Positions 1-64,000 of a stretch of 64,000 bases of DNA are shown here, one piece after another. This DNA comes from Deltaproteobacteria bacterium. Its GTDB lineage: Bacteria; Myxococcota_A; UBA9042; DTJE01. The notes under the pieces were generated by a model. The model was not told where the DNA came from. It worked only from the letters and a program-made list of their open reading frames with translations, and made no database searches. Each line of letters starts with the position of its first letter. The first letter of the stretch is position 1. A program made the position numbers and the translations under genes. Location of the stretch: contig JAKPOP010000032.1 in the NCBI GenBank assembly GCA_029547805.1, positions 1 to 64,000 on the forward strand. The letters run 5' to 3'.

Positions 1-361
1 CCCGTGGGGGAACGAGACGGCGACGTGCGAGAGGGCGGTGATGTGGGACGGGAGCGGGGTGGGATGCGATGTTCGTAAGGGGACGTGGCCGGTCTGCTCG
101 AGACCTGGAGGGAACACGGAACAGGGGTTGTGCGACATGGCCGGCAACGTGTGGGAGTGGGTGCAGGACTGGTACCAAGATTCGTATCAGGGGGCCCCGA
201 CGGACGGGCGTGCGTGGGAGGACCTTTCCCGCACGCCGGTGGACCGGGGCGGCTCGTGGGACAGCGATTCCTTGAGGCTTCGGGCGTCGAACCGCAACAG
301 GGACCTCCCGGGCATCTTCCTCGACTCCCTGGGCTTTCGTCTTTCGAGGTCGGTTCCCTGA
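1..361 (+). CDS. Formylglycine-enzyme-fold (SUMF1/FGE-sulfatase) protein, 3' part only; likely DGR variable protein
   Basis: The reading frame is open from base 2 and has no start in the window, so only about 119 C-terminal residues are present. Seen: the family hallmarks GLCDMAGNVWEW, DRGGSW and a terminal LGFRLSR. These are the core of the FGE/C-type-lectin-like fold shared by formylglycine-generating enzymes, ergothioneine EgtB-type proteins and the variable proteins of diversity-generating retroelements. The last 33 codons (245-343) match the layout of a DGR variable region rather than of a catalytic FGE, and the run ends 18 bases before the stop. Inferred role: ligand-binding display protein whose binding face is diversified, rather than a sulfatase maturase. 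The N-terminal domains lie outside the window. Confidence 0.75.
   Translation, partial: PWGNETATCERAVMWDGSGVGCDVRKGTWPVCSRPGGNTEQGLCDMAGNVWEWVQDWYQDSYQGAPTDGRAWEDLSRTPVDRGGSWDSDSLRLRASNRNRDLPGIFLDSLGFRLSRSVP
245..343 (+). other. Candidate DGR variable region (VR) in the FGE-fold gene
   Basis: After GGSW the protein has a fixed-length tail with conserved LR, NRNR, P and LGFR anchors, separated by residues D,S,D (260-268), D,L (302-307) and I,F,L,D,S (314-328). In DGR template repeats these places are typically Asn AAC codons. Here the codons are gac, agc, gat, gac, ctc, atc, ttc, ctc, gac, tcc: all but one end in C and differ from AAC at one or both A positions (the ttc position may be templated differently). 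That is the footprint of adenine-directed mutagenesis. The template comparison is from memory of the family; no template repeat is visible in the window. Confidence 0.6.
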
Positions 362-417
362 CCCTTTGCTCTTTGCCCGTTTGACCCTTTGGGGCTGGCT
401 GCCCCGGGAGGGAGGCA

Positions 418-534
418 TGAAGGTCCGGATGTTCACGATGCGGTTCGACCCGTCTCGCGGACGAAGACCCGAGGGCCCGTGCCGGGCTGACAGCCTCCCG
501 GGGGGAGGTCGAAGGTCCGGCACGGGCCCGTGAT
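418..534 (+). pseudogene. Stub of an HRDC-type DGR accessory protein (N-terminus only)
   Basis: A 38-codon frame starting at ATG 418 behind a good ribosome binding site (gggagggagg). Its start, MKVRMFTMRFDPSRG, resembles the conserved opening of HRDC-domain proteins encoded next to DGR reverse transcriptases (M-x-V/I-K-x-F-T-L-R-F-x-P). The usual continuation (GFDD and the downstream HRDC domain) is absent, and the frame runs into an inverted repeat and a stop at 532-534. It lies 56 bases after the FGE-fold gene, where a DGR accessory gene would be expected. The family recognition is from memory and rests on about 12 residues, so an unrelated short peptide is possible. Confidence 0.4.
473..529. 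repeat. Nested inverted repeat
   Basis: The outer arms are a perfect 13-bp inverted repeat: gggcccgtgccgg (473-485) and ccggcacgggccc (517-529). Inside it lies a second dyad, cctccc (494-499) and gggagg (503-508). Together they could form a cruciform or a long RNA hairpin. There is no T-tract, so a classical terminator is not indicated. Hairpin/cruciform elements are known just downstream of variable regions in the Bordetella phage DGR, but this one is about 130 bases past the VR. Confidence 0.7.
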
Positions 535-663
535 CCCAGCCGGCCCGGGACGTCCCATCGTCCGTGTCAACGTGGGCTGGATCCGATGGCCCCGTTCCTC
601 TGTCCCGACCCACCCCGGATGTCCGGCCGTGCTGGAATCGGCCCGCCGAATCCGAGGTGGGCG

Positions 664-1030
664 ATGGCCGGTACCCGAATCTGCCCGCAATGCAAACAGC
701 GCATGGAGGCGACCCGCTGTCCGAAGTGCCGGATCCCGTGCTGCGGACCGTTCGTGGGCCGGCGTGTACGACCTGGGCGGCAATGTGCGCGATTGGGTGT
801 CGGTTCCCTATGGGGCCTATCCCGGGGGCCGTGTGATCGAGGGGATCGAAGGCCGCGTGAATCGGGGCGGCAGTTACCGGATGAACGCCGAACAGTTCGC
901 CACGTCCCGGACGCGCAATGCAGACGAGGACGGCGAGCGCCAGCCGGACCTGGGGTTCCGCTGTGCGGTCGATCTGCATTCGCCCGACGACCCCTCTGGA
1001 GGAGGTCCGGTTCAATCCACGGCACCGTAA
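664..1030 (+). pseudogene. Relic: zinc-ribbon N-terminus joined out of frame to an FGE-fold C-terminus
   Basis: From ATG 664 the first frame gives MAGTRICPQCKQRM followed by a second CPKC, a four-Cys zinc ribbon. From about 760 a different frame (+1) carries GVYDLGGNVRDW, NRGGSY and DLGFRC, the C-terminal half of an FGE-fold domain, ending at 1030. An intact gene would need some 150-250 residues between them, so an internal deletion plus frame change is the simplest reading. The tail of this copy (TSRTRNADEDGERQ) lacks the DGR-type pattern of the copy at 245-343. It could instead be two unrelated fragments; both motifs are clear, their linkage is inferred. Confidence 0.5.
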
Positions 1031-1238
1031 GCATGTCCAGGGACTGCCGTGCAGCAGGAGCGTCGCCGCGAGGGCCAGAGGGCCAGGGACCGGACGGCCC
1101 CCATCCCTCGCCTGCCGCCCACGCCGATCCAGCCGCGAGCCTGCGACCGGGTCGGCCCGCCGTCAGGACCGCCGCGCCCTGTCGCCGGGCTGCCTCTGTG
1201 GGGGGCCCTGGGTCTCACGGGGGCCACTGCGCCCAGGT

Positions 1239-1784
1239 TCATCCGGCGGGGGCCTGGGGCAGCGGCAGGTAGCCGATGTAGGGCAGGTTGCGGTAGCGCT
1301 GCTCGTAGTCCAGGCCGTAGCCCACCACGAACCGGTTCTCGATCGTGAACCCCACATAGTCCAGGGGAACCTCCCGGAGGGTGTTCGAGGGCTTGTGGAG
1401 CAGGGTGCAGATCCGCAGGCTCCGGGGCCGGCGCGCCAGCAGGTTCTCCCGCAGGAAGGCCAGCGTCAGGCCGGTGTCCACGATGTCCTCGACCACCAGC
1501 ACGTCCTGGTCCACGATGGGCCGGGAGAGGTCCTGGGTGATCCGCACGACCCCGCTGGACTCGGTGGCATCGCCGTAGGATGAGAGGCCCAGGAAGTCCA
1601 TCGCCAGGGGCAGGTCGATCCGCCGGACCAGGTCCGTCAGGAAGAAGATCGCCCCCTTCAGCACCCCGACCACCACCAGGTCCCGACCCTGGAAGTCCTG
1701 CGTGATCTGTCGGCCCATCTCGGCGATCCGGGCCTGGATCCGGTCCTCGGGAATCAGCATCTGGAAACGATCCGCCCCCTCCAT
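1239..1784 (-). CDS. hpt: Hypoxanthine phosphoribosyltransferase
   Basis: Salvage enzyme converting hypoxanthine/guanine plus PRPP to IMP/GMP in the cytoplasm. The 181-residue protein has the PRPP-binding motif VVEDIVDTGLT, an upstream VGVLKGAIFF loop and a C-terminal FVVGYGLDY segment typical of bacterial HPRT; length is normal. The start is ATG 1784 behind gggaggagg. It is the last gene of a pgi-upp-hpt operon and begins 35 bases after upp ends, so purine and pyrimidine salvage are co-expressed. Nothing in the residues looks damaged. Confidence 0.93.
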   Translation of the reverse strand: MEGADRFQMLIPEDRIQARIAEMGRQITQDFQGRDLVVVGVLKGAIFFLTDLVRRIDLPLAMDFLGLSSYGDATESSGVVRITQDLSRPIVDQDVLVVEDIVDTGLTLAFLRENLLARRPRSLRICTLLHKPSNTLREVPLDYVGFTIENRFVVGYGLDYEQRYRNLPYIGYLPLPQAPAG

Positions 1785-1819
1785 GGTCCTCCTCCCTGTG
1801 GTGGTGATCCGCCGGCCGT

Positions 1820-2596
1820 CTATCGGACCGCGTTGTTGAGCACCTCGCCGAGCCCCCCGGCCCCCGGGATGATGTAGTCGTGGTCGTCCAGTCCCCGCTC
1901 CTGGTCCCAGGCCTCTCCCGGCGCCAGGGCCAGCACCGCCGGCGGTGACAGGCCGCGGTCCACCCGCAGGGCATAGACCTGGAGTTCCGGGCACTCCCGG
2001 GTCACCTGCCGGAGGAACTCGGGGGTCACGATCAGGTTCAGGCTGACCCAGCCCCGGGGCGTGCCCTCACCATGCTCCCGGTACCAGCGGACCACCTCGG
2101 TCAAGGAGGACCCGGTGGCCCCCATGGGGTCCGGGAAGAGCAGGAACTTGCCCTCGATGGGGCCGCCGATCTTGCTGCCGGAGATGGCCGCGCCGGTCAC
2201 GGCCCCCCGGGCATCGGTGGTCCGGTTCATCACGATGTGGTCCTGCCGGACCCCCGTCGGGTCCAGGACCGTCGAGAGGAGTTCAAAGCACACCAGGGAG
2301 GGCTTGATGCCTGCCCGGGCGATGTCCACCGTGACGACCTCCGTGTGCGGGTCCAGCAGGTCCGCCCGGTACTCGGCCCCCATCCGGGTCCGGATGGAAC
2401 GCACCTGCTTCGGGAAGAGGTCGTTGATGCAGGCCCGGAGCAGGGCCTCGTAGAGGGACTGGAGCAGCCAGTTGAGGCGCGGCTGCATGGTCTGGGGCTG
2501 GCACAGTTCGGCCAGCAGGGTCCGGCAGTAGGGGTCGTCCAGGATGTGGACCCGGGGCCCGTAGCGGTGGTCGATCTCCCGCAGGTAGCCGTTCAT
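1820..2596 (-). CDS. upp: Uracil phosphoribosyltransferase (long form)
   Basis: Predicted to convert uracil plus PRPP to UMP. The UPRT-type phosphate-binding loop FPDPMGATGSSL and the C-terminal YIIPGAGGLGE (uracil-contacting segment) are present. The protein is 258 residues, about 50 longer than typical bacterial Upp; the extra length is in the N-terminal and central parts. The ATG overlaps the pgi stop in an ATGA, indicating translational coupling. A divergent UPRT-family member with another base specificity cannot be excluded. Confidence 0.8.
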   Translation of the reverse strand: MNGYLREIDHRYGPRVHILDDPYCRTLLAELCQPQTMQPRLNWLLQSLYEALLRACINDLFPKQVRSIRTRMGAEYRADLLDPHTEVVTVDIARAGIKPSLVCFELLSTVLDPTGVRQDHIVMNRTTDARGAVTGAAISGSKIGGPIEGKFLLFPDPMGATGSSLTEVVRWYREHGEGTPRGWVSLNLIVTPEFLRQVTRECPELQVYALRVDRGLSPPAVLALAPGEAWDQERGLDDHDYIIPGAGGLGEVLNNAVR

Positions 2597-3906
2597 GCCT
2601 CCTCCTCGCCCAGGATGGCCCGGGCCCGCCGGCCAAGGTCCTCCATGCCCGGGCGCCCCAGCAGGCCGTGGGCGAAGCGCTTGCCCGCCTCGACGCCCGG
2701 CTGGTCGAAGGGGTCGATGCCCAGCAGGTAGCCTGCCAGCGCCGTCTCCACCTCGAAGTGGGCGAAGAGGGCCCCCAGGGCCTCCTCGTCCAGGGTCGGG
2801 ACGTGGATCCGGGCCACGGGCCGACCGGCCTCGATGAGACCCGCCATCGTCCCGGACCGGAGGGCCTCGAAGACCTCGAAGACGTCCCGTCCCGCGAACT
2901 CCTTCAGGTCCGGGTCCAGGTCCGAGAGGTCCGGGACCTTCAGGGAGGGCCTGGGACCGCCGACCGTGAGGAAGGTCAGGTGCTTGTCCGGGGCCCCCTC
3001 CATGAAGAGCTGGAGCAGGGAGTGCTGGTCCGTGCTCCCGATGGCCCGGACCGGCTGCTGCCCCAGCGCCCCGTCGCCCCGGGGCTTGCCCAGGGACTCG
3101 CCCCAGAGCTGGCAGAACCAGTCGCCGAAGGAGGCGAGCCGGTCGCAGTAGGCCCAGATCACCCGGGCGTGGGACCCGCCGAGCATGTGGGCGACCTGGG
3201 TCCGGGCGGCCTGGACCGACGGGTGATCGAGGTCCCGGCCCTCCAGTTGCCGGAACACCTGGTCCGCCCCCGCCAGCAGGCGCCGCAGGTCATGGCCGGC
3301 GGCCCGGATCGGGAAGGTCCCCACGGGGGTCAGCACGCTGAAGCGTCCCCCGACCTTTGGCGGCACCGGCAGCGTGGGACAGCCCAGGGCCCGGGCGACC
3401 CGCCGGAGGGCGCCCCGGTCGGGGTCCGTCGTGATCACGATGCCCTCCCGGAGCCCCGCCGGGCCCGCCTCCCGTCGGATCCGGTCCGCGAAGAGGGCGA
3501 ACTGCGTCAGTGTCTCGACCGTGGTTCCCGACTTGGTCACGGGGTTCAGCAGGGTGTCCGCCGGGTCGAACCAGTCCATCGCCGCGGCCACCGAGACCGG
3601 GTCCAGGTTGGACAGGATCCGGACCTCCCGGGCATCCGGTGCGGCATGGACGGGGCGCAGGGCCTCCAGGGCCGCCTGGGCCCCCAGGCCCGACCCGCCG
3701 ATGCCCAGCACCAGCACCTTGCGGAACCGGGCCGGCAGTCCCCGGACCAGGTCCTCGACCTCCGTCGGGTCCGACCGGCCGCATCCCAGGAAGGCCGCCG
3801 GGCCTTCTGCGTCCCGGACCAGGCGATCCAGGGCTGCCCGGACCTCCGATTCCGGGATCGGCCTCGGGGTCCGGGCGTCGGGGGTGAATCGGAACGGCAG
3901 ATTCAT
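2593..3906 (-). CDS. pgi: Glucose-6-phosphate isomerase
   Basis: Interconverts glucose-6-phosphate and fructose-6-phosphate in glycolysis/gluconeogenesis. Motifs in order: GIGGSGLGAQ sugar-phosphate loop, NPVTKSGTT, the GESLGK stretch and the STDQHSLLQ catalytic-His region. At 437 residues it is in the range of the short thermophile/Gram-positive-like bacterial enzymes, not the 550-residue E. coli type. The start at ATG 3906 (MNLPFRF) is preferred over in-frame upstream codons because the predicted promoter ends at 3957. First gene of the pgi-upp-hpt operon, divergent from hup. Confidence 0.93.
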   Translation of the reverse strand: MNLPFRFTPDARTPRPIPESEVRAALDRLVRDAEGPAAFLGCGRSDPTEVEDLVRGLPARFRKVLVLGIGGSGLGAQAALEALRPVHAAPDAREVRILSNLDPVSVAAAMDWFDPADTLLNPVTKSGTTVETLTQFALFADRIRREAGPAGLREGIVITTDPDRGALRRVARALGCPTLPVPPKVGGRFSVLTPVGTFPIRAAGHDLRRLLAGADQVFRQLEGRDLDHPSVQAARTQVAHMLGGSHARVIWAYCDRLASFGDWFCQLWGESLGKPRGDGALGQQPVRAIGSTDQHSLLQLFMEGAPDKHLTFLTVGGPRPSLKVPDLSDLDPDLKEFAGRDVFEVFEALRSGTMAGLIEAGRPVARIHVPTLDEEALGALFAHFEVETALAGYLLGIDPFDQPGVEAGKRFAHGLLGRPGMEDLGRRARAILGEEEA

Positions 3907-3956
3907 GGCATCCTCGCGCTGCGGAGAAGGGACGGGACTCAAGCCGCCCGGTCCAT

Positions 3957-3985
3957 CCCATACCAGAGAAGGCCGACGGTGACAA
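3957..3985 (-). promoter_or_regulatory. Sigma-70-like promoter for pgi-upp-hpt
   Basis: Reading the reverse strand: -35 TTGTCA (3985-3980), 17-bp spacer, -10 TATGGG (3962-3957). The -35 box sits one base away from the -35 box of the divergent hup promoter. Confidence 0.5.
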
Positions 3986-3986
3986 C

Positions 3987-4014
3987 TTGACGGACCGCTC
4001 GATTCGTTTATCAT
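3987..4014 (+). promoter_or_regulatory. Sigma-70-like promoter for hup
   Basis: -35 TTGACG (3987-3992), 16-bp spacer, -10 TATCAT (4009-4014); the predicted start of transcription is about 25 bases before the hup ATG. Back-to-back with the pgi promoter. Confidence 0.6.
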
Positions 4015-4046
4015 CCCTTTCGCTTGAGGCCCCTGGGAGGGATTCC

Positions 4047-4328
4047 ATGACGAAATCGGACCTGATCGAGGCGGTGGCGAAGCGGACCGGAATCTCCCTG
4101 GATCGGGCGGCGGTGGTCGTCAACGCGATCTTCGACCAGATGGTGGACGCCCTGAAGCGGGGCGAGCGGATCGAGATCCGGAACTTCGGCAACTTCATCG
4201 TGAAGGAGTACGACGGCTACGAGGGCCGGAACCCCAAGACCGGCGAGAAGGTCGTCGTGCCCCCGAAGCGCCTGCCCTTCTTCAAGGTGGGCCTCGGCCT
4301 GCGCCAGCGGCTCAACGGCGAGGCGTAG
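4047..4328 (+). CDS. hup: HU/IHF-family DNA-binding protein
   Basis: Nucleoid protein that bends DNA non-specifically, acting as a dimer. The 93-residue sequence begins MTKSDLIEAVAKRTG, and carries the GNF turn and the DNA-intercalating arm GRNPKTGEKV with its Pro. Length and arm match HU; an IHF subunit is possible but no IHF-specific feature is seen. The start is ATG 4047 with tgggaggga upstream. It has its own promoter and converges on coaE, the two reading frames overlapping by 17 bases at their 3' ends. Confidence 0.93.
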   Translation: MTKSDLIEAVAKRTGISLDRAAVVVNAIFDQMVDALKRGERIEIRNFGNFIVKEYDGYEGRNPKTGEKVVVPPKRLPFFKVGLGLRQRLNGEA

Positions 4329-4980
4329 TCCCCCTCCCCGGATCCCGGTCTCCCGGGACCGTCTCCGACAGCAGTTCCAGGGCCAGGCGGCGGGCCTCGG
4401 CCAGCAGCGCCTGGAGCAGTCCGTCGTTGCGAAGGATCGAATCGGCGTGGGGGATCCGGGCCTCGTCTGGAAACTGGGCCGCCATTCGGGCCTGGACCTC
4501 CTGGGCAGAAAGGCCGTCCCGGCGGCAGACCCTGGCGATGCGCTGGTCCTCCGGGGCGGTCACCACCACGGTCCGGTCCACCGCCCGGTGCAGGCCCGTC
4601 TCGATCAGCAGGGCGGCCTCGATCACCGCCAGGGGGCAGCCGCTTCGGGCCAGCTGATGGAGGCGTCGGGAGACCTCCTGGATCACCAGGGGGTGCAGCC
4701 GATCCTCCAGGACGCGCCGGAGGTCGGGGTCCTGGAACACCGCGGCGGCCACCGCCCGACGGTCGATGCGCCCGTCGGGCCCCAGCACGTCGGGCCCCAG
4801 CACGTCCCGGAAGGCCTCGACGGCCGGTCCCCCGGGTTCCGACTGGCGGCGGGCCACGGCATCGGCGTCGATGACCGGGATGCCCAGCGAACGCCAGCAG
4901 GCCGCCACCGCGCTCTTGCCTGATCCGATGCCGCCGGTGAGGCCGACCAGGCGCAACTGGGCGGGGCGTTCGATCCGCAT
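4312..4980 (-). CDS. coaE: Dephospho-CoA kinase
   Basis: Last step of coenzyme A synthesis: phosphorylation of dephospho-CoA at the 3' hydroxyl. The P-loop GGIGSGKS lies at residues 15-22, followed by the DADAVAR substrate motif and the lid helix region RxxxQ. Length (222) is normal. ATG 4980 is chosen because P-loop spacing fits and a TACAAT-like -10 box (4992-4987) lies only 7 bases upstream, which would make a very short leader or leaderless mRNA. A 15-bp tandem duplication inside the gene yields a repeated VLGPD. The 3' end overlaps hup. Confidence 0.92.
   Translation of the reverse strand: MRIERPAQLRLVGLTGGIGSGKSAVAACWRSLGIPVIDADAVARRQSEPGGPAVEAFRDVLGPDVLGPDGRIDRRAVAAAVFQDPDLRRVLEDRLHPLVIQEVSRRLHQLARSGCPLAVIEAALLIETGLHRAVDRTVVVTAPEDQRIARVCRRDGLSAQEVQARMAAQFPDEARIPHADSILRNDGLLQALLAEARRLALELLSETVPGDRDPGRGTTPRR
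4774..4803. repeat. 15-bp perfect tandem duplication within coaE
   Basis: The unit gtcgggccccagcac occurs twice in a row (4774-4788, 4789-4803), in frame, adding five residues (VLGPD twice) in a surface loop region of coaE. Confidence 0.9.
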
Positions 4981-5026
4981 GGGGCCATTGTAGCAGAAGG
5001 GGCGGCCCCTCCCGGACCCTGCCCCA

Positions 5027-5055
5027 TTGACAGCGGTGGGCCCCCGGAATAAACG
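5027..5055 (+). promoter_or_regulatory. Sigma-70-like promoter for the ABC/Gld operon
   Basis: -35 TTGACA (5027-5032), 17-bp spacer, -10 TAAACG (5050-5055). It lies 72 bases before the first gene of a four-gene operon running to 11,078. Confidence 0.55.
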
Positions 5056-5127
5056 GACGCCCGCACGGGTTTGCAGGCCGGCCGGGTCCGCCGGGAGGGC
5101 CGGGGGATCGGAAGCGGAGGGAGGACC

Positions 5128-6066
5128 ATGATCGAGATCCGGAATCTGGTGAAGGACTACGGGCCCATTCGGGCACTCAATGGGGTCTCCTTCACGGTGG
5201 AGAAGGGGGAGGTGGTGGGTTTCCTGGGACCCAACGGCGCCGGGAAGACCACCTGCATGAAGATCCTGACGGGCTTCATCGCTGCCTCCTCCGGCACGGT
5301 CACCGTGGCCGGGATGGACGTGGTGACCCACGGGCTCGAAGTGCGCCGCCGCATCGGCTACCTGCCGGAAAACGCCCCTCTCTACACCGACATGACGCCT
5401 CGGGAATACCTCTCCTTCCTGGGCAGCATCCGGGGCATTTCCCACCAGGAACTCCCGGATCGGATCCAGCGGGTGGCCCTTCGGGTGGGGATCGTCCCGG
5501 TGATGGACCAGGAGATCGGGACCCTGTCGAAGGGATACCGCCAGCGGGTCGGGCTCGCCCAGGCGATGATCCACGACCCGGACATCCTGGTGCTGGATGA
5601 GCCCACCTCGGGCCTGGACCCCAACCAGATCGTGGAGATCCGGGAGGTGATCCGGGACCTGGGCCAGGACCGGACCGTGATCCTGTCCACCCACAACCTG
5701 CCCGAGGTCACGGCCACCTGCAACCGGATCGTGCTGATCCACAAGGGGCAGGTCCGGGCCGACGGCACTCCGGATGCCATCACGGCCCGCCATGGCGGCG
5801 GCAACACCTACCGCCTGGAAATCCAGGTTCCTGAGGGGAGCCCGGACCCTCGGCTGGCGCTCGGGAGCCATCCCGAGGTGGCCGAGGTGACCCCCCTGGA
5901 GGTCCCCGGGGCGACGGGCCGGGTCTTCCGGGTGGCTGCGAAGGGGGAGGAAGACCTGCGTCCCTCCCTGTTCCGCTGGAGCGTCGAGGCGGGGTGGACC
6001 CTGCTGGAGTCCCGGCGGGAGCGCCTGGACCTGGAGGCGATCTTCCAGCGGTTGACCCTGTCCTGA
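5128..6066 (+). CDS. ABC transporter ATP-binding protein (GldA-like)
   Basis: ATPase subunit of an ABC-2-type exporter. Seen: Walker A GPNGAGKT at residues 34-41, signature LSKGYRQR, Walker B ILVLDEP and the switch His in STHNLPE; a regulatory-looking C-terminal domain follows from about residue 220. Total 312 residues, usual for the GldA/drug-exporter subfamily. The start at ATG 5128 has cggagggagg in front. It is the first gene of an operon with a permease, a GldG-like protein and a DUF4340 protein, the arrangement of the so-called gliding-motility auxiliary ABC system. In non-gliding bacteria this system has no settled substrate. Confidence 0.9.
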   Translation: MIEIRNLVKDYGPIRALNGVSFTVEKGEVVGFLGPNGAGKTTCMKILTGFIAASSGTVTVAGMDVVTHGLEVRRRIGYLPENAPLYTDMTPREYLSFLGSIRGISHQELPDRIQRVALRVGIVPVMDQEIGTLSKGYRQRVGLAQAMIHDPDILVLDEPTSGLDPNQIVEIREVIRDLGQDRTVILSTHNLPEVTATCNRIVLIHKGQVRADGTPDAITARHGGGNTYRLEIQVPEGSPDPRLALGSHPEVAEVTPLEVPGATGRVFRVAAKGEEDLRPSLFRWSVEAGWTLLESRRERLDLEAIFQRLTLS

Positions 6067-6094
6067 TGGGACTTCGAGACCAGGAGGCCGAACC

Positions 6095-6832
6095 ATGCGC
6101 AACGTGATCTCCCTGGCCAGGCGCGAGATCCTGGCCTACTTCGGGTCCCCGGTGGCCTACATCGCCATCGCGGTGTTCCTGCTGCTGCTGGGGGTCGTCT
6201 TCTTCTTCCGGATCCCCTTCCTGCTGCCCAAGGAGGACTTCTTCGAGGCCCGGGAGGCGACCCTGCGGCCCCTCTTCGAGTGGATGGTCTTCCTGTTCAC
6301 GATCATCCTGCCGGCGATCTCGATGCGCCTGCTGGCCGAGGAGCGGAAACTGGGGACCCTGGAACTGCTGCTGACGCTGCCCCTGACCGAGACCGAGGTG
6401 GTCGTGGGGAAGTTCCTGGGGGCCCTGGGGTTCCTGGGCGTGGCGGCGGCCCTGACGCTGCCCTATCCCCTGCTGGTGCTGGCCCTCGGCAGTCCCGACC
6501 CGGGCCCCCTGGTTGGCGGCTACTTCGGGGTCCTGCTGGTCGGGGCGGCCTATCTGGCCGTGGGCCTCCTGACCTCCGCCTGGACCCAGAGCCAGATCAC
6601 GGCGTTCCTGACCGCCATCGCCCTCTGCGCCGCCCTGACCTTCGTGGACCGGCTCCCGGAGGCGGTGGGCCTGCCGGCCCTGGAGGCCGCCCGCATGATG
6701 TCCTTCCACCATCACTTCCAGTCCATCGCCCGGGGGGTCCTGGACACCCGGGACCTGGTCTTCTTCCTCTCGGTGGTGGTGGGGGCCCTGGCCCTGGCCG
6801 GCCACTCCCTCGAGTCCCGGAAGTGGAAGTAG
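6095..6832 (+). CDS. ABC-2-type permease (GldF-like)
   Basis: Inner-membrane permease partner of the preceding ATPase. The 245-residue protein has about six hydrophobic segments, beginning with YIAIAVFLLLLGVVFFF near residue 25, and the family motif EERKLGTLELLLTLPL in the cytoplasmic loop that couples to the ATPase. The start is ATG 6095 with a weak ribosome binding site; 28 bases separate it from the ATPase gene. Size and topology match GldF. The substrate is unknown. Confidence 0.88.
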   Translation: MRNVISLARREILAYFGSPVAYIAIAVFLLLLGVVFFFRIPFLLPKEDFFEAREATLRPLFEWMVFLFTIILPAISMRLLAEERKLGTLELLLTLPLTETEVVVGKFLGALGFLGVAAALTLPYPLLVLALGSPDPGPLVGGYFGVLLVGAAYLAVGLLTSAWTQSQITAFLTAIALCAALTFVDRLPEAVGLPALEAARMMSFHHHFQSIARGVLDTRDLVFFLSVVVGALALAGHSLESRKWK

Positions 6833-6841
6833 GAGGCGAAG

Positions 6842-9193
6842 ATGGCGACGCAGAGCGGACGTTCGGCCCGGGTCAACGCCACCGTCACGGTGGTATCCAT
6901 CCTGGGCATCCTGGTGCTGGTCAACGTGCTGGGGGTCTTTCTCTTCGGCCGCTGGGACCTCACGGACAACAAGCGCTACTCCCTGTCGGAGGTCAGTCGC
7001 CAGGCGGTCCGGGACCTCGATTCGGTCCAGGTGCAGGTCTTCGTCTCGCCGGACCTCCCGGGGACGCTGGACCTGGGCTATGGCCGGGAACGGGACATCC
7101 GGGGGGTCGCCCGGGAGTTCCTGGACAAACTGGAGGAGTACCGGTCCTACGCCGGGGGACGCATGCACGTCACCCGGGTCACCGAGGACGTGGAGAACAA
7201 GGCCCAGGCCGCCCGACTGGAGCTCTTCACCGGCAAGGAGGCCGCGGTGGAGGGCGGGCGACTGGAGTTTCGGCGCTATGCCCTGGGGGCCACCTTCCAG
7301 TATCGCAACCAGATGGAGGTCTATCCCCTGGCCCTGGAGCCCGAGTACTTCGAGTTCGAGATCACCAAGATCCTGATGCGCCTGAAGGAGAAATACGAGA
7401 AATCCCAGGGGATGCAGGACCTCCTGAAGGCCGGGGAAGGGGTGGCCGGGGCCGTGAAGGCCTGCCGCGAGAAGATCGAGGGCTACCGGAAGTCCGAGGG
7501 AGACCAGGGGACCGGCCTGGCCGCGCTGTTCCAGGGGGGAGGCGGCGGCCTTGCGGCGATGCGGGCCGACGCCGAGGGGTTCGCCCGGACCTGTGACGTG
7601 GTGGCGGCCGAGGTCGTCAAGGCTCAGGCCCTCAAGGGCCGGAACGAGTACCTGGACCAGTTGCTGGGGACCGCCCAGGCCTTCGTGCAGCGCCTGGACG
7701 AGGCGAAGCGGCTGCTGGCGGACCCCCAGGGCGAGTCCCAGGGACTGGGCCAGTCCATCGAGGTCCTGATGCAACTGGCCGAACTGGCCGCCCGGGACCA
7801 GGAGACCCTGAAGGACAGCCCCGGGCGCAAGGCCATCGGATTCCTGTGCGGTCACCGGGAGTTCTGTCCCTTCGCCGAGTCCTCCTCCCTGTTCCGCCCG
7901 GAGGTCCTGGGCCTGATGGGGCAGAACAACCCCCTGGTGCAGCAGTTCGCGTCCCAGGCCAGGGCCATCGAGGACCAGATCCAGCAGATCAACGAGCAGA
8001 TCCGCCGGGCCCTCTTCACCCGGAAGGGCCTCACGCTCAAGCGCATCGACCCGGGCCAGGACGTCCCGGACGACGTCGAGGCCCTGGTGGTCTTCGGGCC
8101 CGAGAAGCCCCTGTCGGACCGGGACCTCTACGTGATCGACCAGTTCCTGCTGTCGGGGCGATCGGTGCTGGTGTTCCTGAATCCCTGGGACGTGGCCGTC
8201 TACAACTTCCGCAAGGGCGGCGAGTCCCTGGACCCCTCGGACATGACCGCCGACGACCTGCACCGGGAGTCCCGGCCGACGAATCTGGGGCCGTTGCTGG
8301 CCCACTACGGAGTCCAGGCCAACCAGGACATCCTGGTGGAGAAGCGGGACTTCGGGGACATCACGATCCTGCAACTGCAGCGCCAGGGACGCTACACGCT
8401 CCAGAGCCAGCGGGACTTCCCCTACCCCCTGCTGCCCACCTTCTCGGACCTGGACCGGTCCCACGTGCTGGTCAAGCGGCTGTCCTCGGTGACCCTGCCC
8501 TACGTCTCGACCCTGTCGGTGACCGACGAGGCGCGCCAGGACCCCAATCGGACCGTCGTGGAACTGATCCGGTCGAGCCGGGATGCCAGCGCCGTGAAGG
8601 AGAACGTGGAACTCTCGCCGCCGGCCCTGATCCGCCAGGCGGCGATGCTCCCCTCGAACGGACCCCACACCGTCGCGGTGGCCATCCAGGGGACCTTCCG
8701 GTCCTTCTTTGATGGCAAGGAAATCCCGAAGCGTCCGGCCCGGGAAGGTGAGGACAAGGCGACTCCGGAGCGGCCCTTCCAGGCCCAGGGGCAGGGGCGT
8801 CTGCTCGTGATCGGGTCCAATCTGGGCCTCGAGAACCTGAGCCCCGAGAAGGTCTTCGACGGCTTCAGCCTCTCGATGCTCACCTCCGGGCGGGCCGACT
8901 TCTTCCTGCGCCTCAAGGACTACATCGCGAACTTCCAGAACTGGCAGTTGCGCCTGACCCAGATCTCGCCCATCGTGATGCAGAACCTGGACTTCCTGTT
9001 CAATGCCCTGGACTGGGGGATTCAGAACGAGGCCCTGGTGGACATCCGGTCCAAGGCCTACGTGAAGCGGCCGATCCGGGTCCTGGCCCCGGGGGTGCAG
9101 ACGGCCATCCAGTGGATCTTCATCCTGGGCCTTCCGGCCCTCTTCGCCCTCTACGGTGTCTTCCGGACCCTGTCGCGACGGAGGAGGAGTTGA
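6842..9193 (+). CDS. GldG-like ABC auxiliary protein with large central insertion
   Basis: Starts 9 bases after the permease. One N-terminal membrane segment (about residues 18-40), a large extracytoplasmic region with the GldG hallmarks LTDNKRYSLS and the VLVFLNPW stretch, and a C-terminal membrane anchor (about 755-775): the ABC_transp_aux/GldG architecture. At 783 residues it is some 200 longer than usual. The extra length is a helical, partly Gly-rich and coiled-coil-like segment (about 185-390) containing a CGHREFCPF Cys pair. It probably works with the two preceding genes and the DUF4340 protein as one membrane complex. Confidence 0.85.
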   Translation: MATQSGRSARVNATVTVVSILGILVLVNVLGVFLFGRWDLTDNKRYSLSEVSRQAVRDLDSVQVQVFVSPDLPGTLDLGYGRERDIRGVAREFLDKLEEYRSYAGGRMHVTRVTEDVENKAQAARLELFTGKEAAVEGGRLEFRRYALGATFQYRNQMEVYPLALEPEYFEFEITKILMRLKEKYEKSQGMQDLLKAGEGVAGAVKACREKIEGYRKSEGDQGTGLAALFQGGGGGLAAMRADAEGFARTCDVVAAEVVKAQALKGRNEYLDQLLGTAQAFVQRLDEAKRLLADPQGESQGLGQSIEVLMQLAELAARDQETLKDSPGRKAIGFLCGHREFCPFAESSSLFRPEVLGLMGQNNPLVQQFASQARAIEDQIQQINEQIRRALFTRKGLTLKRIDPGQDVPDDVEALVVFGPEKPLSDRDLYVIDQFLLSGRSVLVFLNPWDVAVYNFRKGGESLDPSDMTADDLHRESRPTNLGPLLAHYGVQANQDILVEKRDFGDITILQLQRQGRYTLQSQRDFPYPLLPTFSDLDRSHVLVKRLSSVTLPYVSTLSVTDEARQDPNRTVVELIRSSRDASAVKENVELSPPALIRQAAMLPSNGPHTVAVAIQGTFRSFFDGKEIPKRPAREGEDKATPERPFQAQGQGRLLVIGSNLGLENLSPEKVFDGFSLSMLTSGRADFFLRLKDYIANFQNWQLRLTQISPIVMQNLDFLFNALDWGIQNEALVDIRSKAYVKRPIRVLAPGVQTAIQWIFILGLPALFALYGVFRTLSRRRRS

Positions 9194-9194
9194 G

Positions 9195-11078
9195 ATGAAC
9201 CGAGGGACCCGCATTCTGCTGGGAGTGTTCCTGGGCCTCCTGGTGGTGGTGCTGGCAGTGGCCTGGTGGCCTCGGAATCACGGGGGGGCCGAACTGCGCA
9301 TCCCCGGATGGGGCTCCTTGCAGAAGACCGACAAGCCCGAGGAGGAGGCCCCCATCGACCGGATCGACATCGAGACGGCCGAGGGACGGGTCACGCTGAC
9401 CCGGGACGGGACCACCCGGAAGTGGACCATGAGCGCCCCGGAGGGAGCCCGGGCGGATCGCTACAAGGTGCGGCAGATGCTGGAGGTCTTGAAGGAGGAC
9501 CTCGTCTCGGTGATCCCCTCGGTCGCCACGAAGGAGGACGAGAAGGCCTACGGCCTGGACGATCAGAACCGCATCCGGGTCACCTGGCACCGGGCGGGTC
9601 AGCCCGAGGTGACGCTGGAGATCGGGTCGGCCCAGAAGGAGGAGAAGGAGGGGCCGCCGGGAGCCGGGGACACCTTCGTCCGGGTCGCCGGGGACTCCCG
9701 GGTCTGGCGGGTACTGGAGCGAGACCTCCGTCGGCCCTTCGAAGGGGGCCTCAAGGCCCTCCGGGATCGCCGCCTGCTGGACTTCGAGAGTGGCGATGTC
9801 CAGGCGATCGAGATCCGGGACCCCGAGGCCCCGGACCCGGAGGACCGGGAGATCCGGCTGGTCTCGGAGGTCCAGGGGTCGGCGGAGAAGGCGGCCGAGG
9901 AGGGGTCCGAGTCGGGCAAGGCCCCGCCGAAGAAGGACCGGACCTGGCGCTTCGAGGTGCCTTCGGGCCTGGCCGCCGGGAACGTGTCGGCCTACGTGGC
10001 CTCCCTGGCCGGGATCTATGTCCAGGAGTACGTCGATGCCCTGCCGGAGGGCTGGCGAATCGACGACCAGTCCTTCCGAATCACGGCGGTCCTCGAGGGG
10101 GGCCGGCAGGTCGAGATCCGGCTGTCGAACCTGAAGGATGACCAGGCCTTCGTGCAGGTCTCGGGGGTCGGTGGATACGGCAAGGTGGCCCGGTATGCCC
10201 ATGACCAGTTGCGCAAGCACACCGGGGAGTTGCGGGACACCAGGCTCTTCGGGATTCCCCGGGACCGGGTCCAGGCCGTCGAGATCCGGGACGGGACCAG
10301 TCGGGTGGCGATCGAGCGGGCCGGGAACACCTGGCGATCGGTGGTTCCGGCGGGGCTGCCCCTGGGACGGGCGGCCGTGGAGGCTCTGCTGACCGACCTG
10401 GAGACCCTGAAGGCCGATGCCTTTCTCCCCCCGTCGGCACGGCAGGGTGTCCAGATGGGGTTGGAGGACCCCATCGTGACCGTCACGGTGACGACGACGG
10501 ACGGGGGGCGGCGGGTGCTCAAGGTGGGCGCCGAAAAGGGGTCTGGGAGCCGCTACGTGGCCCTGGAGCCCGGGGGGCAGGTGGCCCTGCTGCCCGGGTG
10601 GTCCCTGGCCCGGGTCCGAAAGGGTCCCGAGGACCTGAGGCAGAAGACCTTCTTCGACTTCGACCAGGCCCGCGTTCGGCGCATCGAGATCGCCCAGGCC
10701 GACGAGACGCTGGTGCTGGTCGATGCCGGGGAGACGGCCCCGGGCAAGCGTTCCTGGAAGGCCGTGAAGCCGCGGGAGGTCACCTCGCTGAAGGACGAGG
10801 CGGTCGGCCTGGTCCTGGGCACCGTGGCCGGGTGGACCGCGAAGGCCATCGCCCGGGACCCGGCGGCGCGGAAGGCCGTGTCGGGCAAGCCGGAGGTCAC
10901 CGTGACGGCAGAACTGGACGATGGGACCCGCCATACCCTGCGGATCTACGCCGAGAAGAAGGACGGGGATCCCTACGGAATTGCTCCCGACGAACCCGGA
11001 TTCCGGGACGTGGTGCTGGTGCTGAACCAGTGGCAGGTGTCCCAGGTGCGCAAGCGCCTGGCGGACCTCCAGCGCTGA
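9195..11078 (+). CDS. DUF4340 domain protein
   Basis: The last gene of the operon, its ATG one base after the GldG-like stop. One N-terminal membrane segment (residues 8-26, LLGVFLGLLVVVLAVAWW) precedes a long periplasmic region of repeated beta-rich DUF4340-like modules, each with a K-W-x-M/V pattern (for example RKWTMSAPEG near residue 75) and ending in QWQVSQVRKR. Length is 627 residues, suggesting at least three module copies. This family regularly follows GldG-like genes, so a structural role in the same envelope complex is inferred; no enzymatic motif is visible. Confidence 0.82.
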   Translation: MNRGTRILLGVFLGLLVVVLAVAWWPRNHGGAELRIPGWGSLQKTDKPEEEAPIDRIDIETAEGRVTLTRDGTTRKWTMSAPEGARADRYKVRQMLEVLKEDLVSVIPSVATKEDEKAYGLDDQNRIRVTWHRAGQPEVTLEIGSAQKEEKEGPPGAGDTFVRVAGDSRVWRVLERDLRRPFEGGLKALRDRRLLDFESGDVQAIEIRDPEAPDPEDREIRLVSEVQGSAEKAAEEGSESGKAPPKKDRTWRFEVPSGLAAGNVSAYVASLAGIYVQEYVDALPEGWRIDDQSFRITAVLEGGRQVEIRLSNLKDDQAFVQVSGVGGYGKVARYAHDQLRKHTGELRDTRLFGIPRDRVQAVEIRDGTSRVAIERAGNTWRSVVPAGLPLGRAAVEALLTDLETLKADAFLPPSARQGVQMGLEDPIVTVTVTTTDGGRRVLKVGAEKGSGSRYVALEPGGQVALLPGWSLARVRKGPEDLRQKTFFDFDQARVRRIEIAQADETLVLVDAGETAPGKRSWKAVKPREVTSLKDEAVGLVLGTVAGWTAKAIARDPAARKAVSGKPEVTVTAELDDGTRHTLRIYAEKKDGDPYGIAPDEPGFRDVVLVLNQWQVSQVRKRLADLQR

Positions 11079-11098
11079 TCCCGTTCCCCGGGGGCCCC

Positions 11099-11120
11099 GG
11101 GGCCTCGATTTGGAGGCCCC
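11099..11120. terminator. GC hairpin between convergent genes
   Basis: ggggcctc (11099-11106) and gaggcccc (11113-11120) form an 8-bp stem with a 6-base loop in the gap between the DUF4340 gene and the convergent endopeptidase gene. There is no T-tract, so bidirectional termination is only plausible. Confidence 0.4.
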
Positions 11121-11208
11121 TGCCTTCGGCATTCCAGGTGATTCTCGAGTCCACGGAGGCGCCGGTTGGCGGTTCGTCCGATCGGGAGGCGACCTTTTGT
11201 CTTTGCGG

Positions 11209-12282
11209 TCAGTAGCGGCGTCGGCCCTCCCGGGACCGGCTGTCGGGGGATCGGGCCGGGCCGGCCTTGCCACGGGAAGGGGCGTTCGTGAGCACCTTGC
11301 GGGAGGGGCCGGAGGCCTTCTGGCTCTTCTTCGAGATGGTGCCCTTGGCCGGAGACGCCTTCTTCTGGGCCGTGGCACGGACCTTCGGCGCCAGGCGCAC
11401 CGCCTCCTCGTGGCACGAAGGATCCCCGGCAGGACAGGTGAACCGCACGTGGTAATGGGCTCGATGACCCTTCCAGGCCGTGACCACGCCCGGTCGCCCG
11501 GCTCCTCCGAACAGTCGGGCCATCAGGTCCGGGGAAAACCCCTCTTCCTCGGCCGCCTGCCGGAGGCCCGGGATCAAGGAACGATGAATGAAGATGGCCT
11601 GGACGCGTCCGGTGGAGACCAGCAGGGCCATCAGGTGGACGGTCTTGCGGAAGTCCAGACCCGACTTCGGGAGCGGGACGAATCCCTTCCGGGCCTGCCC
11701 GTCGGCAGGGACCAGACCCATGTCCACGTCCCGGCCCGACTGGTGGGACTTGTGGGGCCGCAGGCGACCGCCACCCTCCCTGGAGAGGGCTCCCACCGCG
11801 ACGGGAGGCGCGTCGGGAAAGGTCCGGTGCCACTCCTCCAGGGCCCACTGGAGCAGGGTCACCGTCTCGTCGGTTCCCCAGGCATTGGGGCTGAATCGGA
11901 ACCACCCGGGCCCCTCCTTGGGGAACTCCCGCCCCTGGGCCAGTCGGCCCCGATTGGGGCTCCCCATGGACCGGGACTGGGGGAGCACCTGCAGGGTCAC
12001 CCGCCGGCCCTGGAGGTCCAGGAAGGACAGGCGCGTTGCGTCTTCTGAACCGACGCGGCTCCCGGGTTCCCCGGGCGCCTCACCGGTCCGATCCCCGGTC
12101 TCCGAGGCCCTCCGCTGCCCCTGGACGATGCGGTCCTGGAGGGGAGGGGGCGCCGGCGGCGCAGGGGGTGTCTCCCAGGCGGGGAGTTCCTCCCGGAGGG
12201 AGTCGGATCGCGGGCCTGCGGTGGCACAGGACAGGGCCAGCAGGCTCCATCCCGTCCAGAACAGACGATGACGGGTCTTCAG
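11209..12282 (-). CDS. Lipoprotein penicillin-insensitive murein endopeptidase (MepA, M74 family)
   Basis: Cleaves D-Ala-mDAP cross-links in peptidoglycan. The zinc/catalytic motifs HKSHQSGRDVDMGL and HYHVRF are present with normal spacing. The C-terminal 60 residues are a Lys/Arg/Ser-rich tail not typical of the family. The frame has no ATG, GTG or TTG before 12,084 (GTG), yet upstream of it lies a clear lipoprotein signal (KTRHRLFWTGWSLLALSC). The only start giving this signal is CTG at 12,282, five bases after a GGAGG, so a CTG start is proposed (357 residues). It follows another lipoprotein gene in the same frame. Confidence 0.82.
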   Translation of the reverse strand: MKTRHRLFWTGWSLLALSCATAGPRSDSLREELPAWETPPAPPAPPPLQDRIVQGQRRASETGDRTGEAPGEPGSRVGSEDATRLSFLDLQGRRVTLQVLPQSRSMGSPNRGRLAQGREFPKEGPGWFRFSPNAWGTDETVTLLQWALEEWHRTFPDAPPVAVGALSREGGGRLRPHKSHQSGRDVDMGLVPADGQARKGFVPLPKSGLDFRKTVHLMALLVSTGRVQAIFIHRSLIPGLRQAAEEEGFSPDLMARLFGGAGRPGVVTAWKGHRAHYHVRFTCPAGDPSCHEEAVRLAPKVRATAQKKASPAKGTISKKSQKASGPSRKVLTNAPSRGKAGPARSPDSRSREGRRRY

Positions 12283-12297
12283 GGGGACCTCCCGGTG

Positions 12298-12915
12298 TCA
12301 GCGTCTCTGGGCCGCCTGGGCATCTCCTCGGAGGACCTCGACGGCCTGTCGGATCGAGGCCAGTCGATCCAGGGCTCGCACGTGCTGCCCTCGGATCTTG
12401 TCCAGGTCTCCCGGGGAGGGAACCATGTGCACCAGCCCGTCCTCTTCCCGGACCAGTTCCACCTTGGCACCGGACATGGGGACCAGTTCATAGCGTCCCG
12501 TGCCCGGGGGCTTCTCCTCGATGGTCCGGACCTCGGCCAGCCACCGTCGCGTCGTGGCGCTGGTGGCCAGTTCCGGCAGTCGGCCGTCCCGCCGGATCAT
12601 CGCCTCGTAGAGGGCCGCCGGGTCCCGGGCCTCCCGCATCTCCCGGGGAGCCAGGTCCTCCAGGGCCTGCCGTTGCAGTGGCGGCGGGTAATGGCGCGCG
12701 ATCAGGGCCTGGGCCTCCTGCAAATGCTCAAAGGTCTTGCGGATCTGCTCCCGAACCGGAAAGACGAGCAGCGGGAAGATCGCCCGGAAGTCTCCCCGAT
12801 CCTCGGCCTCCCGCCAAGCGAGGTAGGTCCCTTGGGGCTTCGTCAGGTCCGGGGCCTTGGGGGAGCAGGCCGTGAGGATTGCCACCAGGCCGACGACCAG
12901 GGCCCTTCGCCTCAT
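12298..12915 (-). CDS. Putative lipoprotein of unknown function
   Basis: 205 residues starting at ATG 12,915 (ggaggt upstream). A lipoprotein signal with lipobox LTAC is near residue 17. The mature part is helical and Arg-rich, with no motif that I recognise; two patterns (DPAALYEAMIRRDGRLPEL, YELVPMSGAKVELV) look like the fold of small periplasmic NTF2-like or DUF4878-type lipoproteins, which is only a guess. It lies 15 bases upstream of the endopeptidase gene, and a third small lipoprotein gene precedes it, so all three may be co-transcribed and serve the cell envelope. Confidence 0.75.
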   Translation of the reverse strand: MRRRALVVGLVAILTACSPKAPDLTKPQGTYLAWREAEDRGDFRAIFPLLVFPVREQIRKTFEHLQEAQALIARHYPPPLQRQALEDLAPREMREARDPAALYEAMIRRDGRLPELATSATTRRWLAEVRTIEEKPPGTGRYELVPMSGAKVELVREEDGLVHMVPSPGDLDKIRGQHVRALDRLASIRQAVEVLRGDAQAAQRR

Positions 12916-12950
12916 CCATGACCTCCCAGTGATGAAGGAGGGGGCCTCCC

Positions 12951-13157
12951 TCACAGACCCGTCTCTTCCGGGGCGTCCAGCGCCGCGGCGTCCGGGAACG
13001 TGAACATGCCCGGATTGGAACTCGAGAAGGAGGCCTTCGGGGTCGCCCCGTTCTCGGCCGCCTTGCCCGTGGGCGGGGTCGGCCGGGGGAGGTTCTCCTC
13101 GCACGCCGTGGCGAACGTCAGGCCCAGCGCCACCAGCAGCATCGTCCAGCGACTCAT
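12951..13157 (-). CDS. Small putative lipoprotein
   Basis: 68 residues from ATG 13,157 with a strong aggaggtgg site. Signal sequence SRWTMLLVALGLTFATAC ends in a lipobox Cys; the mature peptide of about 50 residues is Pro/Ala/Ser-rich and probably unstructured (FSSSNPGMFTFPDAAALD). No family recognised. It lies between the large orphan gene and the 12,298-12,915 lipoprotein on the same strand. Confidence 0.7.
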   Translation of the reverse strand: MSRWTMLLVALGLTFATACEENLPRPTPPTGKAAENGATPKASFSSSNPGMFTFPDAAALDAPEETGL

Positions 13158-13171
13158 CGAACCACCTCCTG

Positions 13172-15229
13172 TCACCCGGCCATTCTACCCGGGGACCCGT
13201 CCAGCGACAAATCGGTGTCGGTTCCCCCCGGCTCCGGCGCGGGGGCTTCCCCGGTTCCTCCCGGGGATTCGGGCTCCTCCCGGCGTTTCAGTGCCCAGAG
13301 GAGGCCTTCCACCGAGTCGTCGATCAGGTCGTGGAGGAAGGCCTGGAGATGGGAGGTTCCGAAATCGACGCCCTGTCGGAGCACCTGCCCCGTCACCCGG
13401 ACGATCCGCTGGACCCGGTCCGGCGCCGTGTCGGTCCGGCCCCCCAGTCCCTCCTCGGCCCGTTCCACCGCCCGTCCCAGCGCCCTCTCCAGTCCCGGAC
13501 GCACCAGGGGCTCCACGAGTCGGAGCCCGTACTTCACCAGGCCCATCGGGTGGGCGCGATCCTCCCAGGAGCGGTACTGCTTGAACTGGTCCTTGTTGTC
13601 GACGAAGCGAACCTCGCAGAGGGGGCTTCCGTCGGGCGCCTCCCCGAGGCCCAGCAGCACGTTGCGGGTCAGGTCCCCCCACTCCCCCATCAGGAAGAGG
13701 TCCCGTCCTGCCTGGTCGGGCCGGAAGTCCGGGGCGTGCCCGGTGTCCAGGAAGTAGCGGTAGGCCACCGTGAAGAAGACCACCAGCATCGGGTCGAGTT
13801 CCGGATAGCGCTGTCGAATCCGCGTTCCTTCCGGACGGCGCAGGGCCTCGAGGGGCACCACCTCCAGCAGGCGGCCCCGGCGGGAAATCCCATGTCCCGC
13901 CTTCTCCTGGAAGGAATAGAAGGTCTTCCGGTGGGGGCGCCACCGGGCCAGGGTCCCGTCCTCCCGAGGGACCCCGCCGCGCATCGCCATCTCCCAGAGC
14001 ATCCCATTGAGCAGGTTGCAGATCGGGAGACGGCGGTCCGGGGACATCTCGTCCATCCACCGGGCCAGGGGGATCGCCCGACGTGCCAGGTCCTCGTGGA
14101 GGGCGTTTCGGCGTACCGGCATCGGGATGTCCGCGAGCCACTCGGTGGCGCTGACCGCGGCCCGGAGGGCCAGGCGCAGCGTCGTGAGGCTCAGGACCCC
14201 GGTGTAGGGTTCCACCTCGTAGAGGGGGTGGTCGTGGTGGAGTTCCAGTACGGACCAGGCGATCTCCTCGAGGCGGGCGTCCGAGAGCGGAGCGGTGACG
14301 TCCCAGGGGAGCCGCTCCACCATCCATCGGGCGAAGGCCGCTGCGGTCTGTCGGTTCTCCCGGGCCATCCAGCGGGCCCGTTCCGGGTCCACGGCCGCTT
14401 CCCGGACGTAGTAGTTGATCTCCGGCGGGAGGAAGTTCTGGCGGCCGTGGGTCTCGAAGGACCGGCGGATCACCGCGTGGGCCCGGTTCCACCCCAGGGC
14501 CGGATGGCGACTCCCCTGGAGATGGCGGAGGACGTCCCGGACTCCGACGGTGATGGGGGCGTCGAAGAAGGGTCTCAGGCGCTCGGTCGCCGCCAGGTCC
14601 AGGGGATACTGCCGCAGGCTTCGCTGGAATGAGAAGAGGGACTCGGGGGAGTGGGCCGCTTCCCGAAAGAAGGGGTCCTCCCGGAGGATGTCGAAGGCGC
14701 TGTGGCGGATCCGGCGGCCGTCCTCGACCACCAGGAAGGTCCCGTCCGGATCGCCGGTGGGTCCCGGGCTGCTTCCGATCGCATGGCGGATCTGGTCCAG
14801 GGGATCCGGCGCGAACTGGTCCTCCAGGCTCCCGAAGCCGAAATACGGGATCTCCCGGACCGCCTCCCGGGCGTCGGTCATCACCTTGTCCAGGGTCGGT
14901 GCCAGATTGTATCCCGCGGGACCGAAGGCCTCCGAGACCAGGTGTCTCGGGATCACCGACTCCCGGTCCTCCCGGAGCTTCACGACATAGCGATCGATGT
15001 TGCCGACCTTGACCAGGAAGCGATCCGCCAGGCGTCGCGCCAGGGCCCGGGTCTGTCGGACGGCCTGGGGCGGCCCGGAGACCTCCCGCTGGAGGACCTC
15101 CTCCAGGGCCTCGGCATCGAAGACCATCACCTCGGTGTGGGACCCACCGGATCCCTGGGCGTTGAGAGGTCGCAGAGTGGGCCAGATCAGGCCCAGCAGG
15201 TCCTCGTCCGAGGGGGCCGATCGGCTCAT
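13172..15229 (-). CDS. Large uncharacterised protein
   Basis: 685 residues, no family recognised. No signal peptide or membrane segment. The sequence is rich in Arg, Glu and aromatic residues and looks like a globular, mainly helical cytoplasmic protein. Notable stretches are VVFFTVAYRYFLDTG, RFVDNKDQFKQYRSWEDR and HGRQNFLPPEINYY; the C-terminal 40 residues are acidic and Pro/Gly-rich. Its ATG overlaps the stop of the HIT gene (ATGA), so the two are translationally coupled. Codon use matches the neighbours. Confidence 0.85.
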   Translation of the reverse strand: MSRSAPSDEDLLGLIWPTLRPLNAQGSGGSHTEVMVFDAEALEEVLQREVSGPPQAVRQTRALARRLADRFLVKVGNIDRYVVKLREDRESVIPRHLVSEAFGPAGYNLAPTLDKVMTDAREAVREIPYFGFGSLEDQFAPDPLDQIRHAIGSSPGPTGDPDGTFLVVEDGRRIRHSAFDILREDPFFREAAHSPESLFSFQRSLRQYPLDLAATERLRPFFDAPITVGVRDVLRHLQGSRHPALGWNRAHAVIRRSFETHGRQNFLPPEINYYVREAAVDPERARWMARENRQTAAAFARWMVERLPWDVTAPLSDARLEEIAWSVLELHHDHPLYEVEPYTGVLSLTTLRLALRAAVSATEWLADIPMPVRRNALHEDLARRAIPLARWMDEMSPDRRLPICNLLNGMLWEMAMRGGVPREDGTLARWRPHRKTFYSFQEKAGHGISRRGRLLEVVPLEALRRPEGTRIRQRYPELDPMLVVFFTVAYRYFLDTGHAPDFRPDQAGRDLFLMGEWGDLTRNVLLGLGEAPDGSPLCEVRFVDNKDQFKQYRSWEDRAHPMGLVKYGLRLVEPLVRPGLERALGRAVERAEEGLGGRTDTAPDRVQRIVRVTGQVLRQGVDFGTSHLQAFLHDLIDDSVEGLLWALKRREEPESPGGTGEAPAPEPGGTDTDLSLDGSPGRMAG

Positions 15230-15642
15230 CCGGTCACCTGTTCCGCGATGCGTTCCGCCAGGGCCTCCATCTCCCCGGGGCCATAGGAAGCCGGCGCGAT
15301 CGAGAGCCGGAGGCCGTCGCCCGGGGCCCGGGGAATCACGTGGAGGTGGTGGTGGAAGACCTCCTGGCCCGAGGCGGGGCCGTTGGTGTTCAGGAGGTTG
15401 AAGTCCGTCGCGCCGGTGGCCGCCAGCACCGCCCGGGCCAGGCGCGCCGCGAGGGGCAGTTCCCGGGCCAGGATCTCCTCCGGGAGGTCCGTCAGGCGCA
15501 CCCGGTGGGTCTTCGGGATCAGCAGCAGATGGCCGCGATGCACCGGCCGGATGTCCAGGAAGGCCAGGAAATCTTGATCCTCGTAGACCCGAGCGCAGGG
15601 CAGCGAGCCCTCGACGATCCGGCAAAAGACGCAATCTTCCAT
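15226..15642 (-). CDS. HIT-family nucleotide hydrolase
   Basis: 138 residues. The histidine triad lies at residues 97-101 in EVFHHHLHVIPR, with the catalytic His in the usual place, and the N-terminus CVFCRIVEG has the zinc-type Cys pair common in bacterial HIT proteins (HinT/YcfF group). The predicted reaction is hydrolysis of purine nucleoside phosphoramidates or dinucleoside polyphosphates. The start at ATG 15,642 is preceded by aaggggg. Translationally coupled to the downstream large orphan. Confidence 0.92.
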   Translation of the reverse strand: MEDCVFCRIVEGSLPCARVYEDQDFLAFLDIRPVHRGHLLLIPKTHRVRLTDLPEEILARELPLAARLARAVLAATGATDFNLLNTNGPASGQEVFHHHLHVIPRAPGDGLRLSIAPASYGPGEMEALAERIAEQVTG

Positions 15643-15748
15643 GGGGGCCCCCTTGCAAGGCCGCTCTATCTTGCCACGGACCGCCGGCGGAAGACAGCAG
15701 TCCTCCCTCGGGAACCGGGAAGCGGGAAGGGTCCGCCGGCTTCGCAGG

Positions 15749-16669
15749 TCACGGGGGGGCCGCGGACGAGGGCACCTGGGAGAGAAGCAGCCCTCGCCGG
15801 GAGGCGACCAGGGGGGCGACGAACTCCCGGAAACGGGCCGTCCGTTCCTCCAGGGGCACCCGGAGCACCGGCTCGATCCCGAGGTCCGGGTCCAGGGCAT
15901 CCTCCCGGATGTCCAGGAAGTCCAGGCCGTGGAACTCGATGTGCACGAACGGCAGATTTCGGGCCCCGTTCCAGGGATGCCGCGCCAGGAATCCCCCCAG
16001 GGCCAGGTTCGTGCCGATGAGCGGCAGGCGCAGCCATCCGGCGGCGGTCATCGGGATCTCCCAGACCCCACCGGCCTCCTCGGGCCACCGGAACGGGGTC
16101 CGGGGACGGGCCAGGAAGTCCCGGGCCCGTCCCGTGATGGACCTGCTGGGACGGCCACGGAGGGCCATCCAGGCCACGACCGAGGCCCGGGCGGCCCAGT
16201 ACATCGGGGCCGGGAGGATCGAGGAATCCCAGGCGTGTCCCGCTGCCGCGACCTCTCGGAGGAGGGCCGGCGTCAGGTTGTACCCCGGGCCCCGGAACCC
16301 CCGGGCCTCCACTCCCAGGGCCTCCTGGATCCGGGATCGGGCCTCCCGGACCTCCCGGGCCATGACCTCCCGGGGCTGGCGGGAGAGGTCGTAGCGGTGG
16401 GTCAGGCTGTGGGAGGCGATTTCGTGGCCGCGGGAGACCGCCTCCCGGAGCGCCTCCAGGGCCCCTTCGACCCGCTGCAGGTCCTCGGCGATCACGAAGA
16501 GGGTCGTCGGAATGCCCAGGTCCTCCGCGAACTGCAGGAAGCGAGGGACGGCCCGTTCGAAGAGGCGGTCATCCTCCCCGGCGGGCCCCGGCGGAAGGGC
16601 GTGGATGGCCCGATAATGGCGCAGGTCGTCCAGGTCGATGGAGAGGCACAGGTCCGCCGGGGGCGTCAC
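15749..16669 (-). CDS. Polysaccharide deacetylase family protein
   Basis: 306 residues. NodB-type motifs: LCLSIDLDD (motif 1, metal/catalytic Asp) and HEIASHSLTH (motif 2, two metal His), followed by RGFRGPGYN (motif 3) and HIEFHGLDF near the end. Members remove N-acetyl or formyl groups from sugars in polysaccharides or lipid-linked sugars. The start is GTG 16,669, overlapping the stop of the glycosyltransferase gene as GTGA, so it is translated together with it. With the glycosyltransferase and the UGM-like oxidoreductase it forms a sugar-modification operon. No signal peptide: probably cytoplasmic, acting on a lipid-linked precursor. Confidence 0.85.
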   Translation of the reverse strand: MTPPADLCLSIDLDDLRHYRAIHALPPGPAGEDDRLFERAVPRFLQFAEDLGIPTTLFVIAEDLQRVEGALEALREAVSRGHEIASHSLTHRYDLSRQPREVMAREVREARSRIQEALGVEARGFRGPGYNLTPALLREVAAAGHAWDSSILPAPMYWAARASVVAWMALRGRPSRSITGRARDFLARPRTPFRWPEEAGGVWEIPMTAAGWLRLPLIGTNLALGGFLARHPWNGARNLPFVHIEFHGLDFLDIREDALDPDLGIEPVLRVPLEERTARFREFVAPLVASRRGLLLSQVPSSAAPP

Positions 16670-17403
16670 GCGGGCCTCCCGAGGCGGATCACGACGAAGA
16701 GGCGCCAGAGGTTGCGCAGGACGTTCGGGACACGCCGGAACAGGTTGATGGACGGGGGCCGCTTCTCGACGATGGTGACCGGAATCTCCCGGACCCGGAC
16801 CTCCCGCTCGGCCCGGATGACCAGTTCGCTGGCGAAGAGGTCCTTTTCGACGATGCACCGCTGCACGACCGGCATCAGCCGGTCCCGCCGGAAGGCCTTC
16901 AGCCCGTGGGTGTCCGTGCCATGGAAGCCCACGATCACCCGCAGCAGCAGGTTCAGCACCCGCGTCGCCAGGCGACGGACGAACGGGCGGCGGTCCCGGG
17001 CCTCGGGATGGCGCTTGCTGCCGACCACCATGTCCGCCTGGTCGGCCATCAGGATCTCCAGGGCCCGCTGGTAGAAGTCCACGTCGCAGATGTCGATCTC
17101 GTCGCAGAAGACGTGGAAGCCCCGGGCCTCCTCGATGCCCCGTCGCAGGGCCCGGCCGTAGTTGGGTTCGGGGGTGTGGATCACCCGGAGGTTCCGGTGC
17201 CGCTCGGCCAGTTCCCGGGCGATCTCGAGCGTCCGGTCCCGGCTGCCGTTCTCCGAGAGGATCACCTCCCAGGTGACCGGCATCTCCCGCTGGAGCCGGG
17301 CCACCAGGTCGTTCACCGCGGTGGCCAGCAGGCGCTCCTCGTTGAAGACCGGGATCACGATCGTGACGTGGAAGCGGGGCGGTTCGACGTGGTCCGAGGC
17401 CAT
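16666..17403 (-). CDS. Family 2 glycosyltransferase (polyprenyl-phosphate sugar transferase-like)
   Basis: 245 residues. GT-A fold start VTIVIPVFNEERLL, then a SENGSRDRT nucleotide-binding stretch. In place of the usual D-x-D the sequence reads FCDEIDICDVDF, which keeps acidic residues. The C-terminal basic segment RRVPNVLRNLWRLFVV could associate with the membrane. It resembles dolichol-phosphate-mannose-synthase-like enzymes, which transfer a sugar to a polyprenyl carrier. Start ATG 17,403. It sits between the UGM-like gene (7 bases away) and the deacetylase (overlap). Confidence 0.85.
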   Translation of the reverse strand: MASDHVEPPRFHVTIVIPVFNEERLLATAVNDLVARLQREMPVTWEVILSENGSRDRTLEIARELAERHRNLRVIHTPEPNYGRALRRGIEEARGFHVFCDEIDICDVDFYQRALEILMADQADMVVGSKRHPEARDRRPFVRRLATRVLNLLLRVIVGFHGTDTHGLKAFRRDRLMPVVQRCIVEKDLFASELVIRAEREVRVREIPVTIVEKRPPSINLFRRVPNVLRNLWRLFVVIRLGRPA

Positions 17404-17410
17404 GGTCCGC

Positions 17411-18724
17411 TCACCTCTCTGCGGGGGTCTCCAGGGCCTCCGCGGTTCGAATGCCGTCCAGGATGGCATCCTCCATCGAGTTGTAGGTCCAGCCACCGTA
17501 GCGGCCGATGGAGTGGACGCCCCGGCGCCGCAGGGCCTCCAGGATCCGCTCCCGGTCGCGGGAACAGTGCCGGTCGAAGATCACGTAGCCCCAGGGGTGG
17601 CGTCGGAAGGCCGCGAAGAGGACCTGACGGTCGGACTGGATCGTCCCGATCTCCTTCAGGAAGTCCACCAGGGCCCGCAGGATGTCCCCCTCGGGGAGGT
17701 CCTGATCGTTGGCGATCTCCACGTAGAGGGAGGACGTTCCGGCCGGGGCCAGCGAGGGCACCGCGTTGCTGGCCGACCCGACCCGATAGAAGGGGTATCG
17801 GCCTTCCGGCAGGTAGATCCAGTGGCGCCCATCCAGGGGCCGTTCGACATCGAGGGCCACGTTGATGTATCGCAGCGGCGAACACCGGAGGCGCGCCGCC
17901 GCCTGACGCATCGACGGGGGCGCATCCTCGCAGAGGGCCACCAGGTCCGGCAACGCCAGCGTCGAGACCAGGGACTCGTAACGCAGGCGCTGATCCCCGA
18001 ACTCCACCTCCCGACGCCCCAGGTGGATGCGTCGCGGGCGGGTGTTCAGGCAGAAGCGACCCGGGTCCAGCCGGCGATAGAAGGCTCGGGCCAGGGTCTC
18101 GATTCCCCCCTCGGCGGGGTACAGAAAGGTCGCGTTGTAGCCCATCGCCTCCCGGGACAGCCCCAGGGCGCCGTCGATCACCTGGCGGATGTCCGGAATG
18201 GGGACGAAGCGCTGGGTCCACTCGGCGGTCACCTCCGAGGGGGGCACCCCCCAGAGTTTCGTGTTGTACGGGACGATGAAGTGCCGGGCAATTCCCTCCC
18301 CGAAGTGGACCCGGGCGTACTCCTCGAAGTTCCGGGGCCTGGGGGCCCTGCCTGCCGCCCGGGCCACCGCCGCCTCGACGGCCCCCTGGAGGCACTCCCG
18401 CAGGACCTCCGCCGGCAGCCCGTGGAGATTCGCCTGGAAGGGGTAGAGGGTGAACACCCCATGGGACCAGATGGCCGCCTGCCGCACCACGGGCACCAGC
18501 CCGCCGGGAAGGAGGTCCGCCACCAGGGCCTTCACCCGGTCATCCCGGAGGTGCAGCCAGTGGCCGGTGTGGTTGAACAGGAACCCGTCCAGGTCCTCGG
18601 TGCGCGTCAGGCCGCCCGGGCGACCCTCGCGCTCCAGCACGATCCAGTCCCCATGACGAAGGTGCAGGGCCGTGGAGAGCCCTGACAGACCGGCCCCGAG
18701 GATCACGCACCGGACTTGCTCCAT
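17411..18724 (-). CDS. FAD-dependent UDP-galactopyranose mutase-like / protoporphyrinogen-oxidase-like protein
   Basis: 437 residues. The FAD-binding Rossmann motif GAGLSGLSTA lies at residues 10-19, and YNTKLWGVPPSEVTAEW resembles the UDP-galactopyranose mutase signature; the C-terminal RYGGWTYNSMEDAI is the second FAD-contacting part. UGM-like members rearrange or oxidise nucleotide sugars, and the glycosyltransferase and deacetylase encoded downstream suggest a sugar substrate rather than porphyrin. First gene of the operon, with a promoter at 18,756-18,785. Confidence 0.8.
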   Translation of the reverse strand: MEQVRCVILGAGLSGLSTALHLRHGDWIVLEREGRPGGLTRTEDLDGFLFNHTGHWLHLRDDRVKALVADLLPGGLVPVVRQAAIWSHGVFTLYPFQANLHGLPAEVLRECLQGAVEAAVARAAGRAPRPRNFEEYARVHFGEGIARHFIVPYNTKLWGVPPSEVTAEWTQRFVPIPDIRQVIDGALGLSREAMGYNATFLYPAEGGIETLARAFYRRLDPGRFCLNTRPRRIHLGRREVEFGDQRLRYESLVSTLALPDLVALCEDAPPSMRQAAARLRCSPLRYINVALDVERPLDGRHWIYLPEGRYPFYRVGSASNAVPSLAPAGTSSLYVEIANDQDLPEGDILRALVDFLKEIGTIQSDRQVLFAAFRRHPWGYVIFDRHCSRDRERILEALRRRGVHSIGRYGGWTYNSMEDAILDGIRTAEALETPAER

Positions 18725-18755
18725 GGCCCCTGCCGCCCCCGGGGAAAGGCGCGAA

Positions 18756-18785
18756 AAACTAGCGCATCCGTCCAGTTGGTGTCAA
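18756..18785 (-). promoter_or_regulatory. Sigma-70-like promoter for the UGM-like/GT/deacetylase operon
   Basis: Reverse strand: -35 TTGACA (18,785-18,780), 18-bp spacer, -10 TAGTTT (18,761-18,756), about 25 bases before the first ATG. The -10 is imperfect. The -35 overlaps a short dyad (tggtg/cacca, 18,777-18,790). Confidence 0.45.
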
Positions 18786-18958
18786 CACCACCGCACGGTT
18801 CCTGCGGCGTCTGCCGGGCCCTGCCTGCCCCAAGCGGGGCCCTCGGGAGGCTGGCCGCAGGATGCGGGTCCCATGGTTGGCATCCTCCTTCTCGGGGAAG
18901 AGAATATTCCCGAGGGGCCTCTCGTCGGAACGACGGCGATGTGCCCGGGAGGTGCGCC

Positions 18959-20965
18959 ATGAACAGGGTCGCCTGGCTGGTCTTCGGGATGTCGTGCCTG
19001 GTCGGGGGATCGGCCTTGGCACAGGAGGTCCGGATCATCTCCATCGACGGGAAGTTCCTGGACGGCCCCCCGGGGTCCGTCGAGGTCTGGCCGGGACAGG
19101 TGGTGAGCCTGGTGGCCGACGAGGTCTTCCGGGACCGGGAGGGGGCCCTGGACTACGCCTATCGCCCCGTGGAGGACTTCCTGTGGCTGGCCCGGGACGG
19201 GTCCTCGGCGGCGTGCGACCCCCGGACCGACTGTCGCCGGGACACGAACTTCGAGGTGACCGACTACGGGGTCAACTACTACGTTCCCCGGAGCGGCCCC
19301 CGAAACATCCGGATCGAGGTCCGGGCCCGGGAAGGGGGAGGGTCCGACTCGGTGGTGCTCCAGCGGGTCGACCGGGCCGGGGCCTACGAGGACCGGCTCA
19401 CGGGCCTGGGCTGGTGGACCTGGATCGGCGACGAGAGGGTCTTCATCCCCTATGCCTACGTGGACGACTGGGACCCCTACACCCGCGGCTACTGGTACTG
19501 GACCACCTTCGGATGGACCTGGTACTCCTACGACCCCTGGGGCCCCGTCACGGACCACTACGGCCACTGGCGACACCACCGGGTCTATGGCTGGGTCTGG
19601 ATCCCGGACCCCCTGTGGGTCTGGCGCCCGGCCGTGGTGACCTTCTTCTTCGTCGGGGACTTCCTGGGGTGGTGGCCCTACGACTCGGGATGGCATCATG
19701 GGTACCGGCGCGGGTACGCCAACGGCTACGACGACGGCTACTGGGCCGGCTACTGGGCCGGGCGGCGGGATGGCCGGCGGGAGGGACGAAGGTACCATGG
19801 GGCCGTGATGGTTCGCCAGGACGAGTTCTACACCCCCGGCAGGCATCCGTCGCCTCCGGCCCGGGGCGGTCGGGGTGCACCGGCGAGCCGGGAACCGGTG
19901 GACCTCTCGAAGCGGCTGATCCGGGACCCGGGACAGGTCGGTCAGATGATGGAGAGCGCCGTCCAGAGGGGTGCGGTGGGGCCGGTGCCCGGTGGCGGCA
20001 AGGACCCGGCGGCGGGCAGGGCCTTCCTGGCCCGGCGGACCGGCATCGAACCCCAGGAAGTGCCTCTCAAACGGGTCTCGGTGGGGGAGGGCCGGGAGGT
20101 CCGACAGGGCTTCGAGCCGGTCCGGCCGGTCTTCGAGGCGCCTGCCGAGTATCGGGACCTCTCCCGGACCATCCGCCAGAAGGTCGGAGGCGAGGGGGAG
20201 GGGCGAACTGGAATTCGGGCCTCCCTGGCCGACTCGGTGGTCCGGACTGCCGCTCGGCCCGAGCGGAGCCGTCCAGACCGCGGCGTGGCGATGCCGCCGA
20301 CCCAGGTGGGGGAGGGCCGGCAGGTGCTGCGGCGCTGGGCCCCCCGGGACCTCGACGGTGGCGGTGCGGTGCGGGTGGACCCCCGCCGGGAGGCCGCCCC
20401 CCCGGAGGTCCGGCCTGGACCGGAGCGTCCTGAACGGCGCGTTCCCATGGGGGATCGGGGCGTCGAGACCCCCTCTCCCCGGCCCGTTCCGAGGCCGAGG
20501 CCCACCTGGACCGACTCGGAGGTACAGGAGCGGCAGGTCCCGGAACGGGTCGGCCGTCCCGCCGATCCCGAGGTCTCCCCCTGGCGGCCCACCCCGTCTC
20601 CCGAGGTGCGGCGGGAGGTGCCGGAGCGCTCGGTCCCGCGTCCGTCGGAGATCCGGCGGGAGGTGCCGGAGCGCGCGGCCCCGCGTCCGTCGGAGATGCG
20701 GCGGGAGGTGCCGGAACGCTCGGTTCCGCGTCCGTCGGAGATGCGGCGGGAGGTGCCGGAACGCCCGGCTCCGCGTCCGTCGGAGATGCGGCGGGAGGTG
20801 CCCGATCGGACCGAGACCCCGACTCGATCCATCGGTCCCTCGTTCCGGCCTTCACCGGCCCCCTCTTCCGGTTCCCAGTCGGCTCCTCCGCCGACCTATG
20901 TTCCGCCGCGGCCCCGGGACTCGGGGCGAGGCCTCCCCGGACGATCCGGGCCGTTCCGCCGCTAG
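18959..20965 (+). CDS. Secreted YxW-rich (DUF6600-like) protein with Pro/Arg/Glu repeat tail
   Basis: 668 residues. The signal peptide ends at SALAQ (about residue 21). The central region (about 165-285) is extremely rich in Trp and Tyr, including the DUF6600-type pattern YGHWRHHRVYGWVWIPD and a YANGYDDGYWAGYWAG run. The second half is low-complexity, Pro/Arg/Glu-rich, and ends in about 4.5 copies of a 15-residue repeat (RREVPERxxPRPSEx). Such proteins are envelope-associated in Gram-negative bacteria, function unknown. Start ATG 18,959 has gggaggtg upstream. The next gene on the strand is the Ser/Thr kinase. Confidence 0.8.
   Translation: MNRVAWLVFGMSCLVGGSALAQEVRIISIDGKFLDGPPGSVEVWPGQVVSLVADEVFRDREGALDYAYRPVEDFLWLARDGSSAACDPRTDCRRDTNFEVTDYGVNYYVPRSGPRNIRIEVRAREGGGSDSVVLQRVDRAGAYEDRLTGLGWWTWIGDERVFIPYAYVDDWDPYTRGYWYWTTFGWTWYSYDPWGPVTDHYGHWRHHRVYGWVWIPDPLWVWRPAVVTFFFVGDFLGWWPYDSGWHHGYRRGYANGYDDGYWAGYWAGRRDGRREGRRYHGAVMVRQDEFYTPGRHPSPPARGGRGAPASREPVDLSKRLIRDPGQVGQMMESAVQRGAVGPVPGGGKDPAAGRAFLARRTGIEPQEVPLKRVSVGEGREVRQGFEPVRPVFEAPAEYRDLSRTIRQKVGGEGEGRTGIRASLADSVVRTAARPERSRPDRGVAMPPTQVGEGRQVLRRWAPRDLDGGGAVRVDPRREAAPPEVRPGPERPERRVPMGDRGVETPSPRPVPRPRPTWTDSEVQERQVPERVGRPADPEVSPWRPTPSPEVRREVPERSVPRPSEIRREVPERAAPRPSEMRREVPERSVPRPSEMRREVPERPAPRPSEMRREVPDRTETPTRSIGPSFRPSPAPSSGSQSAPPPTYVPPRPRDSGRGLPGRSGPFRR
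20609..20812 (+). repeat. 45-bp in-frame tandem repeat
   Basis: Units at 20,609-20,653, 20,654-20,698, 20,699-20,743 and 20,744-20,788 plus a partial fifth. Each encodes RREVPERxxPRPSE plus I or M. Units differ by a few bases, mostly at the two variable residues, and the DNA is close to identical elsewhere. Confidence 0.92.
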
Positions 20966-21109
20966 GAACGGCTCCTTCCCTCCCGGGCGCCCGGCCCTGC
21001 GAACGCCGCGACACAGGAGATGCGGGACCGGTGGGGCTTCGGTGATTCCGAGGGGGCTTTTCCCGACGGGTGGTGGTAGTATCATGCCTCGCCGGTGTTC
21101 GGTGACGGG

Positions 21110-23143
21110 ATGAACGGCACCCAGCCCCAGGTCTTCGGGAAGTACCTGCTGATCCGCCGGATCGCCGTCGGGGGCATGGCCGAGATCTTCCTGGCCAAGG
21201 TCCAGGGGGCACAGGGCTTCCAGCGCGACGTGGTGATCAAGCGCATCCTGCCGACCTATTCCGAGGACGAGGCCTTCGTCACGATGTTCATCGACGAGGC
21301 CCGGATCGCCGCTCGGCTGCACCATCCGAACATCGTCCAGATCTACGACTTCGACCGGTGCGATGACTTCTACTACATCGCGATGGAGTACGTGAACGGT
21401 CGGGACCTCCGAAAGGTGCTGGACCGGGGAATCAAGTCGGGCAAGCGGATCACGCCGGTCCGGACCGCCCAGATCCTGGCGGACATCGCTGCCGGGCTGA
21501 AGCATGCCCACGAGGCGACCAGCGACGACGGACAGCCCCTCAACATCGTCCACCGGGACGTGAGTCCCCACAACATCATGCTGGCCTTCAGCGGGGAGGC
21601 CAAGATCCTCGATTTCGGGATCGCGAAGGCGGCCGCTCGCTCCACCAGGACCCGGGCCGGCACCGTGAAGGGCAAGTGCTCCTACATGTCCCCAGAGCAG
21701 GCCCGGGGCCGGCCCCTGGACGGGCGGTCGGACCTCTTCGCCCTGTGCGCCATCGGCTGGGAGATGCTCACGGCACGGAAGCTCTTCCAGGGGGAGTCGG
21801 ACTTCGAGATCCTGAACCACGTGATGAGCCAGGAGGTTCCGGCGCCGTCCTCCCTGAATCGGGAGGTGCCCCCGGAACTGGACGCGATCCTGCTCCGGGG
21901 GCTCGAGCGGGACCTGGATCGGCGATACCCCGACATGGCGACGCTGGAACGGGAACTCCGGAACTTCATCTTCCGGAACGCCCGGGGTCTCGACGAGGTG
22001 GCGGTGGGGCCCTATCTGCAGGACCTCTTCGCGGAGGAACTGGACCGGGGGACCTCGACCCAGGTTCCTCTGACCCCCTCGCCGCAGGCGACGAGGACCC
22101 CCGAGCCCGGGCGCGCCACCCGGACCCCGGAACCCGCCCCGGAGCCCGTCGCGCCACCGCCGGCGGCCGTCCCCGAGCCGACGGACGGACCACCGTCTCA
22201 GCCGACCTCCGCCCCGGTTTCGGACCGGGCGGCCGGGTCCTCGGAGATCCACCGCAGCAACACGCTCCCGTTGGACGAGCAGGAGATCGCCGCCTACCTG
22301 CAGCAGAATGCCCGGAAGCGCCCGGTGCCGCCGCCGGCGGAGGCCCGCCCGGCGCCGGTGGAGGCCGGCGATCGGGGAACGGGTGTCCGGGGTCGGTCGC
22401 GGGCGGTCCTGTGGGGGTTGCTGGCCGCGCTGCTGGCCGGAGGCCTGGGGTGGTGGTGGGTCGCCCGGGACCGGGGACCCGGGGAGGCCCCCGGGACGCC
22501 GGGTTCTCCTGCCGTGGCTCCTGCGGTTGTGGGTGCCTCGGCCGATGCCGGGGGGCCGCCTCCCCCGGAGCCGCCTCGGACTGCGGATCGGGAGCCCGCA
22601 CCTCCTCCCGGTCCGGAACCCGCGAGTCCCCGGAACGCCCCGGTCCCGGAGGTCCCGGGGGTCTCGGAGATCGCGATCCGGGGACTGCCTCCAAAGGCCT
22701 CGGTCCAGATCGACGGGAAGCCCGTGACGGTCGATGCCCAGGGGGCGGTTCGGGGCGAGTGGAAGTCCGGGGCCCTGGCGGTCATCGAGGTGACCGCCGC
22801 CGGCTTCGCTCCCTGGCGCCAGGAGGTGCCCCTGGTGGCCCCTCGAACCGAGGTGACGGCCCGGATGGAGAAGGCCGCCCCGGCCCGGGTGCGGACCGAG
22901 ACGGTGGAGAAGAAGGCTCCCCCCCCACCGGCTGCCCGGGCGACGGGCCGGGTCTCCATCAATGCGAAGCCCTGGGCCGACGTCTACTGGAAGGGGCGCA
23001 AGATCGGCACGACGCCGATCCGCCACTTCGAGGTCCCCGTCGGGCGCCAGGTCTTCGTGCTGCGGAACCAGACCGCCTCGATGGAACTGGTGATCGATGT
23101 GGAGGAGAACGCCGAGGTCTCCCGCCTGGTCGAGCTCCGCTGA
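21110..23143 (+). CDS. Membrane-anchored serine/threonine protein kinase with PEGA-like C-terminus
   Basis: 677 residues. Kinase domain at 10-275: glycine loop AVGGMAEIFLAK, Lys44, catalytic HRD at 148-150, DFG at 168-170 and SPEQARG after the activation loop. A Pro-rich linker (about 315-430), one membrane segment (about 430-450) and two PEGA-like beta domains (about 520-590 and 605-675) follow. This resembles PknB-type myxobacterial kinases. ATG 21,110 is preferred over GTG 21,095; a TATCAT -10-like box lies at 21,080-21,085. The extracytoplasmic PEGA-like part may sense a surface ligand. Confidence 0.93.
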   Translation: MNGTQPQVFGKYLLIRRIAVGGMAEIFLAKVQGAQGFQRDVVIKRILPTYSEDEAFVTMFIDEARIAARLHHPNIVQIYDFDRCDDFYYIAMEYVNGRDLRKVLDRGIKSGKRITPVRTAQILADIAAGLKHAHEATSDDGQPLNIVHRDVSPHNIMLAFSGEAKILDFGIAKAAARSTRTRAGTVKGKCSYMSPEQARGRPLDGRSDLFALCAIGWEMLTARKLFQGESDFEILNHVMSQEVPAPSSLNREVPPELDAILLRGLERDLDRRYPDMATLERELRNFIFRNARGLDEVAVGPYLQDLFAEELDRGTSTQVPLTPSPQATRTPEPGRATRTPEPAPEPVAPPPAAVPEPTDGPPSQPTSAPVSDRAAGSSEIHRSNTLPLDEQEIAAYLQQNARKRPVPPPAEARPAPVEAGDRGTGVRGRSRAVLWGLLAALLAGGLGWWWVARDRGPGEAPGTPGSPAVAPAVVGASADAGGPPPPEPPRTADREPAPPPGPEPASPRNAPVPEVPGVSEIAIRGLPPKASVQIDGKPVTVDAQGAVRGEWKSGALAVIEVTAAGFAPWRQEVPLVAPRTEVTARMEKAAPARVRTETVEKKAPPPPAARATGRVSINAKPWADVYWKGRKIGTTPIRHFEVPVGRQVFVLRNQTASMELVIDVEENAEVSRLVELR

Positions 23144-23208
23144 CCTCCCGACCCTCCGACCCTCCGACCCTCGGAACCCTCCTCGTGGCTTCCTGCGGCC
23201 CTGCTTCC

Positions 23209-23214
23209 TATAAT
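23209..23214 (+). promoter_or_regulatory. -10 box (TATAAT) before the caspase-like lipoprotein gene
   Basis: A perfect TATAAT 29 bases before the ATG at 23,243, rare in such GC-rich DNA. No good -35 box is seen at 16-18 bp. Just upstream, after the kinase stop, are three tandem copies of an 8-bp unit (gaccctcc). Confidence 0.45.
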
Positions 23215-23242
23215 GGGGGCGGCGAGGGGAAAGGACACCACG

Positions 23243-25714
23243 ATGAAGATGCGAACGTGGATGTGGATCTGGCTGCTGGCCGGATGCGAGGTCTCTCCGG
23301 TCCCCGGCGATGCGGTGGCGCCGGACCCGGGCGCGACGGACGTCGCGATGGACTCGGGGGATGTCCGGCCGCGCCCCTCGGAGGACTCGGGCCCGGCGGG
23401 GACCGGGACCGAGGCCCCGGCAACGGAACTGCTGGTCCGCATCACCGCTCCTGCCGGGAACGGATGGACCACGACCCTCAGCAGCGTGGTCTCCCTGTCC
23501 GGGGTGGTCTTTGGCCCCGTGTCGTCGATGCAGTGGGAGATGGGGGGCCAGAGCGGGCCCATCGAGGTCCCGGCAGGAACGCCCTTCTGGGTGGCCGGGG
23601 GGATCTCCCTGAAGACCGGGGACAATCGGATCCAGGTCCAGGCCATGGACACCGAGGGCAACGTCGTCCGGGACACCCTTGTGATCACTCGCAACACCTC
23701 GTTCATGCTCCCGAATCCCTTGGAGGCCAGTCCCCCGGCCCTCTTCGTGGGCTCCTCCCGACCGGTCCTGGCCAGGCTGGCCCTGGGCCCCTTCGGGGTC
23801 GTGAAGGGGTCGACCCTTTCTCTGCACCAGGTGGACGCCGACGGGAAGTCTTTGAAACTGCTCGGGGAGATGTCCGATGACGGGAAACTGGCGGTGTCTG
23901 GCGACGAGATCCAGGGGGACGGGATCTTCACGTTGCGGGTCACGCTGACCTGTTCAGCCCCCGGGGCCCTGTATCTGCGCGCGGTGGTTCCGGCCCAGGG
24001 GGGCGATGCCTGGTCGGCCCCGGTTCGGTTCGAGTGCCTGCCCCGCCTGGGGCCCGACACCTGCCAGGCCCACCGGAAGGTCCTGGTGGATGCCCGGGAG
24101 GCCTACCTGGCCGCCCGGACCATCGGGAAGGGGGTCGCCGACGCCCGGCGGACGGCCCTGACCCTGCTGCGAGGGGATTCCCAGGTGATGCAGGCCGCCG
24201 GGGATGACGAGACGGGAGGCGTCTGGGTCCGGTTCCAGGACGGGGTCCTGGGGGCCTTGAACCTGCCATACGAGGGCAATCGGGGCAGTGTGGGACCCGC
24301 CGGGGGCCTTGCCGCCTCGGGCCTCATCGCCCGGGTTCCCATCCGGTCTCGGGACACCCTGCTGATCTCGCCCTTCGCCGACGAACTGGGTTCCGACGAC
24401 GAGACCGTCACGGTGGCCAGCCTGGCTGCGAAGACCCCCTGCCCGGTGTACAACGTCTCCACCTACAACGGTTCCGCGGCGAATCTGGAGCGGTTCCGGG
24501 GGCTGACCCGGGCCGGCCTCGCGGCGATCGCCACCCACGGCGAGGTCTATTTCCAGTCCCTGGACCCGGCGGTGAAGGAGGGCCTCGGATGGCATCACCG
24601 GGGGCTCTCGGAGGTGATCTGGACCGGGGAGACGGTGAACTGCGGCAACCTGGCCGCCGAGGATCGGGTCTGTTCCAGCCGTGCGGACTGTTCCCAGGGT
24701 CAGGTCTGCATCCTGACCAATCCCCCGGCGGACAAGGACCAGCCCGCGACGGGGATCTGCCACGACCCGACCCAGGTGGACGTGATGGCCGGCCGGATCG
24801 TGCTGGGGGACCGGACCTGGGGCATCCTGCCGGCCTTCCTGGATCACCACCTCGCGAACCGTCGCTTCCCGGACAGCCTGGTGCACCTCGGCGGGTGTCG
24901 GACCCTCTACAACGGCTCCCTGGCGGCCTCCCTCTTCGCGGCGGGGGCCTCGGCGGTGACGGGCTTCACGGGCAGCGTCACCTCGGCCTTCGCCGCCCGG
25001 GCCGCGGGGGACTTCTTCCGGAGGCTGATGACCGAGGGGCGGGACGCCGGGGGGGCCTACGGACTGGGGACCCAGGACCCGGACCATCCGGGGTCGTGGT
25101 TCCGCCTCTTCGGCGCCCGGGGTCTCTGGGTCTCGGACTCGGAGATCCTCAACGAGTCCTTCGAGTTCGGGGACCTGACGGCCTGGACCCAGACCGGCGA
25201 TGGCCGGGTGATCACGCGCCTGGGAAGCGCGACGCCGGTCCAGGGGAAGTTCATGGGGATCATCTCGACGGGGCTGGGCTACACCGTCTCGACGGGCTCG
25301 GTGGATCAGCACTTCTGCCTGCAGCCGGGGTCCCGGACCCTCTCCTTCTTCTGGAAGTACTACTCGGAAGAGTTCAAGGAGTTCTGCGGAACCCGCTACC
25401 AGGACACCTTCAAGGCCGAGCTCTGGACCGGGGACCAGAAGCACGAGATCGTGAACCTGGCGGTGGACGACCTGTGCCCTCCCATCCCGGACAAGTGCCC
25501 GACCTGCGGGAGCAAGGCCGTCGGCCTGGAGCGGGCCGACATCGACTTCGACGTGGGAGACACCTGGATGACGGACTGGCAGAAGGCCGAACTGGACGTC
25601 AGCAACCTGGTCGGCGCGGAACCCGTGCCGGTGACCCTGCGCTTCTACTGCACCGACAAGGGGGACAGCATCTACGACACGGCGGTGCTGGTGGACGGCG
25701 TCTCCTTCCAGTAG
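23243..25714 (+). CDS. Lipoprotein with a candidate caspase-like (clan CD) peptidase core
   Basis: 823 residues. Signal with lipobox LLAGC near residue 14, an Asp/Pro-rich linker, a beta-rich region (about 70-300) and a core at 300-620. The core has a hydrophobic strand ending in ATHG (His432) and a later strand ending in HLGGC (Cys552), followed by an ALA/GAS-AVTGFTG stretch. This His-Gly / Cys order is that of caspase/gingipain/CHAT peptidases. Between them sits a Cys-rich insert (CSSRADCSQGQVC). From about 635 a jelly-roll-like domain (ESFEFGDLTAW, FFWKYYSEEFKE) follows. Peptidase identity is inferred from the motifs only. Confidence 0.7.
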   Translation: MKMRTWMWIWLLAGCEVSPVPGDAVAPDPGATDVAMDSGDVRPRPSEDSGPAGTGTEAPATELLVRITAPAGNGWTTTLSSVVSLSGVVFGPVSSMQWEMGGQSGPIEVPAGTPFWVAGGISLKTGDNRIQVQAMDTEGNVVRDTLVITRNTSFMLPNPLEASPPALFVGSSRPVLARLALGPFGVVKGSTLSLHQVDADGKSLKLLGEMSDDGKLAVSGDEIQGDGIFTLRVTLTCSAPGALYLRAVVPAQGGDAWSAPVRFECLPRLGPDTCQAHRKVLVDAREAYLAARTIGKGVADARRTALTLLRGDSQVMQAAGDDETGGVWVRFQDGVLGALNLPYEGNRGSVGPAGGLAASGLIARVPIRSRDTLLISPFADELGSDDETVTVASLAAKTPCPVYNVSTYNGSAANLERFRGLTRAGLAAIATHGEVYFQSLDPAVKEGLGWHHRGLSEVIWTGETVNCGNLAAEDRVCSSRADCSQGQVCILTNPPADKDQPATGICHDPTQVDVMAGRIVLGDRTWGILPAFLDHHLANRRFPDSLVHLGGCRTLYNGSLAASLFAAGASAVTGFTGSVTSAFAARAAGDFFRRLMTEGRDAGGAYGLGTQDPDHPGSWFRLFGARGLWVSDSEILNESFEFGDLTAWTQTGDGRVITRLGSATPVQGKFMGIISTGLGYTVSTGSVDQHFCLQPGSRTLSFFWKYYSEEFKEFCGTRYQDTFKAELWTGDQKHEIVNLAVDDLCPPIPDKCPTCGSKAVGLERADIDFDVGDTWMTDWQKAELDVSNLVGAEPVPVTLRFYCTDKGDSIYDTAVLVDGVSFQ

Positions 25715-25762
25715 TCATCTCCCACCGCTGGGAGGTTCGGAGGGCGATCCTCGAGGACCCTG

Positions 25763-28700
25763 CTACTGGGAGACCCCCACGAGCCGACCCGTGACCACCG
25801 TGTTGCCCTTCTCGTGCTGGAGGGTCGACAGGTCGATCTGAATGGCCAGACCCTGGGGCAGGCTCGGCTCCAGCGCCGAGAGGTCGATGGCCGGCAGGGC
25901 GAAGGAGACCAGTTCCGTTCCCAGCACGCCGGCCAGCAACTGGTCCAGGACCTGTCCCTGGAGGATGCCCATGAGGTCCTCGGCGGTGAGGGGGAAGTCG
26001 TCGTTGATGCTGACCACCTCGATGTCGAGCACCGGCAGGGCCCGGAGAGCCACCGCGATCTGCGATTCGCCGGTGGTCGGGTCCCGGGAGAGGGACAGCA
26101 CCGCCTCGGCGTTCGCCTGCACGAAGACCCCCAGCTGGAGCGGGCTGCCGAAGAGGGTCAGGTCCGCGAAGGCATAGAGGTCCCCCAGGTGAGCCTGGAC
26201 GAGGCCCGGCGGGGCCGGGTTCACGGGGTCCTTCACGATCTGGCAGTCCGTGAGGATCGGCGGCAGGTAGAAGTCCAGCGTCACGGATCGGAGCTCATCG
26301 ACGCCGTACTGGGAGAGGTCCGTGTCCCCCAGGTCCGCCGCCGTGAGGCGCAGGTTCAGGCTCCCGGCATACCAGAGTGCGAAGAGGGCCTCGTTGATGA
26401 GGTCGTCATAGGCCACCAGGTCCACCTCGGGGTCCCAGGGCAGGGGGTAGGGGTCTGTCTTCGAGGCGTCGTATCCCGGCTGCAGGCACCCGGCGCGACC
26501 GATGGACCCCAGGGGGTCCCGGGTGATGCCCTTCCGGGCCCCGATGCTGGTGTCGAGCCCGGCGACGATGCCTTCCCCGTGGACGTCCAGCCGGGTCGGC
26601 CGTGTGACGAGCCGGATCGATCGGGCCTGGCCGCCGGGCAGGGCCGGCACCTCGAAGGACTGGTCGATCGTCAACTGGTCAAAGAGCCCGCCCAGCGTGC
26701 TGTTGAGCAGGTCCTTGACCTGGGTCTCCAGGGTCTTCCGCAGGGTCTCGGTGAAGGCGTCCACCAGCAGGTCCACCAGGAAGTCCAGCAACTCCCCGAG
26801 GATGCCGTCGATGTTCACGTCGAGCCCGCCCAGTTGGACCTGGAGGGTTCGGACCGAGACCTGGGGCTTCCCCTGGGCGGTCATGCCCACGTCCATCTGG
26901 GCGATGGCCAGCAGGCGCCGCAGGGAGATGGTCCCGGAGACGTCGGGGCACCAGTCGATGATGAAGTTGCACTGGCCCACCGCCAGGATCCCCACGTCGA
27001 TGTTGGGGATCTCCATCCGGACCACCATGCCCCCGTCCAGCAGCGAGAGGTCGAACCGGGGCTTGTCATAGCGCAGCCGGGTGATCCGGACCTGGTAGGG
27101 GCCCGCCGAGGCCAGGGGATTCGGCAGGAGTGCGGCCAGGTTCAGGTTCGCAAAGACGACCTCCAGCAGGGTGGCCAGGTCGTCCGGGGGCATCGAGTGG
27201 TCCTGGTCGTCCACGAACTCCTTGGACAGGAATGCCTTGATGGCCTCTGGGATCGTCGCGTCGGCAGGGTTCCGGTCCTGGGGGGCCCGCCACTTCGGGG
27301 AGTAGTAGAAACCCCGGGTGGCCGACGACCGGATCCCGGCGCCGTTCTCCACCTCCACGGTGACCACGTTGAGGCCCTGCTTCAGGGGGCTCAGGAGGTA
27401 GGTGAAGGACCCGTCGGGCCGGATCAGTTTCAGGGAGGCGTCCTGGCCGTTGACCCGGAAGCGGGTGATCCCGGTCTGGTCGTCATGGACCTGGCCTTCG
27501 ATGGTCAGGGCCGGCTTGTCCCCGCCGAGCATCGTGCCCCGCTCGGGGACCGTCAGGGTCAACAGCGGCCCGCTGCCCTCCACCCGGACCTCCAGTTCCG
27601 CAAAGACCTGGGGCGTCCCGGCGACCCGGAACGTCATGCGATAGACCCCCTCTTCCTTCATCGTGAAGACCCGCGTGGGACTGGCGGGCGAGGGGTCGAT
27701 GCCCCGGGGCGGCGAGACTTCCACCGGGGCCTGGACCTTCGCATCGGGCAGCAGGTTGCCCCAGGCGTCCTCGATCCGGGCGTTCACGGTCAGTTGCTCG
27801 TTTCGCCCGTAGTAGGGCTTCCGGGGCACCGGGTCCAGGAAGATCGCCACCGGGGTCCCCGGTTCCACCGTGACCGTCGCCGGGACCAGGGTGAAGTACT
27901 TCCACTCGGCAGTCTGGGGGACGCATCGGACCACGTATTCCCCGGCCAGGGTCGACGTCAGGGACCGTCCCGCCAGCACGAGGCCCGCAGGGACCTGGAT
28001 GCTGACCGGGAAGTCCGGGACGGGGTTGTCGTATCCGTCCACCACCCGGCAGGTGATCGTGGCGCTCTTCCCGGCGGGGAACGAGAGGGGATTCACGATG
28101 GTGACGATCCGTCGCGGGAGGTTCGGCACCACCCGCACCCGGGCGGGGGTCTGGTCCTGGAGGCTCGTGTCCTTCACCGCGCAGGCGACCTGGACCTCCC
28201 CGATTCGGGTGGGCTGGAAGGTCAGCCCGGTGACCTGGACACCGGTCGGCGGGGTCACGACGGGCACCATCTCGCTCTCGAGGGGATTGCCGTAGATGTC
28301 CTGCCCGGTGCAGGTCACCACGACCCACTCTCCAGCCTTCACCTCCTCCCGGTCCACCGAGGTGTCGATGGTCGCGGCGGTCCCGGGCCGCACCAGCAAC
28401 CGGGCCGGCGTCGGGTCCAGCATCTCTGCATCGGGGGCGTAGCAGGCCACCAGATAGGGCCCGGTGCGCTCGAACCGAAGCCGGAGACCCTCCCGGGTGA
28501 CCCCGGCCGGGAGGGCCAGGTCCGGCGGGAGGTCCGGGGCGGTGTCGTCCTGGAAGGCGTCCTGGGTGGACGGGGAGGCGTCGGGGCCTGCGGCCGGGGG
28601 TTCTTCCGTGGTGGGAACGGTGACCTCCTGGACGACCAGTTCCACCTTCTCCCGGTCAAAGCCGAACCCGGTACAGGACACCTGGACCCACTGGCCCGCC

Positions 28701-28864
28701 TTGACCGTCGAGGCGTCCAGCAGGGTCTCGATGGAGGGCTCCGGAGGCGTCTGGTCCCCGGGGATGTCCGGGGTCCCCAGGTCCGGGGTTCCCGAGGGGG
28801 TTCCCCCGCCGCAGCCGAGGACAAGGAGCGACACGCTGGCCAGGACGGCGATGGGAACCCTCAT
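25763..28864 (-). CDS. Very large lipoprotein with Ig-like N-terminal repeats and a BPI/TULIP-like C-terminus
   Basis: 1033 residues from ATG 28,864. Lipobox LVLGC near residue 18, then an acidic Pro/Asp-rich linker. From about 45 to 470 there are repeated beta-sandwich-like modules, each with the pattern xVKAGxWVxVxCTG or similar (for example VKAGQWVQVSCTG, VKAGEWVVVTCTG). From about 500 onward comes a region of long amphipathic strands and helices (LLDFLVDLLVDAFTETL, LGGLFDQLTID) like the lipid-binding tubular BPI/TULIP fold. Inferred: surface or periplasmic lipid carrier or adhesin. Convergent with the caspase-like gene. Confidence 0.72.
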   Translation of the reverse strand: MRVPIAVLASVSLLVLGCGGGTPSGTPDLGTPDIPGDQTPPEPSIETLLDASTVKAGQWVQVSCTGFGFDREKVELVVQEVTVPTTEEPPAAGPDASPSTQDAFQDDTAPDLPPDLALPAGVTREGLRLRFERTGPYLVACYAPDAEMLDPTPARLLVRPGTAATIDTSVDREEVKAGEWVVVTCTGQDIYGNPLESEMVPVVTPPTGVQVTGLTFQPTRIGEVQVACAVKDTSLQDQTPARVRVVPNLPRRIVTIVNPLSFPAGKSATITCRVVDGYDNPVPDFPVSIQVPAGLVLAGRSLTSTLAGEYVVRCVPQTAEWKYFTLVPATVTVEPGTPVAIFLDPVPRKPYYGRNEQLTVNARIEDAWGNLLPDAKVQAPVEVSPPRGIDPSPASPTRVFTMKEEGVYRMTFRVAGTPQVFAELEVRVEGSGPLLTLTVPERGTMLGGDKPALTIEGQVHDDQTGITRFRVNGQDASLKLIRPDGSFTYLLSPLKQGLNVVTVEVENGAGIRSSATRGFYYSPKWRAPQDRNPADATIPEAIKAFLSKEFVDDQDHSMPPDDLATLLEVVFANLNLAALLPNPLASAGPYQVRITRLRYDKPRFDLSLLDGGMVVRMEIPNIDVGILAVGQCNFIIDWCPDVSGTISLRRLLAIAQMDVGMTAQGKPQVSVRTLQVQLGGLDVNIDGILGELLDFLVDLLVDAFTETLRKTLETQVKDLLNSTLGGLFDQLTIDQSFEVPALPGGQARSIRLVTRPTRLDVHGEGIVAGLDTSIGARKGITRDPLGSIGRAGCLQPGYDASKTDPYPLPWDPEVDLVAYDDLINEALFALWYAGSLNLRLTAADLGDTDLSQYGVDELRSVTLDFYLPPILTDCQIVKDPVNPAPPGLVQAHLGDLYAFADLTLFGSPLQLGVFVQANAEAVLSLSRDPTTGESQIAVALRALPVLDIEVVSINDDFPLTAEDLMGILQGQVLDQLLAGVLGTELVSFALPAIDLSALEPSLPQGLAIQIDLSTLQHEKGNTVVTGRLVGVSQ

Positions 28865-28926
28865 GACTCCTCCGGCGGGACGGCCCCGGCACCGCTGGCT
28901 TGCGGGAAGTCCGCGGCGCCGCTACT

Positions 28927-28955
28927 ATTCTAGGGGTCGTCGGCCAGGGCTGCAA
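28927..28955 (-). promoter_or_regulatory. Sigma-70-like promoter for the Ig/TULIP lipoprotein gene
   Basis: Reverse strand: -35 TTGCAG (28,955-28,950), 17-bp spacer, -10 TAGAAT (28,932-28,927). The same bases read on the forward strand give TATTCT (28,926-28,931), a possible -10 for the divergent Cys-rich lipoprotein gene. Confidence 0.5.
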
Positions 28956-29006
28956 CCTTCTCCCGGCGGTCGGCCGCAAGGCGTGGGGGCGCTCCGGAGG
29001 GAACGG

Positions 29007-30032
29007 ATGAGGAAGCGGGTGTGGGTCTGGTGGGGGGTCTGCCTGTGCGCCTGCTCCTCGGGGGGCGGGGCGCAGGACATGGCTGGGGGAACGGACGAGG
29101 TCGCGGTGGACATTCCGCTGGTGACCCCCGACTACGGGCGGGAGGTCCCCGCGGACCCGGGCGGCCGGGACGAGGGGATCGTCCCGGACCTCGCCCCGAC
29201 GGACGTCGGGGACCCTGGGGAGGTGGCGCCAGACCTCCCGGGACCCGACCTCGTCGATGTCCCCTGCGTTCCCGACTGCCGGGACCGGGTGTGCGGGTCA
29301 GACGGGTGCGGGGACGTCTGCGGGTACTGCCTCCAGGGCTACCTGTGCACCGTGGAAGGGACCTGTGAACTCTTCTGTCGGACCGATTGTGCCGGGAAGG
29401 TCTGCGGGGCGGACGGCTGCGGCGGAGAGTGTCCGCCGGGATGCAACGACAACGAGGAATGCGGCCCCTTCAATACCTGCGTCCTGAAGTCCTGCGAGCC
29501 GAAGTGCCAGGGGAGGGTCTGTGGTCCCGACGGCTGTGGGTCCCTCTGCGGCCAGTGTGACGAGGGATTCCTCTGCACGCCCGAGGGGCAGTGCACGGAA
29601 GACCGGAACTGCTACGACGTCACGGCGACGGGGCGTTGCGTGGGCAACGAGCGCCAGTGGTGCGAGGGAGGGGTGCTGCAGAAGGAGTACTGCGACCCCC
29701 AGACGGGAGTGGTCTGCGGCTACGACAGCATCGGCAAGAAATTCCTGTGCCGTCCCCCGGAGGTCTGTCAGCCCCAGTGCGCCGGCAAGGAGTGCGGCCG
29801 GGACGGCTGTGGCGGCTCCTGCGGGGACTGTGGGGACGGCCAGGTCTGCTCCACCGGCGGCAAGTGCGGGGAGTCCTGTGGCGACGTCACCGAGGCGGGG
29901 ATCTGTGCCGACGCCTACCAGCTGGTCTTCTGCCACCAGGGGATCCTGGTTCGCTACGACTGCTTCTCGCTGGTGCCGCCCAAGCGGTGCGGCTGGAATC
30001 CCGAGCAGCAGATGTACGACTGCTACCTGTGA
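29007..30032 (+). CDS. Cys-rich lipoprotein with CGxDGCG repeats
   Basis: 341 residues from ATG 29,007 (ggaggg upstream). Lipobox CLCAC near residue 15 is followed by about 75 acidic, Pro/Asp/Val-rich residues. From about 88 there are at least four modules of the type C-x3-C-x(3-4)-VCGxDGCGxxCGxC-x4-G-x2-C, plus two less regular Cys modules (EDRNCYDVTATGRCVGN). Such repeats are typical of myxobacterial surface proteins; all Cys are probably in disulfides. Function unknown; binding or structural. Confidence 0.82.
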   Translation: MRKRVWVWWGVCLCACSSGGGAQDMAGGTDEVAVDIPLVTPDYGREVPADPGGRDEGIVPDLAPTDVGDPGEVAPDLPGPDLVDVPCVPDCRDRVCGSDGCGDVCGYCLQGYLCTVEGTCELFCRTDCAGKVCGADGCGGECPPGCNDNEECGPFNTCVLKSCEPKCQGRVCGPDGCGSLCGQCDEGFLCTPEGQCTEDRNCYDVTATGRCVGNERQWCEGGVLQKEYCDPQTGVVCGYDSIGKKFLCRPPEVCQPQCAGKECGRDGCGGSCGDCGDGQVCSTGGKCGESCGDVTEAGICADAYQLVFCHQGILVRYDCFSLVPPKRCGWNPEQQMYDCYL

Positions 30033-30095
30033 CCAGAAGGCCCCGTTCCCGGGTCCCGGGGGCGACCCGGGAAATCGCCGGGTCCCCGGGGGGCG

Positions 30096-31136
30096 CTAGT
30101 CCTGCTTGTAACGGGTCTTGAAGCCCCATCGGAGGGACAGGGTCTGGCCGTTCCGGTCCAGATCCAGGCGCACCGTGTACTCGGTCCCCGCCTTCAGGCG
30201 GGAGAGGGCATAGAGGGCCAGCACCCGGGAGTCGTGCAGGTTGGGGTCCGCGGCGACGCCCGCGTCGGAATCGCCGATGGCGGCGACGATCAGGTGGGGG
30301 ACCGGGGTCTCGCCGCGCTCCAGCAGGTCATGGGACCGGACGCGGAAGGGCAGGTCCTTGCCGAACTGCACCGTCACGATGGTCCCCGAGGGCCAACCGG
30401 CAGGCGGGGCGATGGGGGTCGGGACCTCGGCGCCGTCGAAGGAGGTGGGCACGAGGCGGGCCCCGTCGGGGGGGTAGATCACGACCCGGTCCTCGGCATC
30501 CAGGGCCAGACCCAGGTCCATCACGTCGGCATTGCGCAGCATCCCGGTGCAGTTGGCGGCAGGCCCCGATCGCCCGTATCCCGCATCCCGGGTCCGGGGG
30601 TCCAGCAGGGGCAGCCGGTGGTAGAGGGTCCGGATCCACCCGGCGACCGCCAGGTCCGGGTCGTTGGCAAAGGCGATCACCTCGGCCATGCCCACCCCCC
30701 GGGAGGGGTAGCCCATCGCGACCATCCGGTCCCAGGGGTCCCGGCCCAGGAATCCCGTCCAGGCGGGATCCTGCTGGTGGGGACTGAGGCCGGTCCTGCC
30801 GTAGTCCTCGCAGTGCGTTGTCAGAAAGGCCGCGTGGGCACGGGCCGCGGCGCTCAGGGACTCGGCCGGTTCCAGGGGGTCCAGTCCGCAGGAGAAACGG
30901 ACCTCGTTGACGGCCTGGAGGGCCGTCCACTCGGCCTCGTCCATCCAGGAGGGACGCCCCGGGGAGTCCGGTGGAAGGTCCTGGGCCGGGAGGTCCTGGA
31001 GGACCTGGGTTCCATCCCCGGGTTCCAGGACGTCCGCCTCGGGAAGGGCGTCCGGTCCTCCGGCCGCCGGGCCGCAGCCGAGGACCACTGCCAACCACGG
31101 GAGAATCCCCCAGGACCCTCGACGTCCGCGGGCCAT
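30096..31136 (-). CDS. CAP-superfamily (SCP/PR-1) lipoprotein
   Basis: 346 residues. Lipobox VVLGC near residue 21, an acidic linker, then a CAP domain (about 75-215) beginning NEVRFSCGLDPL. The CAP His is probably in SLSAAARAHAAFL and the Glu in GMAEVIAFAND. The last 120 residues form a beta-rich domain (TIVTVQFGKDLPFRV, TEYTVRLDLDRNGQ) of bacterial-Ig type. CAP proteins bind lipids or other small ligands or act on extracellular polymers. ATG 31,136 overlaps the upstream phosphoesterase stop as ATGA; a GTG one codon earlier is the alternative. Confidence 0.75.
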   Translation of the reverse strand: MARGRRGSWGILPWLAVVLGCGPAAGGPDALPEADVLEPGDGTQVLQDLPAQDLPPDSPGRPSWMDEAEWTALQAVNEVRFSCGLDPLEPAESLSAAARAHAAFLTTHCEDYGRTGLSPHQQDPAWTGFLGRDPWDRMVAMGYPSRGVGMAEVIAFANDPDLAVAGWIRTLYHRLPLLDPRTRDAGYGRSGPAANCTGMLRNADVMDLGLALDAEDRVVIYPPDGARLVPTSFDGAEVPTPIAPPAGWPSGTIVTVQFGKDLPFRVRSHDLLERGETPVPHLIVAAIGDSDAGVAADPNLHDSRVLALYALSRLKAGTEYTVRLDLDRNGQTLSLRWGFKTRYKQD

Positions 31137-32242
31137 CACGCCAGCACCTCCTCCTCCATCTTCCGCTCGCCTCGCCACCGGAGCAGGGAGACCCGGGGCG
31201 GGCCCACGGGGTGGTATTCCACCCGGGCGAAGGTCGTGGGGTTCGGGGTGCCCAGGTCCCGGAGGTCCAGTCGCACCATGCGAACCCACGTCCCGGTGTT
31301 GACGTAGGTCTTGTTCCTGGGCAGCCGGCGAATCATCGGGTTGTGGCTGTGACCCACGATCAGGGCCGAGACGTCCGGGCGGGCCATCAGGTACTCGATG
31401 CCCTTCCGATCCATGTCGGTGAACAGAGCCACCTCGTCGGCGAGGATCTGCAGGGTCCGCCAGACTCCCTCGTCCTGGTGCCATGCAGGGCGCAGCCTCG
31501 TCTGGAGCAGGTGCTGCATCATCCGGAGGGTCAGGCGCAGGGTGAATCGCATGTCGAAGACCAGTCCCCAGAGGAACAGGGAGGAGAGGGGGCTGACGAG
31601 GTCCACGATGGGCTGCTCGGCCTTGAACGGAGCGATCACCTCGGTGAAGAAGCGGCTTCCCGGGGGCAGGTTGAGGATTCGGGACCCATCGGGCCGTTCC
31701 AGGAACAGGTGCCCGGGGTCCAGGCGGTTGATGGTCTCGAAGAGGTGCCCGTGGGTCACCACCACGCCTCGGGGAAGGCGCAGGAACGGCTCCAGGGGGA
31801 ACTGGAGGGGGCTGTGTGGGCCGATCTCGACGCCCAGGCGGGCGGCGATGAGGCGTTGCACCCTCGGAAAGGCCAGGTCCGGGTCGTGGTTTCCCGGGAT
31901 CCAGGTCACCTGATGGCCCGGTACCTGGAGGAAGGTCGCCAGGGCGTCGAAGACCGCCGGGTGCCCCTTCAGGCAGCGTCGGACCTTGTCCACGGCGATG
32001 TCCTCGGTGATCTCGGTGACGAATCGCCCTCGCACGGGGACCTTCAGCAGGTCCAGGACGTCTCCGTTGAGCAGGATCTCCACCGGGCGGTCCCGGTAGA
32101 TCCCCGAGGCGTGGTGATGGACCCACTGGGCCAGGCGCACGTCGTGGTGGAAGTCCTCGTATGGATTCACCTGTCCCGGCATCTCGCCGGTGCCCAGGTG
32201 CAGGTCCGACACGGCCACCTTGACCTCGGAGGGAACGTCCAT
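31136..32242 (-). CDS. Calcineurin-like metallophosphoesterase
   Basis: 368 residues. All five metal-binding blocks are seen: SDLHLG, LNGDVLDLL, PGNHDP, VVTHGHLF and VGHSHNP. Overall layout resembles the larger uncharacterised phosphoesterases with a helical insertion (about 180-290) containing hydrophobic stretches (SLFLWGLVFDMRF), which may contact the membrane; the LpxH-type lipid pyrophosphatases share this trait. Substrate unknown. Start ATG 32,242, promoter at 32,270-32,298. Translationally coupled to the CAP lipoprotein, suggesting an envelope role. Confidence 0.85.
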   Translation of the reverse strand: MDVPSEVKVAVSDLHLGTGEMPGQVNPYEDFHHDVRLAQWVHHHASGIYRDRPVEILLNGDVLDLLKVPVRGRFVTEITEDIAVDKVRRCLKGHPAVFDALATFLQVPGHQVTWIPGNHDPDLAFPRVQRLIAARLGVEIGPHSPLQFPLEPFLRLPRGVVVTHGHLFETINRLDPGHLFLERPDGSRILNLPPGSRFFTEVIAPFKAEQPIVDLVSPLSSLFLWGLVFDMRFTLRLTLRMMQHLLQTRLRPAWHQDEGVWRTLQILADEVALFTDMDRKGIEYLMARPDVSALIVGHSHNPMIRRLPRNKTYVNTGTWVRMVRLDLRDLGTPNPTTFARVEYHPVGPPRVSLLRWRGERKMEEEVLA

Positions 32243-32269
32243 CCGCTCGTCCGAACCGACGACGCGAGC

Positions 32270-32298
32270 ATGGTATCATCGGGTTCCGGCCGTTCCAA
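32270..32298 (-). promoter_or_regulatory. Sigma-70-like promoter for the phosphoesterase-CAP operon
   Basis: Reverse strand: -35 TTGGAA (32,298-32,293), 17-bp spacer, -10 TACCAT (32,275-32,270), about 28 bases from the ATG. A forward TATCAT (32,274-32,279) overlaps it and could serve the divergent lipoprotein gene. Confidence 0.45.
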
Positions 32299-32340
32299 CG
32301 TCAGGAGCGGACCCGGGGGATCGGTCCGGGAGGTGGGGGC

Positions 32341-33924
32341 ATGAGAACCCGGTGGTCGTGGTGGGTCCTGGCGGTTCTCCTGGCGGGGTGCCTGGGGCGG
32401 GACGACGCCCCACGGCGCTTGAATCGGGCCCTGGCCGACTGCACGGAGCGGGCGGCCTGCGCCGCCGCCGTGAAGGAACTCCGAGGCCTGACCAAGGAGT
32501 CCCGGGAGAGCGCCGAGGGGGTCGAGGCACGCATCCGGGCCCTGCGGCACTCCCTGGTGGCGGTCGCCTCCTGGCCCGAGGTGGACCGGGCCTTCCTGGA
32601 GGGAGCCGGCATCACCCCCGAACGGGCGCTGGCGACCCTGGAGGAGGAGGCCCGGAGCCTCGAGTCCCTGCCGGTCAGGGGTGCTGCCGACAGCCTGAAG
32701 GACGTCCGGACGATCCTCGAGGTCCTTCGGGAGCCCCGCTGCGAGCGGTTCCAGGCCCTGCAGGTTCTGGAACAGGCCGCCGGGCGCTTCTCCGACGTGG
32801 CCTGGCTGGCCGAGGCGGGGCTGCTGGCCCACCTGCTGGGTGCCATCGACCCCCTCCAGGTGCAGGGCTTCGGGGAGACCGCCCGCATCTGGCTGGGCTG
32901 CACGCTGCCTCCCGATGCGGAGGACGAGGAGGTGCTGGTGGCCGCTCGGGACCGCCTGGCCCGGGCCATCGGGAACTGCCCCAGGGCCGCCGGTTCCGCC
33001 CCGGGCATCCGGGACGTCTGTGTGCGCCTGGAGCAGGCGGTGGCGCGATGGGCACTGCCCCTGCCCTGGAGCGGCCTGTCCCGGGGGGAGGTGGCCGGGG
33101 CCCTGTTGCCTCGGAGCCGCGGAGGAGGCCTGGCCTTTTCCCCACCCTGGGTCTTCGTGATCTCCGCCGGTCGATTGCTGCGGGCCGAGGCCCCGGCGAT
33201 CCCGGCAGGGCAGGCGGAACGGGTTCCGGAGCAGAAGACGACCCTGCTGGATTTCCGGTCCCGCCACGGGATCCAGGACGTGCGGCTCGTCGTGAGCCAG
33301 ACCCTGAAGGACCATGCCCCGGTGGAGGTCCGGGGGCGGACGCTGATTCCCCTGGCGGTGGATCGATCCGAGACCTTCCAGGACCTGTCGGAGGTCCTGG
33401 ATGCCCTGCTGGCCGAGACGGACGCGGTGCCGGCCCTGGCCCTCATCCCCCAGGGGGGGCGGTCCCTCTCGTTCCTCCTGCTGAACTGGCGCTTCTCCGA
33501 GCGGCCCCTCTGGGACGTCTGGGGGGCGCGTCGGGCCTTCCTGGGAGGCCCCAAGGCCCTCTCCCTGGTCCTCTCGCCCTTTTCTCTGACCCTGGAATCG
33601 GCGGAGGGGGTTCGGGAGGTGGAACTGCTCCCGTCCGACGAGGGGGAGGGCCGGGGATTGCTCCCCTTGAGGGCCGCCTATCAGGCCGCCCTGGCCCTGG
33701 CGGGTCCCGAGGCGGAACGGTCCGGGCGGATGGCGGTCCAGGGAAGCGTCTCCGTGGGCCTGCTGGTCCAGGTCCTGGAGGCCCTGGCGGCCCACGTGGA
33801 CGCATCGGCCCTGTCCCACGAGTCCCTCTTCGCCGCCGCGCCGCCCCTCCGGGAACGGGGAGGTCCTCCCAAGGCCTTGTTGCCGGCCCTGGTGCTGCGC
33901 CTTCAGGGCATGCCCCCCGAGTAG
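32341..33924 (+). CDS. Putative lipoprotein of unknown function
   Basis: 527 residues. Signal MRTRWSWWVLAVLLAGC with lipobox LLAGC. Residues about 20-230 are helical (many Ala/Arg/Leu), with three Cys pairs; 230-520 is mixed, with a short pattern near the end (RMAVQGSVSVGLLVQVLEALA) that loosely resembles the periplasmic ExbD/TolR fold. That similarity is weak. No family recognised. The start has gggaggtggggg upstream and is divergent from the phosphoesterase operon. The frame is intact and codon use is that of the neighbours. Confidence 0.78.
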   Translation: MRTRWSWWVLAVLLAGCLGRDDAPRRLNRALADCTERAACAAAVKELRGLTKESRESAEGVEARIRALRHSLVAVASWPEVDRAFLEGAGITPERALATLEEEARSLESLPVRGAADSLKDVRTILEVLREPRCERFQALQVLEQAAGRFSDVAWLAEAGLLAHLLGAIDPLQVQGFGETARIWLGCTLPPDAEDEEVLVAARDRLARAIGNCPRAAGSAPGIRDVCVRLEQAVARWALPLPWSGLSRGEVAGALLPRSRGGGLAFSPPWVFVISAGRLLRAEAPAIPAGQAERVPEQKTTLLDFRSRHGIQDVRLVVSQTLKDHAPVEVRGRTLIPLAVDRSETFQDLSEVLDALLAETDAVPALALIPQGGRSLSFLLLNWRFSERPLWDVWGARRAFLGGPKALSLVLSPFSLTLESAEGVREVELLPSDEGEGRGLLPLRAAYQAALALAGPEAERSGRMAVQGSVSVGLLVQVLEALAAHVDASALSHESLFAAAPPLRERGGPPKALLPALVLRLQGMPPE

Positions 33925-34119
33925 GGCAAGGACTGTCCCGGGGCTGGCCCGGGAGAGGGGAAGGGCTTCGTTCCTCCCCGGCCCGTCGTCCTGAGGCGGG
34001 TCGGTTCCGGGCGCCCTGGCTGGCGAGTCCGGGACGCTCTCCGTACGGGGCATCTCCGGGCCTTGCCAGGCGGGTCTCCGGTGCCCATCGTCGGGAGGTC
34101 TCTTGCCGGAGGAGCCTCC

Positions 34120-34530
34120 ATGGCGTCCGCGCTGGATCATGCTCGATCCCTGTTGAAGCAAAAGGCCCCCGGGACCCGCATCGCCGTGGTCGGGGCCTCC
34201 AACGACCCCGAAAAGTACGGGAACATCATCGTCCGGCACCTCTCGGGCCAGGGCTACGGGGTGCTGCCGGTGAACCCCAGGGGGGGCGAGATCGCCGGGC
34301 TTCCGGCCTTCCAGCGCCTGGAGGAGGTTCCAGACCCGGTCCACGTGGTCGATTTCGTGACTCCTCCCGAGGTGACTCGCCGGGTGATCGAGACCCTGGA
34401 CCCCTCCCGGTTTCCCGTGATCTGGTTCCAGGACGGGTCCTTCGACGACGAGGTGATCCGCCGGGCGGAGGAACGCTTCCCCCATGTCGTGCACCATGCC
34501 TGCATCATGGTGGTGACCCGGACCCTCTGA
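34120..34530 (+). CDS. CoA-binding domain protein (YccU-like)
   Basis: 136 residues comprising one Rossmann-type CoA-binding domain: IAVVGASNDPEKYGN near residue 23, VLPVNPRGGEIAG, VHVVDFVTPPE, and a terminal His/Cys stretch VVHHACIMV. The family includes the stand-alone YccU proteins and the first domain of ADP-forming acyl-CoA synthetases. Start ATG 34,120 behind ggagga. Converges on the GNAT gene of the acyl-CoA ligase operon, so CoA metabolism is a shared theme, though the protein's role is undefined. Confidence 0.88.
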   Translation: MASALDHARSLLKQKAPGTRIAVVGASNDPEKYGNIIVRHLSGQGYGVLPVNPRGGEIAGLPAFQRLEEVPDPVHVVDFVTPPEVTRRVIETLDPSRFPVIWFQDGSFDDEVIRRAEERFPHVVHHACIMVVTRTL

Positions 34531-34554
34531 CCGGACGACGACGCCGGAAGCCCG

Positions 34555-35127
34555 TCAGGCCCGGGGCGTCCGGTCCTGCCAGTCCGCCTCTGGAGGGAAG
34601 AGGGCCTGGACGTCGGTCCGCATCCACAACAGCCCGCTGTGATAGCGGAGGTCTCCCCGGAAGCCGACGGCCTCCGAGAACCGCAGCAGGGGGAGGTTGT
34701 TGGGGTCCACCGTGGACAGGAACCAGCGGATGTCCAGTTCCCGGGCCCGGTGAACGATGCGACGGAGCAGCAGGCTCCCGATCCCCAGTCGCTGCCAGGG
34801 GTCTCCCACCACGATGGCCAGTTCCGCCTCCTGGGCCCCCACCCGGTGGCACCGGCCCACGCCCAGCATCCGCTCCCGTCCGTCGATCTCCCGGCAGGCC
34901 GCCACCGCGAACTCGACGCAGGGGTCCATGTGGGTCAGGGCATGGACCCGCGTCCCGTCCAGTTCCCGCACCGGCGCCAGGAATCGGTTGTAGATGCTCT
35001 GGGGGCTCAGGGACCGGAAGAGGTCCTCCAGCAACGGGCCGTCCTCGGGGCCGACCTCCCGCAGGTGTACCGGGAGTCCGTCCCTGGCCGTCGTGCTGGG
35101 GTCGGCGTCGTCATCCATCCCGGCCAT
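34555..35127 (-). CDS. GNAT-family acetyltransferase (Pat-like)
   Basis: 190 residues, one GNAT domain. Acetyl-CoA loop VGDPWQRLGIGSLLL, preceded by an acidic beta-strand (AELAIVVG), followed by STVDPNNLPLLRFSEAVGF. The early LSPQSIYNRFLAP is very like the opening of the GNAT domain of protein acetyltransferases Pat/PatZ/YfiQ. The gene lies 91 bases downstream of an acyl-CoA ligase gene on the same strand, so it may acetylate the ligase's catalytic Lys; this function is inferred from context. ATG 35,127 is the ORF start; the fourth residue (MDDD) is an alternative. Confidence 0.82.
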   Translation of the reverse strand: MAGMDDDADPSTTARDGLPVHLREVGPEDGPLLEDLFRSLSPQSIYNRFLAPVRELDGTRVHALTHMDPCVEFAVAACREIDGRERMLGVGRCHRVGAQEAELAIVVGDPWQRLGIGSLLLRRIVHRARELDIRWFLSTVDPNNLPLLRFSEAVGFRGDLRYHSGLLWMRTDVQALFPPEADWQDRTPRA

Positions 35128-35218
35128 ACTGGCACAGCCCCCCTGGAAACGGAACCGGGAAACCCGTGCCGAACGGCGGAGCGGGGACTTCCCCCGCGAG
35201 TTCCCGGGGCCCCGCTCC

Positions 35219-36907
35219 TCACCCGGCCCGGGACCGGGCCTGCTCCTCCTCCTGGAGGACCCGCCGGAGGACCTTCCCCACCGTGGACTTGGGCAGTTCC
35301 GTCCGGAATTCCACCATTCGGGGGACCTTGTAGGCCGCCAGCCGGGAGCGGCAGTAGTCGATGATCTCCTCGGCGGTGGCAGTCTCCCCGGGTTTCAGCA
35401 CCACGAAGGCCTTCACCGTCTCTCCCCTCCTGGGGTCCGGCACCCCCACCGCCGCCGCCTCCAGCACCTTGGGATGCTCGTAGAGGATCTCGTCGATCTC
35501 CCGGGGATAGATGTTGTAGCCGCCGGCGATGATCATGTCCTTCTTGCGGCCCACGATGTAGAAGAAGCCGTCCTCGTCCATCCGGGCGATGTCGCCGGTG
35601 TGGAGCCAGCCGTTCCGCAGCATCCCCTCGGTCTCGGAGGGGTTGTTCCAGTAGCCCTGCATCACCTGGGGACCCTGGATCACCAGTTCCCCGTCCTCGC
35701 CAACCGCCATCTCCCGCTTGCCCTCCTCCAGATCGAGGATCTTCGCGTCGGTGGACGGGACCGGGATGCCGATGGACCCTGGCTTGCGCACCCCATGGAT
35801 GGGATTTGCATGGGTCACCGGCGAGGTCTCCGAGAGTCCGAAGCCCTCGGTGATCTTTCCGCCGGTCAGCTGCTCGAAGCGTTCCATCACCTCCAGGGGC
35901 AGGGGCGCCGACCCGCTGATGCAGGCCTTGATGGACGACAGGTTGATGCCCTCGATGCCGGGGAAGTGGTTGATGGCGTTGAAGGTCGCTGGAACCGCCG
36001 GCAGGAAGGTGGGCCGGTACTTCCCGATCGTCCGGACCAGTTTCGGGATGTCCCGGGGATTCGGGACCAGGACCTGGGTGGCGGCCGAGGCCACCGCGAG
36101 GTTCATGCAGACCGTGAGGCCGAAGGAGTGGAAGAACGGCAACATCGAGACGACGATCTCGGCGCCTTCCTGGAAGCCGGGGAACCAGGCCTGCACCTGC
36201 CGGACATTGATGGCCAGGTTCCGGTGGGTCAGCATCGCCCCCTTCGAGAGACCGGTGGTCCCCCCGGTGTACTGCAGGTTCGCCAGCATGTCGGCGTTCC
36301 AGTCGATTCGCGGCGGCGAGGCGGGAGACCGGCGCAGGAGGTCCTGGAACCAGAGGACCGGGTCCTGGGGGTCCACGGTCACCACGAGGCCCGTCTTCTT
36401 GCCCACCAGCGGGAACAGCAGGTTCTTCGGGAAGGGGAGCCCGTCCGCCAGGCGGGTCAGCACGATGTGCTCCACCGTGGGCAGCCGATGCCGGATCTCC
36501 CGGATCGTCTTGACCCAGTAGGCATCGAGCGTCAGCACGACCCGGGCCCCCGAGTCGTTGAACTGGTGCTCGATCTCCCGGGCCACGTAGAGCGGGTTTG
36601 TCATCACCGCCACCGCACCGGCCTTCAGGACGCCGTAGTAGGCGACCACCATCTGGGGCAGGTTGGGCAGCTGCAGGGCGACCCGGTCCCCGGGGCGGAC
36701 TCCCAGGGAGACCAGGGCCGCGGCGAACCGGTCCGCCGCCTCCCGGAGTTCCCGGTAGGACATCCGGCCTCCCTCGAAGACCGTCGCGGTCCGGTCCGGC
36801 CAGCGGGTCGCCGTGCGGTCCAGCAGCACCGGCAGGGGGTCCACGTCCTGGGACACCTCGAGGGGGATGCCCTCGGTGTAGAAACGGTGCCAGGGGCGCG
36901 TGTCCAT
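35219..36907 (-). CDS. fadD: Long-chain acyl-CoA ligase (AMP-forming)
   Basis: 562 residues, full-length ANL-superfamily enzyme: P-loop YTGGTTGLSKGA, the EGFGLSETSP (A5) and HTGDIARMDEDGF (A7) motifs and the C-terminal catalytic Lys in LPKSTVGKVLRR, which is the site acetylated by Pat-type enzymes in homologues. Activates fatty acids with CoA and ATP; chain-length preference cannot be read. Start ATG 36,907. The GNAT gene follows on the same strand. Length and motif order fit FadD more than acetyl-CoA synthetase. Confidence 0.92.
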   Translation of the reverse strand: MDTRPWHRFYTEGIPLEVSQDVDPLPVLLDRTATRWPDRTATVFEGGRMSYRELREAADRFAAALVSLGVRPGDRVALQLPNLPQMVVAYYGVLKAGAVAVMTNPLYVAREIEHQFNDSGARVVLTLDAYWVKTIREIRHRLPTVEHIVLTRLADGLPFPKNLLFPLVGKKTGLVVTVDPQDPVLWFQDLLRRSPASPPRIDWNADMLANLQYTGGTTGLSKGAMLTHRNLAINVRQVQAWFPGFQEGAEIVVSMLPFFHSFGLTVCMNLAVASAATQVLVPNPRDIPKLVRTIGKYRPTFLPAVPATFNAINHFPGIEGINLSSIKACISGSAPLPLEVMERFEQLTGGKITEGFGLSETSPVTHANPIHGVRKPGSIGIPVPSTDAKILDLEEGKREMAVGEDGELVIQGPQVMQGYWNNPSETEGMLRNGWLHTGDIARMDEDGFFYIVGRKKDMIIAGGYNIYPREIDEILYEHPKVLEAAAVGVPDPRRGETVKAFVVLKPGETATAEEIIDYCRSRLAAYKVPRMVEFRTELPKSTVGKVLRRVLQEEEQARSRAG

Positions 36908-37054
36908 CGGGTCCTCCCGTCCTTGGGTCCAGGAGTCCAGAATATAGGACCCCCTTGATCCGGGTCAATGGGGGCGACCCGAGATCCATTCGGCACGCCG
37001 GCCTCGACCCCGGACGGGGATGGGGTGCCCTTGCGTCAGCGGCCGTTCCCGGCG

Positions 37055-38410
37055 ATGCTTGCCGCCATGCGCTGGGGACGGTGGTCAACACTGGCGGCCG
37101 CGACGATCTACGTGGCGGTCACCGTGGCCGTGATCCGGGACGGGGACCCGGGGCTTCCGGCCTCGGTGGCCAACGGCCTCCAGTTGCGCCCGGTCACCTG
37201 GGTCGTCCAGTGGCTGCCTCCTCCCGAGGAGTCGGGGGGCTTCGGTCCCTGGCAGTGGATGGCCGATGCCCTGGCAAGGGGGATCGGGGAGGTAGCCCAC
37301 CGGCCCCTGGCCGATCCCGGGGATCGGTGGCGGGGGGCCGCGGCGGCGGCGGGCCTGCGGCAGCGGCACCTGGTGCCCGTCTTCCTGGGGCCCCTCGGGG
37401 CGACCGATCCGGCCGCGGAACGGGTGATCCGCTGGGCCTTCGACCCCGGGTTTCCGGGCGAGGTGCTGGCGGCGGAAGCCGTGCCGTCGCTTCCCGAGGG
37501 GCTTCGGGTGATGCTCCTGGCCTCCCTGGGGGGCGACGGGGCACCGGCGGCCCGGGATCGCTGGAAGGTCCTGGCCGAGTCCCGGCAGAGCCACCTGGGA
37601 CTCCTGGTGCTGGGACTCATCGGGGCCCTCTTCGGGGGGGCCTGGTGCTGGCGGTCCCTCCGGCGGCACTTCGCCCACGACGACCCCGCCCTTCGACCCC
37701 GGATGACCGGGGATGCCCTGCTGCCGCCCCTCCAGGTCACGGCCTTCTTCGCCGCGGTGATGGTCACCCTCGGGGTCTTCGGCCCCTCTCTGATGGCAGG
37801 ATGGACCCCGCCAGGCGGCATCGGGATGGCGACCCTGGTCACCTACCTGATCCAGGCTGCGGCGGGCATTGTCCTGGTGATCGCCCTGGGACGCACCGAT
37901 GGCGAGGAATCCCTGCTCCGGGTCCTGGGGTGGCGCGGCGGGTCCCGTGCGGGGGCCTGGACCGTCCTTCGCTGGGGGGTGACGGGCTGGACCCTGCTGT
38001 GGCTCTTCACGATGATGGCCTCGCTGGCCATGCTGATCTTCCTGGGGGTCGAGAACGACCCCTTCGAGAACCCCGTCGCCCTCGCCCTCGTGCTGGACCC
38101 GGACCCGACCTCCCGCGGACTCCTGGCCCTGACCGCGGTGGTGGTCGCCCCGATCTTCGAGGAGACCCTGTTCCGGGGCTACCTGCTGAACCGCTTCCGC
38201 CGCCACTTCTCCCCGCAGCGGGCCGCCGCCATCGCGGGTCTCCTCTTTGCCCTGGTCCACTTCTCCCTGGCCAGCCTGGTTCCCCTGTGGGCCCTGGGCT
38301 TCGCCCTGGGGATGATCTACCAGCGAACCGGGAGCCTCTGGACGCCGATCCTGGCCCACGGCCTCTGGAACCTGGGAACCCTGCTGGCGCTGAACGCCCT
38401 CTTCTCCTGA
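37055..38410 (+). CDS. CPBP-family intramembrane metalloprotease
   Basis: About 451 residues, with around eight membrane segments. The Abi/CPBP motifs lie in the last third: EETLFRGYLLNRF (EExxxR), FALVHFS and HGLWNLGTL. The first segment (STLAAATIYVAVTVAVI) comes right after the chosen ATG. An N-terminal domain of about 180 residues, partly extracytoplasmic, precedes the core and is of unknown fold. There is no clear ribosome binding site; ATG 36,968 is an alternative upstream start and 37,067 a downstream one. Bacterial members cleave membrane anchors or process prenylated/peptide substrates; substrate unknown. Confidence 0.8.
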   Translation: MLAAMRWGRWSTLAAATIYVAVTVAVIRDGDPGLPASVANGLQLRPVTWVVQWLPPPEESGGFGPWQWMADALARGIGEVAHRPLADPGDRWRGAAAAAGLRQRHLVPVFLGPLGATDPAAERVIRWAFDPGFPGEVLAAEAVPSLPEGLRVMLLASLGGDGAPAARDRWKVLAESRQSHLGLLVLGLIGALFGGAWCWRSLRRHFAHDDPALRPRMTGDALLPPLQVTAFFAAVMVTLGVFGPSLMAGWTPPGGIGMATLVTYLIQAAAGIVLVIALGRTDGEESLLRVLGWRGGSRAGAWTVLRWGVTGWTLLWLFTMMASLAMLIFLGVENDPFENPVALALVLDPDPTSRGLLALTAVVVAPIFEETLFRGYLLNRFRRHFSPQRAAAIAGLLFALVHFSLASLVPLWALGFALGMIYQRTGSLWTPILAHGLWNLGTLLALNALFS

Positions 38411-38462
38411 CCCATGGTCGGGGACCGGGCCCCTGCGCCCGGGTCGTTCGGGGGCCCCGCGA

Positions 38463-38491
38463 TTGACAGAAGGGACGCCGGTGGATAGCGT
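38463..38491 (+). promoter_or_regulatory. Sigma-70-like promoter for cysS
   Basis: -35 TTGACA (38,463-38,468), 17-bp spacer, -10 TAGCGT (38,486-38,491). Predicted start about 25 bases before the GTG of cysS. It could drive the whole cysS-J-like-def-fmt-lipoprotein run. Confidence 0.55.
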
Positions 38492-38521
38492 CTTTGCGTC
38501 TCTTCCGGAGGGGCGTTCCCG

Positions 38522-39967
38522 GTGGACCTGAAGGTATTCAACACCCTGACGCGATCCAAGGAGACCTTCGAGCCCCTGGAACCGGACCACGTCCGGATGT
38601 ACGTCTGCGGCGTCACCGTCTACGACCGCTGCCATATCGGGCATGCCAGGGCCTACGTGGCCTTCGACGTGATCCAGCGCTATCTCCGGTGGCGAGGCTA
38701 CCAGGTCACCTACGTCCGGAACTTCACCGACGTGGACGACAAGATCATCCGGCGGGCCGGGGAGCGGGGCGAGGACGTCCGGGTGCTCACGGATCGCTAC
38801 ATCGCGGCCTTCCAGGAGGACATGGAGGCCCTGGGCGTGGCCCGGGCGGACATCGAGCCCCGGGTCACGGACCACATCCCGGACATCATCGCCGCGGTGC
38901 AGGCCATCGTGGATCGGGGGCATGCCTACGTGGTCGGCGGCGACGTCTACTACGACATCACCTCCTTTCCGGGCTACCTGCGGCTGTCAGGCCGCCGCCT
39001 GGACGAGATGATGGAAGGCGCCAGCGGCCGGGTGGACCCGGCGGAGCGGGACAAGCGCCATCCCCTGGACTTCGCCCTCTGGAAGGCCGCCCGGCCCGGG
39101 GAACCGGCCTGGGACAGCCCCTGGGGCCCCGGCCGCCCTGGCTGGCACATCGAGTGCTCGACGATGAGCCGGAAGTACCTGGGCGACTGCTTCGACCTCC
39201 ACGGCGGGGGGGCGGACCTGATCTTTCCCCATCACGAGAACGAGCGGGCCCAGTCCTGGGCCCTGACCGGGGCCGAGTTCGTCCGCCACTGGCTCCACAA
39301 CGGCTTCGTCAACGTGGACTCCGAGAAGATGTCCAAGTCCCTGGGCAACTTCTTCACGATCCAGGACGTGATTGCCCGGTTCCACCCCGAGGCGCTGCGG
39401 TACTTCCTGCTGACCACGCACTATCGAAGTCCGATCAACTTCAATGACGGCGCGGTCCAGGAGGCCGAGGGGCGGGTCGAGTACCTCTACGAGACCGTGC
39501 TTGCGGCCCGGGACTTCCTGGCCCGGAGCCCGGCCGACCCGGACCCGAGTCTTCGGGAGGAGGCGGTTCGGCGGATCCGGGAGGCCATGGACGACGACTT
39601 CAACACCGCGATGGCCCTGGCGGTGGTGGCCGACGTGGCCCGGGAACTCAACGATGTCCTGACCCGGAAGGGCAAGATGCCCGATCGGGGGGCGAAGGTG
39701 GCCGGGGGCCTGGCGGCCCTGGGGGAGGTTGGAAGGGTCCTGGGCCTGGCGGAGCGGGATCCGATGGGGGTCCTGGGGGCGATCCGGGACCGGAGGCTGG
39801 CCCGCCGGGGACTGGATCGAGGCGCCATCGAGGACCTGGTGGCCCGGCGGTCCCAGGCCCGGGCCGACCGGGACTTCGCCCTGGCGGATGCCCTGCGCCA
39901 GCGGCTGCTGGAGATGGGGGTCCAGGTGATGGACGGTCCGGAGGGGACCCGGTGGAAGGTGCTGTGA
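38522..39967 (+). CDS. cysS: Cysteinyl-tRNA synthetase
   Basis: Charges tRNA-Cys. 481 residues, full length. [10 protein letters not shown] places a zinc-binding Cys at residue 29; the HIGH motif is at 38-41; IECS and FPHHENE supply the other zinc ligands; the KMSKS loop EKMSKSLGN is near residue 270. The C-terminal anticodon-binding and tail segments are present. It starts at GTG 38,522 with ccggagg upstream. The stop overlaps the GTG of the J-like gene. No sign of damage. Confidence 0.95.
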
Positions 39968-40308
39968 AGAAGGGTCGCGGGGCAGGACGGCGCGTCGGGG
40001 CGGGTCCGGGGTCCCCGGCCGAGTGGGAGGTCCTTCGGGATCTGGCCTTCGAGGGGGACTACTTCCAGGTCCTGGGGGTCTCGCCCGGATGCTCGACCTC
40101 GGAAGTCCGGGACGCGTGGGTGAGGCTGGCGGCGCGCATCGATGTCCTGAAGCGGGAGCAGGCCGGAAATCTGGAGGCCATCCAGGCCCTCGAGGACGCG
40201 TTGCGGGTCGCCGAGGATGCCTTCGAGGTCCTCTCGGACCCGGACCTGCGGCTCCGCTATCGACGGGCCCTTTCACCCGTCGGGGAGGAACAGGGATGGC
40301 CCTGCTGA
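39964..40308 (+). CDS. Small J-domain-like protein lacking HPD
   Basis: 114 residues from GTG 39,964, which overlaps the cysS stop (GTGA). DYFQVLGVSPGCSTSEVRDAW and FEVLSDPDLRLRYRRAL match helices I-II and IV of a DnaJ J-domain, but the HPD tripeptide that activates Hsp70 is missing from the expected place (after LAARID). It therefore probably cannot stimulate DnaK and may be a structural or adaptor J-like protein. It is placed between cysS and def and overlaps the def start by 13 bases, so co-translation with the deformylase is likely. Confidence 0.72.
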   Translation: MKKGRGAGRRVGAGPGSPAEWEVLRDLAFEGDYFQVLGVSPGCSTSEVRDAWVRLAARIDVLKREQAGNLEAIQALEDALRVAEDAFEVLSDPDLRLRYRRALSPVGEEQGWPC

Positions 40309-40820
40309 GAGTGCGAACGTGGCCCGATCCGGTGCTCAAGACGCCGGCGAAGCCCGTGGAGGAGATCGACGACTCGGTCCGGGCCCTTCTCCGGGACATG
40401 GCCGAGACCATGTACGCCCAGCGGGGCATCGGGCTGGCCGCCCAGCAGGTCGGGGACCTGCGCCGGGTGCTGGTGATCGATGTGCCCGGCGAGGCCGAGG
40501 GGGACCCGGGCTCCGGGCTGATCCAGGCCATCAATCCCCGTATCGTCTCCCGGTCCGGCCGGTGCAAGACCACGGAGGGATGCCTCTCGTTCCCGGGCCT
40601 GGAGGTGGACGTGGAGCGGTCCTGGAAGGTCTCTGTCGAGTGGACCGACCTCGACGGCACCTTGCGCCAGCGGGACTGCGAGGGCCTGCTGGCCATCTGC
40701 TTCCAGCACGAGATGGACCACCTGGACGGCATCGTCTTCCTGGATCGGGTCGGACTGGTCCGCCGGCGCCTGGCCCTGAAGGAGTACCTGGCCAGGAGGT
40801 CCTCCGACGGAACCCCCTAG
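40296..40820 (+). CDS. def: Peptide deformylase
   Basis: Removes the N-formyl group from nascent proteins. 174 residues with all three motifs: GIGLAAQQVG, EGCLSFPG (metal Cys) and QHEMDHLDG (metal His and catalytic Glu). ATG 40,296 with cggggaggaa upstream overlaps the J-like gene. The adjacent fmt gene supplies the formyl group, so the pair acts on opposite ends of the same cycle. Length and motif spacing are normal. Confidence 0.95.
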   Translation: MALLRVRTWPDPVLKTPAKPVEEIDDSVRALLRDMAETMYAQRGIGLAAQQVGDLRRVLVIDVPGEAEGDPGSGLIQAINPRIVSRSGRCKTTEGCLSFPGLEVDVERSWKVSVEWTDLDGTLRQRDCEGLLAICFQHEMDHLDGIVFLDRVGLVRRRLALKEYLARRSSDGTP

Positions 40821-40835
40821 GGAGGTCGGAAGCCC

Positions 40836-41798
40836 GTGCGCGTCGTCTTCATGGGATCGGCCCCCTTCGCCCTCCCGGCCCTGGAGGCCCTGGTCCGCGA
40901 AGGTCACCAGATCCCCCTGGTGGTCACCCGGATCGACAAGCCCGTGGGCCGAGGCCAGGAGATCTCCCAGACTCCGGTCAAGGCCCTGGCGCTGGCCCGG
41001 GGCCTCCCGGTGTTCCAGCCGAAGACCCTCCGGGACCCCGCCGTGCACGAGGTTCTTCGAGGCGTCCGGCCCGACGCCATCATCGTGGTGGCCTATGGCC
41101 GGATCCTGCCCCCCGAGGTGCTGGCGATTCCGCCCCTCGGGTGCATCAACGTCCACGGGTCCCTGCTGCCCCGTTGGCGGGGGGCCGCCCCGGTCCAGTG
41201 GGCCGTGATCGCCGGGGACACCGTCTCGGGTGTGACGGTGATGCAGATGGACGAGGGCCTGGACACGGGGCCGATGCTGATCCAGCAGTCCACCGCCATC
41301 GGGCCGGACGAGACCGCCGAGTCCCTCTATCGCCGCCTGGCCGATCTGGGTGCGCCGCTCTTGCTGGAGGCCCTCCGGGGACTCGCCACGGGGACCGTGG
41401 TCCCCCGGCCGCAGCCCGAGGAGGGGGTCACGCTGGCCCCTCCCCTGAAGAAGGAGGACGGCCTGCTGGACTGGACGAAGCCGCGGAAGGTCCTGGTGGA
41501 TCGCATGCGGGGCGTGGAGCCGTGGCCGGGGTCCTTTTCCTTCGGACCCGGGGGGATCAGGCTGCGATGGTTTCCGCCGGCCATCCCGGGCCCCGGAGGC
41601 GTCGGGCCCGGGAGTCCGGGGACGGTGGTGGCCCTGGACCAGGGGATCCTCTGGGTGCAGGCCGGGGACGGTCTGGTGGGACTGCGGGAGGTCCAGCCGG
41701 CCGGGGGACGCCGGATGGCGGTCCGGGACCTGCTGGCGGGGCGTCGCCTGAAGGTCGGGGACCTGCTGGGGTCCGGGGCTTCGGACCCGGCCTCCTGA
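40836..41798 (+). CDS. fmt: Methionyl-tRNA formyltransferase
   Basis: Formylates initiator Met-tRNA using 10-formyltetrahydrofolate. 320 residues. Motifs: SLLPRWRG with catalytic INVHG just before it, and MDEGLDTGPM containing the catalytic Asp; the C-terminal tRNA-binding domain (about 205-315) is complete. Starts at GTG 40,836, 16 bases after def, with gggaggtcgg upstream. The stop overlaps the first possible ATG of the next gene (ATGA type). Confidence 0.95.
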   Translation: MRVVFMGSAPFALPALEALVREGHQIPLVVTRIDKPVGRGQEISQTPVKALALARGLPVFQPKTLRDPAVHEVLRGVRPDAIIVVAYGRILPPEVLAIPPLGCINVHGSLLPRWRGAAPVQWAVIAGDTVSGVTVMQMDEGLDTGPMLIQQSTAIGPDETAESLYRRLADLGAPLLLEALRGLATGTVVPRPQPEEGVTLAPPLKKEDGLLDWTKPRKVLVDRMRGVEPWPGSFSFGPGGIRLRWFPPAIPGPGGVGPGSPGTVVALDQGILWVQAGDGLVGLREVQPAGGRRMAVRDLLAGRRLKVGDLLGSGASDPAS

Positions 41799-41815
41799 TG
41801 GAGGAGGCGATGGCG

Positions 41816-42664
41816 ATGCGGCGCATCCCGGTGGTGGGCTGGCTGGCGGTGCTGGCCCTCTGGGGATGTTCCTCGCGGATCCCGACCCCGGCGTCTGCTC
41901 CACCGACGGTTCCGGAACCCGACCAGGGGCCCCTGGGGCCCGCCCTCTGGCAGGGGGGACGAGGCCTCCGGTGGAATGCCGAGACGACGATCCAGGTCCT
42001 CCGGGACGGTGAAGACCCTCAGGAGATCAAGGACCTGCGGCAGATGGACCGGACGCCGGAGGGGGATTACCGGGTGGTCGTCCGACGCCGCGTGCCCCTT
42101 TCCGCAGGAGGGGTGGCCGAGGAGACGTTCACCGTCATCGCCGTGGGGTCGTCGCTCTGGACCCGGGGGAGCGGGGGACCCTTCGTGGCCTGGGAGGACC
42201 CGGCGGCCCCGATCCGGGAGTTCGAGGGCATCGCCCTCCAGGGGACCCGGGACCTCTGGAGAATCGCGACCCTCTGCGGCCGGCCCCGGTCGAACGAGGG
42301 CCCGGGCCGGCGGGAGTTTCACGGAGAGACCTGCGAGATTCCGGTCGGATCGGGTGGGGTCCCGGGTCGGGTGGAACGCCTGGACCTCCAGGTCGATGAT
42401 CCGGGCGGGGAGTTCCGGGGCCTCTGGGCCCGGGTCGAGTGGACCGTCCCGGGCGAGGCGGGGCCCGTGACCGTGCGCCTGGAACACCGGGCGCGCAGGG
42501 AGGACCTGCCTCCGGGGGAGGCCCCGAGGCCGCCCGAGGAGGTCGTGTCCGGACGGCGGGATCGGCCGGTGCGCATGGTCCGACAGGTCCTTTCGGGACT
42601 TGGTGACTGGGGCCCCGGGGCACCGTGGCGCGAGAAGGACCCGGGCGTGCCCGGGACGCCTTGA
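41816..42664 (+). CDS. Putative lipoprotein of unknown function
   Basis: 282 residues from ATG 41,816, 8 bases after AGGAGG; in-frame ATGs at 41,798 and 41,810 are less well placed. Signal RRIPVVGWLAVLALWGC with lipobox LWGC, then a Pro-rich linker and a beta-rich mature domain (WNAETTIQVLRDGEDP, TFTVIAVGSSLW, RLDLQVDDPGG). No family recognised. Closely follows fmt, so probably co-transcribed, although the functional link to translation is not evident. Confidence 0.78.
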   Translation: MRRIPVVGWLAVLALWGCSSRIPTPASAPPTVPEPDQGPLGPALWQGGRGLRWNAETTIQVLRDGEDPQEIKDLRQMDRTPEGDYRVVVRRRVPLSAGGVAEETFTVIAVGSSLWTRGSGGPFVAWEDPAAPIREFEGIALQGTRDLWRIATLCGRPRSNEGPGRREFHGETCEIPVGSGGVPGRVERLDLQVDDPGGEFRGLWARVEWTVPGEAGPVTVRLEHRARREDLPPGEAPRPPEEVVSGRRDRPVRMVRQVLSGLGDWGPGAPWREKDPGVPGTP

Positions 42665-42674
42665 GGGGGGCGTG

Positions 42675-42965
42675 ATGTGGGTGGAAGACCTGGAGGACCT
42701 CCACGTCGACCAGGAGCAGGACGGGGAGGTGGTGGTGCGGGAGGAGGGTCGGGTCGTGCTGTCCCGGGGGACCCGACCCCTGGTCTGCTTCCGGTTTCGG
42801 CGTCGAGGTGCCGATGGGGAGTTCGGCTCGCCGATGCTGGCCCTGGTGCGCCTTCGGAAGGCCCATGGCGGCTACCAGCCGGAGGGGCGCCTGAATCTCT
42901 CCTGGGAGGAGGCGACGGAACTGGCGGTACGGCTCGAGGCCTGGAAGGCCCCTTCTGATCCATGA
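42675..42965 (+). CDS. Small acidic/basic hypothetical protein
   Basis: 96 residues from ATG 42,675 (GTG 42,672 possible) with a gggggg site. The frame keeps the codon bias of the neighbours. Predicted beta-rich, with an acidic first third (DLEDLHVDQEQDGE) and a TRPLVCFRFRRRG strand; no known family. It begins 11 bases after the lipoprotein gene, and is the last left-arm gene before the rRNA promoters. Confidence 0.65.
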   Translation: MWVEDLEDLHVDQEQDGEVVVREEGRVVLSRGTRPLVCFRFRRRGADGEFGSPMLALVRLRKAHGGYQPEGRLNLSWEEATELAVRLEAWKAPSDP

Positions 42966-43075
42966 CTCCGCCAGGGGAGGTCCGTTCCTCCGGGGCCCCG
43001 GCGCCAGACGAGGCGCCCCGAGGGACGTGATCGCTCCGGTTTTTCGGATGGTTGCGCGATCGTTTCGGAAACCTC

Positions 43076-43104
43076 TTGACAGACCTCTCGCTCCCGTCTA
43101 CACT
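43076..43104 (+). promoter_or_regulatory. rRNA promoter P1
   Basis: -35 TTGACA (43,076-43,081), 17-bp spacer, -10 TACACT (43,099-43,104). First of three tandem promoters in the 486-base gap between the small hypothetical gene and the 16S gene; the gap holds no reading frame that I would call. Confidence 0.75.
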
Positions 43105-43190
43105 CCGCCCCCGTTCGCCCGAGGGCAGTCCTCGGGTTCGTTCCTTGAGAGGGTCGGTCCAGAACCCCCGCCGCGTGGATCACGAGATGC

Positions 43191-43219
43191 TTGACAGGGG
43201 GTCGCAGATCGACTAACAT
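43191..43219 (+). promoter_or_regulatory. rRNA promoter P2
   Basis: -35 TTGACA (43,191-43,196), 17-bp spacer, -10 TAACAT (43,214-43,219). Confidence 0.75.
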
Positions 43220-43306
43220 GCCGTTCCGCTGTCGCCGGACCAGGGGTCCGGGACGGGGCCCGTCGCCGACGATCCAGAAGGAGGCGATGGACGCCGAAAA
43301 AAGTTC

Positions 43307-43335
43307 TTGACAGCGGAGGCAGGAAGGGGCACAAT
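43307..43335 (+). promoter_or_regulatory. rRNA promoter P3
   Basis: -35 TTGACA (43,307-43,312), 17-bp spacer, -10 CACAAT (43,330-43,335). Preceded by an A-rich stretch (gaaaaaag, 43,297-43,303) that could act as an UP element. The three promoters are 115 and 116 bp apart. Confidence 0.75.
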
Positions 43336-43361
43336 TCCTGCCCCGGGCCCGAAAGGCCCTC

Positions 43362-43374
43362 GCTCCTTGAAAAC
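43362..43374 (+). promoter_or_regulatory. boxA-like antitermination element in the rRNA leader
   Basis: gctccttgaaaac resembles the Nus-factor boxA of bacterial rRNA leaders. A short hairpin (ccgggc/gcccgg) follows in the leader near 43,421-43,435. Confidence 0.45.
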
Positions 43375-43451
43375 TGGATAGCAGTTGCCGTAAAGGAGAC
43401 CCCGCGAATCTGTCGAAAGGGGTCCGGGCTTGCCCGGCACCTTTCAAGATT

Positions 43452-44980
<1,529 letters not shown>

Positions 44981-45068
44981 AGGCGAAAGCTTCGGTTTTC
45001 GCCTGGTCGAAACGACGCAAGTCGTTCGCTGTGGTACTTTTCGATCGCACTTCAGAAGTTTCGAAGCT

Positions 45069-45081
45069 GGTTCTTTAACGA
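45069..45081 (+). promoter_or_regulatory. boxA-like element in the 16S-tRNA spacer
   Basis: ggttctttaacga, 57 bases before tRNA-Ile, matches the boxA consensus. Confidence 0.4.
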
Positions 45082-45137
45082 AACAACGCGGTACAAGCAA
45101 CGGCCTGAAGGTGTTGTTTGGACCGGGCAGAGCACTC

Positions 45138-45214
45138 GGGCTCATAGCTCAGTTGGTTAGAGCACGCGCTTGATAAGCGCGGGGTCGATGGTTCAAGTCC
45201 ATCTGGGCCCACCA
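45138..45214 (+). tRNA. tRNA-Ile (anticodon GAU)
   Basis: 77 bases including an encoded CCA (45,212-45,214). The acceptor arm gggctca pairs with tgggccc (one G-U). The anticodon stem cgcgc/gcgcg encloses the loop ttgataa, with GAT at 45,172-45,174, and the T-arm loop is ttcaagt. Located in the usual place in the 16S-23S spacer; no tRNA-Ala partner is present. Confidence 0.97.
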
Positions 45215-45244
45215 TTTATGGTGACTGAGCGGCCGACGCATTTC

Positions 45245-45256
45245 GTTCTTTGACAG
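45245..45256 (+). promoter_or_regulatory. boxA-like element before 23S
   Basis: gttctttgacag, 53 bases before the 23S 5' end. It contains ttgaca but no -10 box follows, so antitermination rather than initiation is favoured. Confidence 0.4.
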
Positions 45257-45308
45257 TATGTGTAGATTCTTTTCGAAGGTAAATTAAACGCCTAATTTTG
45301 ATAGTGGC

Positions 45309-48214
<2,906 letters not shown>

Positions 48215-48264
48215 CCCTGTCAAAGTTCGGGCGTTTAGTTTACCATCGATTTTTTCAGACTTTT

Positions 48265-48378
48265 CTGGTGATAATTGGCGAGGGGAAACACCCGTTCCCA
48301 TCCCGAACACGGCCGTTAAGCCCTCAGCCGCCAATGGTAGTTGGACGTAAGGTTCCGCGAGAGTAGGTTATTGCCAGG
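48265..48378 (+). rRNA. rrf: 5S ribosomal RNA
   Basis: About 114 bases. The terminal stem pairs tctggtgata with the complement tattgccagg, and cccgttcccatcccgaacac is the conserved loop B/C core. Located 50 bases after 23S and followed by a strong terminator. Confidence 0.92.
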
Positions 48379-48384
48379 ATTATA

Positions 48385-48420
48385 GGCCCGGCCTCCCTAA
48401 AGGAGGCCGGGCCTTCTTGC
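48385..48420 (+). terminator. Rho-independent terminator of the rRNA operon
   Basis: A perfect 12-bp stem ggcccggcctcc / ggaggccgggcc with a 5-base loop (48,397-48,401), followed by ttcttgcttt. Confidence 0.9.
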
Positions 48421-48526
48421 TTTCCGGCGCCGGACGTTGTCGTTGCGAGGCGGATTGTATCCTGCTCAAATCCAGTTTCAGCGTTGCGAAACTTTTCGGG
48501 CTGCCGCACGTCTATTTCATCCTTCT

Positions 48527-49141
48527 ATGCTCCTCGCTGTCGTCGAACTCACTCGGGTTTTCAGGGAGGCGGGGCCTTTGGCCTACATTCTCCTGAGCTT
48601 ATCTGGAGTTGCTGTGTTCATCATTTGCGAACGCGCCTTCGCCTTGCGGACAACGGCGGTGCTCCCTCCCGAGCTTTCGGAGGCGGTGTTGCTGAACAAG
48701 CAAACGTCGGGCGGGCGCTATTCGGTGCTTGGGCGCGTGATCGAGTTTGCCGAACGGCACGCAAGCGACCCCGATGCCACGAAAGCATACGCGCGACTCG
48801 AAGTCATGAAGATGGAGCGTGGCGTTCGTTATCTTGACACGATCTACACCGGAGCCCCGCTGTTGGGTTTGATCGGCACAGTCTGGGGATTGCTCAGCGC
48901 ATTCTCGAGCACCCGCGACCAGATGACAGGATTGCCCGACCCGGCGAAGTTCTCCCAAAGCGTGGGCTACGCGCTCTCTGCAACGCTACTCGGTTTGATC
49001 GTCGCACTTGTTGCGTTGGCGGGCAACGGCCTCATCCAGCGGCGCATCGACCATCATGCGGCGCAGCTCGATGTGCTGCTTGAACGGGTGATCGCGCGGG
49101 TACGGCCGAAGGCGAAGGAGGATGACGCCGTCGCGCCATGA
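48527..49141 (+). CDS. exbB: ExbB/TolQ/MotA-family proton channel protein
   Basis: Inner-membrane proton-channel subunit that energises outer-membrane transport or cell division with ExbD/TolR. 204 residues from ATG 48,527 (no ribosome binding site; an upstream start at 48,437 is less likely since it adds a non-conserved segment). Three membrane segments: about 17-35, and two in the core motif YTGAPLLGLIGTVWGLLSAF and VGYALSATLLGLIVALVALAG. The stop overlaps the ATG of exbD (ATGA). Confidence 0.9.
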   Translation: MLLAVVELTRVFREAGPLAYILLSLSGVAVFIICERAFALRTTAVLPPELSEAVLLNKQTSGGRYSVLGRVIEFAERHASDPDATKAYARLEVMKMERGVRYLDTIYTGAPLLGLIGTVWGLLSAFSSTRDQMTGLPDPAKFSQSVGYALSATLLGLIVALVALAGNGLIQRRIDHHAAQLDVLLERVIARVRPKAKEDDAVAP

Positions 49142-49572
49142 GCCTGCGCAGCGATCGCTACCGACGGCCCGAACTCCCGCTGGTGCCGTTGATCGACGTG
49201 CTGGTGATGCTCGTTTTCTTCACCTTTGCGACGATGCAGTTCCGTGAGGCCCATGGCGGCACCCTGAACCTGACACTTCCGAAGGTGGAGACCGCGGGGA
49301 AGAACGTGTTCCACAGCCAAGTGGTGATCTCTGTCGACAAGGACGACCGCGTCCGAGTGACCATTACGGGCGGCGACGGCGAGCTGGTGCTCGACAAGCG
49401 CGAAGCCTCGGTAGATGAGATCGAAAGTCTGGCCGCCGAGCTGTCGAGAGTGGACAAAAGCATCACGGTGCTCATTCGGTCCGATGAGAACGCTCCGTTG
49501 AAGAGTGTCACCAAGGTGATGGACCTTTGCCGCAAGAACGGGCTCAACTCGATCCGCCTGCAAACCCGGTAG
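49138..49572 (+). CDS. exbD: ExbD/TolR-family biopolymer transport protein
   Basis: 144 residues. PLVPLIDVLVMLVFFTFATM near residue 15 is the single membrane segment with the channel Asp (here D in LIDVL); the periplasmic domain follows, ending VMDLCRKNGLNSIRL. Partner of ExbB, translationally coupled. Its 3' end overlaps the O-antigen ligase-like gene (opposite strand) by 29 bases. Whether the pair serves TonB- or Tol-type work cannot be told. Confidence 0.92.
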   Translation: MSLRSDRYRRPELPLVPLIDVLVMLVFFTFATMQFREAHGGTLNLTLPKVETAGKNVFHSQVVISVDKDDRVRVTITGGDGELVLDKREASVDEIESLAAELSRVDKSITVLIRSDENAPLKSVTKVMDLCRKNGLNSIRLQTR

Positions 49573-51157
49573 CCGTGGGAGGGGACGCGGAAGGCGTAGG
49601 ATACGCGGTCGGGTTTCGGTCGAGATCGGCCCAGCGGCCGGCGCCGAGGAATGTGACAGCCCATGTTGTGAGGATGGCGGGATTCTGGAAGACGAAGTCT
49701 CCCCACGCGTGGAGGAACGTCAGCCCAATGCCGATGGCCGCGGCCAGTGCGAAGGGATTTTCCCAGCAGCGGCGCCGGAGCAGCTGCCAGCAGAGCCATG
49801 CGATCCCAGCCCCGAGGAGGGCGCAACCAACGAGCCCGAACTCGATCGGGTACTCGAGCAGGTCGTTGTGGGCGTGTTCCCAGAGTTTCCGTTGCGCGGG
49901 CCCCGCGTAGTAGATGTCTGCGCGCCGGTAGATGTATCCGGGAAACCCGAAGCGGAAACACCCGGCGCCCCAGCCGAGGACTGGCTGCTGTGCGAACATC
50001 TTGGTGGCGGCGGCGTGCGCTTGGAGCCGGTCCCCCGCTGATGCCACCGGGTCGACGATCAGCCCCTCGAAGCGTTTCCAGACGCTCTCCGCCTTGAGCG
50101 ATTGGAACCCGACGGCGACGAATCCGAGAAGCAAGCCAAGCAACCCGAACAGAACAATGCGGCTGTGCCCGCTATCCGAACGCCGGAGCTGTGCCCAGCC
50201 AAAGGCTCCGCCCGCGAGGACGATGAAAGTGATCATCGTGAGGGTGGCACCGCGCGAGAGGGAGAAGAGCACCATCACGCCGGTCACCACCGCTCCAAAG
50301 GTGAAAACTCCGGCGGGGCTGGACTTCGCGAGGCGCCGGTCTGCCCGGTTGAAGTGCCACCAAGCGAGACCCGCGGCGAGCGCGAGCACGAGGTTGAGGT
50401 ACGCCCCAGCATGGTTGCGATAGATGAAGCTGGAGACGAAGGATTGGCTGTTGACCTTGAGCGACCAGAAGATGCCGGTGGCGTGCGTGAGTTGTTGCGC
50501 GAGACCGAGCCCGGCAAGGAGCACTCCGTTGGCCACGAGGAGAGTGAAGAGCAGCCGGAAGCTCAGGCGGCGCATCAGGCCGATCCAGACCGCGCAGATG
50601 GTGAGCCAAAGCGAGGCGTGGATGATCAACGCGCGCCATGGTCCCGCGGTCCGGAATGGGACGTCCATCCCGTGGGGCAGCCATGGCAGGTGTTTGATCG
50701 GTTCGATCCACCAGTAGGCGGCGTTGCTGCGGTACCGCCATGCAGGGTTGATGCCTTGTGTCGCGATGTAGACGAGGACGAGCAGCCCGATCCAGAAAAG
50801 GGGGAACCGCCAAAGCCGTTGCAGCGGCCGCACACGCACGGCTTCAGTGCCGGTCTGCGCCTCCGTGTAGCAGCGTGGTTGGGCGGCCACGATGAATCCG
50901 ACGATTGCCAGCGCGAGACTGGTGCACTGGCTCCATAGGTGCATCGTCCCCAGCGCCCATGGCAGGAAGCAAAGGTGCAGGGTCACCCAGAAAAGCGTCC
51001 ATTTCTCCTGCGGATGCAGCTCCAGTTGCCGGTCTTTGGGGCGAAAGCGCTCCGCGAGGGGACTGGTCTCTGCTTTGAACTGGTGCTTGCGGATGAGGCG
51101 CACGAGCCGAATTTGAAAGTGCCCCGGATCGTGGTCGAGCGGGTTTTGGGTGCCCAC
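49544..51157 (-). CDS. O-antigen ligase/polymerase (Wzy/WaaL-like) membrane protein
   Basis: 537 residues, about 12 membrane segments. The family motif WEHAHNDLLEYPIEFGLVG is at about residue 435 in the large periplasmic loop. Members polymerise or transfer lipid-linked polysaccharide outside the inner membrane. The start is GTG 51,157 with no ribosome binding site; the first 45 residues are hydrophilic and poorly conserved, so the true start may be further in. The gene ends 3' to 3' with exbD and follows a GspB-like/ATPase pair, an arrangement found in exopolysaccharide loci. Confidence 0.82.
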   Translation of the reverse strand: MGTQNPLDHDPGHFQIRLVRLIRKHQFKAETSPLAERFRPKDRQLELHPQEKWTLFWVTLHLCFLPWALGTMHLWSQCTSLALAIVGFIVAAQPRCYTEAQTGTEAVRVRPLQRLWRFPLFWIGLLVLVYIATQGINPAWRYRSNAAYWWIEPIKHLPWLPHGMDVPFRTAGPWRALIIHASLWLTICAVWIGLMRRLSFRLLFTLLVANGVLLAGLGLAQQLTHATGIFWSLKVNSQSFVSSFIYRNHAGAYLNLVLALAAGLAWWHFNRADRRLAKSSPAGVFTFGAVVTGVMVLFSLSRGATLTMITFIVLAGGAFGWAQLRRSDSGHSRIVLFGLLGLLLGFVAVGFQSLKAESVWKRFEGLIVDPVASAGDRLQAHAAATKMFAQQPVLGWGAGCFRFGFPGYIYRRADIYYAGPAQRKLWEHAHNDLLEYPIEFGLVGCALLGAGIAWLCWQLLRRRCWENPFALAAAIGIGLTFLHAWGDFVFQNPAILTTWAVTFLGAGRWADLDRNPTAYPTPSASPPTATGFAGGSS

Positions 51158-51290
51158 TGGATGCCGCCACCATCACCGTGAGGCGTCGCCGTGAGGGGGC
51201 GCGCGGTCGGCGCCAGATTCCTGTGCCGAGGAGCGAGGGCAGGCCTGCTGCCTCGCCGCCCCGGAGGACCCCGCCTTGCCACGTCGCGGC

Positions 51291-51977
51291 TCAGAGGACT
51301 TTGCGGTACTGGATGCCTCGGACGTCCTCGAAGACGAGTTCGGTGGGCAGAATCTGCACGAGTTTCAGCCCCAGCTCGCGATCGACGACGGCGCCGGGGC
51401 GGAAGACCTTGCTGTTCATGAGCAACTTCGCGTCGTCGGCGACGGAACGAATTCCTTGGATACGGGCGGCGTCGAGGAACGCGAGGATGCGCGGGTCCTC
51501 GAGTTGGAGCGAGATCTTGAGCGGTTCGGTGGCGGGCGCAGGCGGAGGCTGGGGCGCCGGCTGGACAACCGTGGGGGTGGCTGCCGCCGGTGGGACAGGT
51601 GCAGAGGCAATCGGTGTCGGCGGCTCGGTGACGGGCAGATTGATCTGGAGGGGGGCGGGAGCCGGTGCGGGCTCGGCAGGTGCTGCTGTCGCGGGGGTGG
51701 GCTGTGTCGCGGGCGCAAGGTCCGCGGACGCGGTGGTGGTGGCCGGTGCCGGCTGCCCTCCGGGCTTGAGGAACCACACCGCGGTGCCACCGCCGATGAG
51801 CGCGAGCACGATGAGGAGCAGGGGCCAATGGTTGCTCTTGGAGCGGAGCTCGTCGCGCCGAGTCGGTCCGCGGCCGGCGGGCGGTTGGGGGGCGGTCGGC
51901 GTAACGGTGGCGGGATGCTCCGGCGCGGTGGTTCGCTCGCGTTGCGCTTTTTTCAGTGCGTCGTTGATGAGGCTCAT
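51291..51977 (-). CDS. GspB-like secretion-associated protein
   Basis: 228 residues. Begins MSLINDALKKAQRER, a signature shared with proteins accompanying XrtA/PEP-CTERM-type and general-secretion ATPases. One membrane segment (about 50-68), a Pro/Ala-rich linker (70-150) and a C-terminal domain (PRILAFLDAARIQGIRS, VRGIQYRKVL) resembling the GspB periplasmic domain. It probably anchors or links the partner ATPase encoded just upstream (52,056-52,871). No ribosome binding site. Confidence 0.78.
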   Translation of the reverse strand: MSLINDALKKAQRERTTAPEHPATVTPTAPQPPAGRGPTRRDELRSKSNHWPLLLIVLALIGGGTAVWFLKPGGQPAPATTTASADLAPATQPTPATAAPAEPAPAPAPLQINLPVTEPPTPIASAPVPPAAATPTVVQPAPQPPPAPATEPLKISLQLEDPRILAFLDAARIQGIRSVADDAKLLMNSKVFRPGAVVDRELGLKLVQILPTELVFEDVRGIQYRKVL

Positions 51978-52055
51978 GGCGGCGGAGGTGGATGCCGAGG
52001 TTGGCGGGAAAGAGGCGGGGCGGAAAGCGGAGAACCGAGGGGCGCCGGGGCGCGC

Positions 52056-52871
52056 TCAGTCGGTGAGGTGGGCGATCTCTTTGAGGGCGCGGCGGACATC
52101 CCACCAGCTGACTTCGTCGGAGTCGCGCACGAAGGCGGCCAGCAGCGCCTTGTCACAGAGATTATTGATGATGCGCGGCGTGCCGCGGCTGTGCCGGTAG
52201 ATCGAGCGCAGCGCCCATTTGGTGAAACGCGGGCGGCCGTTGGCGCCCGCGAGGGTGAGGCGGTGGAAGATGTAGTGCTCGGCCTCGGCCTGCGAGAGCG
52301 GGTTGAGCTCGTAGTGGACAAGGATGCGTTGGCGAAGTTGGCGGAGACGGTCCTGGCGGAGCTTCTCCTTGAACTCGGGCTGGCCCATCAGGACGATCTG
52401 GAGGAGCTTCTGCTTGTCGGTCTCGAGGTTGGAGAGGAGACGGACCTGCTCAAGGACCTCGAAGGAGAGGTTCTGGCACTCGTCGATGATGAGGACGATG
52501 TCCTTGCCTGCGTGAATCCGCGACATGAGGACGCGGTTGACCTGGGCGACGAGGGCGTTCTGCGTGTGGTCCTCGATGGTCTCGCCGAGTTCGAGCAGGA
52601 TGGTCTCGAGCATCTCGGTCTCGGTCACGCGGGGGTTGAGCACGAGGGCGGTCTCGAAGCGGTCCGAATCCAGCTCGTTGAGGAGCCGGCGGCAGAGGGT
52701 GGTCTTGCCGCAGCCCACCTCGCCGATGAGGACGATGAACCCCTTGCGCTCCTCGATGCCGTACTTGAGGTGCTGGAGCGCGTCGACGTGCGACGGGCTG
52801 AGATAGAGGAACTTCGGGTCCGGGGTGATGTTGAAGGGCATCTCCTCGAAACCGTAGAAGCTTTGGTACAT
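52056..52871 (-). CDS. ExeA/XrtA-locus-type AAA ATPase
   Basis: 271 residues. Starts MYQSFYGFEEMPFNITPDP, followed by Walker A GEVGCGKTT (about residues 50-58), Walker B VLIIDECQNL, and sensor GQPEFKEKL. This is the N-terminal pattern of ExeA- and PEP-CTERM-locus secretion ATPases, which use ATP to help assemble envelope export machinery. The C-terminal helical lid ends in HLTD. The full peptidoglycan-binding ExeA tail is absent. Partner of the GspB-like protein encoded next (51,291-51,977). Confidence 0.88.
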   Translation of the reverse strand: MYQSFYGFEEMPFNITPDPKFLYLSPSHVDALQHLKYGIEERKGFIVLIGEVGCGKTTLCRRLLNELDSDRFETALVLNPRVTETEMLETILLELGETIEDHTQNALVAQVNRVLMSRIHAGKDIVLIIDECQNLSFEVLEQVRLLSNLETDKQKLLQIVLMGQPEFKEKLRQDRLRQLRQRILVHYELNPLSQAEAEHYIFHRLTLAGANGRPRFTKWALRSIYRHSRGTPRIINNLCDKALLAAFVRDSDEVSWWDVRRALKEIAHLTD

Positions 52872-53028
52872 CGGGCGGGCTGGGTTGGGATCGGCGGAAG
52901 GTCGCGCGACGGCGCGGACAAGACGGGAAAGTGATTGAAACGCCGCCGATTATGGACTCTAAAATTCCGACGCAAGAAGGCAGCGGCAGCCAGACCCTTT
53001 TTTACCGCCGCTTCTTGTTCCCTCTGCG

Positions 53029-53310
53029 ATGTCCCTCGGTCGATTCCTAGCTACGTTGTATGCGGTCGTGTTCCTGGCGCTCAGTGCGTTCGCCGGAATC
53101 TCGTTCATGCAGACGTATCAGGAGCTTGGAAACCTGCGGACGCAGGAGTCGGAGACGCGGCAGAAACTGCAGGTGGCCGAGCAGGAACTGCGCGAGCAGC
53201 AACGCATGCTGGAGCAGTTGCGCACCGATCCGCTGTACGTGGAGTCGATGATCCGCCGCAAGCTCGGCTACGCGAAGCAGGGCGAGACCGTGTTCCGGTT
53301 CCGGGAGTGA
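53029..53310 (+). CDS. FtsB/DivIC-like septum formation initiator
   Basis: 93 residues from ATG 53,029. One membrane segment (LATLYAVVFLALSAFAGISF, about 7-26), a coiled-coil stretch (about 35-70) and a conserved-looking DPLYVESMIRRKLGYAKQGE followed by FRF. This fits FtsB/DivIC, a divisome component bridging FtsL and FtsQ. Divergent from the ATPase gene; a possible TTGAAA-19-TAAAAT promoter is at 52,935-52,965. No ribosome binding site. Confidence 0.82.
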   Translation: MSLGRFLATLYAVVFLALSAFAGISFMQTYQELGNLRTQESETRQKLQVAEQELREQQRMLEQLRTDPLYVESMIRRKLGYAKQGETVFRFRE

Positions 53311-53485
53311 CGAGACCGGACGGTTCGTGGGTCGCCGGCTGGCCGTAACGGCCAGCCATGGGGGGCGACGTCGATGGGCCGGTTGCGGTGGCCGTTTCGC
53401 CGCCTGTCGTCCGCATGACATCCTGTTGACAATGTTTTACTCCACCATGACGCATTGCGCCGGTCGTTCGTGTACCATCCGCCCC

Positions 53486-54817
53486 ATGCGAATCGCGATT
53501 TCTCTCCTGTTGTTCCCGCTACTGTTCGGCGCTGCCACGCGGGCACAGTCCGAAGGGCTGCGGCTGGAGGCGGCCTCCGATCGCACCATCTATAGCCGCA
53601 GCGCGAACATGCCGGCCTATGTTGAGGCGAAGATTCTCGTCCCGACTCCCTCCGGTCCGGACACGGGTTCGGTGCGCAACATCGCCCTTGTGCTCGATCG
53701 TTCCGGCTCGATGGCCGGCGAGCCGATCCAAGCTTTGCGGCAGGCGGTTTCTCTCGCCCTCGGCACCCTCGCCGAACGCGATGTGGTCTCGATCGTCCTG
53801 TTCGGCTCGGAGGTGGAGACGATTCTGGCGGCGCAGCGGCGCGACGAACTCGGCGACCTCGACGTCTTGCTTGCCAAGATCGAGCCGGCGGGGGGCGCGG
53901 CACTGTACGATGCGCTCAACCAGGGCGCGGCCCAGTTGCGTCGTTATGCTGCAACCGCCACCATCAGCCACCTCGTGCTGGTCACCGACGGTCCGGCGAC
54001 GAAGGGGCCGCGCGAGCGTGCGGACTTCTTGCGGCTCGCCGAGCTTCTCGCGCGCGAGGGCTTCACGCTCTCCGCGATTGGTCTGGGCGAGGAGTTTCAG
54101 GAGGACCTGCTCGCCGACCTCGCGCGCACGGCCAACGGTCGGTTTCGGTTTGCGGCGCAACCGGGTGACCTGCCGGCCTCCCTCCAGTCGGAGTTGGCGC
54201 GACTGCGCACCCCGTTGGCCCGGAATGTGGAGCTGAGCATCGAGTTCGGCTATGGCTGCGAGGAGATAGAGACTGCTGGGTGGGTGCCCGCCGTGGTCGA
54301 GGATCGCACCATCACGTATCGGTTCCCCGCGGTGTTTGTCGGCCAGGATGTCGGTGTCCTCGCCGGTGCGCGGTTCTCGGCTTACCGGGATTCCTCCAGC
54401 CTGGCCTCGGTCCGGCTGCGGTGGATGGATGTGGCGACGGGCGAGTCCCATGAGCTCAGTCGCCGGCTGACCGTCTACGTCGAGGCCGACACCTGGGCTT
54501 CGCGGAAGTCCGTGAATTGTGGTGTCATTCGCGCGGCGGTCGGCGCGGTGATCAGCGAGGGAATCCAGCGTGCGATCGCGCAGCTCGACAAGGGGGATCT
54601 CACCCGGGCGCTGCGTGAGCTGCGCCGCACGCGCGACAAGGCGCAGGCCATGAACTACAACCTCGACGACAAAGACGTCGCCGCGCGCATCCGTATTTTG
54701 GAAGCATACCTCGCCGAAGTGCGGGCGCGTGGGCTCAATCAGCTCGACCGGAAGGTCCTGCGCTCGGGCCTGAACCATCAGTTCGAGGTTCCGACGGCGG
54801 AAGCGAGCGACGAGTAA
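53486..54817 (+). CDS. VWA-domain protein with signal peptide
   Basis: 443 residues. N-terminal signal (MRIAISLLLFPLLFGAATRA) and then a von Willebrand factor A domain with MIDAS motif VLDRSGSMAGEP (about residue 70) and a later LVTDGPATKG. After the VWA domain come beta-rich (about 245-350) and helical (about 350-440) parts. The predicted role is metal-dependent binding at the cell envelope. The ORF starts upstream, but ATG 53,486 is chosen because it gives the signal peptide. It is followed by the histidine kinase gene 10 bases later, so the operon may be sensory. Confidence 0.82.
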   Translation: MRIAISLLLFPLLFGAATRAQSEGLRLEAASDRTIYSRSANMPAYVEAKILVPTPSGPDTGSVRNIALVLDRSGSMAGEPIQALRQAVSLALGTLAERDVVSIVLFGSEVETILAAQRRDELGDLDVLLAKIEPAGGAALYDALNQGAAQLRRYAATATISHLVLVTDGPATKGPRERADFLRLAELLAREGFTLSAIGLGEEFQEDLLADLARTANGRFRFAAQPGDLPASLQSELARLRTPLARNVELSIEFGYGCEEIETAGWVPAVVEDRTITYRFPAVFVGQDVGVLAGARFSAYRDSSSLASVRLRWMDVATGESHELSRRLTVYVEADTWASRKSVNCGVIRAAVGAVISEGIQRAIAQLDKGDLTRALRELRRTRDKAQAMNYNLDDKDVAARIRILEAYLAEVRARGLNQLDRKVLRSGLNHQFEVPTAEASDE

Positions 54818-54827
54818 CGGCCCGCCC

Positions 54828-56459
54828 ATGCACCGCTTCTTTCGGCACAACCTTCTGCTTCTCTGGGTGCTCCTCGCGGTCGCCGCCTGTGCGACCGCGT
54901 CGGTGCTCCACCGGCTCTACGCGACCGCGCGAGACGAGATCGCGGCTCAAGCTGCACGGGCGGTGGCGCAGGAGCGGGCCCAAGCGGTCGGACGGATCAC
55001 GCGCTATACCGAGGAGGTGCGCCGGACCACCGTGGCGGAGCTGGCTTCGTTTCATGTCGACGGACTGGTGCGTGCCCTGCGTCGGTGGGACGAGGCGAAT
55101 GCGCTCGTGGTGGGCACCTTCGTCTGGGATCCGCAGCGGGCTTCGCCGGACATCGCCGTGCCCGTCGGATCCTTGGCGACGACCGAACTGCAGGCGCTGA
55201 TCCGCGGTCTGCGTGAGTGGCGCACCGCCCGCCCCGGGGCCGAACTCCCACCGCCGGCGGCGTGCGGGACTTTTCGCACCGCCCGCTACCGGCTGCTCGG
55301 CAACCCCGATTTCGACGAGGCGAGCCTCGGCTACCAGGCGGAGAACCTCGAGCTGCTGGCGCATTCCGGGCACCCGGTTGATCCGTGGGCGGGCTGGGCG
55401 GGAAACCTGGCGGATCCGTCGGCCCCGTGGACATTCTGGTATCAACCCGGACCGGACGCTCCGATCCGCGGTTGTTTCGTGGATGTCGGGCCGATCGTGA
55501 AGCGCCTGCGGGCGGAGCTGGAGGCCGGCGGCAATGCGCGGGTGGTCTTGGAACCGTGGGCGAGCCATGGCGCGGATCGCGGCGAGGTGGGGGCCGGCTT
55601 GCCCGGGTACCGCCTGGTGGTGGCGCCGGGCCCGGATTGGCGCGTGAAGGCGGGCGACACCCGGTTGGCCGGCCTTGCCGGGGCCTTGCTGCTCGGGCTG
55701 TTCCTCGGAGTCGGCGTGTTGCTCACGGTGCACACCCGGCGCTCCGCCCGAGAGTCCGAGCGTCGGATCACGTTCGTCGCCCAAGTTTCCCACGAACTGC
55801 GCACGCCTCTGACTTCGATTCGGATGTTCGCCGACCTGCTGAGCGCGCCGGACGTGGACGAGGCCAAGCGGGTGCGCTTTGCCAGTCGTATCGGCGACGA
55901 GAGCCGCCGGCTTGGTGCGCTCATCGAGCGGTTGCTGACGTTCAACGCGCTCGAGCGGCGCACCCGGAAGATCGAGTGCGCGGCCGTCGACGTCGCTGCC
56001 GTCGTGCAGGAGGTTGCCGACGAGATGCGAGGGCGGCTGGCCGAGGCGGGCCTCACGCTCGACCTTGAGATGGCGGATGGCCCGCCGCCGGCGCTCAGCG
56101 AGCGCTCCACAGTCAAGCAGGCGTTGATCAACCTGCTCGACAACGCCGCGAAGTACGCCCCGGGCAGCGGCGTGGTGACGGTGCGGTTGACGGCCGGGCC
56201 GGAGGCGATGCGGCTGGTCGTGTCGGACTGCGGGCCCGGGATCCCGGCCGAGATCCGCGCTCGTGTGTTCGAACCCTTCGTACAGGGTGGGCGCACGCTC
56301 ACCGACAAATCGCCGGGGGTGGGCCTCGGGCTGAGCATCGCCCGCGGGCTGCTCCGGCAAGCCGGTGGGGATCTCGTGCTGCTCGATTCGACCGCTGGCG
56401 CCGCTTTCGAGATACGTCTGCCCCTCGCACCGACCGCCGCTTCCAGCTCCCCATCATGA
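54828..56459 (+). CDS. Membrane histidine kinase
   Basis: 543 residues. Membrane segments at about 8-26 and 280-305 flank a periplasmic sensor of about 250 residues. H-box VSHELRTPLTS with His322; N-box LINLLDNAAKYAP; G boxes DCGPGIP and GVGLGLSIARG. A classical HisKA/HATPase_c kinase. Its stop overlaps the response regulator ATG (ATGA). The sensor has no family match by eye. No ribosome binding site. Confidence 0.92.
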   Translation: MHRFFRHNLLLLWVLLAVAACATASVLHRLYATARDEIAAQAARAVAQERAQAVGRITRYTEEVRRTTVAELASFHVDGLVRALRRWDEANALVVGTFVWDPQRASPDIAVPVGSLATTELQALIRGLREWRTARPGAELPPPAACGTFRTARYRLLGNPDFDEASLGYQAENLELLAHSGHPVDPWAGWAGNLADPSAPWTFWYQPGPDAPIRGCFVDVGPIVKRLRAELEAGGNARVVLEPWASHGADRGEVGAGLPGYRLVVAPGPDWRVKAGDTRLAGLAGALLLGLFLGVGVLLTVHTRRSARESERRITFVAQVSHELRTPLTSIRMFADLLSAPDVDEAKRVRFASRIGDESRRLGALIERLLTFNALERRTRKIECAAVDVAAVVQEVADEMRGRLAEAGLTLDLEMADGPPPALSERSTVKQALINLLDNAAKYAPGSGVVTVRLTAGPEAMRLVVSDCGPGIPAEIRARVFEPFVQGGRTLTDKSPGVGLGLSIARGLLRQAGGDLVLLDSTAGAAFEIRLPLAPTAASSSPS

Positions 56460-57157
56460 CCACCCACCAGCGCAAGGTTCTCATCGTCGAAGACGACCCC
56501 GCCATCCGCGAGGCATTGCAGGAGGCGATCGTGGCCGACGGCCACGCGGTTGTCGTGGCCCCCGATGGCGGCCAGGCTGTTCGGCTCTTCAGCGCCGGGG
56601 GCTTCGATCTCGTGCTGCTCGACCTCATGCTGCCGGTGCTCAGCGGCTACGACGTGTGCCGCCAGATTCGCGAGCAGGACCGCCGCGTGGCGGTGATCAT
56701 GCTCACCGCCAAGGGGGAGGAGATCGACAAGGTGCTCGGTCTCGAGCTCGGCGCCGACGACTACGTGACGAAACCCTTCGGCGTGCGCGAGATCCTCGCG
56801 CGGGTGCACGCGGCCTTCCGGCGGCTGGATCAGCAGGCCGTGCCCGCCAAGGAAGCGCCGGACACCTTCTACATCGGAGAGGCGTTGATCGACCGGAAGC
56901 GTTTCACCGCCGTGCGCGGCCGGACCAGCCACGAGCTCACCGCGCGCGAGCTGCGACTGCTGGAGGTGTTCCACAGCCGGAAGGGCGAGGTGCTTTCGCG
57001 CGACCAGCTGCTCAACGAGGTGTGGGGAATCGACTATCTGGGCACGACCCGCACGCTCGACCAGCATGTCGCCCAGGTGCGCAAGAAGGTGGGCGACGAT
57101 GCGGCGGCGAAGCTCATCAAGACCGTGCACGGCGTCGGCTACCAGTACGTGGGGTAG
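56456..57157 (+). CDS. OmpR/PhoB-family response regulator
   Basis: 233 residues. Receiver domain with phosphoacceptor Asp56 (VLLDLMLP), acidic pocket VEDD and Lys in DDYVTKPFG; C-terminal winged-helix domain (about 145-232) with RELRLLEVFHSRKGEV and RTLDQHVAQVRKKV. Partner of the upstream kinase, translationally coupled. DNA target unknown. Confidence 0.94.
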   Translation: MTTHQRKVLIVEDDPAIREALQEAIVADGHAVVVAPDGGQAVRLFSAGGFDLVLLDLMLPVLSGYDVCRQIREQDRRVAVIMLTAKGEEIDKVLGLELGADDYVTKPFGVREILARVHAAFRRLDQQAVPAKEAPDTFYIGEALIDRKRFTAVRGRTSHELTARELRLLEVFHSRKGEVLSRDQLLNEVWGIDYLGTTRTLDQHVAQVRKKVGDDAAAKLIKTVHGVGYQYVG

Positions 57158-57252
57158 GCCGGCGCGGCCGGCCGAAGGGTGTGGGTGGGGGCATCCGCGA
57201 CGGCAGAGCGTTTGTCACGATCTTCACAAGACGCTGTGCCCACGGGGCTGGA

Positions 57253-57897
57253 TCAGCGGCGGGCGAGACCGTGCTGGACCGCAAGGACGGCGGCCTTGGT
57301 GCGGTCGGGCACGCCGAGCTTGGCGAGCACCTCGCTGACGTAGTTTCGCACGGTACCCTCCGCGAGGTGCAGGGTGGCGGCGATCTCGGCGTTGCTCAGT
57401 CCGCTGCCGATCAGCCCGAGCACTTCTTGTTCGCGTGTGGACAGCGCAGCCACGAGTGACGATGGCGGGATCGGCTGCGGCTGGGTGATCTGCGCGAAAA
57501 GGCGGCCGGCCACGGCGGGGTCGACATGGGTTGCGCCTGCGTGGGTGCCTTTCACCGCGGCGAGGAGCGTATCGCGGGAGGAGTCCTTGAGCAGGTAGCC
57601 GGCGGCACCGGCGCGGATCGCGTCGAAGAGCAGTTCGTCGGTGGCGTAGCTGGTCAGCACAAGCACGCGCACCCCGGGCCGGCTCTGTCGGATCTGGCGG
57701 GTCGCTTCTACCCCGCCGAGAATCGGCATCTTCAGGTCCATCAATACGAGGTCCACCGGCTCGCGCGCGACCCGTTCCACCGCCTCGGCTCCGTCGCGGG
57801 CGCAACCGATGACGCGAATAGCCGGATCGCTGGCGAGAATGACGCGCAGTCCTTCCCGGACCATTTCCTGGTCGTCGACGATCAGCACGCGGATCAT
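57253..57897 (-). CDS. NarL/FixJ-family response regulator
   Basis: 214 residues. Receiver with VDDQE acidic pocket, Asp54 in VLMDLKMP, Lys in YLLKDSS; LuxR-type HTH (LSTREQEVLGLIGSGLSNAEI) in the C-terminal 65 residues. ATG 57,897 overlaps the kinase stop (ATGA). Convergent with the OmpR-type regulator. Confidence 0.94.
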   Translation of the reverse strand: MIRVLIVDDQEMVREGLRVILASDPAIRVIGCARDGAEAVERVAREPVDLVLMDLKMPILGGVEATRQIRQSRPGVRVLVLTSYATDELLFDAIRAGAAGYLLKDSSRDTLLAAVKGTHAGATHVDPAVAGRLFAQITQPQPIPPSSLVAALSTREQEVLGLIGSGLSNAEIAATLHLAEGTVRNYVSEVLAKLGVPDRTKAAVLAVQHGLARR

Positions 57898-59126
57898 GCC
57901 CGAGCCTCCCACTCCAGGCGGACGAGGCAACCTGCGTTTGGCCGGCTGGCGATCTCGAGCTTCGCACCGAGCAGTTCCGCGCGCTCGTGCATGTGCTGGA
58001 TGCCGAACCGCGTGGCGGCGGGATCGGTGGCGGACGTGTCGAAGCCGATGCCGTTGTCGGCGATGGTCATTGTGATGCTGTTGTCTGTCCTGGACAGGGT
58101 GACACTCAACTGGCCGGCGCGGGAGTGGCGTGCGGCGTTCTCGAGCGCCTCCTGTGCGACGCGGAAGTACAGCGCTTCGACTTCCGCGGGGAGTTCGGCG
58201 GCCTGGGACGGCAGCTGGCAGGCGAGGGCGGCGCCGAGGCGGCCGGCCGCCGCCTCGGCGAGCTGGCGCAGGGCTCGGATCAGACCCTCCCGTGCGAGCG
58301 GTTCGGCGTGGAGCGCCTGGATGGCGCGGCGGGTCTCGCCCAGTCCCTCCCGCGTCGCGGCGAGCGCCCGCTCGAGCAGCGGGGCGACCTGCTCCGGTGC
58401 GGTGGCGGCGAGTGTGCGCGCCGCCTCGAGCTGCACCGCCAGACCGCTCAGGGCTTGGGCCGCGGTGTCGTGGAGTTCCCAGGCCAGCCGCGTGCGCTCG
58501 CGGGCCACCGCGAGCTGTTCGAGGGTGGCGGCGTAGCGGGCGAGGCGCGCGTTGGCGTCGCGCAGCTCGTTTTGCCGGTCGCGCTGGGCGGCGACCAACC
58601 GCGACAGCAGGAGGCCGCAGGCCAGCAGCACGAGCGCGCGCAACGCAACGCCGCCGCTGTACTCCGAGCACAGCCAGAGCGCGGCCGGGTAGGCGAGGGA
58701 GGTCAGCGCCAGATCGAGCGCCGCGGTGCCCAGGGCGAACAGCACGATGGCGCGGGGCCGGTACTGCCAGGCGACGATGAGCAGCGGCGGAAAGAGCAGG
58801 AGCAGGCGCTCCCGGGCGAGCGCAGTGTATTCGGGAAACGGGTGGCCAAGCTCCATGATCTCGCTCGCGAAGGGGGCGACCAGGAACAGCGCGATCGCCA
58901 GCGGCAGGTGCCAGCGCCCGGCCCGCACCGCCGCCCGGTGCCAGGTCAGCCAGGCGAGCAACGCGATCATGGTCCCCGCCATCACCGCGAGATGGAACAG
59001 CGGGTGCAGGTCGTGGTGGGGCTTGAAGGGCAGCGCGAGGGCGTCGAGGGCGAGCAGGCCGAGCACGAGCACCGCCAGCAGGCGGAAGGCGGGCAGGACC
59101 TCTGGCTCGGGGCACGGACGCTTCAT
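57894..59126 (-). CDS. NarX-like histidine kinase
   Basis: 410 residues. Five or six predicted membrane segments in the first 180 residues (an integral membrane sensor with no large periplasmic loop), then a coiled-coil and the HisKA_3 motif RLAWELHDTAAQALSG with His219, and HATPase_c motifs ALENAARHSRAG and DNGIGFDTS. Partner of the NarL-type regulator by overlap. Confidence 0.92.
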   Translation of the reverse strand: MKRPCPEPEVLPAFRLLAVLVLGLLALDALALPFKPHHDLHPLFHLAVMAGTMIALLAWLTWHRAAVRAGRWHLPLAIALFLVAPFASEIMELGHPFPEYTALARERLLLLFPPLLIVAWQYRPRAIVLFALGTAALDLALTSLAYPAALWLCSEYSGGVALRALVLLACGLLLSRLVAAQRDRQNELRDANARLARYAATLEQLAVARERTRLAWELHDTAAQALSGLAVQLEAARTLAATAPEQVAPLLERALAATREGLGETRRAIQALHAEPLAREGLIRALRQLAEAAAGRLGAALACQLPSQAAELPAEVEALYFRVAQEALENAARHSRAGQLSVTLSRTDNSITMTIADNGIGFDTSATDPAATRFGIQHMHERAELLGAKLEIASRPNAGCLVRLEWEARA

Positions 59127-59282
59127 CGGGGCGGGAGCGTACCAGAAGGACCGCGAAGGCGGAACTGAAACTCCTCACCTTGGGGCATGACTGGCGTCAT
59201 GTCCGACCTGCGGAGATTCCGGCGCGAATGTGCCCGGGCCCGCTACCGGGCGACGGTGCGGAGGCGGTAGGATGGCCGCCGT

Positions 59283-60431
59283 ATGAATAATTCCCTCTCT
59301 TCAGGGGCGACTCCCGATCGTGGGCGGACGGCGCGGCGCACGTTCTGGGCCGTGCTGCCGCTCTATCTGCTCGTGGCCTTCGAGTTCGTCTACATGTGCT
59401 CCCCGTTTGCGGGATACCTTTACGGGGTCTACGGCCCGGGACTGCGTTTCCTGGCCGAGCATCCCTCGCTGGCGTGGCTCGGCTCGGTGTTTCTGCCGCA
59501 CCTGGTGGTGGAGACCAGATCCACGGTGCTCAACCTGGTGCGGCCGGTCGGCGTCGTGCTGTTTCTCGTCGGCACGGCGGGCTTCGTCGCCAATGCGGTG
59601 CAGGTCTATGCGCTGAAGCTGCTGCGCCGCGGCGCGGCAAGCGGCGGGATGTATCGCTGGGTCCGCCATCCGCAGTATGCGAGCTTCGCGGCCGCCGGAC
59701 TCGGACTGTTGCTGCTCTGGCCGCGGGTCGTGGCGGTGCCGGTGTATGTCGCGATGCTCTTCGCCTACTTCCTTCTGGCTCGGGCCGAGGAGCGGGAGTG
59801 CCTCGAGCGTTTCGGCGAGAGTTACGCCGAGTACCTGCGGCGGACGCCGATGTTTGTGCCGGGCTGCCGAGGTCGGATCGCCCCGCAGTGGCTGGTGGAG
59901 TTTGGCGGGAGGGGGGCGGGGAAGCTCGTCCTCTTCGGGGTGGCGGTGGCCGGGGCGGTGCTCGCGGCCGGCGCGGTGCGCGACTGGACGTTGGGCAACC
60001 TGTATTCGCGGTTCGACGGCACTGCGGCGTGGCTCTCCATCGGGCGCGTGTCGGAGGCGAAGCTGGGGCGGGTCGCCGAGCTGGTGCGGCAGGTGCCGGC
60101 TACCGCGGCGTTCTGGCGGCATCCCGGGGCCGACAGTGCCCCGCTGGTCTATGTGTTACCGGAGACTTGGTACGTGCCGGAGATCCCGATGGCCGTCGTG
60201 GGGGATGGCGATCATGCCAATGCGCCGGTGGCGGAGAACTCGCGGTACAAGGCGATCATCATGGCGACCGATGCGCCGGGGCGTCCCGATTCGGCAGGCT
60301 GGCTGCGCGGGGTGCGGCATCGGCGGGCCCTGATGGAGCTGCTGGTCGATCCGGTGGCCGGAACGGTGGACCGGGTCGCTCCGCCGCCGGCGCATGCCCC
60401 GTACGAGGGAATCCCGGTCCCGCTGTTCTGA
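59283..60431 (+). CDS. Isoprenylcysteine-methyltransferase-like (NnrU/PEMT-type) membrane protein with C-terminal extension
   Basis: 382 residues. Four or five membrane segments in the first 170 residues; the SAM-dependent motif RHPQYASF near residue 130 and EERECLERFGESYAEYLRRTP are those of the ICMT/PEMT family. A further membrane segment (about 215-235) and a soluble C-terminal part (235-382) are additional to the family and unrecognised. The acceptor is unknown. Confidence 0.8.
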   Translation: MNNSLSSGATPDRGRTARRTFWAVLPLYLLVAFEFVYMCSPFAGYLYGVYGPGLRFLAEHPSLAWLGSVFLPHLVVETRSTVLNLVRPVGVVLFLVGTAGFVANAVQVYALKLLRRGAASGGMYRWVRHPQYASFAAAGLGLLLLWPRVVAVPVYVAMLFAYFLLARAEERECLERFGESYAEYLRRTPMFVPGCRGRIAPQWLVEFGGRGAGKLVLFGVAVAGAVLAAGAVRDWTLGNLYSRFDGTAAWLSIGRVSEAKLGRVAELVRQVPATAAFWRHPGADSAPLVYVLPETWYVPEIPMAVVGDGDHANAPVAENSRYKAIIMATDAPGRPDSAGWLRGVRHRRALMELLVDPVAGTVDRVAPPPAHAPYEGIPVPLF

Positions 60432-60499
60432 GGCGGCGACCACGGGTTTTCCGACACAACCGGCTTGCCCCGGGGCGGGTCGCTCGCGCCAATGGCGGT

Positions 60500-61228
60500 G
60501 TGTTCACCATCTATCCTGCCATCGATCTCAAGGGCGGCCGCTGCGTGCGGTTGACGCAAGGCCGCGCCGATGCGGCGACGATCTACCGCGACAACCCGGC
60601 CGAGGTGGCCGGCGAGTTCGCCGCCGCCGGCGCGGCGTGGATCCATGTGGTCGATCTCGACGGGGCGTTCTCGGGTTCACCGCAGAACGCCGCCGCGGTC
60701 GCCGCGATCGCCAAGGTGGCCCCGCGGATGCAGCTTGGCGGCGGGATGCGCACCCGCGAGGCCGTGGCCGCTGCGCTCGCCGCCGGCGTGAGCCGTGTGG
60801 TGATCGGCACCAAGGCGTGGGAGGACGAGGCGTTCCTGCGCGAGGTGGCGCAGACGCACGGCGACAAGATCGCCGTGGGCATCGACGCCCGCGACGGCTT
60901 CGTGACGATCAAGGGCTGGGTCGAGAAGACCGCCACGCGTGCGGTGGAGCTGGCCCAGAAGGCCGAGGCGCTCGGCGTGCGCACGATCATCTACACCGAC
61001 ATCGCCACCGACGGCATGCTCACCGGGCCCAACTTCGCCGCGCTGACCGAGCTGCTCGGCGCCGTGCGCTGCCAGGTGATCGCCTCGGGCGGTGTCTCGA
61101 AACTTGAGGACATCACCAAGCTCGCTGCGCTGGCGAAGCAGCACGCGCACCTCGACGGCGTGATCGTCGGCAAGGCGATCTACGAGGGCCGCGTCAACGT
61201 GGCCGAGGCGCTCGCCGCGGTGCGGTGA
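60500..61228 (+). CDS. hisA: HisA: phosphoribosylformimino-5-aminoimidazole carboxamide ribotide isomerase
   Basis: Histidine biosynthesis step 4 (Amadori rearrangement). 242 residues, TIM-barrel. YPAIDLKGG contains the first catalytic Asp (9) and VGIDARDG the second (129); IIYTDIATDG and SGGVS are the phosphate-binding half-barrel motifs. Start GTG 60,500, with no ribosome binding site. No other his gene is in the window. Confidence 0.95.
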   Translation: MFTIYPAIDLKGGRCVRLTQGRADAATIYRDNPAEVAGEFAAAGAAWIHVVDLDGAFSGSPQNAAAVAAIAKVAPRMQLGGGMRTREAVAAALAAGVSRVVIGTKAWEDEAFLREVAQTHGDKIAVGIDARDGFVTIKGWVEKTATRAVELAQKAEALGVRTIIYTDIATDGMLTGPNFAALTELLGAVRCQVIASGGVSKLEDITKLAALAKQHAHLDGVIVGKAIYEGRVNVAEALAAVR

Positions 61229-61270
61229 GTAGCCTGCTCACGATTGGTGCTGGAGCCCTGAGGTAGGGCG

Positions 61271-61288
61271 TTCTGCCGAACGGCAGAA
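61271..61288. terminator. Perfect dyad between convergent genes
   Basis: ttctgccg (61,271-61,278) and cggcagaa (61,281-61,288) flank a 2-base centre, between hisA and the convergent oxidoreductase gene. Could act as a bidirectional terminator; other GC-rich dyads follow to 61,326. Confidence 0.5.
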
Positions 61289-61343
61289 TGGGCCCGCCGC
61301 GCGAACGGACGGCCCGGCGGTCCGTCCCTCCCTTGATGACTCG

Positions 61344-62735
61344 TTACGCTCCCGCCGGGATCTTCTCGGCGAGCTCCTCGAGCGGGTAGGTGACGATTTC
61401 GGCGAGGGTCGGGTGGTACCAATGGGCCCGCAGCAGATCGTGCACGGTGGCGCGCATTGCGAGCGCGACGCTGAAGAGGTGGATCAGTTCACCGGCGTCC
61501 TTGCCGACAATCTCCGCACCGAGCACGCGCGCGGTCGCCTCCTCGGCGATCACCTTCACGTGGCCGTATTTCGCCTCCATGAGGATCGACTTGCCGTGGT
61601 CGTCGAAGGGGTAGCTGGCGGCAGAATACGCGATGCCGGCTTCCGCCAGCTCCTTCTCGGAGCGACCGACCACTGCGACTTGCGGGTCGGTGAACACGAC
61701 CTGCACGAGGCCGCTGTAGTCGACCGGCTTCAAACCCGGCCGGCCGAACGCGTGGCGGGCGGCGAGTTCGCCCTGCGCCACGGCGGTGTGGACGATCTCG
61801 AACGGCCCGGTGCAGTCGCCCCCGGCGTAGACGTGCGGTTGCGCGGTCTGCTGCCACTCGTTGATGCGGATGCGTCCGCTCGGCTCGGTGGCGACGCCGG
61901 CGGCGGCGAGGTTGAGCGCGGCGGTGTCGGGTTCGCGGCCGAGGGCGTTGAGCAGATGCCGGGCGCGGCGCACGAGCGGTTTTCCCTCGTGGAGAAACTC
62001 GACCTCGAAGCCGTCGGGTGTGCGGCGAACCTGGCGCAGCGAGGTGCCGGTGAGGAGCTCGATCCCTTCGCCGGCGAACGCGCGCTCGACCACCGCGGAG
62101 ACCGCCGGTGCGAACTCCTTGAGCACGTGGGGCGACCGCTGGATCTGCGTGACCTGCGATCCGAGCCGCCGGAGCAGTTGCGCGAGTTCGCACGCGACGA
62201 CGCCCCCGCCGAGCACGATCACGCTCTCGGGGAGGAAATCGAGCTCGAGCACATCGTCGCTCGTCCACGGTTTGGATTCGGCGAGGCCGGGCACGGCCGG
62301 CCAGCTCACGCGCGAGCCGGTGGCGATCAGGATTCGGTCGGCCGTGAGCGTCTCGCCGTTGTCGAGGGCGACGGTGTGCGGGTCGACGAAACGCGCGGCG
62401 GCGCGATGGATCGTGTAGCGACCGGAGTTCATCGCCTGTTCGCGGTACGAGGCGAACTCGCCGATCACGGCGAGCTTGCGCGCGTGGAGCGCGGCCATGT
62501 CGGCACGGGCGCCGTCGATCGCGAGACCGAACTTGGCGGCGTGCTGCGCGAGGTGCAGCACCTCGGCGCTGTAGAGCAGCGTCTTCGAGGGCATGCAACC
62601 GCGCAGGATGCAGAGGCCGCCGAGCGCGGGCGCGCCGTCGACGATCGCGACGCGGTCGGTGAAGTCGCGGGCGACGCGCGCGGCGTTGAAGCCGGCGCTG
62701 CCGCCGCCGAGAACCAGGAAGTCGTAGTGAGGCAT
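61344..62735 (-). CDS. Pyridine nucleotide-disulfide oxidoreductase (dihydrolipoamide dehydrogenase/mercuric reductase-like)
   Basis: 463 residues. FAD motif LGGGSAGFNAAR, redox-active disulfide GGLCILRGCMPSK (Cys42 and Cys47), second Rossmann motif VLGGGVVACELAQ, FAD motif YAGGDCTG and the C-terminal AHWYHPTLAEI with the active-site His. The first 8 residues follow MPHYDFLVLG from ATG 62,735. No N-terminal mercury-binding domain; specificity cannot be assigned. No pyruvate or oxoglutarate dehydrogenase genes are nearby. Confidence 0.88.
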   Translation of the reverse strand: MPHYDFLVLGGGSAGFNAARVARDFTDRVAIVDGAPALGGLCILRGCMPSKTLLYSAEVLHLAQHAAKFGLAIDGARADMAALHARKLAVIGEFASYREQAMNSGRYTIHRAAARFVDPHTVALDNGETLTADRILIATGSRVSWPAVPGLAESKPWTSDDVLELDFLPESVIVLGGGVVACELAQLLRRLGSQVTQIQRSPHVLKEFAPAVSAVVERAFAGEGIELLTGTSLRQVRRTPDGFEVEFLHEGKPLVRRARHLLNALGREPDTAALNLAAAGVATEPSGRIRINEWQQTAQPHVYAGGDCTGPFEIVHTAVAQGELAARHAFGRPGLKPVDYSGLVQVVFTDPQVAVVGRSEKELAEAGIAYSAASYPFDDHGKSILMEAKYGHVKVIAEEATARVLGAEIVGKDAGELIHLFSVALAMRATVHDLLRAHWYHPTLAEIVTYPLEELAEKIPAGA

Positions 62736-62832
62736 GCGGTGAACGGAGGGAGCCCAGCATGAAGGCCGAGGCCGGCGACGCAAATCGTGGTGGCAACGGG
62801 GCGGCGCCGCGCGCGGCCTGCCCGGGTCGGAG

Positions 62833-63939
62833 TCAGCGCCGTAGGTTGCGATAGAAGGCCAGCAGCAGCTCCGCGGTGTGAGCCCAGTCGAACTCCCGCC
62901 GGGCGAGTTCGCGGGCGGTTTGCCCCAGCTCCGCCAGCTCTTCCGGTCCGAGCGCGAGCGCGCGGCGCAGCGCCGGGCCGAACTCCTGCCGGGGGACGCA
63001 CCAGCCGGCGCGGTCGCGGTCGAGTCGGCTCCAGGGCGCATCGGCGGTCACCAGCGCCGGCAGGCCGGCGGCGAGCGCGGCGGCGACATCGGCCAAGACT
63101 GTATCCGTAGGCCAGTAACTCAGGAAGATCCGGGCGACGGCGTGCGGCGGCCGCTCGCCCGGCGGGGCGACGAGCACGCGGTCCGTGGAGTGGAGACGGG
63201 CTGCCTGCACGGCGGACTCGGCGGCGGCACCGCCGGGGGTGACGACGAGCAGCAGCCAGTCGGCGGGCGCCGCCCCCGCCCAGAGTCCGATGAGCTCGCG
63301 CAGGCGTGCGCCGCCCGGCGCGGCGGCGAGGCAGAGCGCCACGGGGCGTCCGGCGAGGACGGGGTGGCGGACGCACCACCAGTCGCGCGCGTCGGCGAGC
63401 GCGGCCGTGGAAGGAACGGAGACGCCGGGCGGGGCGACGCAGATGGGTTGCGTGAAGCCACAGGCGCGGATGGCACCGGCCTCCTCGGCGCTGGTGGCAT
63501 GCCAGCCGGCGGCCTGTTCGAGCGCCTGGGGGTGGGTGACGAGGCGATGGAACGCGCAACGGAAACGAAGCCGCTCGCGGGTGCCGAGGCCGAATACTCC
63601 GGCCGGTGAAACGACGAGCGGGGCCCCGTGGCGCTGGGCGGCGAGATAGGCGTAGTGCAGGCTGCGTTGCCCGGGGCAGTGGGCATGCACCAGCTCGAAC
63701 GGGCGGTTGGCGAGGTGGTGCCGCAAGGCTCGCGAGCGTCCAAGCCAGCGGGGCCGGTCGGTCGGCAGCAGTCGTAGCGCGAGGTCGCCGAGTTGTGTCT
63801 GCTCGGGGTCGCGCGCGGCGGCGACCACCTCCACCAGTCCGCTGCTCGCCTTCGCCTGGGCTGCGGCGAGACCGCGTACGGCGCAATCGATGTCGGCCGT
63901 GGTGCCATGCAGGCGGGGAGCGACGTGAACGATTCTCAT
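62833..63939 (-). CDS. GT4-like glycosyltransferase
   Basis: 368 residues. Starts MRIVHVAPRLHGTTADID, with the GT-B fold hallmarks: HAHCPGQ in the N-terminal half and APPGVSVPSTA before the C-terminal donor-binding domain (AAGLPALVTADAPWSRLD). No ribosome binding site. Probably attaches a sugar to a polysaccharide or lipid; the region 63,940-64,000 shows no start of a further gene. Confidence 0.85.
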   Translation of the reverse strand: MRIVHVAPRLHGTTADIDCAVRGLAAAQAKASSGLVEVVAAARDPEQTQLGDLALRLLPTDRPRWLGRSRALRHHLANRPFELVHAHCPGQRSLHYAYLAAQRHGAPLVVSPAGVFGLGTRERLRFRCAFHRLVTHPQALEQAAGWHATSAEEAGAIRACGFTQPICVAPPGVSVPSTAALADARDWWCVRHPVLAGRPVALCLAAAPGGARLRELIGLWAGAAPADWLLLVVTPGGAAAESAVQAARLHSTDRVLVAPPGERPPHAVARIFLSYWPTDTVLADVAAALAAGLPALVTADAPWSRLDRDRAGWCVPRQEFGPALRRALALGPEELAELGQTARELARREFDWAHTAELLLAFYRNLRR

Positions 63940-64000
63940 CCGGACGGAAGCGCTAGGTTGCTCTGGTCACGGGGCGAGGCAAACGTCGGCGGCGAATCAG

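Follow-up and report, generated by a model that had tools for sequence, protein, structure and literature searches.

The window analysed here, a stretch of 64,000 nucleotides, starts at the first base of a 68,912-bp contig (C1), and this contig start cuts a gene whose surviving end raises the question of whether it is the target of a DGR and, if so, whether its host still diversifies it. The genome to which the window belongs (G000) comprises 4.08 Mb in 32 contigs and is 96.7% complete, with 70% GC. On the forward strand, the frame at 2–361 holds the C-terminal 119 codons, roughly the last third, of an FGE-sulfatase (C-type-lectin-fold) gene whose 5′ end lies off the contig (Pfam search: PF03781, E = 3.4e−18, profile positions 161–253 of 255), which bears out the sequence-only reading of this DNA as the end of an FGE-fold gene. 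The tail which that reading had described, running from GGSW to LGFR with the codons it quoted and with AGG at 275–277, is present at 248–340 (forward strand, 31 codons, GGSWDSDSLRLRASNRNRDLPGIFLDSLGFR) and has the length and columns of ten template repeats from other genomes, so that an FGE fold is found together with a C-terminal region of the variable type. The tail is followed by LSRSVP and the stop codon (TCGAGGTCGGT, 341–361, forward strand; stop codon at 359–361). This C terminus resembles the 3′ (IMH-type) end of the variable regions of relatives, which finish with TCGAGGTC or GCGAGGTCGGT where template repeats have AGCTC; an RSV C terminus is also present in some tails which carry no target label.

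The sequence-only reading had seen in the length of the tail, and in codons ending in C at its supposedly diversified places, a DGR consensus and the mark of adenine mutagenesis. The 31-residue length does equal that of all ten templates detected in other genomes, but it is shared by 52 of 70 FGE tails not labelled as DGR-type, and because the same spacing (GGSW, 24 residues, GFR) is found in the majority of FGE genes without a known role as DGR targets, the argument from spacing is weak. At the template-N columns (column 14 excluded), NNC codons made up 9/11 in the window tail and 229/253 in DGR-type tails (91% on average), but also 15/22 (68%; separately 8/11 and 7/11) in two ordinary FGE genes of G000, from which the window gene was not distinct. 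The other codons of the window tail end in C in 5 of 12 cases (Fisher's test for the contrast with 9/11: P = 0.09), and the argument from C-ending codons is also weak since such codons are common in a genome of 70% GC. Considering single codons, AGG at 299–301 fits, with AGG at the same column in three templates (L073, L130 and L149). AGG at 275–277 and TTC at 317–319 fit none of the ten; the former had already been flagged as a misfit, and the latter had been counted among the diversified sites, although the aligned column is Arg in 8/10 templates and AAC in 0/10. When the tail was compared with the closest foreign template, no cognate one having been found in the G000 assembly, there were 23 non-adenine and 13 adenine mismatches. 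A leave-one-out score using only the tail (residues and third bases) gave the window +4.3 bits, which is near neutral: almost every DGR-type tail scored higher, and one ordinary FGE gene of G000 scored about the same. Several tail columns which are normally fixed are altered in the window gene. The tail by itself does not decide between a DGR target and an ordinary FGE gene.

An ordinary FGE-sulfatase-domain gene which was never diversified, owing the likeness of its tail to a general C-terminal motif in a GC-rich genome, would agree with this spacing and codon usage, and also with the absence from the G000 assembly of a DGR reverse transcriptase (RT) or template, which is described below. We nevertheless consider this explanation unlikely, given where the gene falls among its relatives and what follows its stop codon. 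A search for homologues of the window gene in 36 genomes, G000 included, gave matches in 35 of them, with 53 in G002 and 33 in G003. The best matches came from other genera of the same family, where the nearest relatives are FGE genes up to 67% identical. In a tree built on the region before the tail (96 columns), the window gene fell within a set of 32 rows (SH-aLRT support 96) containing 14 DGR-type targets and 17 rows without a target label, and the five rows nearest to it were all DGR-type targets. Identity to DGR-type targets in the constant region reached 76% over 83 columns, and homology to verified DGR targets was thereby found outside the variable region.

Many of the PF00078 matches in these relatives were RTs in which the DGR motifs, IGNLTSQ and YMDD, are present. 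Approximately ten of them had a template repeat downstream and an FGE variable region upstream, the two repeats differing mostly at template adenines: 15/17 mismatches at L060 (G002:C114), 13/15 at L074 (G003), 17/18 at L068 (G003) and 14/17 at L065 (G009:C162). Four such template-bearing loci were found in G005 alone. We observed several DGRs per genome in G005 (L067, L073, L077 and L079), G003 (L068 and L074) and G027 (L062 and L069), and the FGE targets at these loci differ at their N-termini, which by eye are caspase-like, kinase-like, subtilase-like or PEGA-like. The family's FGE-type targets (for example G002:C114, L060; G003:C157, L074/L179; G005:C68, L073/L180; G009:C162, L065) resemble the window gene in their FGE core, the best being 67% identical, and in the length and columns of their tails, and many also share the RSV-type C terminus and an array after the stop codon. 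However, an RT and a template repeat lie approximately 1–2.5 kb downstream of these targets, whereas the window gene is followed by hpt on the opposite strand, with no template found.

The array just mentioned consists in the window of four phased units of approximately 8 nt (ACCCTTTG CTCTTTG CCCGTTTG ACCCTTTG; 361–391, forward strand) directly 3′ of the stop codon. Many DGR targets carry three or four such CTT units in steps of approximately 8 nt at the same place, as can be seen by comparing L060 (TAGACTCTTGACTCTTGGGCCCTTGGGCCCTTGG) and L107 (TAACACTTTGCCCTTTAACCCTTTTACCCTTTGCC) with the window (TGACCCTTTGCTCTTTGCCCGTTTGACCCTTTGGGG), and in DGR targets a GC-rich inverted repeat often lies further downstream. 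We labelled tails as DGR-type or other independently of the array; for about half of the 23 DGR-type tails the label was verified with a template from their own genome (at most 6 non-adenine mismatches), and for the remainder it came from weaker template matches or from the pattern of the tail. The strict four-unit array, which was spotted post hoc in an alignment containing the window, is present in the window and followed 8/23 DGR-type tails, 0/70 other FGE tails (P = 5e−6) and 0/10 template repeats. In a looser three-unit form the counts were 12/23, 2/70 and 0/10, and both of the array-bearing tails among the 70 look like variable regions. The same is true of the array-bearing tails at L132 and L154, and the template-verified targets L062 and L079, which are outside the 23, also carry the array. 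Within the 4.08 Mb of G000 a three-unit CTTT pattern occurs only once, at 364–382. It should be noted that over all loci read 15 of 57 four-unit arrays followed such tails, and that the array alone is not specific. Counting a looser pattern (CTTG...) across whole genomes of relatives was uninformative, as the counts did not exceed those of a reversed-pattern control in most genomes and showed a large general excess in G002.

Because the gene nests in the tree near DGR-type rows and bears the post-stop array shared with many targets, we regard it as related to DGR targets; judged by sequence, it appears to have both an IMH-type 3′ end and the downstream target-site element, with an array phased like those of relatives. 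By descent, the window gene is thus likely to be a DGR target. This agrees with the sequence-only reading as to the kind of gene, although the support comes mainly from homology to verified targets and from the array, evidence which that reading did not use.

Two inverted repeats were seen downstream: a short GC-rich one directly 3′ of the array (GGGGC-TGGCT-GCCCC, 391–405, forward strand), which we dismissed as standalone evidence because it is too short, and a long GC-rich one with 27-nt arms that are 78% complementary (473–529). When folded as DNA, 340–540 did not stand out from what its composition predicts (z = −1.65). In the Bordetella phage BPP-1, recognition of the target depends on a hairpin shortly 3′ of the variable region (PMC3240598). 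There, the IMH is followed by a hairpin/cruciform located 4 bp after the variable region, whereas in the window the inverted repeat lies approximately 30 nt after the stop codon and is preceded by the phased CTT array. By analogy, the array may be a differently built counterpart, in chromosomal FGE-type DGRs, of the BPP-1 hairpin. We found no description of such an array in the limited part of the literature that was covered. We tentatively propose, as a plausible idea which falls short of being probable, that a cis element so far undescribed, common to chromosomal FGE-type targets from several phyla, helps to mark the target for retrohoming. It would consist of three or four phased CYTTK units of approximately 8 nt immediately 3′ of the stop codon; in many cases a GC-rich inverted repeat would come next, and template repeats would lack the element. 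The window would hold an intact copy of it on an orphan target.

We searched G000 for the machinery which would diversify the gene. Using PF00078 and a profile built from five DGR RT sequences, no DGR-type RT was found in this 96.7% complete assembly, and no RT gene adjoins the window FGE gene. The genome contains one RT only, which the five-sequence profile also matched, and no other gene. It lies in an open frame of 921 codons at 404 kb of contig C25. Its fusion to an AEP-TOTE primase domain and its position beside a CRISPR array led us to reject it as a DGR RT and to assign it to the CRISPR type. That array, of at least 16 repeats with a period of approximately 73 nt, sits directly before the RT/AEP-TOTE primase gene (L001, G000:C25:402889–406500). 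A template repeat was not found in the G000 assembly with positions 209–390 as the query, with a query in which the tail was reverted to AAC codons, or with a degenerate GGSWNNN pattern. A match of 31–36 bp (G000:C14:6157–6192) was rejected as a template fragment, being antisense within a rhodanese-type gene. Of a complete DGR, neither the RT nor the template repeat was therefore found in G000, the assembly of which is incomplete. The same-genus genome G001 had no close copy of the window gene and no second RT; its one RT match lies in an open frame of 841 codons, similar in length to the CRISPR-type frame of 921 codons. Both genomes of the window's genus seem to be without DGRs.

The neighbourhood of the gene shows how it may have arrived. 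G001 is 88% identical to the window over 1244–6546 and departs from it exactly at the end of hpt, a hypoxanthine phosphoribosyltransferase-type gene (1239–1784, reverse strand) which forms a conserved flank, with 97% identity in G001. Positions 1–1243, absent from G001, form the edge of an insertion at this synteny break. The genes which come next in G001 are found on another contig of G000 (C20) from approximately position 565, after 560 bp at the contig start. By eye, positions 1–560 of this contig (L216) contain remnants resembling an MNT/HEPN (nucleotidyltransferase/HEPN toxin-antitoxin) pair. On the window side of the insertion, a decayed second gene (664–1030, forward strand) has a zinc-ribbon start in one frame and a C-terminal FGE piece (approximately 761–967) in another; in the tree, this piece is not close to the DGR-target clade. 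Its arrangement is that of a decayed copy of the zinc-ribbon/FGE layout seen in the DGR-type target of L107.

Since synteny with G001 is lost at 1244, within 1.2 kb of the contig end, and since the genes nearest to the window gene are in other genera, a chimeric or contaminating join could have placed a gene from another organism of the sample at the contig start. We think this very improbable: the GC content of 1–2000 (69%) matches that of the contig, and at the corresponding junction the start of C20 has an insert edge of its own, 560 bp long, which suggests a real insertion. Read most simply, G000 carries an insertion of which the middle is unassembled and one edge holds the FGE gene. Elsewhere in the window, at 43452–48379, there is a complete rRNA operon (16S, tRNA, 23S and 5S) of lower GC; rRNA operons are a common site of chimeric joins in metagenome contigs.

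The assembly thus breaks within the island which holds the FGE gene, the other edge being the start of C20, and this gap could hold the RT and template, should there be any. The gene could then be an active target served remotely, from the unassembled island or from an unbinned contig, which would be a sub-case of target descent. Consistent with this, the contig ends inside the gene itself, the 3′ end and array of the gene are intact, and breaks of the same kind recur in the DGR-bearing genome G002, where contigs C114, C135, C159 and C205 start or end within FGE target genes, and many similar target copies seem to break the assembly. There is also a precedent in Thiohalocapsa PB-PSB1, in which targets at incomplete DGR loci were reported to be diversified in nature (PMC10907252). 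Like the window gene, these are C-type-lectin-fold targets without a complete element adjacent. However, population diversification was seen there at every such locus except one (PMC10907252), whereas at the window gene diversification is conjectural and no DGR RT was found in the assembly. With machinery missing from a nearly complete genome, only one RT match of CRISPR-type frame length in G001, gene remnants next door and changes in normally fixed tail columns, we judge remote activity to be possible but rather doubtful. The claim of the sequence-only reading of a DGR at present acting on this gene in the organism is accordingly unsupported in the assembly. Taken as a whole, the observation of that reading is partly confirmed and its interpretation partly supported. 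Of the two findings which it said would refute it, the absence of an RT and a template repeat applies to the assembly, which is broken within the island that carries the gene.

An orphan target is the most likely state of the gene, and machinery in the unassembled island acting on it is less likely; we lean this way because the machinery is absent from a near-complete genome, the neighbours have decayed and some fixed tail columns have changed. In the relatives, the RT copies the template repeat but introduces random errors where the template has adenine, and the resulting cDNA replaces the C-terminal variable region of the FGE-fold protein, presumably changing the ligands which the diversified protein binds. 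The window copy would have arrived with an accessory island lying between hpt and a metallo-beta-lactamase-fold gene, the probable extent of the island. It keeps the marks of a target site, namely a tail of the variable-region type, the 3′ end and, with a putative role in targeting, the array downstream. The retroelement would then have been lost or left behind, leaving a presumably inactive orphan beside gene remnants.

Some uncultivated relatives in this family have several DGRs each, together with dozens of FGE-domain matches. DGRs are found through their RT and template, and targets which are distant or have been left behind are hard to see. If the proposed cis element is real, the target gene alone would suffice to recognise orphan or remote targets, with no need for a reverse transcriptase, and the array signature would point to a sequence requirement for retrohoming beyond that of phage BPP-1.
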